This document shows positions 1 through 56,875 of a stretch of DNA of 56,875 nucleotides, piece by piece. Numbering within the stretch: the first letter of the stretch is position 1; the number at the start of each line of letters is the position of its first letter. Both the position numbers and the translations under genes were made by a program. The notes beneath the pieces are model-generated. The model searched no databases, was not told the origin of the DNA, and saw only the letters and a list, made by a program, of their open reading frames with translations. Source of the DNA: Segetibacter sp. (GTDB taxonomy: Bacteria; Bacteroidota; Bacteroidia; Chitinophagales; Chitinophagaceae); the NCBI GenBank assembly GCA_028288485.1, contig JAQBNO010000066.1, positions 1-56,875 on the forward strand, read 5' to 3'.

Positions 1-170
1 AGGTTCTCCTACTCATAGGTTTGAGGCGTAGCAGCGAACCGGTATTTCGCGTCGTGATGTCGAATATTATACATCAAGTCCATGTCAACCAATACCCGTC
101 ATAGCACACTGCCCTCGTTATATTAAATAACCTTCACTTGCAGGCACTCGTCGCCATTGTTTGAAATTGT

Positions 171-288
171 TTTCGTCCTGCCGGGGCATCCTTTTGCAAG
201 CAAGGTGGGTTAGCAAGAAACCCTGGCATCCAGCGCCGGCTCTCATACCCAAAACTCGGATGCTATGCCATGAAGACCGCGTTTACAG
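171..288 (+). repeat. Direct repeat, copy 1 (upstream of esterase remnant)
   Basis: This stretch is clearly similar to 1037-1144. Shared words include CGTCCTGC, CCTTTT, AGGTGGG, TAGCAAG and CATGAAGAC in the same order. It runs directly into the decayed esterase fragment at 271-536. I infer that both copies are the decayed 5' flank of a formerly tandem-duplicated esterase gene. Bases 1-170 before it show no gene or motif I recognise. Confidence 0.6.
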
Positions 289-536
289 GAAATAATATGT
301 GTCGGGGCGCGGGCACCCAAAATAACGGCTTCAGGCAGGGGAGTATCGTTTCTCGGAAGGTAAGTGAAGGAAACAGTGTGATGTTCAGGCTGAACGCTCC
401 AGCTGTGCCCTGGGTGACCAAAAAAGGTGATTGGGAGGCCGACACAGGGAAGGGGTCAATGAGAAAAGATGCCAGTGGCGGAGGAGCTTAACGACTGCGA
501 ACCTGCCTTCAGACGTGTTTTTGGGTTTACTATTGA
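271..536 (+). pseudogene. Decayed fragment of esterase N-terminal region
   Basis: The encoded peptide matches the start of the intact esterase at 1432-2604: GFRQGSIVSRKVSEGNSV here against GFKQGSIISPQVSEGNSV there, then KGDWEAD and GKGSM in both. DNA identity continues past the stop codon at about 489 through the word AACCTGCCTTCAGAC to roughly 536, so the reading frame was broken by a small indel and the rest of the gene is lost. There is no catalytic domain. It is a remnant of a tandem duplication, not a functional gene. The similarity is seen directly; the duplication history is inference. Confidence 0.75.
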
Positions 537-692
537 AACAACCGCCCAGCATTAATTAAGGCGTAGTATAAATACAGCGACGAGCGGAGGTGGTAAAATG
601 CTTAGTAAAATGTTATTAAACATGCAACTAAGATCCGTCCGTTTATCTACGTTTATAATAATTTTGTTTCATAGTTAAAGAATAAAGGTGTT

Positions 693-917
693 ATGAATTC
701 ATTTTCCAACAGATTACTTGAGCTTTCAAAACGAGCTTTGTTAAACGAAGAACAAATAATTAAAGAAGAAAAGAATTACCAGGACGAGTTGTTTTCTGAC
801 GCCCCGGTAAAAAAGCTAATAGGGATCAGAGAAAACATTACGTGGCTACAGAGAAAGCAGTGGCTTTTCAATGGTGCTATCCAAATGAGAATGAGCAGGA
901 TGGCAGTAGAGGTTTAG
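693..917 (+). CDS. Hypothetical small protein (74 aa)
   Basis: A 74-residue charged protein with no signal peptide or membrane segment. It is rich in Glu, Lys and Arg and looks alpha-helical (LLELSKRALLNEEQIIKEEK). I do not recognise a family. Support for it being real comes from its composition, an ATG start, and a TAATTTTG -7-type box at 659-666 about 27 bases upstream; a matching -33 element is not obvious. It lies between two decayed repeats, so it may be a recent or mobile insertion, or a survivor in a decaying segment. Confidence 0.45.
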   Translation: MNSFSNRLLELSKRALLNEEQIIKEEKNYQDELFSDAPVKKLIGIRENITWLQRKQWLFNGAIQMRMSRMAVEV

Positions 918-1036
918 CCTCACGGCACTAATCCGAACAAGGAAAAGTTGTGCACCTTTATTACTGATATTCCTCACACACTGTGCTGATGCTCCTACCT
1001 GTAAGTAATAACAAAGCAGAAAATCGATTTAAATCC

Positions 1037-1144
1037 TTTCCGTCCTGCTAGGGGTCTCCTTTTACGAGCCAGGTGGGCTAGCAAGTGAACCCGCACGGTC
1101 TCACGCCCAAAACCGAATACTACGGCATGAAGACGCCGCTTAGA
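1037..1144 (+). repeat. Direct repeat, copy 2
   Basis: Second copy of the sequence at 171-288, ending in GCATGAAGACGCCGCTTA where copy 1 has CCATGAAGACCGCGTTTA. Here it does not continue into esterase-like sequence; the intact esterase begins about 290 bases later. Confidence 0.55.
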
Positions 1145-1153
1145 CCAAACGTG

Positions 1154-1281
1154 AAAAGAAGGCTTCTCATTTTGACCGTTGGCGTTTCACCATTGACCTA
1201 ACACTAGTGTTCACCTGTTAATTACTACAGCAGGAAGATTCCCTACCTTTAATGAGAGACGAAATGAGAACGCCTTCTTTC
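1154..1281. repeat. Imperfect inverted repeat with ~93-bp spacer
   Basis: AAAAGAAGGCTTCTCAT at 1154-1170 is the near-perfect reverse complement of ATGAGAACGCCTTCTTTC at 1264-1281, with one base inserted. It sits upstream of the esterase gene. It could be the ends of a small decayed element or a long-range hairpin; no function can be assigned. Confidence 0.4.
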
Positions 1282-1431
1282 GATCACATCTAACAGTAGT
1301 AATACTTCCATAAAAAACATTTAAACTTTTAAAAGCCTAATTTTTTAAGTATGCTGAATGAAATGAAAACAAGTTTGATAAACCACCGGGTCTTCAAACT
1401 CGAAATCAATTTTCCTGCTTTGCAAAAATTC

Positions 1432-2604
1432 ATGAACCGCGCACTTGCCATCCTGTTGGCGACAATGATAGGTGTTGGTGCACGGGCACAACAAAATACC
1501 GGCTTCAAACAGGGGAGTATTATTTCTCCGCAGGTAAGTGAAGGAAATAGTGTTACGTTCAGGTTGAAAGCGCCACTTGCTGGATCGGTAACCATAAAAG
1601 GTGATTGGGAGGCAGATGGAGGGAAGGGGTCAATGACAAAAGATGCCAATGGGGTGTGGAGCTTTACGACTCGAAACCTGCCTTCAGACATGTATTTGTA
1701 CACGTTTACTGTTGATAGTGTCCAGGTGCTCGATCCGGTCAATCCTTTTGTGTGTCGCGACGTGGGTAACCTTTTCAGTGTTTTAATAACCAACAACGGC
1801 AAGGGTGATTATTACAGCGTAAAAGACGTTCCTCACGGTAGCGTAGCCCGTAGCTGGTACCGTTCAAGCGCATTAAAGACGAGCAGGCGTTTAACCGTGT
1901 ATACCCCGCCAGGGTACGAGGAAAGCAAGACGAGATACCCCGTTCTGTACCTGCTGCATGGCAGCGGCGGCGACGAAGAAGCATGGACCACGCTGGGGGC
2001 TGTGCCGAGAATTATGGATAATTTAATTGCTGAGGGAAAAGCTGAACCGATGATTGTGGTGATGCCAAATGGTAACCCTTCGAAGCAGGCAGCTCCGGGT
2101 GAAACCCACGAGAACCTGGCTTACCGGCCCGTCATGAGCAACACACTTCCCGGCTACAAAGAAGGAAGCTATGAAATGTCTTTTAGAGAGATCGTTGATT
2201 TTGTTGATACACGTTATCGCACAAAGGCCGAGAAGTCGAAAAGGGCGGTTGCCGGGCTGTCGATGGGAGGGTTTCACTCCCTATTTATCTCCGCTAACCA
2301 TCCTGGTTTGTTTGATTATGTAGGCCTGTTTTCGCCCGGTATTAATTTCAAGACTGTGAACATGACAAATGCCGCGTACAATAATTTGGAAGAGAAGCTG
2401 GCCTTACAAATGAAAAAAGGCGTAGCCCTTTATTGGATGGCAATAGGCAAGACGGACGCGTTGTATGAACCGATGCAGGAGTATAAAAAGAGGCTTGATA
2501 ATTTACATTTCCCTTATAAATACATCGAATCAACAAGAGGCCATATATGGAGTAATTGGAGAAGTTACCTGCTTGAATTTTCGCCTCTTTTGTTTAAGAA
2601 ATAA
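1432..2604 (+). CDS. Secreted esterase, feruloyl/acetyl-xylan type (esterase D family)
   Basis: Alpha/beta-hydrolase of the esterase D (PF00756) family, of the type that removes acyl or feruloyl groups from plant polysaccharides. The chosen ATG starts a clean signal peptide (MNRALAILLATMIGVGARA); the frame stays open to an ATG at 1351, but that would put 27 hydrophilic residues ahead of the signal. Residues ~24-125 form an E-set/CBM48-like N-terminal domain (KGDWEADGGKGSMTKD). The hydrolase domain has the LLHGSGGDE oxyanion segment, the nucleophile motif GLSMGG (Ser277), then Asp342 in GKTDALYE and His371 in RGHIWSNW as the likely triad. Length (390 aa) fits two-domain XynZ/Fae-like enzymes. 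Decayed copies of its 5' end lie upstream. The exact substrate is uncertain. Confidence 0.88.
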   Translation: MNRALAILLATMIGVGARAQQNTGFKQGSIISPQVSEGNSVTFRLKAPLAGSVTIKGDWEADGGKGSMTKDANGVWSFTTRNLPSDMYLYTFTVDSVQVLDPVNPFVCRDVGNLFSVLITNNGKGDYYSVKDVPHGSVARSWYRSSALKTSRRLTVYTPPGYEESKTRYPVLYLLHGSGGDEEAWTTLGAVPRIMDNLIAEGKAEPMIVVMPNGNPSKQAAPGETHENLAYRPVMSNTLPGYKEGSYEMSFREIVDFVDTRYRTKAEKSKRAVAGLSMGGFHSLFISANHPGLFDYVGLFSPGINFKTVNMTNAAYNNLEEKLALQMKKGVALYWMAIGKTDALYEPMQEYKKRLDNLHFPYKYIESTRGHIWSNWRSYLLEFSPLLFKK

Positions 2605-2621
2605 ATGTTCGCGGTCGGGCG

Positions 2622-2645
2622 GTTGCAGATGATAACATCTGCAAC
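2622..2645 (+). terminator. Hairpin downstream of esterase
   Basis: A perfect 10-bp stem (GTTGCAGATG / CATCTGCAAC) with loop ATAA begins 17 bases after the esterase stop codon. It lacks a T-tract, so it may end or stabilise the transcript rather than act as a classic intrinsic terminator. The rest of 2646-2894 shows only one short copy of the dispersed repeat. Confidence 0.5.
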
Positions 2646-2814
2646 TGATCGTGAGGCTTCCGCACCGTTAACCAGGTGCTGTACACTGTTATTGTATTTT
2701 GCCTGATGTATTCAGTTTGCGATGTTTCCTCGCTACAATTGTTCGTCATTACTCGACCGGGAAGACACAACAACGTCGCCCCGTATAACCTCCCCGCAAA
2801 CGTTTCGGGCCGGT

Positions 2815-2842
2815 GCAAGTGTGTGACACAACGGTAATGTTA
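2815..2842 (-). repeat. Short copy of dispersed intergenic repeat
   Basis: Read on the minus strand it gives CATTACCGTTGTGTCACACA followed by CTTGC, matching the repeat core CATCGTTGTGTCACTCACTT found elsewhere (for example at 21385-21416). It lies in a gene-free gap. Confidence 0.45.
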
Positions 2843-2894
2843 TGAAAAACAACTTCTGCAAAAAAGACGAGCTTATGATTAAAAAGTGCTGATA

Positions 2895-3671
2895 TCAACC
2901 TTCTACATTTACGCCTTCTTTGGGAATTTCAAGATAACATTTAAAAGTCCACATGCCTGTAGGCTGCATCATTTCGGCAAGTACTTCGTCGGTTATCGCC
3001 AATGGCTTTTCTTTAGTATTGTCGTAGTAATAAGTTTCTACCGGCCCGAAACTTGCATTTTTATGACTCCATAAACCGGTAGATTCATTTCTCCTGTAAA
3101 AGTGATAACCCGTGGGACAAGTTATCATGGCAGCAAGGTAATGGCCGGCAGAACATGCAGATAAAGTTTTTGTAGGACTTTTAATATCAAGCACCTTCAC
3201 CTGCCTTCCCGACTTTTCGTGGTCTATCTCATAATCGAGCATTATACCCTCAGCAAAGTGATCGGGAATATTTTTAGGTGCACCTGCATGTTTGCCGGGG
3301 CGCGCATTGTTTCCTCCTTTTATTGGCGCATAACAAAGCATGGCATAAGCATAACAGTTATGGTTATTGTTCCACAAAGGGCGCGATGTTGGGAAAATAC
3401 CTATTGCCAAACTTTCCTGTATGAGCCACTCGCTTAACTTGTCAACTTCTGCGAACCTTATTGATTGCTTCCATGCACCGTTAGCTCCCTTTGATCTTTT
3501 CCACCCGGCAAGTGCGTCTGTTAAAATAAGAAGATTTGGGCGTGAATTGATTAGCAAATATTTATCCAAAGCAGCCTCAATTGCAAGAAACGATGTGCTC
3601 TTGGGCTTATTTTTACGTTCGCTGTCTTTGCTGAAACTGATTTTGAAGGGAAGTAGAGTACGTGCAGGCAT
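2895..3671 (-). CDS. Uncharacterised protein with NC...H motifs (possible cysteine peptidase-like fold)
   Basis: A 258-residue protein without signal peptide. Residues ~28-80 are helical with a LAGWKRSKGANGAWKQSIR segment. The C-terminal part carries HNCYAYAM (Cys106), GYHFYRR (His190) and LWSHKNASFGPVE (His203). A Cys after Asn near the start of a domain and a later WSHK-type His resembles papain-like or NlpC-like peptidases, and I recall similar NCYxYA...WSHK proteins as hypothetical proteins, but I cannot name a family. Peptidase or amidase activity is inference. It is divergent, with a 171-bp gap, from the M41-like protein at 3855. ATG start; no operon partner. Confidence 0.65.
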   Translation of the reverse strand: MPARTLLPFKISFSKDSERKNKPKSTSFLAIEAALDKYLLINSRPNLLILTDALAGWKRSKGANGAWKQSIRFAEVDKLSEWLIQESLAIGIFPTSRPLWNNNHNCYAYAMLCYAPIKGGNNARPGKHAGAPKNIPDHFAEGIMLDYEIDHEKSGRQVKVLDIKSPTKTLSACSAGHYLAAMITCPTGYHFYRRNESTGLWSHKNASFGPVETYYYDNTKEKPLAITDEVLAEMMQPTGMWTFKCYLEIPKEGVNVEG

Positions 3672-3854
3672 TATTTGAAATTGAATGATTGGAGAGAAAA
3701 TATTAATCTATAAACATACGTATAATGAGTAAAACTTACAATAGTTGTGTTGATAAACAGTAGCGATTCACGCGGCGGACTGAAAACTTATCTTCCATTA
3801 TCCACTAATTCTTTATACATTTCATAACCAAAAATTTCTGCCTTGGAAAATGAA

Positions 3855-4613
3855 ATGCTTCTGACTGCCTACCACGAGAGCGCACGCGTGGTCTTTGCCT
3901 ACCTTAATGGCTACGCATGCGACTTAATGGAAGTGCCTGCCAAAGGTTCGAACAGCAACACAAAATTAAATGCCGGTAGCGATATTACCGTTGTACAAGC
4001 TGTACTTGGGGGCAACCCATTATCGCTTCCGACAGGCGGCCTGCAACAAGGCATAGAGGTGGCTAAAAAGCTGCTGACCGTTTATTGTGCGGGCACCTGC
4101 GCTAAAATTTTTTATCAAAACGATCTTCAAATTCCTGCCGAACTTGAGATAGATATCTCAGGGCAGGATTTAACGATGATTGAAAAAATTCAAACGTTTT
4201 TGAAGAAAGCAATCGTTGATCACCCTGATGATTTCCCTTCACAAATCATGATTTCAGTATTTAGAAAACTTAAAGATCCTGATGTATGGAAAGCTATTGA
4301 ATTGCTTGCATCAAAGGTGTTAAAGGAGGATGGTACTTTAAAACGTTATTACATTGAAGATACCTTAATGGTGGCAGGAATGAGTATCCGGAAACCAAGT
4401 TCAAAACCAGCATCAGGCATTGGATTGCACGAAGATGATAGCGTAAAAACTTCGATACCGGATACCAAAGCCACTCCCTTTGAAGCTCCAACCACTACCC
4501 CGCTTGATATAATGGTAAAAGACTTCCTGAAAAAGATAAAGAGTGATTGGAAGGAGGAAGAACTAAATGCAGCTATTGCTTACCTCCATAATGTTTATAA
4601 AAAATACGGTTAA
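3855..4613 (+). CDS. M41 (FtsH peptidase domain)-like protein with degenerate zinc motif
   Basis: The N-terminus reads AYHESARVVFAYLNGY (HESAR at residues 7-11), which lines up with AYHEAGHAVVAYxLG of FtsH-type M41 peptidases, except that the second zinc-ligand His is Arg. Further M41-like features follow: a VYCAGTCAKIFY segment in place of the LLAGRAAEE helix, and ISGQDLTMIEKIQ (Asp105) in place of the GASNDL third-ligand motif. There is no AAA ATPase domain and no membrane segment. Residues ~180-225 are low complexity (Pro/Ser/Thr), then a helical tail. I infer a catalytically dead pseudopeptidase, perhaps a binding or regulatory protein. ATG at 3855 was chosen; an in-frame TTG at 3843 is possible. 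Confidence 0.6.
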   Translation: MLLTAYHESARVVFAYLNGYACDLMEVPAKGSNSNTKLNAGSDITVVQAVLGGNPLSLPTGGLQQGIEVAKKLLTVYCAGTCAKIFYQNDLQIPAELEIDISGQDLTMIEKIQTFLKKAIVDHPDDFPSQIMISVFRKLKDPDVWKAIELLASKVLKEDGTLKRYYIEDTLMVAGMSIRKPSSKPASGIGLHEDDSVKTSIPDTKATPFEAPTTTPLDIMVKDFLKKIKSDWKEEELNAAIAYLHNVYKKYG

Positions 4614-4702
4614 CCGCTAAATTACGTAAAGGGGGACCTGAAAGAAGTCCTTTACGAAAACCGGGTGTTTTTCGCGATCCCGTTCACTTTGAAATGAAGG
4701 AA

Positions 4703-4740
4703 CGCAAAGAGCGCAAAGAGGAGCGCAAAGAAACGCAAAG
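4703..4740. repeat. Tandem CGCAAAG repeat
   Basis: Four copies of CGCAAAG spaced 9-12 bases apart, separated by AG, AGGAG and AAA. It lies just downstream of the M41-like gene. No function can be assigned. Confidence 0.6.
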
Positions 4741-4778
4741 TCATGAAATACTGATGCCGAAGCCACAGTAGCACTAAG

Positions 4779-4988
4779 CTTAATCAGGGAACAATGAAAG
4801 GAATGCCGGCCCGTGGCGTACCGACGCCGGATGTTTGCTTCTTTCGTGATTTTTCTTTGCCAGTGGGTGCCAGGCGGCCATTCAGGCGAGGTTACATAAT
4901 AGTAGTAGTTCGGCCCGTAAAAATAATCCTTCAGTTCAGGCGTATGCGATAGCAATCGGGACTTAATCAAGGAACAATGGGAGGAATG
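4779..4988. repeat. 27-bp direct repeat pair
   Basis: Bases 4779-4805 (CTTAATCAGGGAACAATG...) and 4962-4988 (CTTAATCAAGGAACAATG...) match at 24 of 27 positions and are 183 bases apart. The second copy is close to the YhcG-like nuclease remnant. Confidence 0.6.
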
Positions 4989-5171
4989 AGATGCGATCAT
5001 TCCTTCCCCGATTTTTCGACAGAAGTTACTTTCTTTTGCCCCCGGAGGAGTCATTCTACATTCGACAAGGAAAACAAAGTGATAACTGATGATGAAGGTA
5101 CTATGGTTGAAAGACAAAGCTCTTATCCGACCTTTGTCCCTGCAGCGTAAAGTACAACAAACACTGTTTCC

Positions 5172-5392
5172 TCTCAGAATGATTTTTTAAGTTCGTTTGC
5201 ACCTGTCGTAAGTCAAATTCAATCTTCACGTAATGCAGCATTGAGGGCTGTATTGGAAAATTTTAGAACAGATTAGTCAACGAGTGGCATCAGAAGAATG
5301 GGGTAAAGGTGGTGACAGAACTTGCTCAATATATAGCCCGTACTGAATGCTCTGTAAAAGGTTTTTCTGATAAAAACCTGTGGCGATGGCAT
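5172..5392 (+). pseudogene. Remnant of YhcG/DUF1016-type PDDEXK nuclease gene (N-terminal part)
   Basis: The first frame gives SQNDFLSSFAPVVSQIQSS then RNAALRAV, the typical N-terminus of YhcG/DUF1016 proteins. A deletion of the expected NTELxxLYWxIG region follows. Then QRVASEEWGKG in one frame and VTELAQYIARTE plus SVKGFSDKNLW in another restore the conserved next block after a single-base frameshift. The nuclease domain proper is absent. DUF1016 proteins are often found in defence, restriction or mobile regions, so this may mark a lost accessory locus. The family match is from memory of conserved motifs. Confidence 0.75.
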
Positions 5393-5424
5393 AACATTCG
5401 CAGGAGTAATGTAAACAACTACAC

Positions 5425-5775
5425 ATGAACGATCAACAACAACCTAATCTGCGTACCGGTGAAGAAAACGGGGATCAAAATAATAATATAAGAAACACCC
5501 CTGGAAACAGTTCGAATGAAACCAAAAATACCGATACCAGCGCCTTACATTTTGGAGATAGTACGCTGCAATCGTCGCAGGAATTTGAGCAGGATAAACA
5601 CGGAGATCACACAAAAGAAGATAACACAGTCACTTCCTCTGGTGTTGACGACCTTCAATCTAACAGCGGTGGGGCGGCAGGCACTGACCGGGCGGGCACA
5701 ACAGAAAGGAAAACATACGGAGACCCTGAACTTAATAAAGGCCTGGAATCACAAGCAAAGGATTTGGAGTCGTGA
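5425..5775 (+). CDS. Hydrophilic, probably disordered protein (116 aa)
   Basis: A low-complexity protein rich in Asn, Asp, Glu, Gln, Ser, Thr and Gly with no hydrophobic core, signal or membrane segment. It resembles in character two other small acidic proteins in the window (38211-38798 and 53722-54009). ATG start; a strong terminator follows 19 bases after the stop, which supports a real transcription unit. Function unknown; a stress-protective hydrophilin-like role is only a guess. Confidence 0.7.
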   Translation: MNDQQQPNLRTGEENGDQNNNIRNTPGNSSNETKNTDTSALHFGDSTLQSSQEFEQDKHGDHTKEDNTVTSSGVDDLQSNSGGAAGTDRAGTTERKTYGDPELNKGLESQAKDLES

Positions 5776-5793
5776 ACACCTCTTTAAATTAAT

Positions 5794-5820
5794 AAAAAGC
5801 ACTCTCAGGGGTGCTTTTTT
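5794..5820 (+). terminator. Intrinsic terminator
   Basis: AAAAAGCAC - TCTCAGGG - GTGCTTTTTT: an A/T-flanked stem followed by a T run, right after the disordered-protein gene and upstream of the nadB promoter. Confidence 0.85.
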
Positions 5821-5886
5821 TATGCACAGCCGTATTCTTTTTAAGGGTTTTCTTTTTGTGACCGTCGCCACAACTTTAATTAAACT

Positions 5887-5912
5887 CTCGTTGCGTCGCA
5901 CTCTTGTACTCT
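5887..5912 (+). repeat. Short copy of dispersed intergenic repeat, inside nadB promoter
   Basis: CTCGTTGCGTCGCACTCTTG plus TACTCT is a close match to the repeat core at 8501-8526 (minus strand) and 36206-36230. Its TTG forms the -33 element of the nadB promoter. The 50-bp neighbourhood also matches 44841-44890, including TACCTTTG and GCAAC. Confidence 0.65.
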
Positions 5913-5921
5913 ATACCTTTG
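5891..5921 (+). promoter_or_regulatory. Predicted nadB promoter (Bacteroidota housekeeping type)
   Basis: TTG at 5891-5893, a 20-base spacer, and TACCTTTG at 5914-5921 fit the Bacteroidota TTTG-N19/20-TAnnTTTG pattern. Transcription would start about 15-20 bases before the nadB ATG. The -33 element is contributed by a copy of the dispersed repeat. Confidence 0.65.
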
Positions 5922-5944
5922 GGCAACATTTTTAAACTCATTTC

Positions 5945-7567
5945 ATGCAGGCTGATTTTCTTGTAATTGGTTCCGGAATAGCAGGTCTCACCTACGCATT
6001 AAAAGTTGCCGAAGCAAAACCCGGCAAAAAGGTGGTGGTGGTAACCAAAGCACACTCCGATGAAACAAATACCAAATATGCACAAGGCGGCATTGCCGGC
6101 GTGTGGGACGATGAAAATGACAGTTACCAAAAACACATAGAAGATACCTTAATAGCAGGCGACGGATTGTGTAACGAAGAAATTGTTGAAATCGTAGTTA
6201 AAGAAGGACCTGAAAGAATACGTGAAATAATAGAATGGGGAGCACAATTTGACAAAGATGACTTCGGCGAGTATTCTTTAGGCAAAGAAGGCGGGCACAG
6301 TGTGAACCGGATCTTGCATCATAAAGACGTAACCGGCAGGGAAATGGAAAGAGCTTTGCTGAATGCTATACAGGCAAAGCCAAACATAGAGTTAATAACG
6401 CACTGCTTTGTGCTCGACCTCATTACCCAGCATCACCTTGGTTACCTGGTTACAAAGTCCACCCTGGATATTGAATGTTATGGTGTATATGTTCTAAACC
6501 TCGAAAGCAACGAGATTGAAAAGATCATTTCAAAGGTTACGGTACTCGCCACTGGGGGAAACGGCCAGGCCTATCGCACAACTACGAACCCGAAAATAGC
6601 AACGGGTGATGGTGTAGCAATGGTGTACCGCGCCAAAGGAAGAATTGAAAATATGGAGTTCATCCAGTTTCATCCTACCGCACTTTTTGAACCCGGTGTT
6701 TCGCCTTCTTTTTTAATTACAGAAGCAGTAAGAGGTGATGGTGGAATTTTAAGAAACAGGTCGGGAGAAGCCTTTATGGAAAGATATGATGAAAGAAGAG
6801 ACCTCGCTCCACGCGATATTGTTGCCCGTGCCATTGACAGCGAAATGAAAAAGAATGGTACCGAACATGTATACCTCGATTGCAGGCATATGAACTTCGA
6901 AAAATTCGTTCATCATTTTCCCAATATTTTTGAGAAGTGCATGAGTATCGGGGTTAATATTACCAAAGACATGATTCCGGTTGCGCCTGCTGCCCATTAT
7001 AGCTGCGGTGGAATTAAAGCGGATGCATATGCACGAACATCTATCCGCAACCTGTATGCCTGCGGCGAATGCGCCAGCACCGGTCTTCATGGTGCAAACC
7101 GGTTAGCAAGTAACAGCCTTTTGGAAGCGATGGTTTTCGGACACCGGGCTTACCTTGATTCTATAAAACACTTCGAAGAAATGGAAGACGCTCACCCGGC
7201 TGGAACCAACTGGGGCGGAACTAATATTCCCGACTGGAATGCCGAAGGAACAAGAGAGCCAAAAGAAATGATCCTGATAACACAAAGCCAGAAAGAGCTG
7301 CAGCAGATAATGAGCGATTATGTTGGTATTGTACGTACCAATGTTCGTTTGGCCCGTGCTTCCAAAAGACTTGACCTGCTTTTTGAAGAAACAGAAGATT
7401 TGTACAGGTCAACAAAAGTTTCGCCTCAATTATGCGAACTCAGGAATGTGATTAGTGTAGGTTACCTGATAGTAAAAGGAGCCTCTTTCAGGAAAGAAAG
7501 CCGCGGTTTGCATTTTAATACCGATTATCCTCAAAAGAGCTTGTTAAAGGAGAACATAATTCTGTAA
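5945..7567 (+). CDS. nadB: L-aspartate oxidase
   Basis: Oxidises L-aspartate to iminoaspartate, the first step of de novo NAD synthesis; FAD-dependent and cytoplasmic. Visible features are the dinucleotide-binding GSGIAGL (residues 8-14), TKYAQGGIAG (flavin contact), EGGHSVNRILHHKDVTGRE, IQFHPTAL, EAVRGDGG, VAPAAHYSCGGI and the C-terminal flavin motif CGECASTGLHGANRLASNS (about 372-390), all diagnostic for NadB rather than succinate dehydrogenase. Length (540 aa) is normal. It stands alone, with its own promoter built partly from a dispersed repeat; its partners nadA (35 kb) and nadD (47.6 kb) are elsewhere in the window. nadC is not seen. Confidence 0.97.
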   Translation: MQADFLVIGSGIAGLTYALKVAEAKPGKKVVVVTKAHSDETNTKYAQGGIAGVWDDENDSYQKHIEDTLIAGDGLCNEEIVEIVVKEGPERIREIIEWGAQFDKDDFGEYSLGKEGGHSVNRILHHKDVTGREMERALLNAIQAKPNIELITHCFVLDLITQHHLGYLVTKSTLDIECYGVYVLNLESNEIEKIISKVTVLATGGNGQAYRTTTNPKIATGDGVAMVYRAKGRIENMEFIQFHPTALFEPGVSPSFLITEAVRGDGGILRNRSGEAFMERYDERRDLAPRDIVARAIDSEMKKNGTEHVYLDCRHMNFEKFVHHFPNIFEKCMSIGVNITKDMIPVAPAAHYSCGGIKADAYARTSIRNLYACGECASTGLHGANRLASNSLLEAMVFGHRAYLDSIKHFEEMEDAHPAGTNWGGTNIPDWNAEGTREPKEMILITQSQKELQQIMSDYVGIVRTNVRLARASKRLDLLFEETEDLYRSTKVSPQLCELRNVISVGYLIVKGASFRKESRGLHFNTDYPQKSLLKENIIL

Positions 7568-7931
7568 ATCATTCACTGTCTTGTGTAAGCTTGAGTTTGA
7601 TTTATACAGAAACGTTTACTCGGAGTATTATTCTGAGTCGCTGTACAATTCTACACCGTTACATGCTGGTTTGTCACTTTCTTTGTTTTGAAACAAAGAA
7701 GGTGACACCGTCCGAATGGCTGCTCAGCGGCGCGGGCAAAAATTCAAGACAAACACGATGGCTCCGCCGGTTTTGTCCTCCCTCGCACCCCGCTTTATCA
7801 AGGTTAAATTCACTTCAGATTAGTATCAGGCTCATCGCAATCTTGACGCAGATAAGTTCATGTTTTTATTATTCTGTCTATGATGATGATCAGGTCGGTT
7901 GCGTTTTACTTCTCCGTCCCGCTATGGTATA
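7568..7931. other. Gene-free stretch with a long hairpin
   Basis: No convincing gene. It contains an inverted repeat at 7673-7706: GTCACTTTCTTTGTTT pairs with AAACAAAGAAGGTGAC with one G-T pair and a two-base loop. An open frame over this region overlaps the DoxX-like gene on the other strand and looks spurious. Confidence 0.6.
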
Positions 7932-8357
7932 TCAGTACCTGCTCCTGCTCTTTCTGCTGATTAAATTATCAATAGAATATTTGCCCGCACCGATTATTAA
8001 AAAGCCGGTAAAAATTAAAAGGAAAATAGCAGGAAGCTCCTTTTTGCCAAAGGGATCTGCTGCGTGTGCGTAAAATATTGCAACAAGCATAGTAATCATT
8101 AGCGGAATAGCAGCAAACCTGGTAGCAAGGCCAAGAATTAATAAAATGGAACATCCTACTTCTGCAAACACCGTTATGGCAAGGGAAGCCGTTGGACCGA
8201 TACCAAAAGGATCAGCAAACTGAACATTACCAGCCATAAGTTTCTCCAGCTTGGGTAAACCGTGGGTAAGCATAATTGCACCTATGGCTACCCGGGAAAT
8301 CAACAGCCAAACGTTTACTGCATTAGTATTAACGGTTGTAGAAAATGATCTTTTCAT
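7932..8357 (-). CDS. DoxX family membrane protein
   Basis: A 141-residue protein with about four membrane segments: LLISRVAIGAIMLTHGLPKL, LAITVFAEVGCSILLILGL, IPLMITMLVAIFYAH and AIFLLIFTGFLIIGAG. The R-x-xxGxxxxxHGLPKL start, the FAEVGCSILLILGLATR centre and the final LLIFTGFLIIGAGKYSID are typical of the DoxX/DoxD family of small inner-membrane proteins, often linked to redox or stress functions. Length fits the family. It is a single gene with gene-free flanks on both sides. Physiological role is not determined by sequence. Confidence 0.9.
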   Translation of the reverse strand: MKRSFSTTVNTNAVNVWLLISRVAIGAIMLTHGLPKLEKLMAGNVQFADPFGIGPTASLAITVFAEVGCSILLILGLATRFAAIPLMITMLVAIFYAHAADPFGKKELPAIFLLIFTGFLIIGAGKYSIDNLISRKSRSRY

Positions 8358-8500
8358 AAGTATAAGATGTTACAGATTTTGTTACTGCAAATTGACTAAT
8401 CTAATTGACATAGCAAGCACTTATGAAAGAAAGTACCGTTAATATAGGAGGACCCGGATAAGTTGTAAGATAATTTAAAATGGATGAATAGAATTTGCAC

Positions 8501-8526
8501 AAGTACAAGAGTGCGACGCAACGATG
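8501..8526 (-). repeat. Short copy of dispersed intergenic repeat
   Basis: On the minus strand: CATCGTTGCGTCGCACTCTT then GTACTT, an almost exact match to 5887-5912 and 36206-36230. It lies between the DoxX-like gene and the PAP2-like gene. Confidence 0.65.
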
Positions 8527-8561
8527 TTACATTAATACTCCTCGGCTCGGCACCCAAAAAA

Positions 8562-9233
8562 TTACATAATAAAATGATAAGCTACCAATTGGCTTAAAAT
8601 GCCAAGAATTAAACCCCAATAAATTTCCATGGGGTGATGGTCAGATACCAGCAGCCTTGAAGTACAAACAAGCCCGGTTATTAAAGTGGCAAATGCGATC
8701 GGCACTCCCATGAGTTCGCCGGAGCTTATTCCTAATAATATCATGAAAGCAGCAGCCCCGCCTACTGCGAGCGAATGCATACTTATTTTAAAATAACTGT
8801 TTGCCATGAGTGCTGCACTTGCAGAAAGAAAGGTTCCTAACAAAAAGAAAACAAGTGATTTGGGTGTTCCCTGCAGATTTTTGCTTACATAAAAGGCCCA
8901 AAAAAAATAAATAATAGAGGCCACGTAAGGAATGATCCTCTCTTTCTGTGTACGAAGAAAGATCGAATTTGCAAATTGAAGCCGCCACAATAATAAAACA
9001 GTAACGGCGGGGAAGAATGCGGTTATTACAAATATGGAAAGCAGCCTGACCAGCTTTTGCTTTTGATCGAAAACGGCAAAAGCATAAGGATGCAGGAAAA
9101 TAAGGTAAGTAGCAACATACACGGGGATAAACAACGGGTGAAACAGGTAAGAGAAAAAACGGCCCAGCAATTTTAACCCCTGCGGTTGTGGAAGTGGGTA
9201 ATAAATAGGTTTCTCCGTTGAACTGATTTCCAT
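8562..9233 (-). CDS. PAP2-like integral membrane protein
   Basis: A 223-residue protein with about six membrane segments. Weak but ordered phosphatase PAP2 motifs are present: RTQKERIIPY (motif 1, KxxxxxxRP-like), FKISMHSLAVGG (motif 2, PSGH-like but with SMH) and SRLLVSDHHPMEIYWG (motif 3, SRxxxxxH). Motif residues are partly degenerate, so lipid-phosphate phosphatase activity is uncertain. It begins only 8 bases after the rpoN stop codon, so it is almost certainly co-transcribed with rpoN. Confidence 0.8.
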   Translation of the reverse strand: MEISSTEKPIYYPLPQPQGLKLLGRFFSYLFHPLFIPVYVATYLIFLHPYAFAVFDQKQKLVRLLSIFVITAFFPAVTVLLLWRLQFANSIFLRTQKERIIPYVASIIYFFWAFYVSKNLQGTPKSLVFFLLGTFLSASAALMANSYFKISMHSLAVGGAAAFMILLGISSGELMGVPIAFATLITGLVCTSRLLVSDHHPMEIYWGLILGILSQLVAYHFIM

Positions 9234-9241
9234 GTTTGTAT

Positions 9242-10720
9242 TTACAGTTGCTTCCTTAACCGGGCAACAGGAAGATTTAATTGTTCACGATATTTTGCTA
9301 CAGTACGACGGGCAATATTATATCCTTTTTCCTGCAGCATATCCGTTAGCTGCTCATCGCTGAGCGGTTTGCGTTTATCTTCCGCCTCAATAAGATTGCT
9401 TAATATTTTTTTCACCTCCCGTGTGCTCACCTCTTCTCCACTGTCGGTACTAAGCGATTCGCTAAAGAAGAATTTAAGGCGGTAAGTTCCGAACTCCGTC
9501 TGCACAAATTTACTGTTTGCCACACGGCTTACGGTACTTATGTCGAGACCGGTCATCTCGGCAATGTCTTTTAAGATCATTGGCTTCAAGGTAGTTTCGT
9601 CGCCGGTAAGGAAGAACTCTTTCTGGTAATTCATGATGCTCGACATGGTACCTATCAACGTTTGCTGACGTTGCTTGATCATATCGATAAACCACTTCGC
9701 AGAGTCTATTTTTTGCTTTATAAAAAGAACAGCCTCTTTTTGGCGTTTGTCTTTCTTCGTGCCTTTTTCATAGTCTTTTATCATATCCCTGTACCCTTCA
9801 CTGATACGAAGATCAGGCGCATTTTTGCTGTTCAGGGTTAGTTCAAGAACACCATTATTATTGAAAATGAAAAAGTCGGGGACAACATAACTTTCGGCTT
9901 TATTAACCTCGCCAATATTTCCACCCGGCTTAGGGTTAAGCCTGATGATCTGGTTGATAACATCTTTCAGTTGCTGGTCGCCTAAACCCAGGCCGCGCTG
10001 AATTTTTTCGTAGTGCTTCTTGGTAAACTCATCGAAGTACTTTTCTAAAACCTGCATTGCTATTTCAACTTCTTTTCCCTCGTTCAGTTTACGCTTAAGC
10101 TGTAGAATTAAACACTCTTTTAAATCGCGTGCGCAAATGCCGGGAGGATCAAAGAGTTGAATTTGTTTTATAAGTCTTTCAATTTCTGCTTCGGAAGAAA
10201 GAATGTTCTGGCGGAAAGCCAGGTCGTCAGAAATAGAGGATATTTCTCTTCGCAGGTAGCCATCGTCGTCAATACTTCCAACTATTTGTTCTGCTATTTT
10301 CTGGGTTCTTTCGTCCAGTTCCATCATCCCCAACTGGTTCAGCAGCATTTCATGAAACGACGTTTCGACTCTTATCGGAATAACTTTACCCTCGTCCATT
10401 TCAGGGTAATTTTCATCGCGCAGCTTGTAATCACCTACTTCGTCGTCTCCTTCATGAACATATTCGCTCAAGTCTATATTTTCATAATCATCGGTGCTGC
10501 TTTCAGATTCGAAATCGTCATCGGAATCGCTTTTAAAATCATCATCTTCGAAATCGTCATGGCCGTCTTCACCAACTTCGAGGGCCGGGTTTTCTTCCAA
10601 TTCCTCTTTTATGCGCTCTTCAAGATTTGCAGTAGGAACCTGCAGCAACTTCATCAACTGAATTTGCTGAGGTGATAATTTTTGTAATAGCTTTTGTTGT
10701 AATGATTGACTTAATGACAT
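9242..10720 (-). CDS. rpoN: RNA polymerase sigma-54 factor
   Basis: Alternative sigma factor that needs an AAA+ enhancer-binding activator to open promoters of the -24/-12 type. Order of domains: Gln/Leu-rich activator-interacting region (LSQSLQQKLLQKLSPQQIQ..., residues 1-48), very acidic linker (about 50-110), core-binding domain (LEERIKEELEENPAL lies at the start; FDPPGICARDLKECL and LNPKPG in the middle), helix-turn-helix DNA-binding region with DIAEMTGLDISTVSRVANSK, and the RpoN box ARRTVAKYR at 470-478. Length (492 aa) is normal for Bacteroidota. First gene of a two-gene operon with the PAP2-like protein. Confidence 0.97.
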   Translation of the reverse strand: MSLSQSLQQKLLQKLSPQQIQLMKLLQVPTANLEERIKEELEENPALEVGEDGHDDFEDDDFKSDSDDDFESESSTDDYENIDLSEYVHEGDDEVGDYKLRDENYPEMDEGKVIPIRVETSFHEMLLNQLGMMELDERTQKIAEQIVGSIDDDGYLRREISSISDDLAFRQNILSSEAEIERLIKQIQLFDPPGICARDLKECLILQLKRKLNEGKEVEIAMQVLEKYFDEFTKKHYEKIQRGLGLGDQQLKDVINQIIRLNPKPGGNIGEVNKAESYVVPDFFIFNNNGVLELTLNSKNAPDLRISEGYRDMIKDYEKGTKKDKRQKEAVLFIKQKIDSAKWFIDMIKQRQQTLIGTMSSIMNYQKEFFLTGDETTLKPMILKDIAEMTGLDISTVSRVANSKFVQTEFGTYRLKFFFSESLSTDSGEEVSTREVKKILSNLIEAEDKRKPLSDEQLTDMLQEKGYNIARRTVAKYREQLNLPVARLRKQL

Positions 10721-10851
10721 TTTTTATCCTCTCTTCACCAATCTGCAAAAATCGCAAAAAAGATGTTTTAATTTTCCCAAATCTTGTGCTCTCTGCCTTA
10801 ACAAAGACCTTAAGCATTTTGCCGTAAATTTACAGACAAAATCGACGCTCG

Positions 10852-11202
10852 ATGCGAAGTTGGAGCATTTGTTTCTTTATTAATTTAATCGTAATACTTA
10901 CTGCAAAAGGGCAGCAAGTGTTGCCTGCATTGCGCCCGGTAAAAGAGCCGCAGCCTTCTCAAATCCTCCAAAGTTCACGGCCACCTGCTGATTTATTACA
11001 TATTAAAGCTTCAGCGCGACCATTATTTAACATTCCTGTTAAAACTGTACCAGCCACTTATTATAAAAATAGTCTCGGCTTTTTTTGCCGAAAAGAACTG
11101 GAATTAGAAAAAGCGGTCCGGTTTCCTGTAAAATTTCGTCTCGGCAGTGTAGGGTACACAGATAAAATGGAAGGGAAAAAAACAGCCCTCCTGCTACCTT
11201 AA
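10852..11202 (+). CDS. Small secreted protein of unknown function
   Basis: A 116-residue protein with a signal peptide (MRSWSICFFINLIVILTAKG, cut near GQ). The mature part has a Pro-rich segment and ends in SLGFFCRKELELEKAVRFPV then KFRLGSVGYTDKMEG, a pattern I recall from short conserved hypothetical proteins in Chitinophagaceae. It contains one Cys. It is divergent from rpoN with 131 bases between the starts. Function is unknown; periplasmic location is inferred from the signal. Confidence 0.75.
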   Translation: MRSWSICFFINLIVILTAKGQQVLPALRPVKEPQPSQILQSSRPPADLLHIKASARPLFNIPVKTVPATYYKNSLGFFCRKELELEKAVRFPVKFRLGSVGYTDKMEGKKTALLLP

Positions 11203-11515
11203 ATAACGCGTAGCAAGTTCTTTTATTTGTAAAGTTTAAAACAATTTTGCAGCGTCCACGTCGTCAGTTAGTTTTTGGTGGCACCCAAGTAAATTGTTTC
11301 GTAACAACCTCGTTGTCCGAACCGATCCCTTTGTCTAATGGCTCCTTTGGAGGTGACGTCACTTCCCGGCGTACCAGGATAATTTTGTCATTCCCGGCGG
11401 CTGAAACGTGAAATGTGAAACGTACAAATCGGAGACTGTTATTGCCTGCAACAAGCTGTTACTGATACCTTGTAATCGGTAATCGGTTACCTGCAACTTG
11501 TATCCTGCAACCTGT
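11203..11515. other. Gene-free stretch with CTGCAAC/GTTAC word repeats
   Basis: No gene seen. The end (about 11440-11515) is built from repeated words such as CCTGCAAC, CTTGTA and GGTTAC immediately behind the stop of the aminotransferase gene. A similar word-repeat patch occurs at 32034-32110. Confidence 0.5.
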
Positions 11516-12736
11516 CTACACAGCCTCCCTCTGACTTGCCAAGACTTTTTGTATAGCGGCTACCATTTTCTCACCTTTATCGTTTATTTGCTCTTCCGTC
11601 CATGAAAGGCTAATCGCCGTAGAAATACACTTGCTCATAATGGCATCGCTGGCAGGAAATGATTGAGTTGCATACGATCTCAGTCTTTCAGTTAGCGCAT
11701 GATTTTGGCTATTCAAAAAATCAGCGTTTTTTAAATGGTCCCATTTACTGATGTAATGCCAGTTGTTTTTGTACCAATAGAAGTTACCCGCCAAAATTCC
11801 CTGTGATTTCATTTCTTCTACAAGAGCCTGTGCAATTTCTTCTGTCGGCAAGAACCAACTCAGGAAAGTACAGCTATCCCCTTCAGGGTCAGGAATCGAA
11901 CGAAAAGTTACTTCACTTACCCGGGAAAGAATTTGTTTGAGCTGCGCCTGGTTTTTCTTTTGAATGGCTAAGAACTGGTGAACTTTTCTAATTTGAGCCA
12001 GCCCAACTGCCGCATGCAGTTCGCTTATTCGATAGTTGTAGCCTATAAAAGGATGCAAATCTGCCCCCCGGTCAGCCCCACCTTTATGATCATGTCCATG
12101 ATCGGTATAACCATCACATTTTATATAAGTCTCTTCGTTATTTGTTAAAACAGCTCCTCCTTCTCCACAGGTAATTGTTTTTACAAAGTCGAAGCTAAAG
12201 GTGCCTGCATGACCAATTGTACCAACCATTTTGCCCTTGTAACTTGCCCCAATGCTTTGGCAGGCATCTTCCAATAACACCAGGTCGTGTTGCTCACAAA
12301 TATTTTTCAGCGCATCGAGATTAGCCATACTGCCGCACATATGAACCGGCATTATACATTTTGTTCTTGGGGTAATTGCCTCTTTTACTGCTTCCGGGTT
12401 GAGGGTTAATGTTTTATCAATATCTACTAAAACGGGGATCGCACCCACACTTATTACGGCTTCAAAACTGGCCACAAAAGTGAAGGTCGGCATTATTACC
12501 TCGTCTCCGTGCCCGATACCTAACGCTGCCATTGCTGTAGTTAGAGCAGCGGTGCCGCTGCTGGTAAGTTGTGTGTATTTACTGCCAAATGTTTTGCAAA
12601 TTTCCTGCTCCAGTTCCTTTGCTTTCCAAATTCCCTTTCTTGCTCCGTCAAAGCCGTACCGCATTAAGATGCCTGTTTCCAAAACATCGTTTACTTCTTT
12701 ACGTTCTTCATCGCCCCAAAATTCAAACCCTGGCAT
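11516..12736 (-). CDS. kdnA: DegT/DnrJ/EryC1 aminotransferase, KdnA-like (8-amino-3,8-dideoxy-octulosonate transaminase)
   Basis: PLP-dependent sugar aminotransferase. From the first residue it matches what I recall of Shewanella KdnA, which makes the C8-amino form of the LPS sugar Kdo: MPGFEFWG, LTSSGTAAL, MPTFTFVASFEAV, PVHMCGSMANLDALK, LLEDACQSIG, SFDFVKTITCGEGG, DHGHDHKG, RISELHAAVGLAQIRK, IPDPEGDS and FYWYKNNWHY. Lys186 is the PLP lysine and Asp157 the pyridine contact. Length 406 aa is normal. No KdnB-like dehydrogenase is next to it; kdsD (Kdo pathway) lies at 41-42 kb. A general sugar-nucleotide aminotransferase role is the alternative, but the DHGHDHKG and FYWYKNNWHY blocks favour KdnA. 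Confidence 0.85.
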   Translation of the reverse strand: MPGFEFWGDEERKEVNDVLETGILMRYGFDGARKGIWKAKELEQEICKTFGSKYTQLTSSGTAALTTAMAALGIGHGDEVIMPTFTFVASFEAVISVGAIPVLVDIDKTLTLNPEAVKEAITPRTKCIMPVHMCGSMANLDALKNICEQHDLVLLEDACQSIGASYKGKMVGTIGHAGTFSFDFVKTITCGEGGAVLTNNEETYIKCDGYTDHGHDHKGGADRGADLHPFIGYNYRISELHAAVGLAQIRKVHQFLAIQKKNQAQLKQILSRVSEVTFRSIPDPEGDSCTFLSWFLPTEEIAQALVEEMKSQGILAGNFYWYKNNWHYISKWDHLKNADFLNSQNHALTERLRSYATQSFPASDAIMSKCISTAISLSWTEEQINDKGEKMVAAIQKVLASQREAV

Positions 12737-13216
12737 GTGCTATAATTTAACTGGTGTAAAAATTGAAATGCAAAGGTAAATTTTTTGGGTAGAGCAACGG
12801 CTTGCAGTTGCAATAAAAAGCAATTTTCTCATTTGTTTAGATGGTAAACGCCAATGCCCCTTCAAAAATTGAGTAGTGGATTCACAATGTCATTCCTAAT
12901 GGGTACTGGAGAAACATTTATATTGATAAAATCATCAATAGTATCGAAGATTGTAAAACGGCATTTAACCATACTACTCTTATTATTGCTGTCACAACCG
13001 GCAACCTAAAATTAGAACCTTAATCCATCTTCCTTCATTTCAAATATTACTGCATTTTGAATGTCTCCCTTTTGCCCCGTACTCACAACGGTGATTATCA
13101 GGCATCGGTACTTCTTATAAGATTATAAGCACTCCTCTTGCAAAATCGTTTGCACAAGTCTTATTGTTTGTTGAGACGAGAGCGGCAGGATGGGATATCC
13201 GAACTCATTTAAGAAG
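12737..13216. other. Gene-free stretch, possible unrecognised remnant
   Basis: No intact gene. Around 12909-13023 one plus-strand frame gives a coding-like peptide (IYIDKIINSIEDCKTAFNH then TTLIIAVTTGNLKLEP) without a start, which may be the tail of a decayed gene of unknown family. Confidence 0.4.
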
Positions 13217-14263
13217 CTAAGGCCGAACTGCCCATGCAAGACCGTCGGGTACTCCGCCAACATCAAGGCGGCTCGTAACTTCTAACGTTTTTAGATCAAT
13301 GACAGCGACATAATTATCAGCCGAGCAAGCAACAAATGCACGCGAAGCTTCGGGGTCCATAAGAATTCCTGCAGCACCACGACCAAGTTTCAGTCGTTTT
13401 ACTTCTTTATGCGATTTTGCATCATAAATGGTCAGGTCGCCGGTTTGAAGGCTCGAAATGAAGGCGTGTTTACCGTCTGGCGTAAACTTCAGCCGGTTAG
13501 CACCTACAACCTTTGCATCAAATTTTGTTGCCAGTTTTTTTGCAGGGAGGTCAATAATGGAAATTGTTCCATCACTCGATGCTGTCCATAACTCACTGCC
13601 ATCCGGCGATACATCAAATCCCTCCGAACCCCTTGCAGTTGGAATAACAGTTTGACTCCAATCTTCCCGCGGTTTAGCATTGGCAGGAGCCGTTCTTCCC
13701 GGCTGGATCAACGTATCAACAAGAATGCTGACAGTGCCGGAAGACATGTTTGTCGTGTAAATCTTTTTGCCGTCGGCAGTAACGTAGATCATGTGTGTTC
13801 TGTCCTGGCCCGTTCCCATGCTCCAGTCAAGTTTGCCCGTTTCGGGATCATACCGACCGATGGATTTGGAACCTTCCGCAGTAAACCACGCCTTCCCATT
13901 AACAAAGGTTATATCGTGCGGTCCGAAGAGCGGTCTTGTATCAATATTAGGCAAACGTTTTTGCCCTACAAGATCAATGACGTTTATCTCATAAAAGCTG
14001 CCACCCCCATAAATGCAGACGAAAGCAGTCTTTCCATCTGAAGAGGCAACAACTTCGTGTGGATCATCGCCGACAGGTATACGGGCGATAATCTTTAATG
14101 TAGCCGGGTCTACAATCGCCAGCGTGTGGTTCGCTTTTGAAAGTGCAAGCAATGAACGCTTAGGCGTAGATTGAGCATTACATTCTGTTGCTGTATAAAT
14201 AAATGTTACCAGGAAAACATTGACTGCAATAAGCCGGAACATACCGCCTTGTACATTTTTCAT
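13217..14263 (-). CDS. Exported YncE-like YVTN beta-propeller protein
   Basis: A 348-residue exported protein. The N-terminus has a signal sequence (FRLIAVNVFLVTFIYTATECNAQ). The mature part consists of about seven repeats of the YVTN/PQQ-like propeller type, with recurring blocks such as LAIVDPATLKIIARIPVGDD, VASSDGKTAFVCIYGGG, YVTADGKKIYTTNMSSGTV, VSPDGSELWTASSDGTISII, FTPDGKHAFISSLQTGDL and VAVIDLKTLEVTSRLDVGG. Such proteins usually bind partners or cofactors in the periplasm; no catalytic site is visible. It stands alone between gene-free regions. Confidence 0.88.
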   Translation of the reverse strand: MKNVQGGMFRLIAVNVFLVTFIYTATECNAQSTPKRSLLALSKANHTLAIVDPATLKIIARIPVGDDPHEVVASSDGKTAFVCIYGGGSFYEINVIDLVGQKRLPNIDTRPLFGPHDITFVNGKAWFTAEGSKSIGRYDPETGKLDWSMGTGQDRTHMIYVTADGKKIYTTNMSSGTVSILVDTLIQPGRTAPANAKPREDWSQTVIPTARGSEGFDVSPDGSELWTASSDGTISIIDLPAKKLATKFDAKVVGANRLKFTPDGKHAFISSLQTGDLTIYDAKSHKEVKRLKLGRGAAGILMDPEASRAFVACSADNYVAVIDLKTLEVTSRLDVGGVPDGLAWAVRP

Positions 14264-14469
14264 AGCGTGAATATTTTATTGTAATTATACGCTTTCCTGT
14301 CGGTAATTTTCTGTGTAAGGAGCAAACCTGCTAAGTAAAAAAGAATCCTCTGGAATGACCTAATTTTTAAAATAGCATAACAGGCTGAGTTACACCTCTT
14401 CCGGAACCGGGCTACGGACCACGGGGGTAGAAGTAGGAAGATAAACGTTTATAGGTCGTATTTATACTA

Positions 14470-14500
14470 TTGATAATATAAAAAGAGATCGCTATATTTA
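14470..14500 (+). promoter_or_regulatory. Possible promoter of metalloprotease gene
   Basis: TTG at 14470-14472, 20-base spacer, TATATTTA at 14493-14500. This fits the Bacteroidota -33/-7 pattern with one mismatch in the -7 box and lies 44 bases upstream of the ATG. Confidence 0.4.
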
Positions 14501-14543
14501 GTCTTCCCCCCTTTTTAAAATTTATAAAATATAATGTTGACCC

Positions 14544-17500
14544 ATGAAAAAACTATTACTTCAGACCATTTTATTCGGATTACTAACTGTTCCCGCATTT
14601 GCCCAGAAAAACAATTTTTGGGCGGTAAACAATCAGAGCCGAAGCAATATTGTTACTGATAAAGCTACTTTGAGACAGTCTTATCCTACCGATTTGAAGC
14701 TATTCAATTTGAATCTTGAACCTTTTAGACAAGAATTATTTTCTATTGTTGACAGGAGCTCAAAAAAGTCCGCCATCATTTCGTTACCAAATGCTGCCGG
14801 AGAAATTGAAGATTTCGAAGTTTTCGAAGCTTCGAACTTTGAGCCCGTTTTACAGGCCCGGTTTCCCGACATCCGGTCTTATTCCGGCAAAGGTGTTACA
14901 GACAAGTCTGCGACATTAAAACTGAGTATATCTCCGCAAGGCATACAAACGATGGTTTTCAGAACTGAAAAAGACAATGAGTTTATTGAACCTTACTCAA
15001 AGGACCATACCATTTATTCGGTTTATACCTCTAACAGGGAAAAGGGGAAATTGCCGTGGAATTGTACTACTGTAGACACAAAAATGGCAGAAGGACTAAA
15101 TGGAAGAGTTGCTGATGCAAATCTTGTTGCAAGATCAACAGGCGACTTAAAATCAATGCGCCTGGCGCAATCCGTTACGGCTGAGTATTCAAACTATTTT
15201 GGAGCAACCAGCTCTTCACAAGTATCGCTGGTGCTCGCTGCTATTAATAACACGCTTGCCCGTTGTAACGGCGTTTATGAAAAGGACCTTGCATTGCATT
15301 TAAATCTTGTTGCAGCATCTGCTAACGTAATTTATTATAATCCATCAACAGATCCTTACTCGCCCGCCAGTAGCGGAGCCGGTGGTGCATGGAATGGTGA
15401 ATTGCAGTCTACTTTAACGTCTGTTGTAGGCGAAACGAATTATGATATCGGGCATTTGTTTGGAGCTTCGGGTGGTGGTGGAAACGCAGGATGTATCGGC
15501 TGCGTTTGTACAAACGGGTCAAAAGGCAGCGGATATACTTCTCCTGCAGATGGAATACCGCAGGGTGATAATTTCGATGTTGATTATGTGGTGCATGAAG
15601 TAGGCCATCAATTGGGTGCAAATCATACATTTTCAATGAGCAATGAAGGTACCGGCGTAAATAAAGAAGTTGGCTCGGGAATCACTATTATGGGTTATGC
15701 TGGTATCACCAACCAGGATATTGCGCCTCATTCTTTTGATATCTATCACCAGGCATCTATTGCACAGATCCAGGCTAACCTGGCCACTAAGACCTGCCCC
15801 GTAACTACAGCAATATCCAATGCAACTCCGGCAATTTTAGCATTAACAAATTACACCATTCCAAAGAGTACGCCTTTTGCGCTTACCGGTTCGGCTACAG
15901 ATGGTAATGCAGGGGATGTGTTAACTTATTCCTGGGAGCAAAACGACAATGCGCCGTCTACACAAACAGGCGCAAGCAGTGTTGCAAGTGCAACGAAAGC
16001 CAGTGGTCCAAACTGGACAACATTCAGGCCTACCACATTCCCTACAAGGTATTTTCCTCAATTATCGTCTATACTTGCCGGTGCTCTTGTAACGGGTCCT
16101 TTGCCTGGTGGTGACCCGGGCACAAACATAGAAGCATTAAGTTCAGTGGCAAGAACCCTGAACTTCAGGTTAACCGTCAGGGATAACGCCCCGTACAATT
16201 CTACTGCCCCTGTTACTGTGGGTCAGACGAATTTTAGGGATATGATAGTAACAGTAAGTGCAGCGTCAGGGCCTTTTTCTGTTAGTGCACCAAACACCGC
16301 TGTATCATGGGCCGGCGGTTCTGCCCGAACAATTACATGGGCTGTTGCAAGCACTACTGCTGCACCGGTTAGTTGTGCCAATGTAAAAATATCGTTATCA
16401 ACAGACGGCGGACAATCTTTTCCAACCATATTGGCAGCCAGTACGCCAAACGATGGTACTGAAGTACTCACCATTCCAAACACACCAACTACCACTGCAA
16501 GAATAAAAGTAGAAGCAGTTGGCAATATCTTCTTCGACATCTCAAATACCAATTTCAACATTACTTCAGGTTCATCTTGCAGTGCACCGGCAGGTCTCAC
16601 TTCATCTGCTATTACCACAAACAGTGCAACTGTTAGCTGGACTCCAGTAACCGATGCCGTTAGTTATGACGTTGATTATAAAGTAACCTCATCAGCTACA
16701 TGGACAAATACTGCAACTGCAACCACTTCAACATCTGTAAACTTCAGTGGTCTTACTGCTTCTACTGTTTACGATTACAGGGTAAGAACAAATTGCTCCG
16801 GTGCATCCGGCGCATACACTGCAGCACAATTTACAACTGCCGGCGCTACTGTTTGCAACGCTCCTTCAGGCCTTGCTTCTTCGGCAATAACCACTACAAG
16901 TGCAACTGTTAGCTGGACCGCTGTAAGTGGTGCAGCAAGTTATGCGGTAGATTATAAATTAACTTCATCAGCTACATGGACAAGTGCAGCCACTGCCACA
17001 ACCACTACATCAGTTTCATTAACAGGTTTGACTGCTTCATCCGCCTACGATTGGAGAGTAAGAACAAATTGTTCCGGTGGTTCAAGTGGCTATACAGCAG
17101 CGCAGTTTACAACAAGTACGGTATCTGGCTGTGCAACTGCGTTTGAACCTAACGAGACCCAGGCCACCGCCGCCGCTATCACTTCCGGTGTAACTAATTC
17201 GGCTGCAATCGGCTCATCTACTGATATTGATTATTTTAAAATAACTACCACTGCTACCAGCAATATTATCTACAATCTGGTTGGTCCGTCGGCGATGGAT
17301 TATGACTTGTATGTGTACAATAGTTCAGGTACACAAATCGGAGCAGGTGAAACGGGCACCGCTACTGAAACAGTTTCTTTAAGCGGCCAGGCTGCAGGTA
17401 CCTATTATATTAAAGTAGTTGGTTATAATGGCGCAAACAGTGTTACCTGCTACACTATAAAAGCAACAGCTAGCACAGCTACCGCATGCCAGAGCACTGT

Positions 17501-18110
17501 AGATAATTCTACAAATGGTACGATTTCGGGTGCTGCAACTATTCCGTTCAACACAAACGTTAACGGCCGTATAAGCCCGAGCGGTGATGTTGACAACTAT
17601 AAATTCGCTATTACAACGGCCGGTACCATCACAGTTACTTTGGGTACATTACCCGCCGATTATGACCTCAGGTTACTGAACAGCGCAGGTACACAAGTTG
17701 GTATTTCACAAAATGGAGGTACAACAAGTGAAACCATTAGCTATACCGCGGCCCCGGGAACGTATTATGCCCAGGTAATAGGATATAACGGTGCCAACAG
17801 TTCCACTGTTTGTTATACGTTGAAGGTGCAATTGGGTACTGCAACACGTGGTGGAGCAGAGGCGGCTAAAGTGCCTATAGTATCGATCTATCCAAACCCC
17901 GTTCGCGGCGAACTTAAAGTAAATATGGGCAGCAATTCAGAGACTGTTTCTGTTACTGTAACGGATATGTATGGCCGCAGGATGATGAACAAAACCTTCA
18001 CCGGCGTTACCACCTTAAGTACGAGCAAATTTGCAGCTGGTGTTTATATGATCACCATTACTGATAAACATGGAGCAATTATAAAACAGGATAAAATTGT
18101 GAAAGAATAA
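14544..18110 (+). CDS. Secreted zinc metalloprotease (reprolysin-like) with Fn3, PPC and T9SS sorting domains
   Basis: A 1188-residue exported protease. Signal peptide MKKLLLQTILFGLLTVPAFA; a propeptide-like region follows to about 200. The catalytic domain has HEVGHQLGANH (residues 351-361; zinc ligands His351, His355, His361; Glu352) and a downstream GSGITIMGYAG Met-turn, placing it among metzincins of the reprolysin-like type. Then come two fibronectin type III domains (about 679-768 and 772-860; nearly identical at DNA level in parts), two pre-peptidase C-terminal (PPC) domains (about 870-975 and 985-1090; each with DYDLYVYN / DYDLRLLN and GTYY), and a type A T9SS C-terminal sorting domain (SIYPNPVRGELKV ... 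GVYMITITD). It should be secreted across the outer membrane by T9SS. Confidence 0.95.
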   Translation: MKKLLLQTILFGLLTVPAFAQKNNFWAVNNQSRSNIVTDKATLRQSYPTDLKLFNLNLEPFRQELFSIVDRSSKKSAIISLPNAAGEIEDFEVFEASNFEPVLQARFPDIRSYSGKGVTDKSATLKLSISPQGIQTMVFRTEKDNEFIEPYSKDHTIYSVYTSNREKGKLPWNCTTVDTKMAEGLNGRVADANLVARSTGDLKSMRLAQSVTAEYSNYFGATSSSQVSLVLAAINNTLARCNGVYEKDLALHLNLVAASANVIYYNPSTDPYSPASSGAGGAWNGELQSTLTSVVGETNYDIGHLFGASGGGGNAGCIGCVCTNGSKGSGYTSPADGIPQGDNFDVDYVVHEVGHQLGANHTFSMSNEGTGVNKEVGSGITIMGYAGITNQDIAPHSFDIYHQASIAQIQANLATKTCPVTTAISNATPAILALTNYTIPKSTPFALTGSATDGNAGDVLTYSWEQNDNAPSTQTGASSVASATKASGPNWTTFRPTTFPTRYFPQLSSILAGALVTGPLPGGDPGTNIEALSSVARTLNFRLTVRDNAPYNSTAPVTVGQTNFRDMIVTVSAASGPFSVSAPNTAVSWAGGSARTITWAVASTTAAPVSCANVKISLSTDGGQSFPTILAASTPNDGTEVLTIPNTPTTTARIKVEAVGNIFFDISNTNFNITSGSSCSAPAGLTSSAITTNSATVSWTPVTDAVSYDVDYKVTSSATWTNTATATTSTSVNFSGLTASTVYDYRVRTNCSGASGAYTAAQFTTAGATVCNAPSGLASSAITTTSATVSWTAVSGAASYAVDYKLTSSATWTSAATATTTTSVSLTGLTASSAYDWRVRTNCSGGSSGYTAAQFTTSTVSGCATAFEPNETQATAAAITSGVTNSAAIGSSTDIDYFKITTTATSNIIYNLVGPSAMDYDLYVYNSSGTQIGAGETGTATETVSLSGQAAGTYYIKVVGYNGANSVTCYTIKATASTATACQSTVDNSTNGTISGAATIPFNTNVNGRISPSGDVDNYKFAITTAGTITVTLGTLPADYDLRLLNSAGTQVGISQNGGTTSETISYTAAPGTYYAQVIGYNGANSSTVCYTLKVQLGTATRGGAEAAKVPIVSIYPNPVRGELKVNMGSNSETVSVTVTDMYGRRMMNKTFTGVTTLSTSKFAAGVYMITITDKHGAIIKQDKIVKE

Positions 18111-18127
18111 TTTTCATTCTATCCACT

Positions 18128-18162
18128 AAAAAGAGGCGTCCGCAATGGACGCCTCTTTTTTT
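18128..18162 (+). terminator. Strong intrinsic terminator
   Basis: AAAAAGAGGCGTCC - GCAAT - GGACGCCTCTTTTTTT: a 14-bp stem with T run, 17 bases after the metalloprotease stop codon. Confidence 0.92.
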
Positions 18163-18532
18163 AAGTATTGTCTTATCCTATTTAAATATTTGTTTTGGTC
18201 TTTACTGCACTACTACTATCAACATCGTCCCCGCCGCGGGGAGGCTCACTTGTACTGTACGTTGTTAATTGAGCCATTTCAAGGACGGACCGGTTTCAAC
18301 GGTTTCTTTATAAACGGTATTCTATCCAAAATAAAACACCAATGTTTACGTCAGAGGTCTTTGATTAAACATTGACCTGCTTACAGTGTCAAATGAGTGA
18401 TCTTTTAGTTTTATAGCTTGTACATTTGACTTACAGCTGGTTTTAATTTAAGGTTATCGGAAATCGCAGCGGTTGTGAAACTGAAGAGTTGGTTGCTTCG
18501 TCTTCTAAACCGTTAGAAGTAAAAAAATACTT
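18163..18532. other. Gene-free stretch
   Basis: No gene recognised. It contains GGCTCACTTGTACTGTACGT at about 18242-18261, a partial match to the dispersed intergenic repeat, next to a GC-rich CCCCGCCGCGGGG hairpin. Confidence 0.5.
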
Positions 18533-19054
18533 ATGAATAACAAATTATTTTCCACTGCTGTTGTTGTAATTCTATCAAGCTGTTCAGTTGTTGCGCAAAA
18601 AGATCCAGGAAGTTCAACCGGCATTTTTAAGAATTTAATTGGTTGCTGGCAAGGCACTTTGAATTATAGCGGCACTATGATCAGGAAGCCGTATTCAACA
18701 AATGCAGAACTTGTTATTAAGCAAATAGGCTCATCCGATGCCTTTGAGTTTTTACATATTTACACCGCAAACCGAAACGAAAATGTAGCAGATACAATCA
18801 CCGTTTCGAAAGATGGCAAAAAGCTCAATGATGGAATTATTAAATCAAAGCGCTCTACGAGTGAGGGGAATGTAGAAATAATGACAGAAGTCGCAGGCTT
18901 TGACCCGGACAATAATACAACAGCCGTTATAAGGCAGACTTATACAATAGGAAAAGATGTTTATACCTACAAAAAACAGGTTCAACCGGTGGGACAACAC
19001 GACTGGCTTGACAGGCAGGAATTCAAATATGCACGCAAAATTTGCCGGAAGTAG
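18533..19054 (+). CDS. Exported or lipid-anchored protein of unknown function
   Basis: A 173-residue protein with an N-terminal export signal, MNNKLFSTAVVVILSSCSVV. The ILSSC sequence is an acceptable lipobox, so it may be a lipoprotein anchored at Cys17; cleavage after VVA by ordinary signal peptidase is the alternative. The mature part starts with IFKNLIGCWQGTLNYSG, a segment typical of small lipocalin-like or DUF-type periplasmic beta-barrel proteins in Bacteroidota, and continues with strands such as YTIGKDVYTYKKQVQ. No enzyme motif is seen. Confidence 0.7.
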   Translation: MNNKLFSTAVVVILSSCSVVAQKDPGSSTGIFKNLIGCWQGTLNYSGTMIRKPYSTNAELVIKQIGSSDAFEFLHIYTANRNENVADTITVSKDGKKLNDGIIKSKRSTSEGNVEIMTEVAGFDPDNNTTAVIRQTYTIGKDVYTYKKQVQPVGQHDWLDRQEFKYARKICRK

Positions 19055-19346
19055 AACGTGCAACACTTACTGAAACATAGCTGAATTGTCAATATTAAAA
19101 GCGGATGTATTAATCACTTTGCTGCTGTAGTTGCCCCGGTAAAAAGCAACATCGTAAGTGTATGAGTGTTGCAGCCGGCACCTAAATACTGGTTAAAAAA
19201 CTACTAACTCCCCGACATCGTTTTCCTGGTTGGCATGTCCTCGCACTTTGTTACATTCGTAGTCGTCAATTGAATGGGCGGAGCTGGCTACATCTCTAAT
19301 GGTCTGCGTCTATTGTTACCAAAGAATCTATTTCAATAAAATAACA

Positions 19347-20900
19347 ATGTTATCAAGAATCATTATTTTCTTCTCTTTATTGCTGGCAACCGATACCGTC
19401 TTCACCCAATCCGTAACTTTTACTATCAATACAAAACAAAGGGCACAAACCATTGAGCATTTTGGTGCATCCGGGGCATGGTTTTCCGAAGGCATTGGAA
19501 AACACTGGGCTGCGGAGAAAAAAGAACGGATGGCTGAATTGCTGTTCAGTAAAGGGTTGGACAAAGCCGGCAACCCCCTAGGTATAGGTCTTTCAGCCTG
19601 GAGGTTTAATATTGGCGGTGGAACAGCAGAACAAGGCGACAGCAGTGGCATCAGTAACCCCGTAAAAAGGGTAGAAGGTTTTCTTTTGCCGAACGGAACA
19701 TACGACTGGAATAAGCAACAAGGCTATCTATGGTTTGTAAAGAAAGCGAAAGCCTATGGCGTGGACAACCTGGTTGCATTTAGCAATACACCCCCTGTTC
19801 AATTCAATAAAAACGGGCTGGGCTTTAAAATCGAAAAAAATTATGAATGCAATTTGCGGGAAGATAAATACGGCGCTTATGCCGATTTCTTAGCAACGGT
19901 TATTCAACATTTCGATAAGGAAGGTTTGCACTTTAATTTTATAAGTCCCGTAAACGAACCCCAATGGGATTGGTCGAATAAATTCGGACAAATGAACCAG
20001 GAAGGCTCTCCATGGCACAACAAAGATATTTACAAGATAACGGTGAGTCTCGACAGTGCATTGTCTTCAAAAAAGCTTTCCACCAAAATCGTTATTCCTG
20101 AGGCTGGCGTTCTTACAGCACTTTATGAAGGAAAAGACCACGCCTCGAGGCAAATACAGCGCTTTTTCGCAACAGGCAGTCAACACTATCTCGGCAACTT
20201 AAAAAACCTGAAGCATGCGATAATGGGCCATAGTTATTTTACCGATAATGGTGATACAAGCATTATCAATGTGCGCAGCCGTTTGCGTGACAGCGCTGCA
20301 AAGTATAAGATTCCTTTCTGGCAGTCAGAATATAGTATGCTGGGCAATGGTTACAAGGAAGGTAAGCGAGGGAGAATAAAGGCAATTGATTGCGCCCTCT
20401 TTCTTTCTAAAATGATCTACCACGACCTTGTAATCGCTAATGCAACCGCCTGGCATTTGTGGAACGCCTGGGAACCCGGCAACGCAGATTTTGATACCCG
20501 CTATTACCTTCTTGCTTTAAACAGCAATCCTGCTAACACCGAAGGTGACTTTACCATTACCAAAAATCTTTGGGCGCTCGGACATTACAGCCGCTTTATA
20601 AGACCGGGCATGCACCGTATTGTTCCTCAAAGAAGTGATCGTTTAAATGATATCCAGTCTGCTAAAGACGTCATGCTTTCGGCTTTTACCGATAATAAAA
20701 GCATAGTTGTTGTAATCATCAACTACACAGGGTTGGGTAAAGAAATTGGTTTGGAACTTCCCGGCATAAAGCAGACAAAAAGAATTAAACAATACGTAAC
20801 CACGGCGAATGCCAATGATAATATGAAACCTTACCCCGTTGAATCTATTAAAAAAATCACGCTACCTGCAAGGTCTATTACGACCATTGTTATGGAATAA
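19347..20900 (+). CDS. GH30-family glycoside hydrolase (endo-beta-1,6-galactanase-like), exported
   Basis: Retaining glycosidase of clan GH-A. The ATG at 19347 begins a signal peptide (MLSRIIIFFSLLLATDTVFT); the frame is open upstream but those residues are unlikely. Family signatures are IEHFGASGAW near the mature start, LSAWRFNIGGGTAEQG, FSNTPPVQFNKNG, the acid/base Glu204 in ISPVNEPQWDW, and the nucleophile Glu328 in FWQSEYSMLG. The pattern matches the beta-1,6-galactanase-like branch of GH30 better than glucosylceramidase. A C-terminal beta-sandwich (about 420-517) is typical of GH30. No T9SS tail, so it is probably periplasmic. Substrate is inferred. Confidence 0.88.
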   Translation: MLSRIIIFFSLLLATDTVFTQSVTFTINTKQRAQTIEHFGASGAWFSEGIGKHWAAEKKERMAELLFSKGLDKAGNPLGIGLSAWRFNIGGGTAEQGDSSGISNPVKRVEGFLLPNGTYDWNKQQGYLWFVKKAKAYGVDNLVAFSNTPPVQFNKNGLGFKIEKNYECNLREDKYGAYADFLATVIQHFDKEGLHFNFISPVNEPQWDWSNKFGQMNQEGSPWHNKDIYKITVSLDSALSSKKLSTKIVIPEAGVLTALYEGKDHASRQIQRFFATGSQHYLGNLKNLKHAIMGHSYFTDNGDTSIINVRSRLRDSAAKYKIPFWQSEYSMLGNGYKEGKRGRIKAIDCALFLSKMIYHDLVIANATAWHLWNAWEPGNADFDTRYYLLALNSNPANTEGDFTITKNLWALGHYSRFIRPGMHRIVPQRSDRLNDIQSAKDVMLSAFTDNKSIVVVIINYTGLGKEIGLELPGIKQTKRIKQYVTTANANDNMKPYPVESIKKITLPARSITTIVME

Positions 20901-21603
20901 TTAAGCAAATGAATAGACTTCTCAGCAGTATTTATAGAGATAAGTGATCAGATGTACATCCGCTCCTCATTAAAAAAATAAGCTACTTTACAGATAGCAA
21001 AAATAGTGGAGGCGGAGCGATAGACCTGCAGAGGGAATAATGTGTTCTCGTCATTGCGAGATTATGAGCTCTTTATATACCCCTTTTCTTTTCTAATTGA
21101 TATATCAAAACTCGCTTCTACTAAATCGTAAATGAATGGTTTCAGACCAAAATGATGTTTCACCACGACCGAATGTGCATTCTGTCGCACATAGTAGTTT
21201 TACCAGTTAAAAGGAGGATATTACAGTGCCTTTATGCACCTCATTTTCTCACCGGTTGTACAATACCGGGGTCAAACAGGCATTAAATATTTGTTTCAGA
21301 CCAAATGGTGTCCGGGGCCCACGAAAGATCTGTAGACGCAATCTAGTAGTATTCTTTTGGTGACCAACACTTGTAATTTTGTTCATCATTGTTGTGTCAC
21401 TCACTTGTACAGTTGTTTCATCAATCAGCAAAAAATGAATTGTTCATTAAGCCAAATACACGAAATGTCTATCCGGTATATTTATAATGCGTTTAAATAA
21501 ATAGTGTTTCGGCAAGCACGTTGATTTATGCAAACCCGAATCAACCTTAAAAAACAAATCGTTAAATGAAACAGGTATAAACCATATTTAGTAATTTGCC
21601 TTT
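20901..21603. other. Gene-free stretch with small repeats
   Basis: About 700 bases without a recognisable gene. It contains two copies of GTTTCAGACCAAA (about 21139 and 21293) and one copy of the dispersed repeat at 21385-21416. The sequence precedes a decayed nucleotidyltransferase pair. Confidence 0.5.
21385..21416 (+). repeat. Short copy of dispersed intergenic repeat
   Basis: CATCATTGTTGTGTCACTCA followed by CTTGTACAGTTG. It matches the TGTG-type variant of the core also seen at 39876-39896 and 2815-2842 (both minus strand). Confidence 0.6.
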
Positions 21604-21813
21604 ATGAAACGCAGGTAGGTTGATTTGGAAGTGTACGAAAGCCGCAATATGGTGAATGAAGGAAATATAGACTACCGGTATTGGTTTGAAAAATCAAATG
21701 AGGAACGTTTACATGCCGCCCGGATAATGACTTCAGTTGCTTTCCGGGAACCGGATTTTTTTCAAAAGAAAGTAGATGGTACTCTTTTCACCGCACGAAA
21801 GCACCGTGAATAA
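21604..21813 (+). pseudogene. Probable decayed partner gene of nucleotidyltransferase (with early stop)
   Basis: From the ATG at 21604 the frame reads MKRR, stop (TAG at 21616-21618), then VDLEVYESRNMVNEGNIDYRYW... to the stop at 21811-21813. Downstream of the TAG the peptide is well formed (YWFEKSNEERLHAARIMTSV, then AFREPDFFQKKVDGTLF). I recall the NIxYW...ERL...I...AY...PDF.KKVDR.xF pattern from short proteins encoded directly before nucleotidyltransferase-fold genes in Bacteroidota. A TTG at 21625 could rescue translation of 62 residues, so it may still be made. Its neighbour is frameshifted. Confidence 0.6.
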
Positions 21814-22211
21814 ATGGATGTCTTTAACCCCGACTTTAGCGACTTTACCTTCAGCCTCAATAGCACCATGTTGAATATATACTTGTCGGTGGCTATGCAG
21901 GTATACTAACAGTGTTTAGCCATTCCGCCGGAGATAGGGATATTTGGGTGAATAAAACAGAAGCTAATTTTAAAGCGCTGCAACAAGCCCTAAAGTTTTT
22001 CTCCACCCAATTTCATGTGTTCTCTTTCCGAAGACCTCCCTATGCTATTGAAATACTTACAGCGTTAAAAGGCATTTCTTCTTTTACCGAAACTTTTAAT
22101 TTAGCTACTATTGCGGTAGTAGATAATATTGAGGGTATGATCGAAGCTAGAGAAGCAGCAGGGAGACAGAAAGACAAAAATGATAGTGAAAATTTGAAAT
22201 CGGTGGAATAA
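21814..22211 (+). pseudogene. Frameshifted nucleotidyltransferase-fold (AbiEii/MNT-like) gene
   Basis: It starts with MDVFNPDFSDFTFSLN directly after the previous stop codon, then shifts frame. The continuing frame reads HHVEYILVGGYAGIL, GDRDIWVNKTEANFKALQQA, RRPPYAIEILTALKGIS and EAREAAGRQKDKNDSENLK, which is the usual layout of this nucleotidyltransferase family: GG motif, DxD (GDRDIWV), then RP/ID, and the final A..A.GR.KD..D...L motif. One base is missing near 21877, so no intact protein is made; a GTG start at 21912 could give only the C-terminal part. Such pairs are toxin-antitoxin-like, but activity is not shown. Confidence 0.75.
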
Positions 22212-22358
22212 GCGGAATTTTATTTGTCACACGTAAACTTACTTGGTTGAAAGTATGATTAGTCAAGGCCACTCCCGTCAATTATAGAAAATATTAACAC
22301 CTTTCACCTCCAGTAAACAAACCGGCGACTGGACCGTTATTTAAAGTTGAGTATATTA

Positions 22359-23012
22359 ATGAAGTTCCTCTTAGTTTTTATGATATTACCAACAGTAGTA
22401 AACCCGACCGGTCCGATCGATGCGGACCTTATGCAATTCTGTAATAATAAACAGATTCCCACTGAAATAGAAAGGAACGTCCTTACCGCGTTATCTTTTT
22501 ACCCCGAATTAAAAAATACTACAATCCATTTTATATTCAAAAAGAATATAAAGACGTCGGTAATGCAGGCGCAACCCGTGTTTCGCACCCTGTTGGGTAA
22601 TAGAAAAAACAGGCGTTACAGGATAAATATCAGTGTTCATTTTAACCTGGTAAATGCTCATCTGCCTATTCTTGAAATTCCCGATGAGGTTTTTATAGGA
22701 TGGATAGGGCATGAACTTGGGCATATACTTGATTATGAAAGCAAGAGTAATGCAGAAATTTTTTCGTTTGGTTACCGCTATTTATTTCACCCGTCTTTTG
22801 TACAACATGCAGAGATGGTAGCAGACTCGCTGGCTGTCGAGCGTGGACTGGGACACTATATCGTTGCCACAAAACGCTTTATCCTTGATCATGCAGATTT
22901 GCCACAATCGTATAAGGATAAAATTAAACGGCTGTATCTCTCTCCGGATGTGATTGTAGAGCAGGTAAGGAAACTGGAGGAGGAAAAGAAGAAGTTGGAG
23001 AAGCAGGACTAA
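22359..23012 (+). CDS. Exported M48-like small zinc metallopeptidase
   Basis: A 218-residue protein with a short N-terminal signal or membrane anchor (MKFLLVFMILPTVVNPTGP). The active site is WIGHELGHILDYES (His118, Glu119, His122) followed by HAEMVADSLAVERGLG, where Glu152 and Asp156 match the ExxxD third-ligand motif of M48 and minigluzincin peptidases. The C-terminus is a charged helix (VRKLEEEKKKLEKQ). ATG at 22359 was preferred over an upstream TTG at 22347 because it starts the signal. It is a single gene; natural substrate unknown. Confidence 0.82.
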   Translation: MKFLLVFMILPTVVNPTGPIDADLMQFCNNKQIPTEIERNVLTALSFYPELKNTTIHFIFKKNIKTSVMQAQPVFRTLLGNRKNRRYRINISVHFNLVNAHLPILEIPDEVFIGWIGHELGHILDYESKSNAEIFSFGYRYLFHPSFVQHAEMVADSLAVERGLGHYIVATKRFILDHADLPQSYKDKIKRLYLSPDVIVEQVRKLEEEKKKLEKQD

Positions 23013-23322
23013 GATGACCAGGGAGTTTGCCCTGCTTTATGGTATCAGCTTGGCTTTGCAATAGCACTAAGCCCGGCTTTCAGTCACTTTCTTTTATTTC
23101 AGCAATTTTGATGTTTTTTATCCGTTTCAATGAATGCTGAAAAAATGCTGAGGTCGTGTGTTGATCTAAAAAAGATTCAAAGGAAACAATTATCCGAAAA
23201 GTAAACTGCATGTGGAATAAACACAAAACGAAATGCAAAGGTGACTCCTTAGGCTTTAATGTACCAAATGGTAATATATTGAAGTATACAATGAATTATA
23301 ACTCCCGGATTTTGTTTATATA

Positions 23323-23514
23323 ATGATTGAATTTTACAATCCAGACATCATGTTCATCGACCCGGCAGATGGAACGTCTTTGGTTGGATATTTAAATGAT
23401 GAAATTGCTAAGGATAAAAAATAGGATCCGCCAAAGATTGAAGAAATGAAAGAGGTGCGTGATTTTATTTTAAAACCCAAAAAATATAATACCTCTTCAC
23501 ATCCATTTAGGTAA
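23323..23514 (+). pseudogene. Short reading frame with in-frame TAG (remnant of unknown protein)
   Basis: ATG at 23323 gives MIEFYNPDIMFIDPADGTSL then VGYLNDEIAKDKK and a TAG at 23422-23424; the same frame continues DPPKIEEMKEVRDFILKPKK to TAA at 23512-23514. Composition on both sides of the TAG is protein-like, suggesting a single former gene of 63 codons or an N-terminal remnant. I do not recognise the family. Readthrough is possible in principle but nothing supports it. Confidence 0.35.
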
Positions 23515-23802
23515 TAAAGAAACGGGAAAATATAACAAATAGTAACATCCCTGTTGGCGGCGGGAGTATAAAACTTAAATGTGATCAACTGGGATTTGAG
23601 GTACCGAGGAACATGATAAGGTTAGGTACAGGCTCGCCCGGCCAAAGTGTTTAAAAAACTTGCGTAGCAGTTTTTGAACGAAGCTTATCAAGCCCCGTTA
23701 CAATGACGAAGCCCGAGATTTGAGGTTGATGAATGTTTCGACAACAAAGTACCTAATCTAATAAAAATAATATTAACCCTTCTTGGCTGCAAATTGCGCC
23801 CA

Positions 23803-23900
23803 CGATGAAGTGATTGCAACCCTTCGGCTTTGCTCAGGGTTAACTGCTGTACTCAGTTCAATTAATAAATAAAAGTTGAACTGAGCGTAGCAACGATGAC
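23803..23900 (-). repeat. Long copy of dispersed intergenic repeat
   Basis: Read on the minus strand: CATCGTTGCTACGCTCAGTT, a variable middle, CAGCAGTTAACCCTGAGC, then AAGCCGAAGGGTTGCAATCA and CTTCATCG. The order of blocks matches 25541-25660 and, in reverse, 51669-51797. Confidence 0.7.
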
Positions 23901-23948
23901 TCTATGAAAATATACAGCTGGTATCCAAAAACAACCAATTCACCGCAA

Positions 23949-25469
23949 CTAAGCCAACTGCAGTACATAGTGCCTGAACTCATTAAAATCCTCTTCTTTC
24001 ATTACTCTTGGAATTTTTGCCTGTCCTCCCAATTTCTTGAATTCTTCACTCCATTTGTAAAAGCGCTCAACAGGGATTGCCTCAACTTTCAAACCTCTTA
24101 ATGCTTTTGTCCTTGCTACCTGGTAGTTTTTATTGTTATCACACAATTCTGTATCTATCAATTCAGCTGCTCTTTCTGCATCAATCTCTTTATCGGTCCC
24201 GATTACGAATTTCATTTTGTACTCTTCATTTTCAAAAACAGTTGCAGCAACGAACTCTTTAATCTCTAAATCATAAGCATCTTCCAGCTTTTCTATAGCC
24301 ATATTCATCTTCTGAACCGAAAGTTGCTCTCCAACTACATTCAGGTAATGCTTCGTGCGGCCACTGATCTGTATCTCCGACCTTTTTTTATCGGTTATAA
24401 TCACCGTATCCCCGATCATGTATCTCCAGGCTCCTGATACTGTGGAAATAAGCAAAACATATTCAATGTTTTCTTCTGCCTGCTCGAGCGTTAACACTTT
24501 TACACCCGGTTTAACCCGTCCATCCTCATCAATATTTTCCTCGACAAATGGAACAAATTCGAAAAATATGCCGTTGTCGACTATGAGCGACATGGAACTT
24601 GTATCTGGCCTTTTCTGTGTTGCAATGTACCCTTCAGACGCGAGGTATGTATCTATATAGATCAACGGCCTGGCAAGTAACTTTTCCATGCTTTTGCGAT
24701 ACGGCTCAAAGGCAACACCGCCTGAAGTATAAACATGCAGGTTTGGCCAAATATCATGAATCGTATTAAGGTTGTTGTGAGTAATGATCTCTTTAAGCAT
24801 CAGCTCTACCCACGAAGGGATCCCTGATATACTTCCAATATCCCAGCCCGGAGCCTCCTCCGCAATTCTTTTTACCTTTTCGTCCCAGTTCCCGATCGAT
24901 GCTATCTCAGCACCTGGTTTGTAAAATTTACTGAACCAGCCGGGAATATTGGCAGCGCTGATGCCGCTGATCTCACCTTCGAAATGGTCTTCCGCTTCAA
25001 TTAACTGCGTGCTGCTTCCCAGCATAAGAATTTGCTTATCGAAAAAATCAGTTGGGAGATCAAAGTTTTTCAGGCTCAACACTTGCTGCATGCCCGATTT
25101 TTTAATAGCGGTGATCATGTCACCTGTTACAGGAATGTATTTTTTATTGCTTGTAGTACCACTGCTTAATGCAAAATATTTTTGCCCGCCTGGCCAGGTC
25201 ACGTTCTGGTGTCCCTTCAGCAGGTAGTTCCACCATTCGTCAAACATCGCGTCGTAATCGTACACACGTACATTTTCCTGGAAGACCGGGATCGGATCAC
25301 CACTTGCTAAAATTTCGCTGAACTTATGTTTCATTCCAAATGCAGTAAGTCTTGCCTTTTTTACAAGTTGCAAAAGAACTTTCTTCTGCGCTTTGTACGG
25401 GTTAGGTTCACTACTTATAAATCCGTTGAAATCAATTGCTTTTTTAATTACTCCACCTAGCAGCGACAT
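23949..25469 (-). CDS. GH3 auxin-responsive promoter family protein (acyl-adenylating enzyme)
   Basis: A 506-residue bacterial member of the GH3 family (PF03321), related to plant JAR1-type acyl-acid amido synthetases of the ANL superfamily. Features: NPYKAQKKVLLQLVKKARLT near the N-terminus, ATP-binding FALSSGTTSNKKYIPVT, VYTSGGVAFEPY, YLASEGYIATQ, LVVDNGIFFEFVP-like block, VLLISTVSGAWRYMIGDTV and ISGRTKHYLNVVGEQLS. These motifs occur in the right order and the length is typical of Bacteroidota members. The substrate in bacteria is unknown. It is a single gene on the minus strand. Confidence 0.93.
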   Translation of the reverse strand: MSLLGGVIKKAIDFNGFISSEPNPYKAQKKVLLQLVKKARLTAFGMKHKFSEILASGDPIPVFQENVRVYDYDAMFDEWWNYLLKGHQNVTWPGGQKYFALSSGTTSNKKYIPVTGDMITAIKKSGMQQVLSLKNFDLPTDFFDKQILMLGSSTQLIEAEDHFEGEISGISAANIPGWFSKFYKPGAEIASIGNWDEKVKRIAEEAPGWDIGSISGIPSWVELMLKEIITHNNLNTIHDIWPNLHVYTSGGVAFEPYRKSMEKLLARPLIYIDTYLASEGYIATQKRPDTSSMSLIVDNGIFFEFVPFVEENIDEDGRVKPGVKVLTLEQAEENIEYVLLISTVSGAWRYMIGDTVIITDKKRSEIQISGRTKHYLNVVGEQLSVQKMNMAIEKLEDAYDLEIKEFVAATVFENEEYKMKFVIGTDKEIDAERAAELIDTELCDNNKNYQVARTKALRGLKVEAIPVERFYKWSEEFKKLGGQAKIPRVMKEEDFNEFRHYVLQLA

Positions 25470-25540
25470 ACACTTTGTTTTTCACCCTTAAGCAATATTT
25501 ATACCCCGTAATTTTTCTGGAGGTGGTGTATTTTCTTTTG

Positions 25541-25660
25541 GTACCGGCAGTAGTTTTTCAGAGCATCATCGTTGCCACGCTCGGTTCACAGGCAGTTTTT
25601 CATAGCATCGAGGCAGTTCTTGCCCCGAGCCTTGTCGAAGGGTCGAAATCACTTCATCTG
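25541..25660 (+). repeat. Long copy of dispersed intergenic repeat
   Basis: Blocks in order: GGTACCGGC (from 25540), CATCGTTGCCACGCTCGGTT, GGCAGTTTTTCATAGCATCG, GGCAGTTCTTG, CCCCGAGCCTTGTCGAAGGG and AATCACTTCATCTGC. The 16 bases ATCGTTGCCACGCTCG are identical to those in the copy at 36116-36230; the tail blocks match 51669-51797 in reverse orientation. Its right end abuts or overlaps the AHSA1-like pseudogene. Confidence 0.8.
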
Positions 25661-25942
25661 CATCGCGTTTCGCAGCTTATTCTCTGCATATTTCTTGAAG
25701 TTGTTCAATACATTTTGGCAAAAGTCTCTCTGCATGTGAACAGGAGTTTTTGATTCTACCTCAAAAGTTTGGGTTATCATTCTTTCACTTCCATTTGCAA
25801 TAAACCTATTGATCGTTTTTCTACGGCCGGATGTTGTAAGTTCAATAAGCTCGCATGTCTTTACCTTGTCATATTTGCCGCAATAGTCAAAACCCTCGCT
25901 ACCATCTTTCGATCGCATCCTGAATAGTAAACACCCCAGAAC
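25649..25942 (-). pseudogene. C-terminal remnant of AHSA1/SRPBCC-domain protein gene
   Basis: The peptide contains FRMRSKDGSEGFDYCGKYDK, VKTCELIELTTSGRRK, ITQTFEVESKTPVHMQRDF and QNVLNNFKKYAEN. This is the usual second half of AHSA1-type SRPBCC proteins (RMEAKDGSxGFDFxGxY, VxxHELIxY, TFxAExxxPVEMQRxGWQxILxNFKKY). The N-terminal half, with its VWxALTxPE-type start, is missing and replaced by unrelated sequence, and the conserved W of GWQ is F-C. A dispersed repeat copy lies at its 3' end. Confidence 0.7.
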
Positions 25943-26060
25943 ATTATACCGTTTTTTGCCGCCTCGGGTCCGGCCGGACTCTACTGCAAGCAGGGGAGCA
26001 TAATTATTGATTGAAGTTATTACAACAATGTAACTGTAGATGCAGATTAAGAACCAAACT

Positions 26061-26795
26061 ATGATGGAGAAGAAACAACCTGTAAATAATAAGAAATTAG
26101 TTGAATACCTCGAAGGCCCAAGAAGCCGGTTTAGGGAATACAGGTTCGCACTGACTGTCTTCTGGCAATTCATCAGGGCAACCCGAACACTTCACTATGT
26201 AGGGCCGTGTATAACGGTATTCGGATCTGCAAGGTTTAAAGAAGGACATAAATATTATGAGGCAGCAAGAGAATTTGGGAAAAGGATAGGGCAAATGGGA
26301 TTTACAACCATGACCGGCGGAGGGCCCGGGATTATGGAAGCTGCAAACCGGGGAGCATTTGAAAATGGCTTCCATTCAGTCGGTTGTAACATATACCTGC
26401 CGGGGGAGCAAAAGCATAATGCCTATATGCACAAGTGGTATACATTCAAACACTTCTTTGTAAGGAAAACCTTGCTTGTAAAGTATTCCTATGCTTTCGT
26501 AATTATGCCTGGCGGATTCGGAACTATGGACGAATTTTTTGAAACGCTTACCCTTGTTCAGACCAGAACCATTACACAGTTTCCTATTGTGCTTTATGGC
26601 AAAGATTACTTTCAGCCGCTAATGAATTATATGGAATTTTTAAAATCTGAAGGCACTATAAGTGAAGCAGATATGAAGTTGGTTATACTCACGAACGACT
26701 ATGACGAAGCAATTGAGCACATTAAAACAAATATCATTAAGCATTACCAGGTGAAAGAAAGGCCAAAGGGATTGTGGAGGTTTTTCAGGAGGTAA
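26061..26795 (+). CDS. LOG-family protein (TIGR00730 Rossmann fold, nucleotide 5'-monophosphate ribohydrolase)
   Basis: A LOG-type phosphoribohydrolase, related to plant LONELY GUY and bacterial PpnN/YvdD; the family cleaves nucleoside monophosphates at the N-glycosidic bond. Visible motifs: ITVFGSARFKEGHKYYEAA, GFTTMTGGGPGIMEAANRGA and the signature PGGFGTMDE (residues 150-158), followed by ETLTLVQTR and FPIVLYG. The N-terminal ~45 residues are an extension common in Bacteroidota members. Two adjacent ATGs (26061, 26064) or an ATG at 26040 could be the start. Single gene; cytosolic. Confidence 0.93.
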   Translation: MMEKKQPVNNKKLVEYLEGPRSRFREYRFALTVFWQFIRATRTLHYVGPCITVFGSARFKEGHKYYEAAREFGKRIGQMGFTTMTGGGPGIMEAANRGAFENGFHSVGCNIYLPGEQKHNAYMHKWYTFKHFFVRKTLLVKYSYAFVIMPGGFGTMDEFFETLTLVQTRTITQFPIVLYGKDYFQPLMNYMEFLKSEGTISEADMKLVILTNDYDEAIEHIKTNIIKHYQVKERPKGLWRFFRR

Positions 26796-27143
26796 CCGTT
26801 TTGTGTTTATTTATTCATAGGCTCAATATAAATAAAGCACTGAAAAAATTACCTGTAGAACGCCTCAATTCCGGAACAGTTATACTTTCTTTTGCTTTGC
26901 GGTTGCCCAGGCCGCGGTAAAGAGAGCAGGTGATTGCTGTTGCTTTTGAATACGACCGTAATTGCCCTTTAAGAAAAGCGGAATAAAGATATACAGCACA
27001 AGTGTGCGACGCAACGTATGCACAATAGTAGTTCATACGCTAAGTACAAACCCTCCTGATTCCCCTATGCAGAGGAGTAGATATCATCCTTCGGGGGAAA
27101 CGACAAGTATTTCGGAGATTCTCGTTCTTGCTTATCTAAAAGA
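26796..27143. other. Gene-free stretch with one repeat copy
   Basis: Nothing gene-like was seen. At 26997-27020 the minus strand reads CATACGTTGCGTCGCACACT followed by TGTG, a short copy of the dispersed repeat; the sequence CTGTATATCTTTAT beyond it also matches CTGTAGGTCTTTAT after the copy near 36230. Confidence 0.55.
26997..27020 (-). repeat. Short copy of dispersed intergenic repeat
   Basis: Minus-strand sequence CATACGTTGCGTCGCACACT + TGTG; the CGTTGCGTCGCA core is identical to copies at 5889, 8512 (minus) and 44843. Confidence 0.6.
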
Positions 27144-27992
27144 TCAAATACTATCCTTCGCAATAACGCTCCAGTCGTCGTTACCATGACCTTTTGCTAT
27201 CCACTGATCCATTACGGCTGCAATAGCGGGTATTATAGCAAGGTTGGTTCCGGCTTCCTTCGCTGCATCGATCATTAGCCCGGCATCTTTTCGTGCCATA
27301 TTTAATTCCCAGGAAGGCTCATTAAATTTACCTTCTGCAATCTTCTTCAACCTTGCGGGCACCATAGCACCGGGATTCCAATTATTAAAAAGATTAAGAA
27401 TTTCGTCGGCTTCAATGCCATGTACTTTGGCAAGGGCAAGCGCATCAGAAAGCCCGGCTGTGAGGCTGAGTAAAAACAGGTTGCCAGCCAGTTTGATGCC
27501 GGCGGCTTTCCCTACTTCAGAACCAAAGTTTATAACCTTCCCGGTCATCTTTGACAGTTCAGGTTCCCACTTATTGATAATAGATTGATCACCTGAGACC
27601 AACATAAAACCGGTGCTTTCCAGGGCATTCTGCGGACCCATGAAAACAGGAGCATGGACATAGGTGAAACCTTTACTTTTCCAACGGTCTGTTCGCTGAA
27701 CTGCACCTTTCGCAGAAGTTGTAGTGTGATCTATAATGATAGCACCGTCTCTAAATCCTTTACTTGCTGTTTCCAGTACTTCGTCAACGGTAGCATCGTC
27801 CTTAAGCGTAACGTGAATTACAGCTGCATCCTGCACTGCTTCGCTTGCAGTTTCAGATACGTTTGCCCCATATGCTTGCAATGCTTTTGCTTTGGCAGTT
27901 GTGCGGTTCCACACCCGTACCGTTTCGCCTCTTTGCAGCATTGCCCTAACGAAATTTGACCCTAACAAACCCATCCCTAAAAATGCTTTCAT
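27144..27992 (-). CDS. NAD(P)-dependent beta-hydroxyacid dehydrogenase-type oxidoreductase
   Basis: A 282-residue member of the 3-hydroxyisobutyrate dehydrogenase / 6-phosphogluconate dehydrogenase-like family. N-terminal Rossmann motif FLGMGLLGSNFVRAML (GxGxxG), VRVWNRT, then DHTTTSAKGAVQ (substrate-binding DxST variant), APVFMGPQNA (variant of the APVSGG motif) and the catalytic lysine block VGKAAGIKLAGN (Lys167, Asn171). The ATG at 27992 was chosen because it starts right at the Rossmann strand. It lies 76 bases downstream of the aldo/keto reductase on the same strand, so the two may be co-transcribed. Substrate not known. Confidence 0.9.
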   Translation of the reverse strand: MKAFLGMGLLGSNFVRAMLQRGETVRVWNRTTAKAKALQAYGANVSETASEAVQDAAVIHVTLKDDATVDEVLETASKGFRDGAIIIDHTTTSAKGAVQRTDRWKSKGFTYVHAPVFMGPQNALESTGFMLVSGDQSIINKWEPELSKMTGKVINFGSEVGKAAGIKLAGNLFLLSLTAGLSDALALAKVHGIEADEILNLFNNWNPGAMVPARLKKIAEGKFNEPSWELNMARKDAGLMIDAAKEAGTNLAIIPAIAAVMDQWIAKGHGNDDWSVIAKDSI

Positions 27993-28068
27993 TATGTTTG
28001 TGTTTTTTGCAGTTAACTTAACCCCCAAAATCCCCTACAGAGTGGCCTTGAAGAAAGATCAGCCGGGA

Positions 28069-29040
28069 TTACTGTGACCATTCTGTAGGTTCCCGGTCCC
28101 AACGATGGTTCTTTAGTTCGTTCAAAAGCTCAGCCCCCAGTCCTTTCCCATCACTTACTTTCATGTTAGCCTCTACATTCCTCAATTTTCGCATGCCAGG
28201 TATTGTAGTGCCTACATGGGGATTGCTAAGGATAAATCGCAGCGCCATTTCCGGCAACGTCATTCCGTCGGGCAATAAAGGCTTTAAAGCATCGGCGTGG
28301 TCCATACTTTCGTTTAAGTTTTCAGGAACAAAATAAGAGGCGCGCCAATCGCCGCTTGGGAAAGTTGTTTCTTTCGTCATAGTTCCCGTTAAGGTTCCCT
28401 CGTCAAAAGGAACACGGGCAATTACACCAATATTAAGCTCACGACAAAGTGGGAATAATTGATCTTCGGGTGCCTGGTCGAAAATATTGTAGATCACCTG
28501 TACAGCATCCATCAATCCTGTTTGTAAAGTCTCTAAACTATTGTTGGGCTCCCACCTGTTTACACTAATGCCCCACGCCTGTACTTTTCCTTGCCGGGTT
28601 AAACGGGTAATTGCCTCTTTCCATTCATCCTGTTGTGCCCAGGCATCTTCCCATACATGAAACTGCTGCAGGTCTATCGTTTCTACGCCCAGGTTTTGTA
28701 AACTTTTCTCCGTGTATTCAACGATGTAATCTGCAGGAAAAACATCGGGTAATTTAAATTCCGGCTTTGAAGGCCACCGGCGGTTTTTCGGTGGAATTTT
28801 GGTAGCGACGTACAATTTTTTTTGCGAATGCCTTTTTACCAGGGCATTCAGAATTTGCTCACTAAGTCCTTCTCCGTATCCCCATGCGGTATCAAAAAAA
28901 TTACATCCTAACTCCACAGAGCGGTCGAGTGCACGATTTACTTCCTCACTTTCAGATCCTGTCCAACCTGCCATTCCCCACATACCATAGCCTACTTCGC
29001 TAACCTTCCAACCGGTTCGACCAAAAGTTCGGTATTGCAT
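28069..29040 (-). CDS. Aldo/keto reductase
   Basis: A 323-residue NADPH-dependent aldo/keto reductase (TIM barrel). The N-terminus MQYRTFGRTGWKVSEVGYG is classic for the family. The active-site tetrad is visible: Asp50 and Tyr55 in FFDTAWGYGEG, Lys81 in VATKIPP, and the His in LQQFHVWED. The C-terminal cofactor segment is IPGMRKLRNVEANM. It is upstream of the beta-hydroxyacid dehydrogenase-type gene and downstream of the VAT-1-like reductase, all on the minus strand, forming a run of three oxidoreductases. Natural substrate unknown. Confidence 0.94.
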   Translation of the reverse strand: MQYRTFGRTGWKVSEVGYGMWGMAGWTGSESEEVNRALDRSVELGCNFFDTAWGYGEGLSEQILNALVKRHSQKKLYVATKIPPKNRRWPSKPEFKLPDVFPADYIVEYTEKSLQNLGVETIDLQQFHVWEDAWAQQDEWKEAITRLTRQGKVQAWGISVNRWEPNNSLETLQTGLMDAVQVIYNIFDQAPEDQLFPLCRELNIGVIARVPFDEGTLTGTMTKETTFPSGDWRASYFVPENLNESMDHADALKPLLPDGMTLPEMALRFILSNPHVGTTIPGMRKLRNVEANMKVSDGKGLGAELLNELKNHRWDREPTEWSQ

Positions 29041-29249
29041 CTTTAGTTTTTTTAAGTTTTATAAGTACTAATAAAATTCGGCCAGCTTATAACGATCGTT
29101 TATTAAAAGCTAATAAAAACATTTCCGTTTCAATTCATTGCCTGTGTTAAGAGGCCCGGTAGAAGTTACAGAACTATTCTTTTTGCTTGTCTGCTCTTAT
29201 GTAAGCTGCCTGCCTTATCTTTTATAAAAAGCAAAATGGCCGGCTTCAT

Positions 29250-30278
29250 TTAATTCCCAACCTTCACTACCACCTTGCCTACAGTTTCTCCTTTTTGAAA
29301 AAGGTGAATAGCATTGTGCATTTCGTTAAAAGGATAGACATGACCAATATGCTGCGGCTTTAGTTGTAGCGCCAGTAGTGCATGAAGCATTTCGTGCATC
29401 AGGTCCGTCTGCTCGTACAGATAGATCAGGTTAAACCCCATGAGCGATTTATTTTGTGTAGGCAGACGCAGGGGATCGATCTTAGGGCGGCTAAGATATT
29501 TCCAGATGAGCTTCGCATAATTGGGAGTGGGGCCATGACTGGTAAAACTTGCGCTTCCGTAGGCAACCATTCTTCCCATTGGAGCCATTGCTTCCCAACC
29601 CTGTTGTAATATTTTTCCGCCGATACATTCCATAACGAGGTTCAATTGCCGGCCGTCAAGAGCATTTAGGAGCTTTTTATAAAAATGATCATCTCTCACA
29701 ATTACATCATTGTAGGCTTCTTCCTTCAGCAGAAAATCAACTTTTCTAGGCGAACCAACAGTGCCGATGGTATACGCGTCGAACTTTTTACAAATGCGGT
29801 TGGCCATAATACCAACTCCCCCGGCAGCACTATGAACGAGGACAGTCATTCCTTTCTGTAGATTCCCCAGGGCAGTAAGTGCATACCAGGCAGTTAGTCC
29901 CTGCACCAGGAAACCTGCTCCTTCTTCAAAACTCCAGGTTGAGGGAAGGGGAATTACGTAACGATGGTGCATATTGATGTGTGACACATAGCCTCCAAAC
30001 TTTGTAGCACCCATAACCTTATCGCCGACTTTCCATTCTTCTACCGATGCACCTACGGAAATGATTTCACCGGAAAACTCAAGCCCGGGGATGAAGGGAC
30101 CTTTCGGTGTGGCGCTGTAGAGTCCCTGCATAGCAAAAATATCAGCGAAGTTTAGCCCTATTGCCTGCACTTTCACACACACTTCGTCAGCCTTAGGATA
30201 TTCCAGGGCTTCTGTTACCAGTTTCAAATTTTTAATTGAGCCAGCCTTTGGCATGCGGTAAACCTGTCGTTCTAACAT
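29250..30278 (-). CDS. Zinc-independent medium-chain reductase (VAT-1 / quinone oxidoreductase-like)
   Basis: A 342-residue medium-chain dehydrogenase/reductase. N-terminal GroES-like domain (GLNFADIFAMQGLY, FIPGLEFSGEIISVG, VGDKVMGATKFGGYVSH), then the Rossmann domain with VLVHSAAGGVGIMANRICK. Zinc-binding cysteines are absent. The block SLMGFNLIYLYEQTDLMHEM is characteristic of the synaptic vesicle VAT-1-like subgroup as opposed to bacterial QorA. The C-terminus IHLFQKGETVGKVVVKVG is typical. It likely reduces quinones or enals with NADPH, but this is inferred from the family. Confidence 0.92.
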   Translation of the reverse strand: MLERQVYRMPKAGSIKNLKLVTEALEYPKADEVCVKVQAIGLNFADIFAMQGLYSATPKGPFIPGLEFSGEIISVGASVEEWKVGDKVMGATKFGGYVSHINMHHRYVIPLPSTWSFEEGAGFLVQGLTAWYALTALGNLQKGMTVLVHSAAGGVGIMANRICKKFDAYTIGTVGSPRKVDFLLKEEAYNDVIVRDDHFYKKLLNALDGRQLNLVMECIGGKILQQGWEAMAPMGRMVAYGSASFTSHGPTPNYAKLIWKYLSRPKIDPLRLPTQNKSLMGFNLIYLYEQTDLMHEMLHALLALQLKPQHIGHVYPFNEMHNAIHLFQKGETVGKVVVKVGN

Positions 30279-30385
30279 AAGCTATACTGTCATTGGTTTG
30301 AAGGCTTTGGCGCGAAGCCGAAAGTAAGCGTGCCGCAAGTTGGGTGCACGTCAGCACAGCGTTTGAATGAAAAAAGTATTCCAGG

Positions 30386-30458
30386 AGCGGCAGAAGAGGC
30401 TCGAACTCTCGACCCTTAGCTTGGGAAGCTAATGCTCTACCAACTGAGCTACTGCCGC
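30386..30458 (-). tRNA. tRNA-Gly (anticodon CCC)
   Basis: On the minus strand the sequence folds into a full cloverleaf: acceptor GCGGCAG pairs with CTGCCGC, D-arm GCTCAGTTGGTAGAGC, anticodon stem TTAGC/GCTAA around the loop TTCCCAA (anticodon CCC), T-arm GAGAG-TTCGAGC-CTCTT and discriminator T. No CCA is encoded. The anticodon reads GGG glycine codons. Confidence 0.95.
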
Positions 30459-30593
30459 TTATTTGCTCTTAAAAGTAAAAAAATTTCTGATGTTTTTTTT
30501 CTCATCCTATTAGGCTATTACTAATGATAACAGAAATTTAAAACCCCTGCGGTATTCTTTATCAAATTTGCTGAGTTGTATCATCAAAAATTT

Positions 30594-31130
30594 ATGATCG
30601 TACTTCCTGGGCACATTCATCCTTTACTTGTTCATTTAACAATAGGTATTTTGCTTATGGAACTGTTCCTGCAATGGCTGGAAGGCAGACCCAAATACCC
30701 GGCAATAAAACCCGCTGTTCACGTAGTTATGTTATGTGGTTCAGTCACTGCTGTTGCTTCGTGTATTACCGGTTATCTATTATCGCTAAGCGAAAATTAC
30801 GGTGCCCGCCTGGTGAACTGGCAGATGTAGCTGCCTATTGGCCTCACGCTTACAACGTTTACTTTATATACGAAAGAAAAAAATCCAAAAGTAGAAGTTT
30901 CAAAAAGGCTGTTGTGCTTTGGATGCTGATTCTCCTATTGCTGACAGGGCACACTGGAAATTCTTTAACCGGTGGTAGTGATTATCTAACTAAACCTTTC
31001 GGGGCTTTTTTTGGTAACTCGAACTGAGCTATTATTGCCGGTGATACCAGTTTAAAGGCCGGTGCCAGTTCCAACCACCTTCAACGAAAAAGTCAATAAA
31101 ACCAGATCGGGGAAAATTAAGGAAGAGTAA
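30594..31130 (+). pseudogene. Decayed DUF2231-type membrane protein gene (stop, frameshift, deletion)
   Basis: It begins well: MIVLPGHIHPLLVHLTIGIL, AVHVVMLCGSVTAVASCITG, YLLSLSENYGARLVNWQM, then TAG at 30828. The same frame continues LPIGLTLTTFTLYTKEKNPK, then one base shift leads to WMLILLLLTGHTGNSLTGGS, DYLTKPFGAFFG and a stop at 31025-31027. A last in-frame piece PVPVPTTFNEKVNKTRSGKI ends at 31130. The order matches DUF2231 proteins of Bacteroidota (often fused to a c-type cytochrome domain); the CxxCH part has been lost. It is clearly non-functional. Confidence 0.8.
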
Positions 31131-31174
31131 GCGTTTAAACTTAGTTGTGGATAAGAAAGAAAATGAATAACTGT

Positions 31175-31501
31175 CTATTTTTTACCTTTTGCAACAAGTT
31201 GATATGATTCGTCGATCATATCTTTCAGTTGTTTTGAAGATAACGTGCCGTCGATAATAACGGTGTTCCAGTGTTTTTTATTCATGTGGTAACCCGGAAG
31301 AACGGAGGAATATTCTTCCCGTAGCTCCAGCGCTTTTTCAGGGTCGCACTTAGCGTTAAAGGATAAAGGCTGCGCGTCGAGAGAGACCAGCAGGAACATT
31401 TTGTTATTTACCTTAAATACCAGGTTTTCAGGACCAAATGGAAAAGTTTCTTCTGCACCTGGTTTTGACAGGCAATAGTCGCGCAGCTGTTCTACGTCCA
31501 T
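31175..31501 (-). CDS. MmcQ/YjbR family DNA-binding-like protein
   Basis: A 108-residue protein of the MmcQ/YjbR family (double-wing fold). Conserved features: LRDYCLSKPGAEETFPFGPE at the start, VFKVNNKMFLLV, LSFNAKCDPEKALELRE and PGYHMNKKHWNTVIIDG with LKDMIDESYQLV at the end. Length is typical. It follows the DUF2480 gene by 9 bases on the same strand and is probably co-transcribed. DNA binding is suggested by the fold, but the biological role of this family is largely unknown. Confidence 0.93.
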   Translation of the reverse strand: MDVEQLRDYCLSKPGAEETFPFGPENLVFKVNNKMFLLVSLDAQPLSFNAKCDPEKALELREEYSSVLPGYHMNKKHWNTVIIDGTLSSKQLKDMIDESYQLVAKGKK

Positions 31502-31510
31502 AAAAGAAAG

Positions 31511-32017
31511 TTATTTTCTCTTAAAGATAGGAACTGTGCTGCAGGGCTCGCCATACATGATGCTTTTTACATAAGGACGAAGCTTGTTTGTTATTTCAAC
31601 ATAAGCAGTTTCGGGAATAGTCACGTCTCCGCAACCTTTCACTACCACTCTTTTGTCGGTATACACTTCACCTTTGATGGCTGCAAGGTTTCTTACCAAC
31701 AGGGTAGATAATATGTTTTTTTCCTCTCCAAATACTACCTCTCGTGCCACCGGTTGCAAATTACTTGCTACGAGCATATATGCCCACATAGGAATAATAG
31801 CGTCTACCGAGCAGGTAATAGCTACGTTTTTATCACGGAACTGTTCCCAGTCGAATGCCTGCAATGCAGCTCTGAAATCTTTTTCTTTTAATATTAACCC
31901 CATAAACAAATGGTCCTTTAAATCAAAAACCGCTGTTTCACCTTTGGGATAATATTCTTCGAGGTCTATTGTTGTAAGTGCGCTTTCGGCAACTTTGTTA
32001 ATTATTGTATTTTCCAT
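31511..32017 (-). CDS. DUF2480 family protein
   Basis: A 168-residue cytosolic protein of the Bacteroidota-specific DUF2480 family. Conserved segments: INKVAESALTTIDLEEYYP, FDLKDHLFMGLILKEKDFR, AFDWEQFRDKNVAITCSVDA, IIPMWAYMLVASNLQP, VVKGCGDVTIPETAYVEIT and KSIMYGEPCSTVPIFK. Function is unknown. It leads a two-gene operon with the MmcQ-like gene. Cys residues in KGCGD and GEPCS are conserved-looking and might bind metal or be redox-active (inference only). Confidence 0.9.
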   Translation of the reverse strand: MENTIINKVAESALTTIDLEEYYPKGETAVFDLKDHLFMGLILKEKDFRAALQAFDWEQFRDKNVAITCSVDAIIPMWAYMLVASNLQPVAREVVFGEEKNILSTLLVRNLAAIKGEVYTDKRVVVKGCGDVTIPETAYVEITNKLRPYVKSIMYGEPCSTVPIFKRK

Positions 32018-32328
32018 AATGCAAATTCAAAGTTACAAAGTTACAGGTTACAGAAAGAGCCAAAATACAGTTACAAGTTCCAGGTTTCCGGCTACAAGGA
32101 ACGAAAACACTATTGAAGGGTGTTCGGTGCGGATAATTTGGTTTAAAAGCAGTTACAAGTATCAATGATGAAACTGGAATTTTGAAACGGGTAACTGGTA
32201 ACTTCCCCGCTCCTCGAACACCTTGCAGCTAAAACGGAGCGTCGCAAGCAAAGCTGCATTCCTTGCAAATGCTGGGAAACAAAAAAGCCCCACCAAAACG
32301 GCAGGGCTTTCTCTATAAAAGTTATTCA
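32018..32328. other. Gene-free stretch with GTTAC/CAAGTT word repeats
   Basis: No gene seen. Bases 32034-32200 are built of repeated words (AAAGTTACA, GGTTACAG, GTTACAAGTT, GGTAACTGGTAAC), like the patch at 11440-11515. The right end holds the ppiD terminator. Confidence 0.5.
32280..32312 (-). terminator. Intrinsic terminator of ppiD
   Basis: On the minus strand AGCCCTGCC - GTTTT - GGTGGGGCT followed by TTTTTTG, starting about 18 bases after the ppiD stop codon. Confidence 0.85.
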
Positions 32329-34449
32329 TTAATAAAAATCGAAACGGTTATCTTTTATTTCAGCAGCTTTCTTTAAAGCTTCAATGCTACGGTAACCACC
32401 CATTTGCTTTTGTTGCATTTCGAGTTGTTTGCGCAGGTCCTCAACATTCATATTTGTGTTTGGAAGGGCAGAAATACTTCCACCTTTAACAACGAATACA
32501 CCTGTGTTGCCCGCAATTGGCTCACTTACTTTTGCCTGCAGGCTCTTATTGAACGCGGCCCCGGCAATTTTAGGTTCGTTACCTATATTTTGAATAAAAG
32601 GTTGTCCGAAACTAACGCTATCAGCATTCAAAACGCTCACCCCGGCAGATTGTGCAACCTGCTCAATTGTATTACCACCTTTGAATTTGGAAGAAATAAT
32701 TTGTTGTGCTTTCTTTTCGTTCATGATTAAAGGCTCTGCGGTTTGACGTGCTTTTGCTACACTCATCAACCCTTTGTCGGAAACACTTGTAATTACCGCT
32801 ACCACGTATTTATCGCCAATCTCGTAAGGCTCACTTACATCACCACCTTTATTTTCATACACCCAACGAACAAACTGACGGCTTTCGCCCAGCGCCGGAA
32901 CCTGGTAGTCGTTTTGTTTGATTTCAGCAACGGGTAAAATCTGGAGGTTTTGTTTTGCAGCATTCTCTTCGAACTGCTTATTATTTCTGCTGTTAGCAGC
33001 AAACTGTGAAGCTAAGTTGTTTGCATTGTTGATCGTTTCCTGGCTTGCTTCTATAGCTTTTGCCAGGTAAGCAATCTTATAGGCAGTTTCGATTTTCTTT
33101 TGTTCAACAACCTCTATATAGTGATAACCGCTGTAGGACTGGTTTTCTACTTTTACAACTTGTTTGTCACCTGTCTGTCCATAAAACGCTACTTCCGCGA
33201 ACTCCTTACTTAAATTAGCAAATTGCTGCGAAGTAAAATCATATTCACCCTTCGTGTTTTTGCTTCCCTGGTCATCGCTGTATTGTAAAACCAGTGCATT
33301 AAAATCAGCCCCTGATTTTGCGGCTGCAGCAATACTATCAATTCTTGCTTTTGCAATGCTATCCGGTAAAGTTGGCTGTCCTTTCTCACCTGTCTTAATT
33401 AATATGTGCCTGACCTTTACACTATCCGGCATACTACGGCGATCAATCATTTTAGCAAGTGCATAATTAGAGCCATCATTATAAGGACCGAATACCTGGC
33501 CATTAGCTAACATTTTAATAGTATCAGCATTTGGCACCTGTAACTTAGATCCCAGCGTGTAGCCGTTAAAATAAGGGATTTCTGATCCTACACGTGTAAG
33601 GAAATTTTCAGGATCGGGTGCTGCGGCAAATTCAGCAGAAAGGTTTTGAACCTGGGTTAAAACTTTAGCGCTGTCTGCAGTTGAAGGAGAGGCGCTGAAA
33701 GCAACATAAGAAACTGAACGTGTAGCTTCATCCTGTTTGAATGATTCCCGGTGTTTATTAATGTACGCTTTTACATCGTCGTCGGTCACCTTAACTGTGC
33801 TATCACTGATGGTACTGTAGGGAACGGTTACATAAGAAAAACGGGCAACAGCGTTTTGATCTGCCAATGTTTTTTCTGCAAACCATTTTGGAACATACGA
33901 ACTGTTTCCTAAAAGCGCCATATACTTCATACGAAGAGTCTGGCTGATGGTAGGCTGAATGTAGGCCTCGTTGAACATCTCCATGTTCGGGTTATCCTTT
34001 TGCTTTTTTAGCTGAGCAAAATATTGCTTAGCCTGGTTTACATCGTACTGCCCGGTTTGAGGATCAGTAAATTGCTGGCTTAGCCACTGCGGAGGATTTG
34101 CACCAAAAAGCACATCATTCAATTCCTTTGCACTGAACTGTAGTCCTACTTTTTCGTATTCCTGGTTCATTACAATTTCATCTACTGTTTGTTCCCAAAC
34201 ATTGCTGATCAATTGTTCGCGCTGTGGTGCCTGGGCGCCGTACATGGCTTGTTGAAGGTTGATCCTTTTTTCAAAATCATTTCTTTCAATCTTCTGACCG
34301 TTTACTTTACCAACATTGGTATTACTTGTTCCAGATCCTTGTCCAGGTCCTACAAAAGCATCCATTAAAATAAAACCAACCAAACTAAGGGCAATTACCG
34401 CAATAACCACCGCGGCATATTTATCCCTGATTTTTTGAATAACCGACAT
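32329..34449 (-). CDS. ppiD: Membrane-anchored peptidyl-prolyl isomerase / chaperone (PpiD/SurA-like)
   Basis: A 706-residue periplasmic folding factor. One N-terminal membrane anchor (AAVVIAVIALSLVGFILMDA) is followed by a SurA N-terminal-like domain (VGKVNGQKIERNDFEKRI), a long helical region, and a parvulin domain (VKVRHILIKTG ... ADFNALVLQYSDDQGSKNTK ... SYSGYHYIEV, about 340-450). A second, degenerate rotamase-like region and a Gln-rich C-terminus follow. Length and layout match Bacteroidota PpiD. It is transcribed from a perfect consensus promoter and is divergent from nadA, with the candidate origin of replication between them. Confidence 0.94.
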   Translation of the reverse strand: MSVIQKIRDKYAAVVIAVIALSLVGFILMDAFVGPGQGSGTSNTNVGKVNGQKIERNDFEKRINLQQAMYGAQAPQREQLISNVWEQTVDEIVMNQEYEKVGLQFSAKELNDVLFGANPPQWLSQQFTDPQTGQYDVNQAKQYFAQLKKQKDNPNMEMFNEAYIQPTISQTLRMKYMALLGNSSYVPKWFAEKTLADQNAVARFSYVTVPYSTISDSTVKVTDDDVKAYINKHRESFKQDEATRSVSYVAFSASPSTADSAKVLTQVQNLSAEFAAAPDPENFLTRVGSEIPYFNGYTLGSKLQVPNADTIKMLANGQVFGPYNDGSNYALAKMIDRRSMPDSVKVRHILIKTGEKGQPTLPDSIAKARIDSIAAAAKSGADFNALVLQYSDDQGSKNTKGEYDFTSQQFANLSKEFAEVAFYGQTGDKQVVKVENQSYSGYHYIEVVEQKKIETAYKIAYLAKAIEASQETINNANNLASQFAANSRNNKQFEENAAKQNLQILPVAEIKQNDYQVPALGESRQFVRWVYENKGGDVSEPYEIGDKYVVAVITSVSDKGLMSVAKARQTAEPLIMNEKKAQQIISSKFKGGNTIEQVAQSAGVSVLNADSVSFGQPFIQNIGNEPKIAGAAFNKSLQAKVSEPIAGNTGVFVVKGGSISALPNTNMNVEDLRKQLEMQQKQMGGYRSIEALKKAAEIKDNRFDFY

Positions 34450-34477
34450 AATTATATTATAACTTTTTTAGAGGACG

Positions 34478-34508
34478 CAAAAATAGGGGAATATATTGTT
34501 CGAACAAA
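34478..34508 (-). promoter_or_regulatory. Consensus promoter of ppiD
   Basis: On the minus strand TTTG (34508-34505), a 19-base spacer and TATTTTTG (34485-34478): a full match to the Bacteroidota TTTG-N19-TAnnTTTG consensus, about 28 bases upstream of the ppiD ATG. A DnaA-box-like site (34509-34517) abuts the -33 element, so DnaA could influence this promoter. Confidence 0.8.
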
Positions 34509-34771
34509 TGTGGAAAACGTTGTAAAACCCCTATTAATGCTTACTTACAGGGTTCCTGGCATAATTCTTTTATGTGAATAACTTTTTTCCTATAGATAAA
34601 ACACCGTTTTTCAAAATATTTTGTTTCCACATCACGTTGTTAAAAACGCAAAATTCTGTGGACAACGGCAATGTTTTTTATAAATCTTCGTTGAAAGATA
34701 TAGAGCAACTCTACTTCTTTTATTCGATTATTTACCAACGACTCCGGAAAAAAGAACTTATCCTATTTCTT

Positions 34772-34795
34772 TTAACACGAAAATTTTCGTGTTAA
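34772..34795. repeat. Perfect 24-bp palindrome
   Basis: TTAACACGAAAA followed directly by its reverse complement TTTTCGTGTTAA. It lies in the candidate origin and is followed by TTGGTCTTTTTT. It could be a dimeric protein-binding site, or an intrinsic terminator (stem with AATT loop and T run) of an unseen small plus-strand transcript. Confidence 0.8.
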
Positions 34796-34833
34796 TTGGT
34801 CTTTTTTATACACCTGTCACATAATCCCCAGTA

Positions 34834-34864
34834 TGTGGGAAAACCCTTCAAATCCCTAATTTTG
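34834..34864 (+). promoter_or_regulatory. Possible nadA promoter
   Basis: TAATTTTG at 34857-34864 is a perfect -7 box; 19 bases upstream is TGTG (3 of 4 matches to TTTG). The start codon is about 157 bases further on, so the leader would run through part of the candidate origin. Confidence 0.45.
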
Positions 34865-35021
34865 TTGTAATAATCGCTGTGAAGTGTTTGTGGATAAGCG
34901 TGTATAAACAGTAAATTTTACATTTGCAAATAATAGGAATAAAAGTTATCCCGCTATTAACACCCGTAGTAGTAATAGCTTTATTTATAAATAATCTATT
35001 AAAGAATCTATTACAGTAGTT

Positions 35022-36029
35022 ATGAACATAGCTGAAGCGAAATATAAGGTTGAAGAAAGAGGTTTCCTCGACATCGACATCGATGTGCATCTCGACCTTT
35101 TTTCTGAAATCGAAAGATTGAAAAAAGAAAAAAATGCAATTGTGCTGGCGCACTATTACCAGGAGCCCGATATTCAGGATGTCGCTGACTTTCTTGGTGA
35201 TAGTCTTGGATTAGCGCAAAAGGCACAGTCTACCGATGCCGACATGATTGTTTTTGCAGGTGTACACTTTATGGCGGAGACAGCAAAAATTTTAAACCCT
35301 ACAAAAAAGGTGGTCTTGCCTGATCTTAAGGCGGGATGTTCCCTGGCCGATAGTGCTCCTGCGGACCAGTTTCGGGCTTTCAAAGAGAGGCATCCTGAGC
35401 ACCTCGTTATTAGCTATATAAACTGCACTGCCGACATTAAAGCGCTGAGTGATATCATTTGTACAAGCAGTAATGCTGAGGCGATTTTAAATAGCCTGCC
35501 GGCCGATCAAAAGATCATTTTCGCACCCGACAGGAACCTTGGTGGTTTTTTAAACAAGAAGACTGGCCGTAACATGTTGCTTTGGAACGGAGCTTGTATG
35601 GTACATGAAATTTTCAGCATGGAGAAAATAACCAAACTGAAAATTCGTCATCCAAATGCTAAAGTGATAGCGCATCCTGAGTGTGAAGAAGCTGTTCTTC
35701 GCCTGGCTGAATTTATTGGAAGTACTACCCAATTGCTCAAATATGCAGTTACCGATAGCTGTAACGAATTTATTGTAGCTACTGAAACTGGTATTTTGCA
35801 CCAGATGCAAAAAGATGCTCCATATAAGACTTTCATTCCGGCTCCGCCTAATAACAGTTGCGCATGTAACGATTGCCCGTATATGAAACTAAATTCCCTT
35901 GAAAAATTGTATTTGTGTATGGAGTACGAAACTCCGGAAATCTTGATGAACGAAGATTTACGTCTTGCAGCTAAAAAGCCAATAGATCGTATGCTTCAAA
36001 TAAGCAGGGATGCGGGATTAATTGGATAA
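35022..36029 (+). CDS. nadA: Quinolinate synthase
   Basis: Condenses iminoaspartate (from NadB) with dihydroxyacetone phosphate to quinolinate using a 4Fe-4S cluster; cytoplasmic. Motifs: [19 protein letters not shown] at about residue 39, [37 protein letters not shown] (Cys106), [20 protein letters not shown] followed by GACMVHE (Cys192), HPECEEAV and the C-terminal CACNDCPYM (Cys280, 282, 285). The cluster ligands are therefore all present. Length 335 aa is normal. It has a strong terminator 20 bases after the stop codon and is transcribed away from the candidate origin. Confidence 0.97.
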
Positions 36030-36051
36030 GAAATTTTAGGAAATAAATTTA

Positions 36052-36087
36052 AAAAGACATTACAGCTGAGAGTAATGTCTTTTTTTG
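36052..36087 (+). terminator. Intrinsic terminator of nadA
   Basis: AAAAGACATTAC - AGCTGAGA - GTAATGTCTTTT followed by TTT: 12-bp perfect stem with T run. Confidence 0.92.
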
Positions 36088-36115
36088 TAAATGTATGTTT
36101 TTGGAGATCTTTTTG

Positions 36116-36230
36116 TAGCCGGCATTTGTTCTACCTGTTACATCGTTGCCACGCTCGCTTGTACTATAGCGCAGTATTCAGCCTGGCGGTTTACCCCGGG
36201 CTTGTCGTAGGGTCGCACTCTTGTACTGTA
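36116..36230 (+). repeat. Long copy of dispersed intergenic repeat
   Basis: Blocks in order: TAGCCGGC, CATCGTTGCCACGCTCGCTT + GTAC, a variable middle (CAGTATTCAGCC, TGGCGGTTTA), CCCCGGGCTTGTCGTAGGG and TCGCACTCTTGTACTG. It contains both the inner CATCGTTGCC core and, at its right end, the TCGCACTCTTGTACT sequence that is fused to the core in the short copies. The rest of 36088-36410 holds nothing else recognisable. Confidence 0.8.
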
Positions 36231-36410
36231 GGTCTTTATCTAGTGCAGTAGAGAGCAGGCAAGTGCTTAATTCATGGTTCTGCCCTTGCATATTGGCACT
36301 TAGAGCTGATTATTTAAAATTTTACCTTGCTCAGTTTTTATAATATTCAATACTCAACGATCAATTTCAATTATCAATAAAAGAACGACGGTACTTAACT
36401 GAAATGCTTG

Positions 36411-37403
36411 CTAAAAGTTGTACTCTACATCCAGCAATGTTTCAAAGAACCTGATCTTCTTTTTCTTTTTATAGGTCGAATAAACAAGTCCTAAAGTAAG
36501 AAGAGCTGTTACGCTAAAAGCCTTAAGGGCAACATTAGTTTTATCTATTTTCCTGGGTGGAAGATACACAACGCCGTTTTGATTGGTAATTGCGGGGTCA
36601 GGAATATACCTGCCGTGTTCGGGTATTGATTCTTTATAAAAGTTTTCGGTTAAGTGAGTTAACGCTTTGTGTAACTCTTTTCCCCTCATTGGTTGGCCAT
36701 GACCGGTAGCTGCTGTAGTGGGGTGTAACCTCGCTAATTCATTAACCGAATTTCTTGCTGCAACCCAGTCGTAAGTAAAATACTTCGGTGGTCCTGAAAT
36801 TATTTTACTTTGGAACATTACGGAGATCACCGATTCCTGGTTGGTAGTTACAAATGCATCTCCTGCGATTAACACTCTGTCACTTTCCCTGAATAGACTG
36901 ACATGCCCGGGGGAGTGGCCGGGAGTATGAATATATCTCCATTCCGGTAAAACGGGTATTTTTCCGTCCGGAGGCAAAACTTTCACATGCTTCCAGATAT
37001 TAATAGGGCTCTTTGGATAAAGGAAGGCCATTGTTGCCATTAAACCACCTCCGACTGTAGGATCGGGCGGTGGATAGCTTGATTGGCCTGTTAGGTAAGG
37101 AATTTCCAAATGATGAGCATATACCGGGATATCCCATTCCTCGGCGAGTTTTATCAACGCTCCTACATGGTCGAAGTGGCCATGGGTTAAGACAATTGCT
37201 TTTGGTAAACTTCCTTCTCCGAAAAGATAACCAGCCATTTCTTTTATTTTAGATGCCGACCATTTTAAACCCGCATCTATCAAGACCCAATCGTCGTTCA
37301 TAAGATCCTGGATCATGTAAAAGTTCACAAAAACATCTTTTCTTCCCCAAACACCTGGTGCCACTGTGAAGAGATTGGCTGGAACATCTTTATTATTTTT
37401 CAT
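36411..37403 (-). CDS. Metallo-beta-lactamase-fold hydrolase with C-terminal membrane segment
   Basis: A 330-residue protein. Zinc motif VLTHGHFDHVG (His74, His76, Asp78, His79), then IHTPGHSPGHVSLF and LIAGDAFVTT provide the other ligands, followed by ATGHGQPMRG. This is the glyoxalase II/RNase Z-like general hydrolase pattern. Unusually, the C-terminal ~60 residues have VALKAFSVTALLTLGLVY followed by KKKKK, a tail that may anchor the protein in the membrane with a basic cytoplasmic end. Substrate unknown. Single gene on the minus strand. Confidence 0.9.
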   Translation of the reverse strand: MKNNKDVPANLFTVAPGVWGRKDVFVNFYMIQDLMNDDWVLIDAGLKWSASKIKEMAGYLFGEGSLPKAIVLTHGHFDHVGALIKLAEEWDIPVYAHHLEIPYLTGQSSYPPPDPTVGGGLMATMAFLYPKSPINIWKHVKVLPPDGKIPVLPEWRYIHTPGHSPGHVSLFRESDRVLIAGDAFVTTNQESVISVMFQSKIISGPPKYFTYDWVAARNSVNELARLHPTTAATGHGQPMRGKELHKALTHLTENFYKESIPEHGRYIPDPAITNQNGVVYLPPRKIDKTNVALKAFSVTALLTLGLVYSTYKKKKKIRFFETLLDVEYNF

Positions 37404-37476
37404 AATTACATGGCTTATAATCTTTTAAATTTAATTCCCCCAGCAAATGGACTATAAAAGCATGCCATATAGGTAA

Positions 37477-37500
37477 AATAAAAAAGGGGCGCCAGGCCCC
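37477..37500 (-). terminator. Small terminator-like hairpin after SPW gene
   Basis: On the minus strand GGGGC - CTGGC - GCCCC followed by TTTTTT, 24 bases after the SPW gene stop codon. Confidence 0.7.
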
Positions 37501-37523
37501 ATAATAAAAAATAACTTTCTTTT

Positions 37524-37907
37524 TTATGCTGCATGGATATGCCTCGCATTACTATTGGCACTTGACGGGGTGCTTTTCGTCATTGCTGCTGCGCCAATTT
37601 CCAAAATACCCAGGATTAAATGAGGCATGTAAACCTCGTCAGCAAAACCAAAGATCCATGGGGAAGCTGCTAGAAAGATTCCTGAAACGGTATCGAGGGT
37701 CAGATGTGTTTTCATTGATATTGTTTTTGACATACCGAATTCGTAGTCTGTCAACAAACTGTATAACAATGCACCTATTCCAAGTATTACGGGGATCCAC
37801 TTAGCGGTTTCATTATCTGCAAAACCGAAGATCCATGGAGATGCTATCAGAAGAACCCCCATTAAATAGTCCAATACGCCGTGTGTTTTTGTGCTTATGA
37901 TTTTCAT
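37524..37907 (-). CDS. SPW repeat membrane protein
   Basis: A 127-residue protein with two copies of the SPW repeat: GVLLIASPWIFGFADNETAK and GIFLAASPWIFGFADE, each followed by a second membrane segment (IPVILGIGALLYSLLTDYEF; PHLILGILEIGAAAM). Four membrane helices are predicted, with a hydrophilic, His-containing C-terminus. SPW-repeat proteins (PF03779) are small inner-membrane proteins of unknown function. ATG start; single gene with its own terminator. Confidence 0.92.
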   Translation of the reverse strand: MKIISTKTHGVLDYLMGVLLIASPWIFGFADNETAKWIPVILGIGALLYSLLTDYEFGMSKTISMKTHLTLDTVSGIFLAASPWIFGFADEVYMPHLILGILEIGAAAMTKSTPSSANSNARHIHAA

Positions 37908-38210
37908 AATTTTTTATTTTATTAAACATTCTTTTCATAAAACATGCCATTACAATTTGTGGAAAGTGTTGTGTATTCGAGGAAGCTCCCGTCGGTTGCA
38001 AATAGCCGTGTTAGCAATTAGCTCACGCAGTATTTTACAGCTTTCTAATACTGCAATTATTGCGACTTTTTTATCTGACACTGTTCGGAACTAAGGATTA
38101 AAATGGTAGGATTATTTGTTGTAAAACTTTGATCTTACTATAAGTTTCTATTTTTCATTTCGGTTTCGATGCGGCATACATTTTTTATATCTTATTAAAA
38201 CACAATTGTT
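37908..38210. other. Gene-free intergenic region
   Basis: Separates the divergent SPW gene and the acidic protein gene. It must contain both promoters, but no clear TTTG/TAnnTTTG pair was found. No repeat copy was seen. Confidence 0.5.
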
Positions 38211-38798
38211 ATGTTAATAGAAAATGATCCTAAAGAGACTAATGGCGGACCTAAACCTACTACCAATGATCCCGATGAAATCATAGACAGGCCGGAAGAA
38301 GTTCAAGAATCTAATGATGAGAAAATCGACCAGGATTTTCCCGGTTATCCTCATTATCCTGCTAAAGATGATATTTTGAACCCAGGTAATAGTAATGAAA
38401 GGGTAGACCTTGATGTAGAAAATCTTACTCGCTCAAATACTATATCTCCTGATCACATAAGAAATATAGAAGGTACTCCTGAACTGCAGCCTGATTTTAC
38501 TCAGGTTCCGGAAGAAGAAGGGGAAGATATTGAAATGGTTCCTGGTACAGATGCAGACGTAACTGCAGAGGATCTGATGATTTTAGGGCCCAGAGACGGG
38601 GATATGGATATGGATGAGGACGAAGAATTAAGAGCAAGGGGATGGACGCCCAGGACAGGAAGAGATCTGGATGTACCTGATGCAGATCTTGAACCGGAAG
38701 ATTCTTTGGGTCAGGGCGATGAAGAAAATAGCTATTATAGCCTTGGTGGCGATGAAAGAGAAAACTTGCGAGAGAATGATGACCAGAACAATTTTTAA
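38211..38798 (+). CDS. Acidic, probably disordered conserved protein
   Basis: A 195-residue, very acidic protein (many Asp/Glu/Asn/Pro) with no hydrophobic segment. Recognisable blocks are FPGYPHYPAKDDILN, VPGTDADVTAEDLMILGPRD, LDVPDADLEPEDS and DEENSYYSLGGDERENL. I recall DFPGYPHYP...GTDADVT.EDL...LDVPG..LDD..E.IG.EDEEN.YYSLGGD as a conserved pattern in Sphingobacteriia and Chitinophagia proteins of unknown function. ATG start and a clean terminator follow. The other small acidic proteins at 5425 and 53722 have a similar character but not clear sequence identity. Confidence 0.82.
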   Translation: MLIENDPKETNGGPKPTTNDPDEIIDRPEEVQESNDEKIDQDFPGYPHYPAKDDILNPGNSNERVDLDVENLTRSNTISPDHIRNIEGTPELQPDFTQVPEEEGEDIEMVPGTDADVTAEDLMILGPRDGDMDMDEDEELRARGWTPRTGRDLDVPDADLEPEDSLGQGDEENSYYSLGGDERENLRENDDQNNF

Positions 38799-38825
38799 AC
38801 CTGCCCTTTTTACTTATTCTATTAT

Positions 38826-38848
38826 AACAACCTTCGGGTTGTTTTTTA
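38826..38848 (+). terminator. Intrinsic terminator with TTCG loop
   Basis: AACAACC - TTCG - GGTTGTT followed by TTTT, 28 bases after the acidic-protein gene. Confidence 0.9.
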
Positions 38849-38931
38849 TTACAACACTAATACATTAAAAAGTAGGCAGCTTGTTTCAAATTCATTAGGA
38901 TTAGTGTTTAATACCGATCATTTTCTTGGCT

Positions 38932-39702
38932 TTATTCTCCTTCTCTTCTAAAGGCAGCTTTATTTAATTTTATTCCTGCCTTGTAATATTTAAAAGATTC
39001 TACGATAAACTGGCCAAATTCCAGGTCGTTAAATTGCGTTGCCATTTCTAACGTCGGCCTGAATTCCAACATAAAACTGTCTATTTCCGGAGCCTCTAAC
39101 CCGGTAAGTTTTCTAACAAGTCCTTTATTAAAACGGTGACTTATAAATTTCTCCTTTTCTTCCTCTACTAACCTGTTTTGAAATGCCAGCATGCGCCTAT
39201 TCTTTTTGAACTTAAACATGTTTATCAATTCATCGAGGTCTAAGCCGACTGCTACACTCCCTGGCGACGGATTCATCGAGGTACTTAAACCCGGTTTCCG
39301 GTAGTTGAAGATTTTATCATAATCCGACCGGTTTTGCAAAGAATCCATTCTGTAATTTCTTTGTTTAACGAAAACACCGGGCAACTGTTGTATTTTTTTC
39401 TGAATAGAAATGTCAAAAGAACCGGGATTTGCAATACTTCTTACAGCATATTTAGGAGTTGGCTTATTTAAAAAAGAGAAATAAATTGAATCTTTTTCAT
39501 CCACTACAAGAGTATAGTGTCCAAAGGAATCTGTAGCTGTACCACGACCTGAAGTACTCAAAACACTTACCGCTTCTATTGGTGTTTTTTTAGTGATATC
39601 GTAAACAGTGCCGCTAACCGTTGTTAGCTGGGAATGTGCAGTTTCTTCTAAAAAAAGTAGGGATAATGCAGTTAATGTTATTTGAAGTATCGTTCGAAAC
39701 AA
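38932..39702 (-). CDS. Exported carboxypeptidase-regulatory-like domain protein
   Basis: A 256-residue exported protein. Signal peptide FRTILQITLTALSLLFLEETAHS, then a CarboxypepD_reg-like beta-sandwich (residues ~28-105: VSGTVYDITKKTPIEAVSVL, GRGTATDSFGHYTLVVDEKD, IYFSFLNKPTPKYAV), followed by a helical region (FKKNRRMLAFQNRLVEEEKE, VRKLTGLEAPEIDSFMLEFR). This layout without a TonB barrel is common in Bacteroidota periplasmic proteins of unknown function. Transcribed alone. Confidence 0.85.
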   Translation of the reverse strand: MFRTILQITLTALSLLFLEETAHSQLTTVSGTVYDITKKTPIEAVSVLSTSGRGTATDSFGHYTLVVDEKDSIYFSFLNKPTPKYAVRSIANPGSFDISIQKKIQQLPGVFVKQRNYRMDSLQNRSDYDKIFNYRKPGLSTSMNPSPGSVAVGLDLDELINMFKFKKNRRMLAFQNRLVEEEKEKFISHRFNKGLVRKLTGLEAPEIDSFMLEFRPTLEMATQFNDLEFGQFIVESFKYYKAGIKLNKAAFRREGE

Positions 39703-39875
39703 TAGAAAAATTTTGAAAAATCAATATTACAGTACTGTTATATGAGTTCAATTCTATAATAATTCTTTTAACTGCAAATTGGCAAGTAAAACAGGGTCGC
39801 ATTGCTTATAACAAAATGGTAACCAATTTTTTTAAACCCTGAACAAGGAAGCTGCAACAACGTTTGTCGTTGAAG

Positions 39876-39896
39876 GGAGTGACACAACGATGTTGA
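39876..39896 (-). repeat. Short copy of dispersed intergenic repeat
   Basis: Minus strand: CAACATCGTTGTGTCACTCC. The TGTG-type core is the same as at 21385-21416. Confidence 0.55.
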
Positions 39897-39971
39897 ATGT
39901 GGTTCTAATGTTTGAAACAAAACCATTCCCTTTAATCTCCAGACAGACCAGTTAAAAAGAAAAAGGGAATG

Positions 39972-39997
39972 AAAAAAACCATCCTTTTGAGATGGTC
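39972..39997 (-). terminator. Intrinsic terminator of manC
   Basis: On the minus strand AGACCATCTCAAAAGGATGG followed by TTTTTTTC: stem ACCATC/GATGGT with T run, about 20 bases after the manC stop codon. Confidence 0.85.
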
Positions 39998-40017
39998 TAA
40001 TACTTTTTTGAGTTGGA

Positions 40018-41100
40018 TTATAAGTGTTGATCGCCCACATTTCGTTTTACTTCAGCAACATATTCTTTAATTTCCTGTTCCTTGTCTTTTCGGCAGATTA
40101 GCAAGACATCGGGTGTATCAACAACAATGAAGTCGTTCAATCCCTGCAAAACAAGCAGCTTGTCGTGGGGTGCTGTAATCATGCATTGAGTAGAATCTAT
40201 TACCATCACTTTATCGCCTGCTATCGCATTGCCGAGATAATCCTTTTCGAGGTTATCGTAGGCGCTTGCCCAGGTACCAAGGTCACTCCAACCAAAGCTG
40301 CTTGGTATTACAAACACATTATCCGCTTTTTCCATAACTGCGTAGTCTATAGAAATGCTGGAGCATAACGGGTAAATTCTTTCAATAGCTTCTTTTTCTT
40401 CAGGAGTATTTAATTTATCCTGTTCGCCGGCAAAGATTTCGTGAATCTCCGGCTCATGAATTTCAAACATTTTAATGATAGTTGCAGCCTTCCAGATGAA
40501 AATGCCGGCATTCCATAAAAAGTCGCCGCTTAATAAAAATGTTTTAGCCAGCTCAAGATTAGGTTTTTCTGTGAACGTTCTTACTTTGTAAACATTATCT
40601 TCTATCGACTCTGCCTCATGCTGGATATATCCATAGCCCGTATTAGGATATGTAGGCTGAATGCCCAGGGTTACGAGTGCATTATTATCCTCAACAAACT
40701 GTATAGCCTTTTGACAGGTCTTCTCAAAAGTCGCATTGTCTAAAATGAGGTGATCGGCTGGGGCAATTATCAGTGTAGCCTGGGGATCGTTCTTAAGAAT
40801 TTTAAAAGAGATATATGCAATACAAGGTGCTGTATTCTTCCTGCTGGGCTCGCAAACAACATTCTCCGGTGGTATTCCTGCTAACTGCTCTTTTACGATT
40901 TCTTCATATTCATTAGACGTTACTATATAAATATTTTCTTTTGGTATAAAGTTTTGAAAACGTTCATATGTGTACTGGATCAGTGTTTTACCGGTATTTA
41001 AGATATCGAGAAATTGTTTTGGATATCCTACCCGGCTTTTTGGCCAAAATCTGCTTCCTATACCTCCGGCAATGATTGCGACGTACTGGTTTTTATTCAT
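40018..41100 (-). CDS. manC: Mannose-1-phosphate guanylyltransferase
   Basis: Makes GDP-mannose from mannose-1-phosphate and GTP for surface polysaccharides. N-terminal nucleotidyltransferase signature AIIAGGIGSRFWPKSRVGYP followed by KQFL (residues 9-32), then EPSRKNTAPCIAYI, LIIAPADHLILD, GIQPTYPNTGYGYIQ, FTEKPNLELA, FLWNAGIFIWKA and SIDYAVMEKADNVFVIPSSF with GWSDLGTW: the complete set for type II GMP. At 360 aa it lacks the isomerase half of bifunctional enzymes. It starts 39 bases after kdsD on the same strand; the pair is probably one operon for LPS or glycan precursor synthesis. Confidence 0.95.
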   Translation of the reverse strand: MNKNQYVAIIAGGIGSRFWPKSRVGYPKQFLDILNTGKTLIQYTYERFQNFIPKENIYIVTSNEYEEIVKEQLAGIPPENVVCEPSRKNTAPCIAYISFKILKNDPQATLIIAPADHLILDNATFEKTCQKAIQFVEDNNALVTLGIQPTYPNTGYGYIQHEAESIEDNVYKVRTFTEKPNLELAKTFLLSGDFLWNAGIFIWKAATIIKMFEIHEPEIHEIFAGEQDKLNTPEEKEAIERIYPLCSSISIDYAVMEKADNVFVIPSSFGWSDLGTWASAYDNLEKDYLGNAIAGDKVMVIDSTQCMITAPHDKLLVLQGLNDFIVVDTPDVLLICRKDKEQEIKEYVAEVKRNVGDQHL

Positions 41101-41139
41101 TTTATATTGTAATTGGCAAATTAACTGCCTTTTTTATTC

Positions 41140-42105
41140 TTATACAATTCCTTCCTTTACAAGATCATGTAAATGTAGAATTCCAACATAGATTTGTTGT
41201 TGATCGATAACCAAAAGTTGGCTGATATCGTTTGTTCTTAAAGTATCCAGTGCTTTTACGGCAAGGTCGTCTGCATTGATTGTTTTAGGATGAGGCGTTA
41301 ATATATTTTCTGCTTTTATATTTTCTAATTTTTCACTTTTTTCTAGCATCCTTCTAAGGTCGCCGTCAGTTATTATCCCTGCGATTGCACCTTTTTCTGT
41401 AATAACTGCAGTAGCACCTAACCTGCCTTTTGTAATTTCTACTATTATCTCTCTTAATCCTGCTGATGGTAAAACTGCCGGTTTAGCATTGTACGTATAT
41501 AAGTCTTTAACTTTCAAATACAACCTTTTTCCCAGGTTTCCGCCGGGATGAAACCGGGCGAAATCATGACCGTTAAAACCACCTAGTTCCATTAAACAAA
41601 CTGCCAGGGCGTCACCCATTACCATTTGTACCGTGGTACTGCTGGTGGGAGCCAGGTTATTTGGACAGGCCTCTTTGGTAACGGTTGTATTTAAAAAAAA
41701 ATTGCAATGTGTTGCAAGAAAAGATTTTTCATTGCCTCCCATTCCAATTAATACATTTCCAAAATTTTTAATTAGTGGAATGATTACCTTAATTTCAGGA
41801 CTCTCTCCACTTTTACTCAGTAGCATCACTACATCTTCCTTTTGGATCATTCCCAGATCGCCGTGAATGGCATCAGCAGCGTGCATAAAAAGGCTGGGAG
41901 TTCCGGTACTGTTAAGAGTGGCAACTATTTTCTGGGCTACTATTGCGCTTTTTCCTACTCCACTTAAAATAAATCGTCCCTTGCTATTAAAGACAGTTTC
42001 AACAGTGTGTACAAAATCGTCATTTATGTATTTAACCAGCCCTGCTACAGATTCAGCCTCCAGCAGAATGGTACGTGTTGCTGTTTTAAATATCCTGTCA
42101 TCCAT
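41140..42105 (-). CDS. kdsD: Arabinose-5-phosphate isomerase (KdsD/KpsF/GutQ family)
   Basis: Converts ribulose-5-phosphate to arabinose-5-phosphate, the first step toward Kdo of LPS. SIS domain: GRFILSGVGKSAIVAQKIVA, TLNSTGTPSLFMHAADAIHG, DLGMIQKEDVVMLLSKSGES, CPNNLAPTSSTTVQMVMGDA and HPGGNLGKRLYLKV, then two CBS domains with VITEKGAIAGIITDGDLRRM and VIDQQQIYVGILHLHDLV. Length 321 aa fits. The ATG at 42105 is favoured; an upstream ATG at 42126 is possible. First gene of the kdsD-manC pair. Downstream Kdo genes (kdsA, kdsB) are not in the window. Confidence 0.95.
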   Translation of the reverse strand: MDDRIFKTATRTILLEAESVAGLVKYINDDFVHTVETVFNSKGRFILSGVGKSAIVAQKIVATLNSTGTPSLFMHAADAIHGDLGMIQKEDVVMLLSKSGESPEIKVIIPLIKNFGNVLIGMGGNEKSFLATHCNFFLNTTVTKEACPNNLAPTSSTTVQMVMGDALAVCLMELGGFNGHDFARFHPGGNLGKRLYLKVKDLYTYNAKPAVLPSAGLREIIVEITKGRLGATAVITEKGAIAGIITDGDLRRMLEKSEKLENIKAENILTPHPKTINADDLAVKALDTLRTNDISQLLVIDQQQIYVGILHLHDLVKEGIV

Positions 42106-42417
42106 GTCAAGTAAATAAATGTACAATTTAAAAGCTACCCTGAATTAAAAGCAGGCCTGGAAAGAGGCAAACGTAAAAATTTAGACAAAGAAATACTTTT
42201 AAACAATGCTATTCGTTTTAAGACCGGTTTAATTACTTTTTAATACTTTGTTAAGATTAAACTTTAACAAAAGCCCGTTTTTATAACAAATCTCTTGCAG
42301 TAACTTCGCTAACCCTAAAAAAATAGACGTTCACTAAAAATAATATAATGGATGTCTTAAATGTATAATTTAAAGAAAGTTTAAAAACTGCCTGTGGAGG
42401 TGGAATAGAAATGAAAA

Positions 42418-44724
42418 ATGGCAACTAATACAACTACAAAAAAGACGGCGGCAAAGAAAGTAAATACGGGTAAAACTTCATCTAAAAAATCTCCCTCAGT
42501 TGCAGAAGCAACAAACCATCCTTATAACATTCATAAAAGTTTATTAGACCATTTTGGTTTCGATAAATTTAAGGGCACACAGGAACAGGCTATCAACAGC
42601 TTATTGAGCGGCAAAGATACTTTTGTTATTATGCCTACAGGCGGTGGTAAAAGTCTTTGTTACCAGCTTCCGGCATTAATAATGGAAGGTTGCGCGATAA
42701 TAGTGAGTCCACTGATTGCCCTGATGAAGAACCAGGTAGACCTCGTAAGGGGTTATAGTGAAAAAGACCACGTGGCGCATTTTCTTAATTCATCACTAAC
42801 CAAAGCACAACAACGCGATGTTAAGTCGGATTTGATCGAAGGGAAAACAAAGTTGTTGTACGTTGCTCCCGAAACACTTACCAAGCAGGAAAATCTTGAA
42901 TTCTTCAGTGATCTGAAAATATCTTTTTTTGCTGTAGATGAGGCGCATTGTATTTCTGAATGGGGTCACGATTTCAGGCCCGAATATCGTCGTCTTAAAG
43001 AGATGATGTCAGCTATTAATCCTGAAGTCGCCATGATTGCCTTAACCGCTACCGCAACGCCTAAAGTTCAAAGCGACATCTTAAAAAATCTCGGTCTTCG
43101 TAATCCAACCATTTTTATATCTTCTTTTAACCGGGAGAATTTGTATTATGAGATTCAACCAAAGATAAAAAAAGACCAGACTATAAAGAACATAGTTCGG
43201 TTCATCTCTCAAAACCCTGGTAAGAGTGGAATTATTTACACCTTGAACAGGAAAACAACTGAAGAACTTGCAGAGATCCTGGTGGCTAACAAAATAAAAG
43301 CGGTAGCATACCATGCTGGTTTAGATGCAAAACTTCGTGCTGAACGTCAGGATAAATTTTTAAAGGAAGATACGCAGGTTATTGTTGCTACCATTGCCTT
43401 CGGAATGGGTATCGATAAGCCTGATATTCGGTTTGTTATACATTATAACATTCCTAAAAGCATCGAGAATTATTACCAGGAGACCGGGCGTGCCGGGCGT
43501 GATGGACTGGAAGGAAAATGCATTCTTTATTATTCGCACAAAGACGTATCCAAGTTAGAGCACCTGATGCGTGATAAGCCGTTAAGTGAGAGAGAAGTAG
43601 GTGCACAGCTAATTAATGAGACAGTAAGTTTTGCGGAAAGCAGTGTTTGTCGAAGGAAAATTTTACTTCATTATTTTGGTGAAGACTGGGATACAAATAA
43701 ATGTGCTGCTACCGGCGGATGCGACAACTGTAATCCTACAGCGCAAATAGAAGCTAAGGAAAACGTAGTTAATGTGTTGAAGGTTGTGAAATCTTTAGAA
43801 CAGCGTTTCACCATTGACTATGCTGTAAATGTGATTATGGGTAGACTAACCCCGCAAATACAAATGTACAGGCATAATTCGTTGCCATTGTTTGGAATAG
43901 GTAAAAATGAAGATGCTCATTACTGGAATAGCCTCATAAGGCAAATGCTGTTGTCGAACCTGTTGGTTAAAGACATTGAAGAGTATGGACTGTTGAAGTT
44001 TACACCTGGCTCTGATTTATTTTTGAAAAAGCCTACAAGTTTCCTCATTACTTTAAATAACAAGTTCGAAGATGCTAACGCAGAAGATGATGAAGAGGCA
44101 GATGCTCCCGTAGCAAATGTAGGCGCAGCTGCTGATGAAAAGTTGTTTGATATGCTGAAAGAACTTCGTCAAAAGGAAGCGAAAAAGAAGGGGCTCCCGC
44201 CATTCGTTCTCTTCCTGGAGAATTCTTTGCAGGATATGGCTACCATGTATCCTACTACATTAAAGGAACTTGAAAAATGCCAGGGAGTTAGTGTTGGTAA
44301 GGCTATAAAATACGGAAAGCCTTTCGTAGAACTGATAGCTAAATATGTAGAAGAAAACGACATAGAAAAGCCGGATGATTTTGTAATGAAAAGCGTGGCT
44401 AATAAAAGCAGCAACAAAATTTTCATTATTCAAAACGTCGATAAGAAGATTCCTCTCGAAACTATTGCGAAAAACAAAGATTTAAGAATTGATGCATTGT
44501 TAGAGGAAATGGAAACAATTGTGGCCAGCGGTACTAAACTTAACCTGGGATATGCAATCGATGATATGCTTGATGAAGACGAACAGGAAGAGATCATAGA
44601 TTACTTCCGCAGTTGCGAAACCTCGTCGTTAGACGTTGCTCAGGAAGAACTTGCCGATGGGGGATATGAATGGGAACAGCTTAAGATCATGCGAATTAAA
44701 TTTCTAAGTGAATATGGAAACTAA
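42418..44724 (+). CDS. recQ: ATP-dependent DNA helicase RecQ
   Basis: 3'-5' DNA helicase for recombination and fork repair. The N-terminus has a basic Lys/Thr/Ala extension (about 30 residues). Superfamily 2 motifs: FKGTQEQAINSLLSGKDTFV, Walker A PTGGGKSLCYQLP (GGGKS 76-80), DEAH (174-177) in FFAVDEAHCISEWGHDFRPE, LTATATPKVQSDI, VATIAFGMGIDKPDIRFVIH and QETGRAGRDGLEG. The RecQ-Ct zinc cysteines follow in SSVCRRKILLHYFG ... NKCAATGGCDNCNP. An acidic linker precedes the HRDC domain (about 585-665). The C-terminal ~100 residues are an additional conserved region seen in longer Bacteroidota RecQ. Terminator follows. Confidence 0.96.
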   Translation: MATNTTTKKTAAKKVNTGKTSSKKSPSVAEATNHPYNIHKSLLDHFGFDKFKGTQEQAINSLLSGKDTFVIMPTGGGKSLCYQLPALIMEGCAIIVSPLIALMKNQVDLVRGYSEKDHVAHFLNSSLTKAQQRDVKSDLIEGKTKLLYVAPETLTKQENLEFFSDLKISFFAVDEAHCISEWGHDFRPEYRRLKEMMSAINPEVAMIALTATATPKVQSDILKNLGLRNPTIFISSFNRENLYYEIQPKIKKDQTIKNIVRFISQNPGKSGIIYTLNRKTTEELAEILVANKIKAVAYHAGLDAKLRAERQDKFLKEDTQVIVATIAFGMGIDKPDIRFVIHYNIPKSIENYYQETGRAGRDGLEGKCILYYSHKDVSKLEHLMRDKPLSEREVGAQLINETVSFAESSVCRRKILLHYFGEDWDTNKCAATGGCDNCNPTAQIEAKENVVNVLKVVKSLEQRFTIDYAVNVIMGRLTPQIQMYRHNSLPLFGIGKNEDAHYWNSLIRQMLLSNLLVKDIEEYGLLKFTPGSDLFLKKPTSFLITLNNKFEDANAEDDEEADAPVANVGAAADEKLFDMLKELRQKEAKKKGLPPFVLFLENSLQDMATMYPTTLKELEKCQGVSVGKAIKYGKPFVELIAKYVEENDIEKPDDFVMKSVANKSSNKIFIIQNVDKKIPLETIAKNKDLRIDALLEEMETIVASGTKLNLGYAIDDMLDEDEQEEIIDYFRSCETSSLDVAQEELADGGYEWEQLKIMRIKFLSEYGN

Positions 44725-44746
44725 ATTCCGGTAAAATATAATTTAG

Positions 44747-44773
44747 CCCGCTGAAAGCTCAGCGGGTTTTTTT
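44747..44773 (+). terminator. Intrinsic terminator of recQ
   Basis: CCCGCTGA - AAGC - TCAGCGGG followed by TTTTTTT, 23 bases after the stop codon. Confidence 0.93.
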
Positions 44774-44814
44774 ATTTTATGTACAGAATGTTTTCGTTTT
44801 ATGGTTCTTTTTGG

Positions 44815-44890
44815 GTACCGTAATTTGTTTTCCAATTAGACATCGTTGCGTCGCATTTCGTTCATCTGTTTACCTTTGTGCAACGTTTTT
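44815..44890 (+). repeat. Intermediate copy of dispersed intergenic repeat
   Basis: GGGTACCG near 44814, then CATCGTTGCGTCGCATTTCG (from 44841), CTGTTTACCTTTGTGCAACG and TTTTTT. The left end matches the start of the copy at 25541; the core and the TACCTTTG...GCAAC part match the nadB-promoter copy at 5887-5935. Confidence 0.7.
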
Positions 44891-45066
44891 TTATCCAGCG
44901 ATCACTTTAGTTTTTTGTCGGGTACACGTATCAACAATTTCTAGTAACATCAACAGGAGTAATTACTCTTTTCTTGGTTTGCAGTCGTAGAAATTGTAAA
45001 ATTTTTGGGCTGGTATATTTTTTGTTATATTATTTCTTATATTTCTAACCACTTAATTGCTTGAGT

Positions 45067-45306
45067 ATGAAACCTACAATACTAGAGTCTTACGGGTATC
45101 TTAGCGTAGTTGCTAATAGCATCGGGAATCTTACCTTGAAGGTTTTTGATACTAATGGGCGTATTGCTAAAAAGATTTGTAAAGATATAATTAGCGGTGT
45201 AGAGCAGTTTGACGTCAGCATAAGTGATTTGTCGGATGGTACTTATATTTTAAATGCGTTCAATGGAGATACGTTCTTAAGATCTTTTCGGTTTACCAAA
45301 CAGTAG
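45067..45306 (+). CDS. Small stand-alone T9SS C-terminal-domain-like protein
   Basis: A 79-residue protein with the same layout as a type A T9SS sorting domain: strands LTLKVFDTNGRIAKKICKDI, QFDVSISDLSDGTYILNAFN and FLRSFRFTKQ. The usual tail of such domains reads VYDxxGRxV... DLSxLxxGxYxLxIxxxxxxxxKxI.K. Here there is no signal peptide and no passenger domain; the whole gene is just the domain. I recall small Chitinophagaceae proteins of this form. ATG at 45067 is chosen (an upstream TTG at 45061 is possible). A strong terminator follows, so it is an independent gene. Function unknown. Confidence 0.75.
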   Translation: MKPTILESYGYLSVVANSIGNLTLKVFDTNGRIAKKICKDIISGVEQFDVSISDLSDGTYILNAFNGDTFLRSFRFTKQ

Positions 45307-45328
45307 AATTTATAAATTTTATATTAAG

Positions 45329-45350
45329 CCCGCTAGTAGCGGGTTTTTTT
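45329..45350 (+). terminator. Intrinsic terminator
   Basis: CCCGCT - AGT - AGCGGG followed by TTTTTTT, 23 bases after the small T9SS-domain-like gene. Confidence 0.92.
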
Positions 45351-45441
45351 GTTAATTACACTTTTTTGTTTATTTTTTTTCTCCACTATTGAAAACTAAC
45401 TGAATAAGTGTTGTAATTTTTCACTCTTTCAAATAATACTT

Positions 45442-46386
45442 ATGTCAATCCCTGTTGTCGACCTTTCTGATTTTATAAATGGCGATTCTGAAGCTAAAAA
45501 AGCGTTCGTACAAAAACTTGGGAAAGCTTATGAAGAAGTAGGTTTTGTGGCTGTTAAGAACCACGGTGTTCCTGGTGAGTTAATTTCTAATATTTACGAA
45601 CATGTGCAGGAGTTCTTTTCGCTGCCCCTTGAAAAGAAGCTTCAATATGAGATTCCTGGTCTTGCTGGTCAGAGAGGCTATACAAGTTTTGGTCGGGAGC
45701 ATGCAAAAGGAAGTGAAGCGCCTGATTTGAAAGAGTTTTTTCAATACGGGCAGAATGTGGAGGACAATGACCAAATTAAGGAAGAGTATCCCGAAAATGT
45801 AAAAGTGGAGGAAGTAGCCGGGTTTAATGATACACTTTACCAGGCGTATAAAAACTTCCAGAAGAGCGGAACTTCTATGTTGCAGGCAATCGCCCTTTAT
45901 CTTGGTCTCGACGAGCATTTTTTCGATCATTACGTTCATAATGGTAACAGTATTTTAAGGTGCATCCATTATCCTCCCATAACTCATGAGCCGAAAAGTG
46001 CAATACGTGCAGAACAACATGAAGACATTAACCTCATAACACTCCTGGTGGGTGCAAGTGCGGATGGCCTGGAGATACTTACGAAGCAAAACGAATGGGT
46101 TGCAGTGACTTCTCTACCCGAGCAGATCGTGGTAAATGTTGGCGACATGCTGCAAAGACTAACAAATAACAAGCTTAGAAGTACAACGCATAGGGTAGTA
46201 AATCCCTCCCGTGATTTGTGGCATACCTCCAGGTTTTCAATGCCATTCTTTTTGCACCCGAGAAGCGGTATGAGTTTGGCAGCGCTTGAAAGTTGCATTA
46301 ATGAAAGTCATCCTAAAGCATACCCCGATGCTACAGCAGGCGAATATTTGGATGAAAGGTTACGGGAGATCGGTTTAAAAAAGTAA
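45442..46386 (+). CDS. 2-oxoglutarate/Fe(II)-dependent dioxygenase (isopenicillin-N-synthase-like)
   Basis: A 314-residue non-haem iron dioxygenase. N-terminal DIOX_N region: IPVVDLSDFINGDSEAKKAF, AYEEVGFVAVKNHGVP, FFSLPLEKKLQYEIPG, GYTSFGREHAKGSEAPDLKE. Iron ligands are His193 and Asp195 (AEQHEDINLITLLVG) and His250 (STTHRVVNPS); Arg264 (TSRFSMPFFLHP) binds 2-oxoglutarate. The family includes ethylene-forming and plant-hormone-modifying enzymes; bacterial members often have unknown substrates. ATG start; next gene (chromate transporter) starts 36 bases later. Confidence 0.93.
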   Translation: MSIPVVDLSDFINGDSEAKKAFVQKLGKAYEEVGFVAVKNHGVPGELISNIYEHVQEFFSLPLEKKLQYEIPGLAGQRGYTSFGREHAKGSEAPDLKEFFQYGQNVEDNDQIKEEYPENVKVEEVAGFNDTLYQAYKNFQKSGTSMLQAIALYLGLDEHFFDHYVHNGNSILRCIHYPPITHEPKSAIRAEQHEDINLITLLVGASADGLEILTKQNEWVAVTSLPEQIVVNVGDMLQRLTNNKLRSTTHRVVNPSRDLWHTSRFSMPFFLHPRSGMSLAALESCINESHPKAYPDATAGEYLDERLREIGLKK

Positions 46387-46421
46387 ATGTTCTATCGGGT
46401 ACTTGTAAAATTCACTATGTA

Positions 46422-47624
46422 TTGGTTCTAATTCGCCATATACCTTTCCTTAAAACAGTATTCATTCATAGTGTTACTGCTTACGGAGGTCCTCAGATGC
46501 ACTTGGTTAAACTACATCGACTTTTTGTAGTTAGGAACGGGTATATTTCTGAAGAAGAGTTAATGGAGTTGAACGCCTTTGTTCAATTGCTACCTGGTGC
46601 AAGCAGCAGTCAGCTTCTAACACTTATTGGATACAAAAGGGGAGGCATTTTCCTTGCTACCATTACTTTGTTTATCTGGATATTGCCAGCCTGCTTTTTA
46701 ATGGGATTATTGAGTTTTCTTATTGGCTATGCACACTTTACAGGTCTTAAGGTAAATCTGTTTCAATATATTCAGCCAATGGCTGTTGGCTTTCTTGCTT
46801 ATTCAGCTTTTAAAAGCTACCAGCTTTTTATTAAGCATGAGGCCACCTTCTTTATTATGTTGGGTGCCCTTTTAATTACCGTTTTTATTAAGTCTCCCTG
46901 GGTCTTTCCTGTTTTAATAATTGCAGGTAGTATTGTGAGTAATTTCAGTGACAAAAGAATTCCGAATACGACCGTTAAGAGTGGTCCGATAAAGTGGGGC
47001 AATTTGTGGGGATTCGTTCTTGTATTTGCCCTTGCCGGTTTGCTGAGTGAAATAGCACGAATTAACGCCTGGGAGATGAGAAAACCCATAAACCTTTTCG
47101 AGAATTTTTACCGTTTTGGTAGCCTGGTTTTCGGTGGGGGTGGTGTACTAATTCCAATGATGTTTGAGCAATATGTAATAAGAGCAAAAACGAAATACCT
47201 TTCTCCTGAAGATTTTCTTACCGGTGCCGGCATGGTGCAGGCTTTTCCTGGTCCCGTTTTTTCGATTGCCGCTTTTGTTGGAGGGATGGTTTTAAAAGAC
47301 ATGGGCCCAACTTATCAACTATTGGGCTGTATTATAGGGTCAGTCGCGATTTTTCTTCCCAGTTTCCTTCTTGTAATTTTCTTTTTCCCCGTCTGGAATA
47401 AGCTAAAACAACATGTAACGGTGTTTAGGGCAATGGAAGGTATAAATGCGGTTGTAGTTGGAATAATGTCCGCTGCTACAATTCTGTTATTTATCTCAAT
47501 TTCTTCTCCTTTCGAGTGGAAGACCTTGCTTGTAGTTCTTCTAACGTTTTTCTTACTTCTACTTACAAAGCTCCCTACACCGGTAATTGTTGCCATATTT
47601 CTCTTAATGGGGTGGCTCCTCTAA
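46422..47624 (+). CDS. chrA: Chromate transporter (CHR family)
   Basis: A 400-residue inner-membrane protein with two homologous halves, each starting with a chromate-transporter motif: FIHSVTAYGGPQMHLVKLHR with AFVQLLPGASSSQLLTLIGY, and FGSLVFGGGGVLIPMMFEQY with DFLTGAGMVQAFPGPVFSIA. About ten membrane segments are visible. This is the two-domain CHR type, which exports chromate (or related anions). No ATG is in frame at the expected place; translation probably begins at TTG 46422. Its 3' end overlaps the convergent nadD gene by 21 bases. Possible co-transcription with the dioxygenase. Confidence 0.9.
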   Translation: MVLIRHIPFLKTVFIHSVTAYGGPQMHLVKLHRLFVVRNGYISEEELMELNAFVQLLPGASSSQLLTLIGYKRGGIFLATITLFIWILPACFLMGLLSFLIGYAHFTGLKVNLFQYIQPMAVGFLAYSAFKSYQLFIKHEATFFIMLGALLITVFIKSPWVFPVLIIAGSIVSNFSDKRIPNTTVKSGPIKWGNLWGFVLVFALAGLLSEIARINAWEMRKPINLFENFYRFGSLVFGGGGVLIPMMFEQYVIRAKTKYLSPEDFLTGAGMVQAFPGPVFSIAAFVGGMVLKDMGPTYQLLGCIIGSVAIFLPSFLLVIFFFPVWNKLKQHVTVFRAMEGINAVVVGIMSAATILLFISISSPFEWKTLLVVLLTFFLLLLTKLPTPVIVAIFLLMGWLL

Positions 47625-48194
47625 TTTTCTTAAGTAATAACTGTTGCTCTCAATTTCGTCGCGAACAGTATCTGGCACTAAATATCTTATTGATTTTTTA
47701 TCCCTTATTGCTTGCCGGATTCGTGTTGAAGAAATTTCCAGCAGAGGTGCCTGTAAAACTGTAAGATTTTGGTGTGGTTCGTTTATCAAAAATCCTGGGC
47801 GCTGGTATACTAGGAAGGGATAATTCTTAACGAGTGTGTCACTATTTTTCCATTTACTTAAGTTCTGCCAACTATCTGAACCAAGAATAACAGAAAAGGA
47901 GTGCGAAGGGTATTTCTCCTGCAGGTACGTAAGCGTGTCGATGGTATAGGAAGGTCGCGGTAGCTTGAACTCTATATCGGATACTTTTAATTGCGGATCA
48001 TTTTCTATTGCTAGCTGTACCAGGTGAAGCCGGTGATATTCGTTCAGGAGAGTAGAAGTTTTTTTTAAAGGATTATGAGGAGAGACTACATACCATACCT
48101 GGTCAATGTTGGTATTGTTGGCTACAAAGCTTCCAATTATAAGGTGGCCGATATGGATTGGATTAAATGAACCGAAGTATAGGCCAATATTCAT
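47604..48194 (-). CDS. nadD: Nicotinate-nucleotide adenylyltransferase
   Basis: Makes deamido-NAD from nicotinate mononucleotide and ATP. Signature GLYFGSFNPIHIGHLIIGSF (residues 4-23; GSFNPxHxGH), VSPHNPLKK, HRLHLVQLAIEN, SYTIDTLTYLQEKYP, VILGSDSWQNLSKW and LLEISSTRIRQAIRDKKSIR (ISSTxIR) followed by YLVPDTV: complete set. Length 196 aa is normal. It lies 17 bases downstream of feoA on the minus strand and overlaps the convergent chromate transporter gene at its 3' end. With nadB and nadA it makes three NAD-synthesis genes in the window, none of them adjacent. Confidence 0.96.
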   Translation of the reverse strand: MNIGLYFGSFNPIHIGHLIIGSFVANNTNIDQVWYVVSPHNPLKKTSTLLNEYHRLHLVQLAIENDPQLKVSDIEFKLPRPSYTIDTLTYLQEKYPSHSFSVILGSDSWQNLSKWKNSDTLVKNYPFLVYQRPGFLINEPHQNLTVLQAPLLEISSTRIRQAIRDKKSIRYLVPDTVRDEIESNSYYLRKLEEPPH

Positions 48195-48211
48195 TCTATT
48201 AATGTTGTAAC

Positions 48212-48436
48212 TTAAATTTCTTCTACTAAGATTTTTTCTGCTTCGTTAATTCTTAAACTGAGGTTATACCCCGCTACTGTAATCGAAATTGGATCGCCTA
48301 ACGGTGCTATTTGTTCCACCTTTACTTTTTCGCCTGGGATGCATCCCATCTCCATTAGTTTTATAAAAATATCATCCTTTTCAAAAGAATGAATAATTGC
48401 TGTTCTGCCGATCTTTATCTCTGATAGTCTCTTCAT
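48212..48436 (-). CDS. feoA: FeoA family protein
   Basis: A 74-residue SH3-like FeoA domain protein: GRTAIIHSFEKDDIFIKLME, MGCIPGEKVKVEQIAPLGDP, ISITVAGYNLSLRINEAEKI. In many bacteria FeoA assists the ferrous iron channel FeoB. No feoB is present here; the gene is followed by nadD in an operon-like arrangement. It may interact with an unlinked FeoB, or have another role. Single domain, no fusion. Confidence 0.93.
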   Translation of the reverse strand: MKRLSEIKIGRTAIIHSFEKDDIFIKLMEMGCIPGEKVKVEQIAPLGDPISITVAGYNLSLRINEAEKILVEEI

Positions 48437-48510
48437 GTTTTTCTATAATAACAAATGTAGAGGGTATAATTGGCTTTTAGTTACGAATTTTGGAATGTAA
48501 ATATTCTTTT

Positions 48511-48939
48511 ATGGCCAATGTACGTTTTAGTTATGCTGATGTTAAACCAATTTCTTTACCAGGAAAGAAGGCTTTGAAAGAATTCATAAAGAGGCTTTTT
48601 AGCTTAGAGGGAAAGACGGTTCTTTCCATCAACTATGTTTTTTGCTCTGATCCTTATTTATTGGAGATCAACAAGTCTTTTTTGCAGCACGACTACCTTA
48701 CTGATATTATTACCTTCGACTTGTCGGAAGGAGAACTGGTTGAGAGTGAAGTGTATATAAGTGTGGATCGGGTCAGAGAAAACGCCCTAATTCATAATAC
48801 TGTATACAGGACAGAGCTACTTCGAGTAATGTTTCATGGAGCTCTTCATCTCTGTGGGTATAGGGATAAAAAGAAAAGTGAAATAACAATTATGAGGGAG
48901 AAAGAGGAGAGTTATTTGCGTTTATTTGAACAAAGTTAA
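48511..48939 (+). CDS. ybeY: Endoribonuclease YbeY (rRNA maturation factor)
   Basis: Metal-dependent RNase involved in 16S rRNA 3' maturation and ribosome quality control. Core motifs: INYVFCSDPYLLEINKSFLQ, HDYLTDIITFDLSEG (the xTDVLSFP-type block) and LLRVMFHGALHLCGYRDKKK (HGxLHLxGxxx). The third His of the canonical HxxxHxxxxxH is Asp here (GYRD), a variant I recall in Bacteroidota. Length (142 aa from ATG 48511) is normal; an upstream ATG at 48490 is less likely. The CAP gene starts 8 bases after the stop. Confidence 0.93.
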   Translation: MANVRFSYADVKPISLPGKKALKEFIKRLFSLEGKTVLSINYVFCSDPYLLEINKSFLQHDYLTDIITFDLSEGELVESEVYISVDRVRENALIHNTVYRTELLRVMFHGALHLCGYRDKKKSEITIMREKEESYLRLFEQS

Positions 48940-48947
48940 ATTGCATT

Positions 48948-49625
48948 ATGTTTCACGTGAAACGTTTTATTATTCTCGCTCTTTTTATTCCTTTTGGTGT
49001 TTGTGCTCAGCATATGGGGACTACTGTTATAGAGGTTAAAGAATTTCCGCCGCTTCCATCCAAAAATATTTCAATTGATAAGTTCCTGGACCAGTTTCCT
49101 GAAACGGGTTCCTTAAGCAAATTGCAAAGAGAATGGTTTTATTGGACAAATTATAGCAGGGAAAATCCAAGGCGATTTTGGGATAGCGTAGTTTTCCCGC
49201 TTCTTAAAAGCTTCCCCGCCTTGGACAACTCTTACTCGCAAAGTCTAAAAAAAGATTTATACAAGGTTCAATCTTTGCCTTTTGTAAAACCTAATGCGAG
49301 TCTGGCTCTTGTGTCAGGAAAATTGGCAAAGGAATTGGCATCGAAAAAAGCGGCTCCGTCTCACACTTCTCCCTCGGGTTCTACATTTGAAGACAGAATG
49401 AAGGAAGCAGCTATTAAGTTCTGCGCAGGCGAGAATATTAGCTTTGGTCCCGATAATCCTGTTTTTATGTTAACACTACTCTATATAGACCAGGGAGTGC
49501 CTGATCTTGGGCATAGGAAAACGCTCCTTGATCCTACTTATGTTGAAATGGGTATTGGTGCTGCCAGTTATCCCGATAAGAAGTGGATGGTGATCCAGGA
49601 GTTCGCCTGCAACCAGAAGAAGTAA
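48948..49625 (+). CDS. Secreted CAP-domain (SCP/PR1-like) protein
   Basis: A 225-residue exported protein. Signal peptide MFHVKRFIILALFIPFGVCA. The mature part has the CAP fold: EWFYWTNYSRENPRRFWDSV (helix 1, N-x-x-R), KLAKELASKKAAPSHTSP, CAGENISFG (GENI motif), IDQGVPDLGHRKTLLDPTYV (GHRxxLLxP) and EMGIGAASYPDKKWMVIQEF. In bacteria, CAP proteins are secreted or cell-surface proteins of varied or unknown role. A parS site overlaps its first six codons (hence MFHVKR) and another parS lies directly after the stop codon. Confidence 0.92.
   Translation: MFHVKRFIILALFIPFGVCAQHMGTTVIEVKEFPPLPSKNISIDKFLDQFPETGSLSKLQREWFYWTNYSRENPRRFWDSVVFPLLKSFPALDNSYSQSLKKDLYKVQSLPFVKPNASLALVSGKLAKELASKKAAPSHTSPSGSTFEDRMKEAAIKFCAGENISFGPDNPVFMLTLLYIDQGVPDLGHRKTLLDPTYVEMGIGAASYPDKKWMVIQEFACNQKK
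48949..48964. other. parS site (ParB binding)
   Basis: TGTTTCACGTGAAACG differs from the widely conserved parS sequence TGTTTCACGTGAAACA only in the last base. It is embedded in the start of the CAP gene. ParB nucleates here in chromosome partition; parS sites usually lie within tens of kilobases of oriC. Confidence 0.85.
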
Positions 49626-49626
49626 T

Positions 49627-49642
49627 TGTTTCACGTGGAACA
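49627..49642. other. parS site (ParB binding), second copy
   Basis: TGTTTCACGTGGAACA: 15 of 16 matches to the parS consensus. It is one base beyond the CAP gene stop codon and 62 bases upstream of the mnmG start. Two parS sites 662 bases apart beside mnmG (gidA) strongly suggest an origin-proximal region. Confidence 0.88.
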
Positions 49643-49704
49643 GAAGCGTTAATTAAAGGATAGCAAATTTTCGTTAGGCTATCTTTGTGTATTAATTCTA
49701 TAGA

Positions 49705-51573
49705 ATGTTTAATAAATACGATGTTATCGTGGTAGGAGCAGGTCACGCTGGTTGCGAAGCCGCGGCTGCTGCTGCAAACCTTGGAAGTAAAGTTCTTTTG
49801 GTTACAATGAATATGCAGACGATGGCTCAAATGAGTTGTAATCCTGCTATGGGGGGAATTGCTAAAGGACAAATAGTGAGGGAGATTGATGCATTGGGAG
49901 GATATAGCGGAATTGTAACAGATTCTAGTCTTATCCAGTTTCGAATGCTTAATAAAAGCAAGGGTCCTGCAATGTGGAGCCCAAGAGCACAAAGTGACCG
50001 CACGTTGTTTGCATTGAAGTGGCGGGAAATGCTGGAGCAAACGCCTAATGTCGATTTTTACCAGGACAACGTAAATGCCCTAGTGGTTAAAGATGGTCGT
50101 GCATGTGGAGTAGTTACCGGGTTGGGGCACGAGATCATGTCAAAATCGGTTGTCATTACAAGTGGAACTTTTTTAAACGGTGTAATACATATAGGTGAAA
50201 AGAGGTTTGGTGGGGGAAGGATGGCCGAAAAAGCTTCTACCGGAATTACAGAACAATTGGTAGAACTGGGCTTTGAGAGTGATCGTTTAAAAACAGGAAC
50301 GCCTCCGAGGATCGACGGCAGAAGTCTCGACTACAGTAAAATGGAGGAGCAGAAAGGAGACGATGAAATAGTGGGCTTTTCTTATATGGATATAGAAAAG
50401 ATTAAACCTGGTCAACAGAAAAGTTGCTTTATAACCTATACCGACCAGCGCGTACATGATATGCTGAAAACCGGTTTCGACCGTAGCCCGATGTACCAGG
50501 GAAGGATAGGAGGCGTAGGTCCAAGGTATTGCCCAAGCATTGAGGATAAAATTAACCGGTTTGCTGATCGCGACAGGCACCAACTCTTTGTGGAACCTGA
50601 AGGATTTAATACGGTGGAGATATATGTGAACGGTTTCTCAACCTCGTTACCTGAAGAAGTACAATTCGAAGCGCTGAGAATGGTTCCCGGCTTTGAGAAT
50701 TGTAAAATGTTTCGTCCGGGATACGCGATAGAATACGATTACTTTCCACCTACTCAGCTTACTTATTCACTTGAGACCAAGCAACTCTCACATCTATTTT
50801 TTGCCGGCCAGATTAATGGAACTACCGGGTACGAAGAGGCCGCCTGCCAGGGTTTAATGGCAGGAATAAATGCACACCAAAAAGCTTTTAATTTAGAGCC
50901 GTTGGTTTTAAAAAGAAGTGAAGCATATATTGGAGTTCTAATTGATGACCTCATAAGTAAAGGAACCGATGAGCCATACAGGATGTTTACAAGCAGGGCG
51001 GAGTTCCGCACCTTATTAAGGCAGGACAATGCTGATTTACGCCTCACCGAACTAAGCTATCGTTTGGGGCTCGCTTCCCAGGAAAGAATGGAAAAAGTAC
51101 GAGCTAAAAGAGAAGGAGTGGAGTTAGTGAAGGGAATAATGAAAGAGTATGCCGTGGAACCGGATGAGATCAACGCATATTTAGAAAAAGTAAATTCAGC
51201 ACCAATAATACAGAAACAAAAACTTTCTCAACTTCTATTAAGGCCTAACCTTGAGTTGAAGGAAATGATAACTATATCGCCAAAGTTGTCGCAACTATTG
51301 AAACAGTATCCTGCTGAAACATTAGAACAGGCCGAGATACAGGTGAAGTACGACACCTATATTAATAAGGAAAAGGAATTGGTTGAAAGGATGAGCCAGT
51401 TAGAGGAACTCGTAATTCCGGATACATTCAATTATGAAAAAATTGTTTCACTTTCTAATGAAGCGCGGCAGAAGTTTAATAAGATACGACCCAGAACTTT
51501 AGGCCAGGCAAGCAGGATAAGTGGAGTTAATCCAAGTGATGTTCAAATTTTGATGGTGTACATGGGGCGATAG
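49705..51573 (+). CDS. mnmG: tRNA uridine-5-carboxymethylaminomethyl modification enzyme MnmG
   Basis: With MnmE it installs cmnm5U34 in tRNAs; FAD-dependent. Motifs: VIVVGAGHAGCEAAAAAANL (residues 6-25), MSCNPAMGGIAKGQIVREID, GPAMWSPRAQSDR, TSGTFLNGVIHIGEKRFGGG, ERLKTGTPPRID-type block, ARYCPSIEDKI-type block, QLFVEPEG, EVYVNGFSTSLP-type block and GYEEAACQGLMAGINA, followed by the C-terminal domain with LSNEARQKFNKIRPRTLGQA. Length (622 aa) is normal. Formerly gidA, near oriC in many bacteria. A TATCTTTG -7-type box is at 49680-49687, but no clear -33 element. Confidence 0.97.
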   Translation: MFNKYDVIVVGAGHAGCEAAAAAANLGSKVLLVTMNMQTMAQMSCNPAMGGIAKGQIVREIDALGGYSGIVTDSSLIQFRMLNKSKGPAMWSPRAQSDRTLFALKWREMLEQTPNVDFYQDNVNALVVKDGRACGVVTGLGHEIMSKSVVITSGTFLNGVIHIGEKRFGGGRMAEKASTGITEQLVELGFESDRLKTGTPPRIDGRSLDYSKMEEQKGDDEIVGFSYMDIEKIKPGQQKSCFITYTDQRVHDMLKTGFDRSPMYQGRIGGVGPRYCPSIEDKINRFADRDRHQLFVEPEGFNTVEIYVNGFSTSLPEEVQFEALRMVPGFENCKMFRPGYAIEYDYFPPTQLTYSLETKQLSHLFFAGQINGTTGYEEAACQGLMAGINAHQKAFNLEPLVLKRSEAYIGVLIDDLISKGTDEPYRMFTSRAEFRTLLRQDNADLRLTELSYRLGLASQERMEKVRAKREGVELVKGIMKEYAVEPDEINAYLEKVNSAPIIQKQKLSQLLLRPNLELKEMITISPKLSQLLKQYPAETLEQAEIQVKYDTYINKEKELVERMSQLEELVIPDTFNYEKIVSLSNEARQKFNKIRPRTLGQASRISGVNPSDVQILMVYMGR

Positions 51574-51843
51574 TAGTTTTAGTTGACGGTAGCCAGCAGC
51601 GGGGGGGTTAGATGCACCGACTTGAAAAGGGAGTAGCAATGAAGACAGTGGCTGCCAAAAGTGAACAGGATGAAGTGATTGGGGCCCTTCGACAGCATCA
51701 GGGCAAGAACTGCCATGCTGTGTTGAAAAAGCGCCTGTGTACCGCCCCAATGCATCACAGGCAACGATAATGCTATGAAATGCGCCGCGGGTATCCAAAG
51801 AGAATTACTGCAGGCTGATTATAAAAAACAAAAGCGCTTAATT
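51574..51843. other. Gene-free stretch dominated by a repeat copy
   Basis: It contains a seven-G run near 51600, a long repeat copy (51669-51797) and half of a terminator. No gene was seen. Confidence 0.6.
51669..51797 (-). repeat. Long copy of dispersed intergenic repeat
   Basis: On the plus strand the blocks are GATGAAGTGATT, CCCTTCGACAGCATCAGGGC, AAGAACTGCC, ATGCTGTG..GAAAAA, GCCTGTGTACCG, GGCAACGATAATGCTATGAA and GGGTATCC. These match, in reverse complement and in the same order, the copy at 25541-25660. Confidence 0.78.
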
Positions 51844-51860
51844 TTAAGCGCTTTTGTTTT
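51825..51860. terminator. Bidirectional terminator overlapping helicase 3' end
   Basis: AAAACAAAAGCGCTTA - ATTT - TAAGCGCTTTTGTTTT: a 16-bp perfect stem with A and T runs on both sides. It can end plus-strand mnmG transcripts and minus-strand helicase transcripts, and it includes the last codons of the helicase gene (stop at 51844-51846). Confidence 0.93.
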
Positions 51861-53049
51861 TTCCGGAGAACTGTCTGTTTGTTCTCTTTTTACTATGCAT
51901 AGGGTTATAACCCGGGGTTTCACCAAACTGTTCAGGAACCATTGCTTTTGTAACAGTCTTGCCAATAAGCGTTTCAATCGCTGCAAACTTTTTTTGTTCC
52001 CTTTCATTAACCAGGGTAAAAGCTGTACCATTTGTTTCTGCACGGGCAGTACGGCCAATCCTGTGCACGTAATCTTCCCCGTCGTTAGGGACATCGTAGT
52101 TGATTACAAGATCAATATTGTCGATGTGAATACCGCGGGAAAGAATATCCGTAGCAACCAATATTCGCAACCTTTTGTTTATAAAAGCCGCTAACACTTG
52201 CTCACGCATACCCTGTTCAAGATCGGAATGTATTTCATCGGCCGAAAACCCGGCCCTTTTTAATTGATGCGTCAGGTCTTTTACAGTATGCTTCTTTGAG
52301 CAAAAAATTAAAACAGTATTGTAGTCCTTGAGTTTTAATAAGTGCTTAATTAATACAGGTTTTTGAGAGTCGTATACAACAAATGCTTCCTGTTTTATTT
52401 TCTCCGGCGGCTTTGAAAGAGAGATCGTGATTTCTGCGGGATCCTTTAAAATCTTTTTTGCCAGGTCCCTTATTTTTGCCGGCATTGTTGCAGAAAAAAG
52501 TAGCGTCTGCCTGTTTTTGGGTAAAAAGCTAATGATTTTCATTATGTCATCATTAAAGCCCATATCCAGCATGCGATCCGCTTCATCCAGGATCAGGTAT
52601 TCCAACTGCTGGAACTTTACATAGCCCATGTTCAGGTGACCAATTAATCTTCCGGGAGTGCAAATAACAATTTCAGCACCTCGCGAAAGAGCTTGTCTCT
52701 CCTGTACAAAAGATGCCCCATCTCCACCACCATATACAGCCAAAGAACTGATAGGCGTAAAATAAGAAAGCCCTTCCAGGTTTTGTGCTATTTGAACCGC
52801 CAGTTCCCGCGTTGGAACAATGATCAGCGCATTAATATGATCAGATGCGGCAGCATTGATTATTTTGTGGATGATAGGAAGTAGAAAAGCAGCAGTTTTT
52901 CCAGTGCCGGTTTGTGCAGACGCAATGAGGTCTCTTCCTTTTAATATTAATGGAATTACCTGTTCCTGAACAGGGGTGGCGGTTTCATAGCCGGTCGCCT
53001 CAATTCCTTCAAGCAACCTTTCGTCAAAGCCAAAATCTTTAAAAGTCAA
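51844..53049 (-). CDS. DEAD-box RNA helicase (RhlE-like)
   Basis: A 401-residue ATP-dependent RNA helicase. Q-motif and motif I: FGFDERLLEGIEATGYETAT, PVQEQVIP, ASAQTGTGKTAAF (45-52 AQTGTGKT); then VPTRELAVQI, TPGRL, DEAD (155-158) in YLILDEADRMLDMGF, LFSATMP, IFCSKKHTVKDL, ATDILSRGIHIDNIDLVINY and HRIGRTAR. The C-terminal tail is short and basic (SKKRTNRQFSGKNKS), as in RhlE-type helicases. Involvement in ribosome assembly or RNA decay is known for the family; this protein's targets are not determined. Confidence 0.95.
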   Translation of the reverse strand: MTFKDFGFDERLLEGIEATGYETATPVQEQVIPLILKGRDLIASAQTGTGKTAAFLLPIIHKIINAAASDHINALIIVPTRELAVQIAQNLEGLSYFTPISSLAVYGGGDGASFVQERQALSRGAEIVICTPGRLIGHLNMGYVKFQQLEYLILDEADRMLDMGFNDDIMKIISFLPKNRQTLLFSATMPAKIRDLAKKILKDPAEITISLSKPPEKIKQEAFVVYDSQKPVLIKHLLKLKDYNTVLIFCSKKHTVKDLTHQLKRAGFSADEIHSDLEQGMREQVLAAFINKRLRILVATDILSRGIHIDNIDLVINYDVPNDGEDYVHRIGRTARAETNGTAFTLVNEREQKKFAAIETLIGKTVTKAMVPEQFGETPGYNPMHSKKRTNRQFSGKNKSA

Positions 53050-53461
53050 AATTTGAATGGTAGTTTTTTTATTAATGTATTGAAGAAGCGGTATTGTTAG
53101 TTATGATACCAACAGCAGTTTGATAGTGTCACCATCTCGCCTCGGCCCAAATCACTATATCTGTTGTTACTGTTTGCTACTTCAGTTTTCTCTGAAACTG
53201 TTGGGCCGTCCACTTCTTAACTGATTATGCAGTTGGTGTAAAGGTAACTAAATGTATAAACGACTTAAGATGATTAACATTGTTTCAGCTATTTATATTA
53301 GCGTTACGACATTGACGTTAATCACGCAGTATTTTATGCTTAACTTTAAGGTGTTTTTCTCTAACTCATTTTAAATTAACAACTTATATCTACCTCGAAG
53401 TAACTAAAACCACCTTGTGGCCTGATTGTTTTATAGAATCTTTCATAAAAAAATAAGTGCA
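53050..53461. other. Gene-free intergenic region
   Basis: About 410 bases separating the divergent helicase and small-protein genes. A small CAGTTT/AAACTG hairpin is near 53194. No promoter pair, repeat copy or gene was recognised. Confidence 0.5.
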
Positions 53462-53686
53462 ATGAAACCTGTAATAATAAAACTCAATCTTTCCGGAACT
53501 ACCGTGCATGTTAATTCAAGCCAGATTCTATATTACTATGCAAAACATGCGGAAGGAAATAAAATAGTGACTGAATTATTTTTTACAGAAAAATTTGGGC
53601 TTGAGGTGACTGAAACGCCTGCGGAGATTGATGCGTTGATAGCTAATGAAGGAAAGGTGGTAGAACTATTTAACGCCTCCGAATAG
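53462..53686 (+). CDS. Small conserved protein, FlbD-like layout
   Basis: A 74-residue protein: MKPVIIKLNLSGTTVHVNSS, QILYYYAKHAEGNKIVTELF, FTEKFGLEVTETPAEIDALI. The plan (short strands stating a parameter, an I-x-Y-Y position, then a T-x-E-T-P-E-E-I-xx-L-I end) resembles small FlbD-like proteins of unknown role in Bacteroidota, not the flagellar FlbD itself (no flagellar genes are present). ATG at 53462 was chosen; the frame is open upstream to 53426. It is 35 bases upstream of the next gene, so both may share a transcript. Confidence 0.65.
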   Translation: MKPVIIKLNLSGTTVHVNSSQILYYYAKHAEGNKIVTELFFTEKFGLEVTETPAEIDALIANEGKVVELFNASE

Positions 53687-53721
53687 AGTGAACTGTTTTC
53701 GATAATCTTAAAAGTGCTGTT

Positions 53722-54009
53722 ATGGACGATAAAATTTATGGCGTTGATCCCAACGTCACAAACCCGGTTAATCCTGGGAAAGACCAGGCTCCTGTTGATC
53801 CCAGCAATACAAGTAACTTGGGCCAAAGAGTAGAGCAGGGAGTTATTCAAACCAAGGAAGGGATTAGTGAGCAAAGTGCAGAGTGGGAAGACCGGCAGGA
53901 AAGAGATATTCCGAAAAATACAGGAGTAAGTGAAAAAGCAGAAAGTTACATAAAAGATCCTTCCCCGGAGGAAATGAACAAAGAGGAAGACCAGCAGAAC
54001 GTTGATTAG
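53722..54009 (+). CDS. Hydrophilic, probably disordered protein (95 aa)
   Basis: A 95-residue, very hydrophilic protein rich in Asn, Pro, Glu, Gln and Lys with no hydrophobic segment. Blocks: VDPNVTNPVNPGKDQAPVDP, GQRVEQGVIQTKEGISEQSA, EKAESYIKDPSPEEMNKEED. It is similar in character to the proteins at 5425 and 38211. ATG start; a hairpin follows. Function unknown; codon usage does not look unusual by eye. Confidence 0.65.
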   Translation: MDDKIYGVDPNVTNPVNPGKDQAPVDPSNTSNLGQRVEQGVIQTKEGISEQSAEWEDRQERDIPKNTGVSEKAESYIKDPSPEEMNKEEDQQNVD

Positions 54010-54018
54010 AAAATTTCA

Positions 54019-54038
54019 GAGGAAAGCAGCCTTTCCTC
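54019..54038. terminator. Hairpin between convergent genes
   Basis: GAGGAAA - GCAGCC - TTTCCTC: 7-bp perfect stem between the stops of the small hydrophilic protein gene (plus) and the S41 peptidase gene (minus). There is no long T run, so this is a weak call. Confidence 0.5.
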
Positions 54039-54056
54039 ATAATCCTTCTAAATCTG

Positions 54057-55538
54057 CTAATCCTGGTTCTTTCTTATTAATTCTTTTACTTTCTCCAGTT
54101 TTGCATCTATTCCCATTTTTATAGCTGTTGAGGAGGGTTTTACTTCCACATCGGGAAAAATACCTCTTCCGTTTTTAGGCCGCGATGCATCTAATACCAT
54201 TCTAAATAATGGTAAGGTTACCCGTACTCCTGTATTTGGTAAAACTATAGTAGTGAGATGCATGGCAGAATTGCCATAAGCACCACCGCCTGTTTCTTCA
54301 CCTACAATCGTCACATTTTTTTGTCCTTTTAAATTACTTGCAACTAATGTTGCAGCAGAAAAAGTATAACCGCCGGTCAGTAAGTAAATCTTCCCATCGA
54401 AATGGTTTTTCTTTTTCGGTTTAAAGTAATGTTTTTCGAAATAGCGGAAATGGATTCGGTTATCGCTTTTATATCTTTTACCGGAAAGGTGCATGCTTAA
54501 CCAGTAAATGAACCACGGTTTAATGTTTTCTTTATAAGGAAAAGAGCGGGTAAATGCAGCAACAGTATCTGCTACATGGAATGGTTTATCAACAAGGAAT
54601 TGAGAAAGCCTTGTACAGGCAATCACGCTTCCGCCGGTATTTAGCCGCAAATCAAGCACTACGTTTTTTATCTCTTGATTTTTTATTTTTTTAAAGCTCC
54701 GGTTAAAAAAACCAACAAGTTTACCCTCGCTAAATGTATTGACAGATAAATAGGCAGTCTTTAACGTAGAATCTATTTGCAGATTCCTCTTTGCCAACAA
54801 CTTAAGTTTTCTTAATTGTTTCTTTGTTTTACTTTCTTCAGAAGGAATTTCTTTTATACCTGCTGTGTCCCGCTTTAACGTATAGTTCTTTACAGTAACT
54901 TCATTTTCCGATCCTAAGCTGTCAATGTATTTTATAGCATATTGGCTGTCAATACCAAAAGTATTTTTATAGTAAGCGGGAAAATTAAAACTGATTGCCT
55001 GGTATTTAAAATTGTTGGAATAGCCATCGGTACTAATAAACTGGCTTATACTATCAACTACCTGCTTTGTAGTTAGTCCGTTAAGTGCTGTTATGATTGT
55101 TCCACGTTTTAGAATCGAATCGTTTAAAAGATTGTTTATTACCACAGCACTATCTTCCCAAACTTTCAATAGAAGTGGAAACTGGGGAAACTTATGTTTA
55201 GTGTAGTAGTCTGAAAAGCTTTTTGAAGCACGTACAGTAGTATGCCCACAATGAATTTTACTAATTGTCCACGCTACCTTGTTTCTAAATTGTTGTTCTG
55301 TCAGCGAATCCTTTAAAGAGGCAGAAGTGGATGAAAAATAGGCGTCTACTGAATCTTTAGTGGAATACCAATATAAACTTGGGTGATTAGCGTGCAGAAC
55401 GTCTCTTAATACTGTAAAATCTTCTGTAAGTTCTGAAGAACTGTAATTTTTTGATGGACTAAAGGAGTTTCTTTTAATTACATTGCACGAAATGCAGAGG
55501 CAAGTTACAGAAACCAGAAAAAAGAATATCTTTTTCAC
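54057..55538 (-). CDS. S41-family (C-terminal processing-like) peptidase, probable lipoprotein
   Basis: A 493-residue exported serine peptidase. The N-terminus MKKIFFFLVSVTCLCISCNV suggests a lipoprotein signal with Cys18 as anchor, although the lipobox is not ideal. A helical N-domain (ELTEDFTVLRDVLHANHPSL, KIHCGHTTVRAS) is followed by a PDZ-like segment (GTIITALNGLTTKQVVDSI) and the tail-specific protease domain: NVVLDLRLNTGGSVIACTRL, DGKIYLLTGGYTFSAATLVA (nucleophile Ser394), VGEETGGGAYGN. The catalytic Lys is not securely placed. Divergent from the TonB-dependent receptor gene by 131 bases. Confidence 0.9.
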   Translation of the reverse strand: MKKIFFFLVSVTCLCISCNVIKRNSFSPSKNYSSSELTEDFTVLRDVLHANHPSLYWYSTKDSVDAYFSSTSASLKDSLTEQQFRNKVAWTISKIHCGHTTVRASKSFSDYYTKHKFPQFPLLLKVWEDSAVVINNLLNDSILKRGTIITALNGLTTKQVVDSISQFISTDGYSNNFKYQAISFNFPAYYKNTFGIDSQYAIKYIDSLGSENEVTVKNYTLKRDTAGIKEIPSEESKTKKQLRKLKLLAKRNLQIDSTLKTAYLSVNTFSEGKLVGFFNRSFKKIKNQEIKNVVLDLRLNTGGSVIACTRLSQFLVDKPFHVADTVAAFTRSFPYKENIKPWFIYWLSMHLSGKRYKSDNRIHFRYFEKHYFKPKKKNHFDGKIYLLTGGYTFSAATLVASNLKGQKNVTIVGEETGGGAYGNSAMHLTTIVLPNTGVRVTLPLFRMVLDASRPKNGRGIFPDVEVKPSSTAIKMGIDAKLEKVKELIRKNQD

Positions 55539-55669
55539 GCCCGCAATATAGTCTGTACAATTGTTTGAAGGGCGTTTTGAGGTGTGAAAGCTCTTTAAAA
55601 TTTGCCGTTTGCTATCAATAGGGTAGTATGGAATTTGATTTTTAATTAATATCGAGAATAAAAAATTTT

Positions 55670-56875
55670 ATGAAAAAAGTACTGCTTTGTTTTTTAATTG
55701 CTTTAAGTTGCTTTACTAACGCTCACTCACAAACCACAGAGCAGGACACGTTAGAAGTAAAAACCTTAGAGGAGATTGTTGTACGAGGGTATGAGCAAAA
55801 TCGCAGGCTGCAGGAAACAGGCGCTGCTGTTAGTGTTATCAACCAGAAACAACTGCAGAGTTTTGGTAATGCTTCAATATTACCTGCTGTTAACGCTGTT
55901 CCTGGTATACGGATGGAAGAACGTTCGCCAGGTAGCTACCGGTTAAGCATTCGCGGAAGTTCTTTGCGTTCTCCATTTGGTGTTCGCAATGTAAAAATTT
56001 ACTATGATGGAATTCCATTTACCGACCCGGGAGGCAATACTTATTTGAACCAGCTTTCTTTTTATAATTTCTCCTCAATTGAAATATTGCGAGGCCCCGG
56101 CAGTAGCTTATACGGAGCAGGAACAGGCGGAGTAATGCTGATTAACAGCACTCCAAACAGGTCGGAAAATCAACTATCGGTTAATTACTCAAGAGGAAGT
56201 TATAATGCTAATCTTTTAAACCTCTCCGCAATTACCGGTAATGATGGTTTCCAAAACACCGTTTCATACACACACCAAAGCAGCGATGGCTACAGGGAGC
56301 AAAGTGCTATGCGCAGGGATATCATAAGCTGGGACTCAAAGGTTATCAGCAGCGAAAAGCAATCTCTTTCTGCACACGTCCTTTTGGGTGATCTTTATTA
56401 CGAGACACCCGGAGGATTAACACTAAGGCAATTCAACGCAAATCCAAAAGCAGCACGGCCCGCTGCAGGTGGATTTCCTTCTGCTGTTCAAAATAATGCT
56501 GCTATCAAACAAAAAATGTTTTGGGCCGGAATTGAACATAGTTATGCATTTAGCCACCATTTTAAAAACAGCACTTCTGTTTACGGAGCCTTTGCACAAA
56601 TTACAAACCCCGCAATTCGGAACTATGAAAAAAGGCTGGAGCCGAATTTTGGAGGAAGAAGCACCTTTACGTACTCTACAAATATCAACGGCGCAAAACT
56701 GGTGGTTGTATCAGGTGCAGAATACCAGCAAGGATTTTCTACCATTAAAGTATATAAGAACAGAAACGGAAATATTGATTCTTTACAAACCGATGATGAA
56801 GTGAACAACCGGCAGGCTACGATTTTCGCGCAGGCAGATCTTGCTTTCGGGAAAGGGTGGATTGTAACTGGTGGC
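55670..56875 (+). CDS. TonB-dependent outer-membrane receptor (partial, runs off window)
   Basis: The frame is open from ATG 55670 to the window end (402 codons). Signal peptide MKKVLLCFLIALSCFTNAHS; TonB-box-like EEIVVRGYEQNRRL; plug domain with AVSVINQKQLQSFG, ILPAVNAVPGIRMEERSPGS, YRLSIRGSSLRSPFGVRNVK, YYDGIPFTDPGGNTYLNQ and IEILRGPGSSLYGAGTGGVM; then the first beta strands of the barrel. The absence of a carboxypeptidase-regulatory N-domain shows that it is not a SusC-type protein; it fits siderophore/haem-type receptors (the ligand is unknown). The stop codon lies beyond the window. Confidence 0.93.
   Translation, partial: MKKVLLCFLIALSCFTNAHSQTTEQDTLEVKTLEEIVVRGYEQNRRLQETGAAVSVINQKQLQSFGNASILPAVNAVPGIRMEERSPGSYRLSIRGSSLRSPFGVRNVKIYYDGIPFTDPGGNTYLNQLSFYNFSSIEILRGPGSSLYGAGTGGVMLINSTPNRSENQLSVNYSRGSYNANLLNLSAITGNDGFQNTVSYTHQSSDGYREQSAMRRDIISWDSKVISSEKQSLSAHVLLGDLYYETPGGLTLRQFNANPKAARPAAGGFPSAVQNNAAIKQKMFWAGIEHSYAFSHHFKNSTSVYGAFAQITNPAIRNYEKRLEPNFGGRSTFTYSTNINGAKLVVVSGAEYQQGFSTIKVYKNRNGNIDSLQTDDEVNNRQATIFAQADLAFGKGWIVTGG

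Follow-up and report, generated by a model that had tools for sequence, protein, structure and literature searches.

On the strength of its sequence features, the 572-bp intergenic region between a ppiD-like gene and nadA is in all likelihood the chromosomal replication origin (oriC) of this Segetibacter, a soil bacterium, and is situated at a locus common to most of the sampled Chitinophagaceae. The gap occupies positions 34450-35021 of the window, i.e. the whole 56,875-nucleotide stretch of DNA that was analysed, and lies between divergent genes: a ppiD-like SurA/PPIC peptidylprolyl isomerase gene to the left (32329-34449, minus strand) and nadA, encoding quinolinate synthase, to the right (35022-36029, plus strand). 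The initial annotation had proposed an unannotated origin at this site, a proposal that is supported by GC skew, DnaA box density, linkage to parS, conservation within the family, distance from dnaA and retention of the locus in genomes that lack nadA. The window represents contig C127 of draft genome G000 (6.375 Mb in 220 contigs). Since the closest relatives of the ppiD-like gene among named genomes belong to Segetibacter koreensis (82%) and two Segetibacter MAGs (82 and 70%), the host was assigned to Segetibacter, family Chitinophagaceae. The anatomy of the gap, the clustering of its boxes beyond chance, its conservation, its position relative to GC skew and its linkage to parS are computed results.

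Sequence anatomy of the ppiD-nadA gap

The four DnaA boxes in the gap with no more than one mismatch are all located on the minus strand. Two are exact matches to TTATNCACA, namely TTATTCACA at 34573-34581 and TTATCCACA at 34889-34897, and two differ from TTATCCACA at a single position, namely TTTTCCACA at 34509-34517 and TTGTCCACA at 34657-34665. These pairs are as the initial annotation had described them, although six two-mismatch boxes were counted where it had listed three weaker ones. One box with two mismatches, TTATACACG at 34899-34907 (minus strand), stands in tandem with the exact box at 34889 in a 10-bp register, and similar tandem pairs are present in several relatives. Amongst ten Segetibacter gaps, the position of the 34509 box is occupied by TTTTCCACA or TTATCCACA in every case, and seven retain a box of no more than one mismatch at the position of the 34657 box.

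The clustering of these boxes exceeds chance, as would be expected of an oriC, both against shuffled sequence and against 30 of the 32 exact TTATCCACA sites in the genome. None of 3000 dinucleotide shuffles of the gap reached four boxes with at most one mismatch (shuffle mean 0.19), and only 2 of 3000 reached two TTATNCACA boxes. Across the window, TTATNCACA occurs four times against 2.57 expected, which is no enrichment; the standout feature is the clustering of boxes in the gap as opposed to their number in the window. All 21 of the 600-bp windows on the contig that contain four boxes span the gap, and no more than two boxes were found per 600 bp elsewhere, a comparison that covers the surroundings of exact boxes at 30 of the 32 sites. 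The count of 32 exact TTATCCACA sites compares with 66 for the same letters reversed, which would fit an avoidance of stray strong boxes in this genome. Elsewhere, on contig C45 (L007:1500-1600), two exact boxes face each other over a distance of 89 bp (no other exact pair among the 32 sites is so close) in a gap between genes that we take, from reading their translations, to be mraZ-like (cell-division cluster) and queA-like; DnaA could perhaps control the division cluster there. On box number, with just two, this locus was set aside as a rival origin.

The most conserved part of the gap, a pair of tandem plus-strand boxes beside a trio-like run, had been missed in the initial annotation. Core box 1 (TTATCCCGC, 34946-34954; family consensus TTWTCC[CA][CG]A) and core box 2 (CTATTAACA, 34954-34962; family consensus NWATYCACA) overlap by one base, and are followed on the same strand by a GC-rich tetranucleotide, CCCG (34963-34966), and then by the DnaA-trio-like repeat TAGTAGTAATAG (34967-34978), referred to here as the TAR repeat, which occurs once in the window. 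The trio-like run and the AT-rich segment noted previously are therefore both present. The AT-rich, presumed unwinding element (34979-35021) reaches the start of nadA and falls within the least stable 60 bp of the 56.9-kb window (34970-35029, extending eight bases into nadA), as calculated with nearest-neighbour energies. AT content across 56 aligned family sequences is 89% over the 36 bp that follow the repeat, versus 68% further upstream. At the sequence level, then, the boxes are adjoined by an AT-rich element of the type associated with an oriC.

From this layout we infer DnaA binding, melting, initiation and segregation at the gap. DnaA would bind the minus-strand boxes across the gap together with the tandem plus-strand boxes at 34946-34962, and the GC-rich tetranucleotide would position the protein such that a DnaA oligomer could engage one strand of the TAR repeat. 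Melting of the adjacent AT-rich DNA would then permit helicase loading and the departure of two forks, and parS sites 14 kb away would help to segregate the new origin copies via ParB.

GC skew, parS sites and the location of dnaA

The cumulative GC skew of the window has its minimum at 34,856, within the gap (-325), which is where the minimum would be expected for an oriC; within the draft genome itself this applies at the scale of the contig. A similar result was obtained with a 22-kb piece from S. koreensis (L066), where the minimum at 9,572 is also inside the gap, but the minima of two further pieces of 15 and 22 kb (L063 and L065) are not at the gap. Of eight relatives, five support an origin at this locus, two of them chromosome-wide and three locally, two are unclear (G013 and G071) and one is contrary (G117). 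In the complete chromosome G031, all 20 skew samples are consistent with an origin at nadA, being positive in 9/9 cases between 668 kb and 2.02 Mb and negative in 11/11 elsewhere, and a finer series (561-748 kb, 5-kb bins) placed the minimum at 636 kb, 4 kb from the core. In the complete relative G027, ten of ten samples are negative to the left of nadA and eight of nine between 2.45 and 4.43 Mb are positive; the final one, taken at 4.66 Mb, is negative and perhaps past the terminus. Samples taken 50 and 150 kb to either side of the locus revealed that skew flips in G087, where it is near zero at -50 kb, and G172, and weakly so in G090. The sampled minimum of G013 lies 0.9 Mb from the locus, skew turning only slightly around nadA itself. 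In G117 local skew is reversed, and skew along the chromosome is noisy. The core is present in G117 (C1, ~6.04 Mb), with strong skew of +0.02 to +0.05 on its left and -0.12 to -0.14 on its right, perhaps as a result of a recent rearrangement.

The skew profile of the window contains a second low near 42.5 kb (-315) that nearly equals the minimum at the gap, and a finer series in G027 (2.205-2.470 Mb) has its minimum at 2.385 Mb, 9 kb from the core. Replication could feasibly start nearby, then, either at the 42.5-kb low or in the region of parS and mnmG at 48-52 kb, with the gap acting as an accessory DnaA site; certain other bacteria have mnmG (gidA) next to their origin. However, four boxes within 600 bp are found nowhere else on the contig, and it is in the ppiD-nadA gap that the conserved core and the AT-rich element sit, and a displaced start of this kind is considered extremely unlikely.

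The two parS sites reported in the initial annotation at a distance of some 14 kb were confirmed as TGTTTCACGTGAAACG (48949-48964) and TGTTTCACGTGGAACA (49627-49642, just before mnmG), each with one mismatch, and these are the sole parS-like sites in the G000 genome at that threshold. The first falls right where a YkwD-like ORF begins, and the second is in the gap preceding mnmG. Thirty family genomes, selected by us mostly for long contigs and a hit to the core, were searched in their entirety, revealing a parS-like site within one mismatch in 12 and none in 18. The proximity of parS expected at an oriC was observed in 11 of the 12 site-bearing genomes, in which all such sites are within 20 kb of the core. 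Distances are 3.8 kb in G147, 3.9 kb in G027, 4.0 kb in G172, 4.9 kb in G186, 4.2-5.4 kb in G204, 8.8 kb in G031, 9.9-11.6 kb in G145, 14.0-14.7 kb in the window genome, 17.8 kb in G119 and 19.1 kb in G083, plus 12-13 kb in G006, where the measurement was made to nadA. Values for G172, G204 and G145 refer to a core-pattern hit identified by its sequence, irrespective of its neighbours, which in G145 was the most core-like of three. The exception is G154, in which a parS-like site with a non-palindromic centre is 761 kb from the core.

The orientation of neighbouring genes had also been cited as evidence of forks leaving this point. The argument holds to the left of the gap, where genes are mostly on the minus strand, but not to the right, where the gene-like ORFs that we selected from the ORF list, from nadA to the end of the window, are split between eight on the plus and eight on the minus strand.

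Bacteroidota origins, according to the initial annotation, often lie away from dnaA. An origin at dnaA was rejected in the present case, the gene being on another contig in G000. A search of five single-contig relatives (G013, G027, G031, G087 and G117) likewise placed it a long way from the core, and ten dnaA loci of 2.6-3.2 kb hold between zero and two boxes each.

Conservation of the core across Chitinophagaceae

Boxes are concentrated upstream of nadA across the family. In 30 family nadA loci (10 from Segetibacter and 20 from other genera), the 700 bp upstream of nadA contain 119 boxes, or 5.7 per kb, versus 0.39 per kb beyond, up to 0.8 kb. G027 is at the upper end among the relatives, with 12 boxes within 400 bp, and the loci of G010, G034 and G007 have a single box within 900 bp. 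Alignment of the ten Segetibacter gaps revealed that the strongest non-coding block is AAGTTATCCCGCTATTAACA-NNNN-TAGTAGTAATAG followed by AT-rich DNA. A fuzzy search with the box part only, which did not use the repeat, matched most other family loci, in the form TTATCC..ATTCACA-SCCG-TAATAGTAATAGG. No match was obtained by this means in G018, G028, G015, G021, G030, G011 or G010, but the exact core pattern, ATNMACANNNNTARTRRTARTA, does match in G018, G028, G021, G030 and G011.

This pattern was found in 141 of 195 family genomes, with a single copy in 122 of the 141, compared with 14 of 195 for a reversed-pattern control (single-hit and control counts were tallied by us from the table of pattern matches), and was absent in its exact form from the remaining 54. 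Because the pattern forces the repeat, invariance at the repeat positions is in part built in, a constraint that does not apply to box 1 or the AT-rich flank. Amongst genomes in the family draw that have nadA, 23 of 28 carry the pattern (the others being G010, G015, G019, G020 and G029), in every case with a copy no more than 150 bp away from the match to nadA. Of the 30 family core-pattern loci examined, 26 adjoin nadA and/or ppiD; those situated elsewhere are in G076, G110 and G169, each of which has another hit, and in G182, where the hit is the only one. The motif is present as an inverted pair at G206:C227:1202-1269, perhaps forming a two-sided unwinding core, and in G014, of the same genus, the core at C204:1815 is oriented opposite to nadA, for which a two-sided core is again a possibility.

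Outside the family the motif does not serve as a phylum-wide origin signature, since its occurrence there is near the background of the backward-pattern controls. A draw from the phylum yielded the pattern in 29 of 296 genomes, including 10 of the 11 family members drawn, which corresponds to 19/285 outside the family, and a draw from the class yielded 17 of 198, three of them family members (of four drawn), or 14/194 outside; the backward controls gave 12/296 and 13/198, respectively. The mean number of boxes within 600 bp of the pattern is 0.57 in 30 non-family loci versus 3.7 in 41 family loci. In ten other genomes of the order, between zero and three boxes lie within 900 bp of nadA, and the last 400 bp contain nothing that resembles the core.

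Alternatively, DnaA could act in the gap as a regulator of promoters for nadA and/or ppiD, or be titrated there, with replication starting elsewhere. DnaA is a known transcription factor, the gap separates divergent genes, with its AT-rich part touching the start of nadA, and an intergenic pair of exact boxes also precedes the mraZ-like gene on C45, so near-promoter boxes exist in the genome. However, in G105, G089, G026, G146 and G186 the core is retained beside ppiD, yet there is no NadA match anywhere in these five genomes. Conversely, G027 has retained the core and nadA with no ppiD match in the 3-kb locus, the next ORF being one of 157 aa. Since the core outlives nadA in five genomes and ppiD in another, a gene-specific regulatory site, and with it a promoter-only role, is disfavoured. 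The flips in GC skew and the linkage to parS would, moreover, be unexpected of a promoter, and it seems very unlikely that promoter control or titration explains the boxes.

With the gap taken as the origin, the Chitinophagaceae, a family of environmental bacteria, gain an origin that can be found via a 22-base pattern beside nadA or ppiD, which should be of use in ordering draft genomes, in coverage-based estimates of growth rate and in constructing replicating vectors. The open-access titles and beginnings of abstracts searched describe no Chitinophagaceae origin or Bacteroidetes DnaA-trio; DoriC predictions for complete genomes of the family, and subscription papers, may exist. The new point is the departure of the repeat from the canonical DnaA-trio together with the altered trio-contacting residues of DnaA. 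With both the repeat and the residues expected to read it departing from the known code, the family offers a natural setting in which to test the recognition of single-stranded origin DNA by DnaA.

The trio-like repeat, DnaA and known origins

In the basal unwinding system (BUS) of Bacillus subtilis and other bacteria, boxes and a GC-rich spacer load DnaA onto 3'-GAT-5' trios, the strand concerned being the one that makes up a 5' tail past the boxes (PMC8287927, PMC10721633). A degenerate trio takes the form 3'-[G/A]A[T/A]-5' (PMC7561715), and the BUS rule specifies a DnaA box with at most two mismatches no more than 16 bp from at least three 3'-NAN-5' trinucleotides (PMC8287927). In the B. 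subtilis protein, Arg202 and Glu228 hold the G of the trio, Asn187 and Glu183 hold the A, Lys222 contacts a backbone phosphate, and Ile190 and Ile193 flank the third base (PMC10721633).

Alignment of the DnaA of the window genome to 8btg indicated that E183, N187, N196 and E223 are kept and that the protein carries the changes I190Q, I193S, R202I, K222A and E228A. I193S, R202I and K222A are present in all 13 family DnaAs, residue 228 being alanine in 12 and valine in one, and N187 is kept in 12; the BUS pocket of N187, I190, I193, R202 and E228 (B. subtilis numbering) is thus not preserved in the family. In 17 other Bacteroidota DnaAs, neither I193S nor K222A was found, R202 is kept in none (isoleucine in three) and E228 is kept in six. 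Hence none of the 30 Bacteroidota DnaAs sampled retains R202, and I193S and K222A mark the Chitinophagaceae among them.

Given a repeat unlike that of B. subtilis and a family DnaA with changes at the residues that contact the trio, strand capture may take a form specific to this lineage. Tentatively, Chitinophagaceae might open the chromosome with a retuned DnaA-trio, in which the TAR repeat would be read as 3'-[C/T]AT-5' or as consensus trios of inverted polarity. The two versions together are considered less likely than not. The pyrimidine-first one would suit a protein in which guanine-contacting Arg202 and Glu228, as well as the equivalents of Lys222 and Ile193, have been lost while the adenine-contacting Asn187 is kept. 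The core pattern is found in 38 of 44 family genomes whose DnaA is at least 75% identical to that of the window genome, and in 3 of 11 at 70% identity or less, a split that leaves out three genomes with no DnaA match and two with fragments only. The three with the core are G014, G026 and G035, and those without the exact core are G010, G020, G029, G063, G064, G074, G082 and G088. Family members with a divergent DnaA and no exact core may use a changed core, and relatedness alone may be the source of the split. Since G010 and G063 have I193S, R202I and K222A in the absence of the exact core pattern, the residue changes are older than, or untied to, the exact motif, and the odds of a retuned motif-DnaA pair are lowered accordingly.

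In its general organisation the gap resembles an oriC of the DnaA-box type, with an intergenic box cluster, an AT-rich element, a GC-skew minimum and parS nearby, but it lies between ppiD and nadA as opposed to beside dnaA, and its near-consensus boxes number four in this species versus up to twelve in a relative. Compared with the B. subtilis BUS (PMC8287927, PMC10721633), tandem boxes, a GC-rich tetranucleotide, a repeat of trinucleotides with a middle A and AT-rich DNA are shared in that order, and the spacing in the gap core is within the published limit. Repeat, order and spacing fit the BUS rule, but both core boxes of the window are poor, with three mismatches each to TTATCCACA, and fall outside it, whereas some relatives fall within it, for example G027 with ATATTCACA (two mismatches). 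Furthermore, the strand whose 3' side faces the boxes reads 3'-[C/T]AT-5' in place of the canonical 3'-GAT-5', the consensus 3'-[G/A]AT-5' being found on the other (box) strand with inverted polarity, and the family DnaA, unlike that of B. subtilis, has no equivalents of Arg202, Lys222 and Ile193 and has replaced Glu228. The order of boxes, GC-rich sequence, DnaA-trio and AT-rich region is also that of Helicobacter pylori oriC2, in which reversal of trio polarity was reported to inhibit unwinding (PMC8235120). The Chitinophagaceae core would differ from oriC2 in having the consensus trio inverted, if that strand is the one used.
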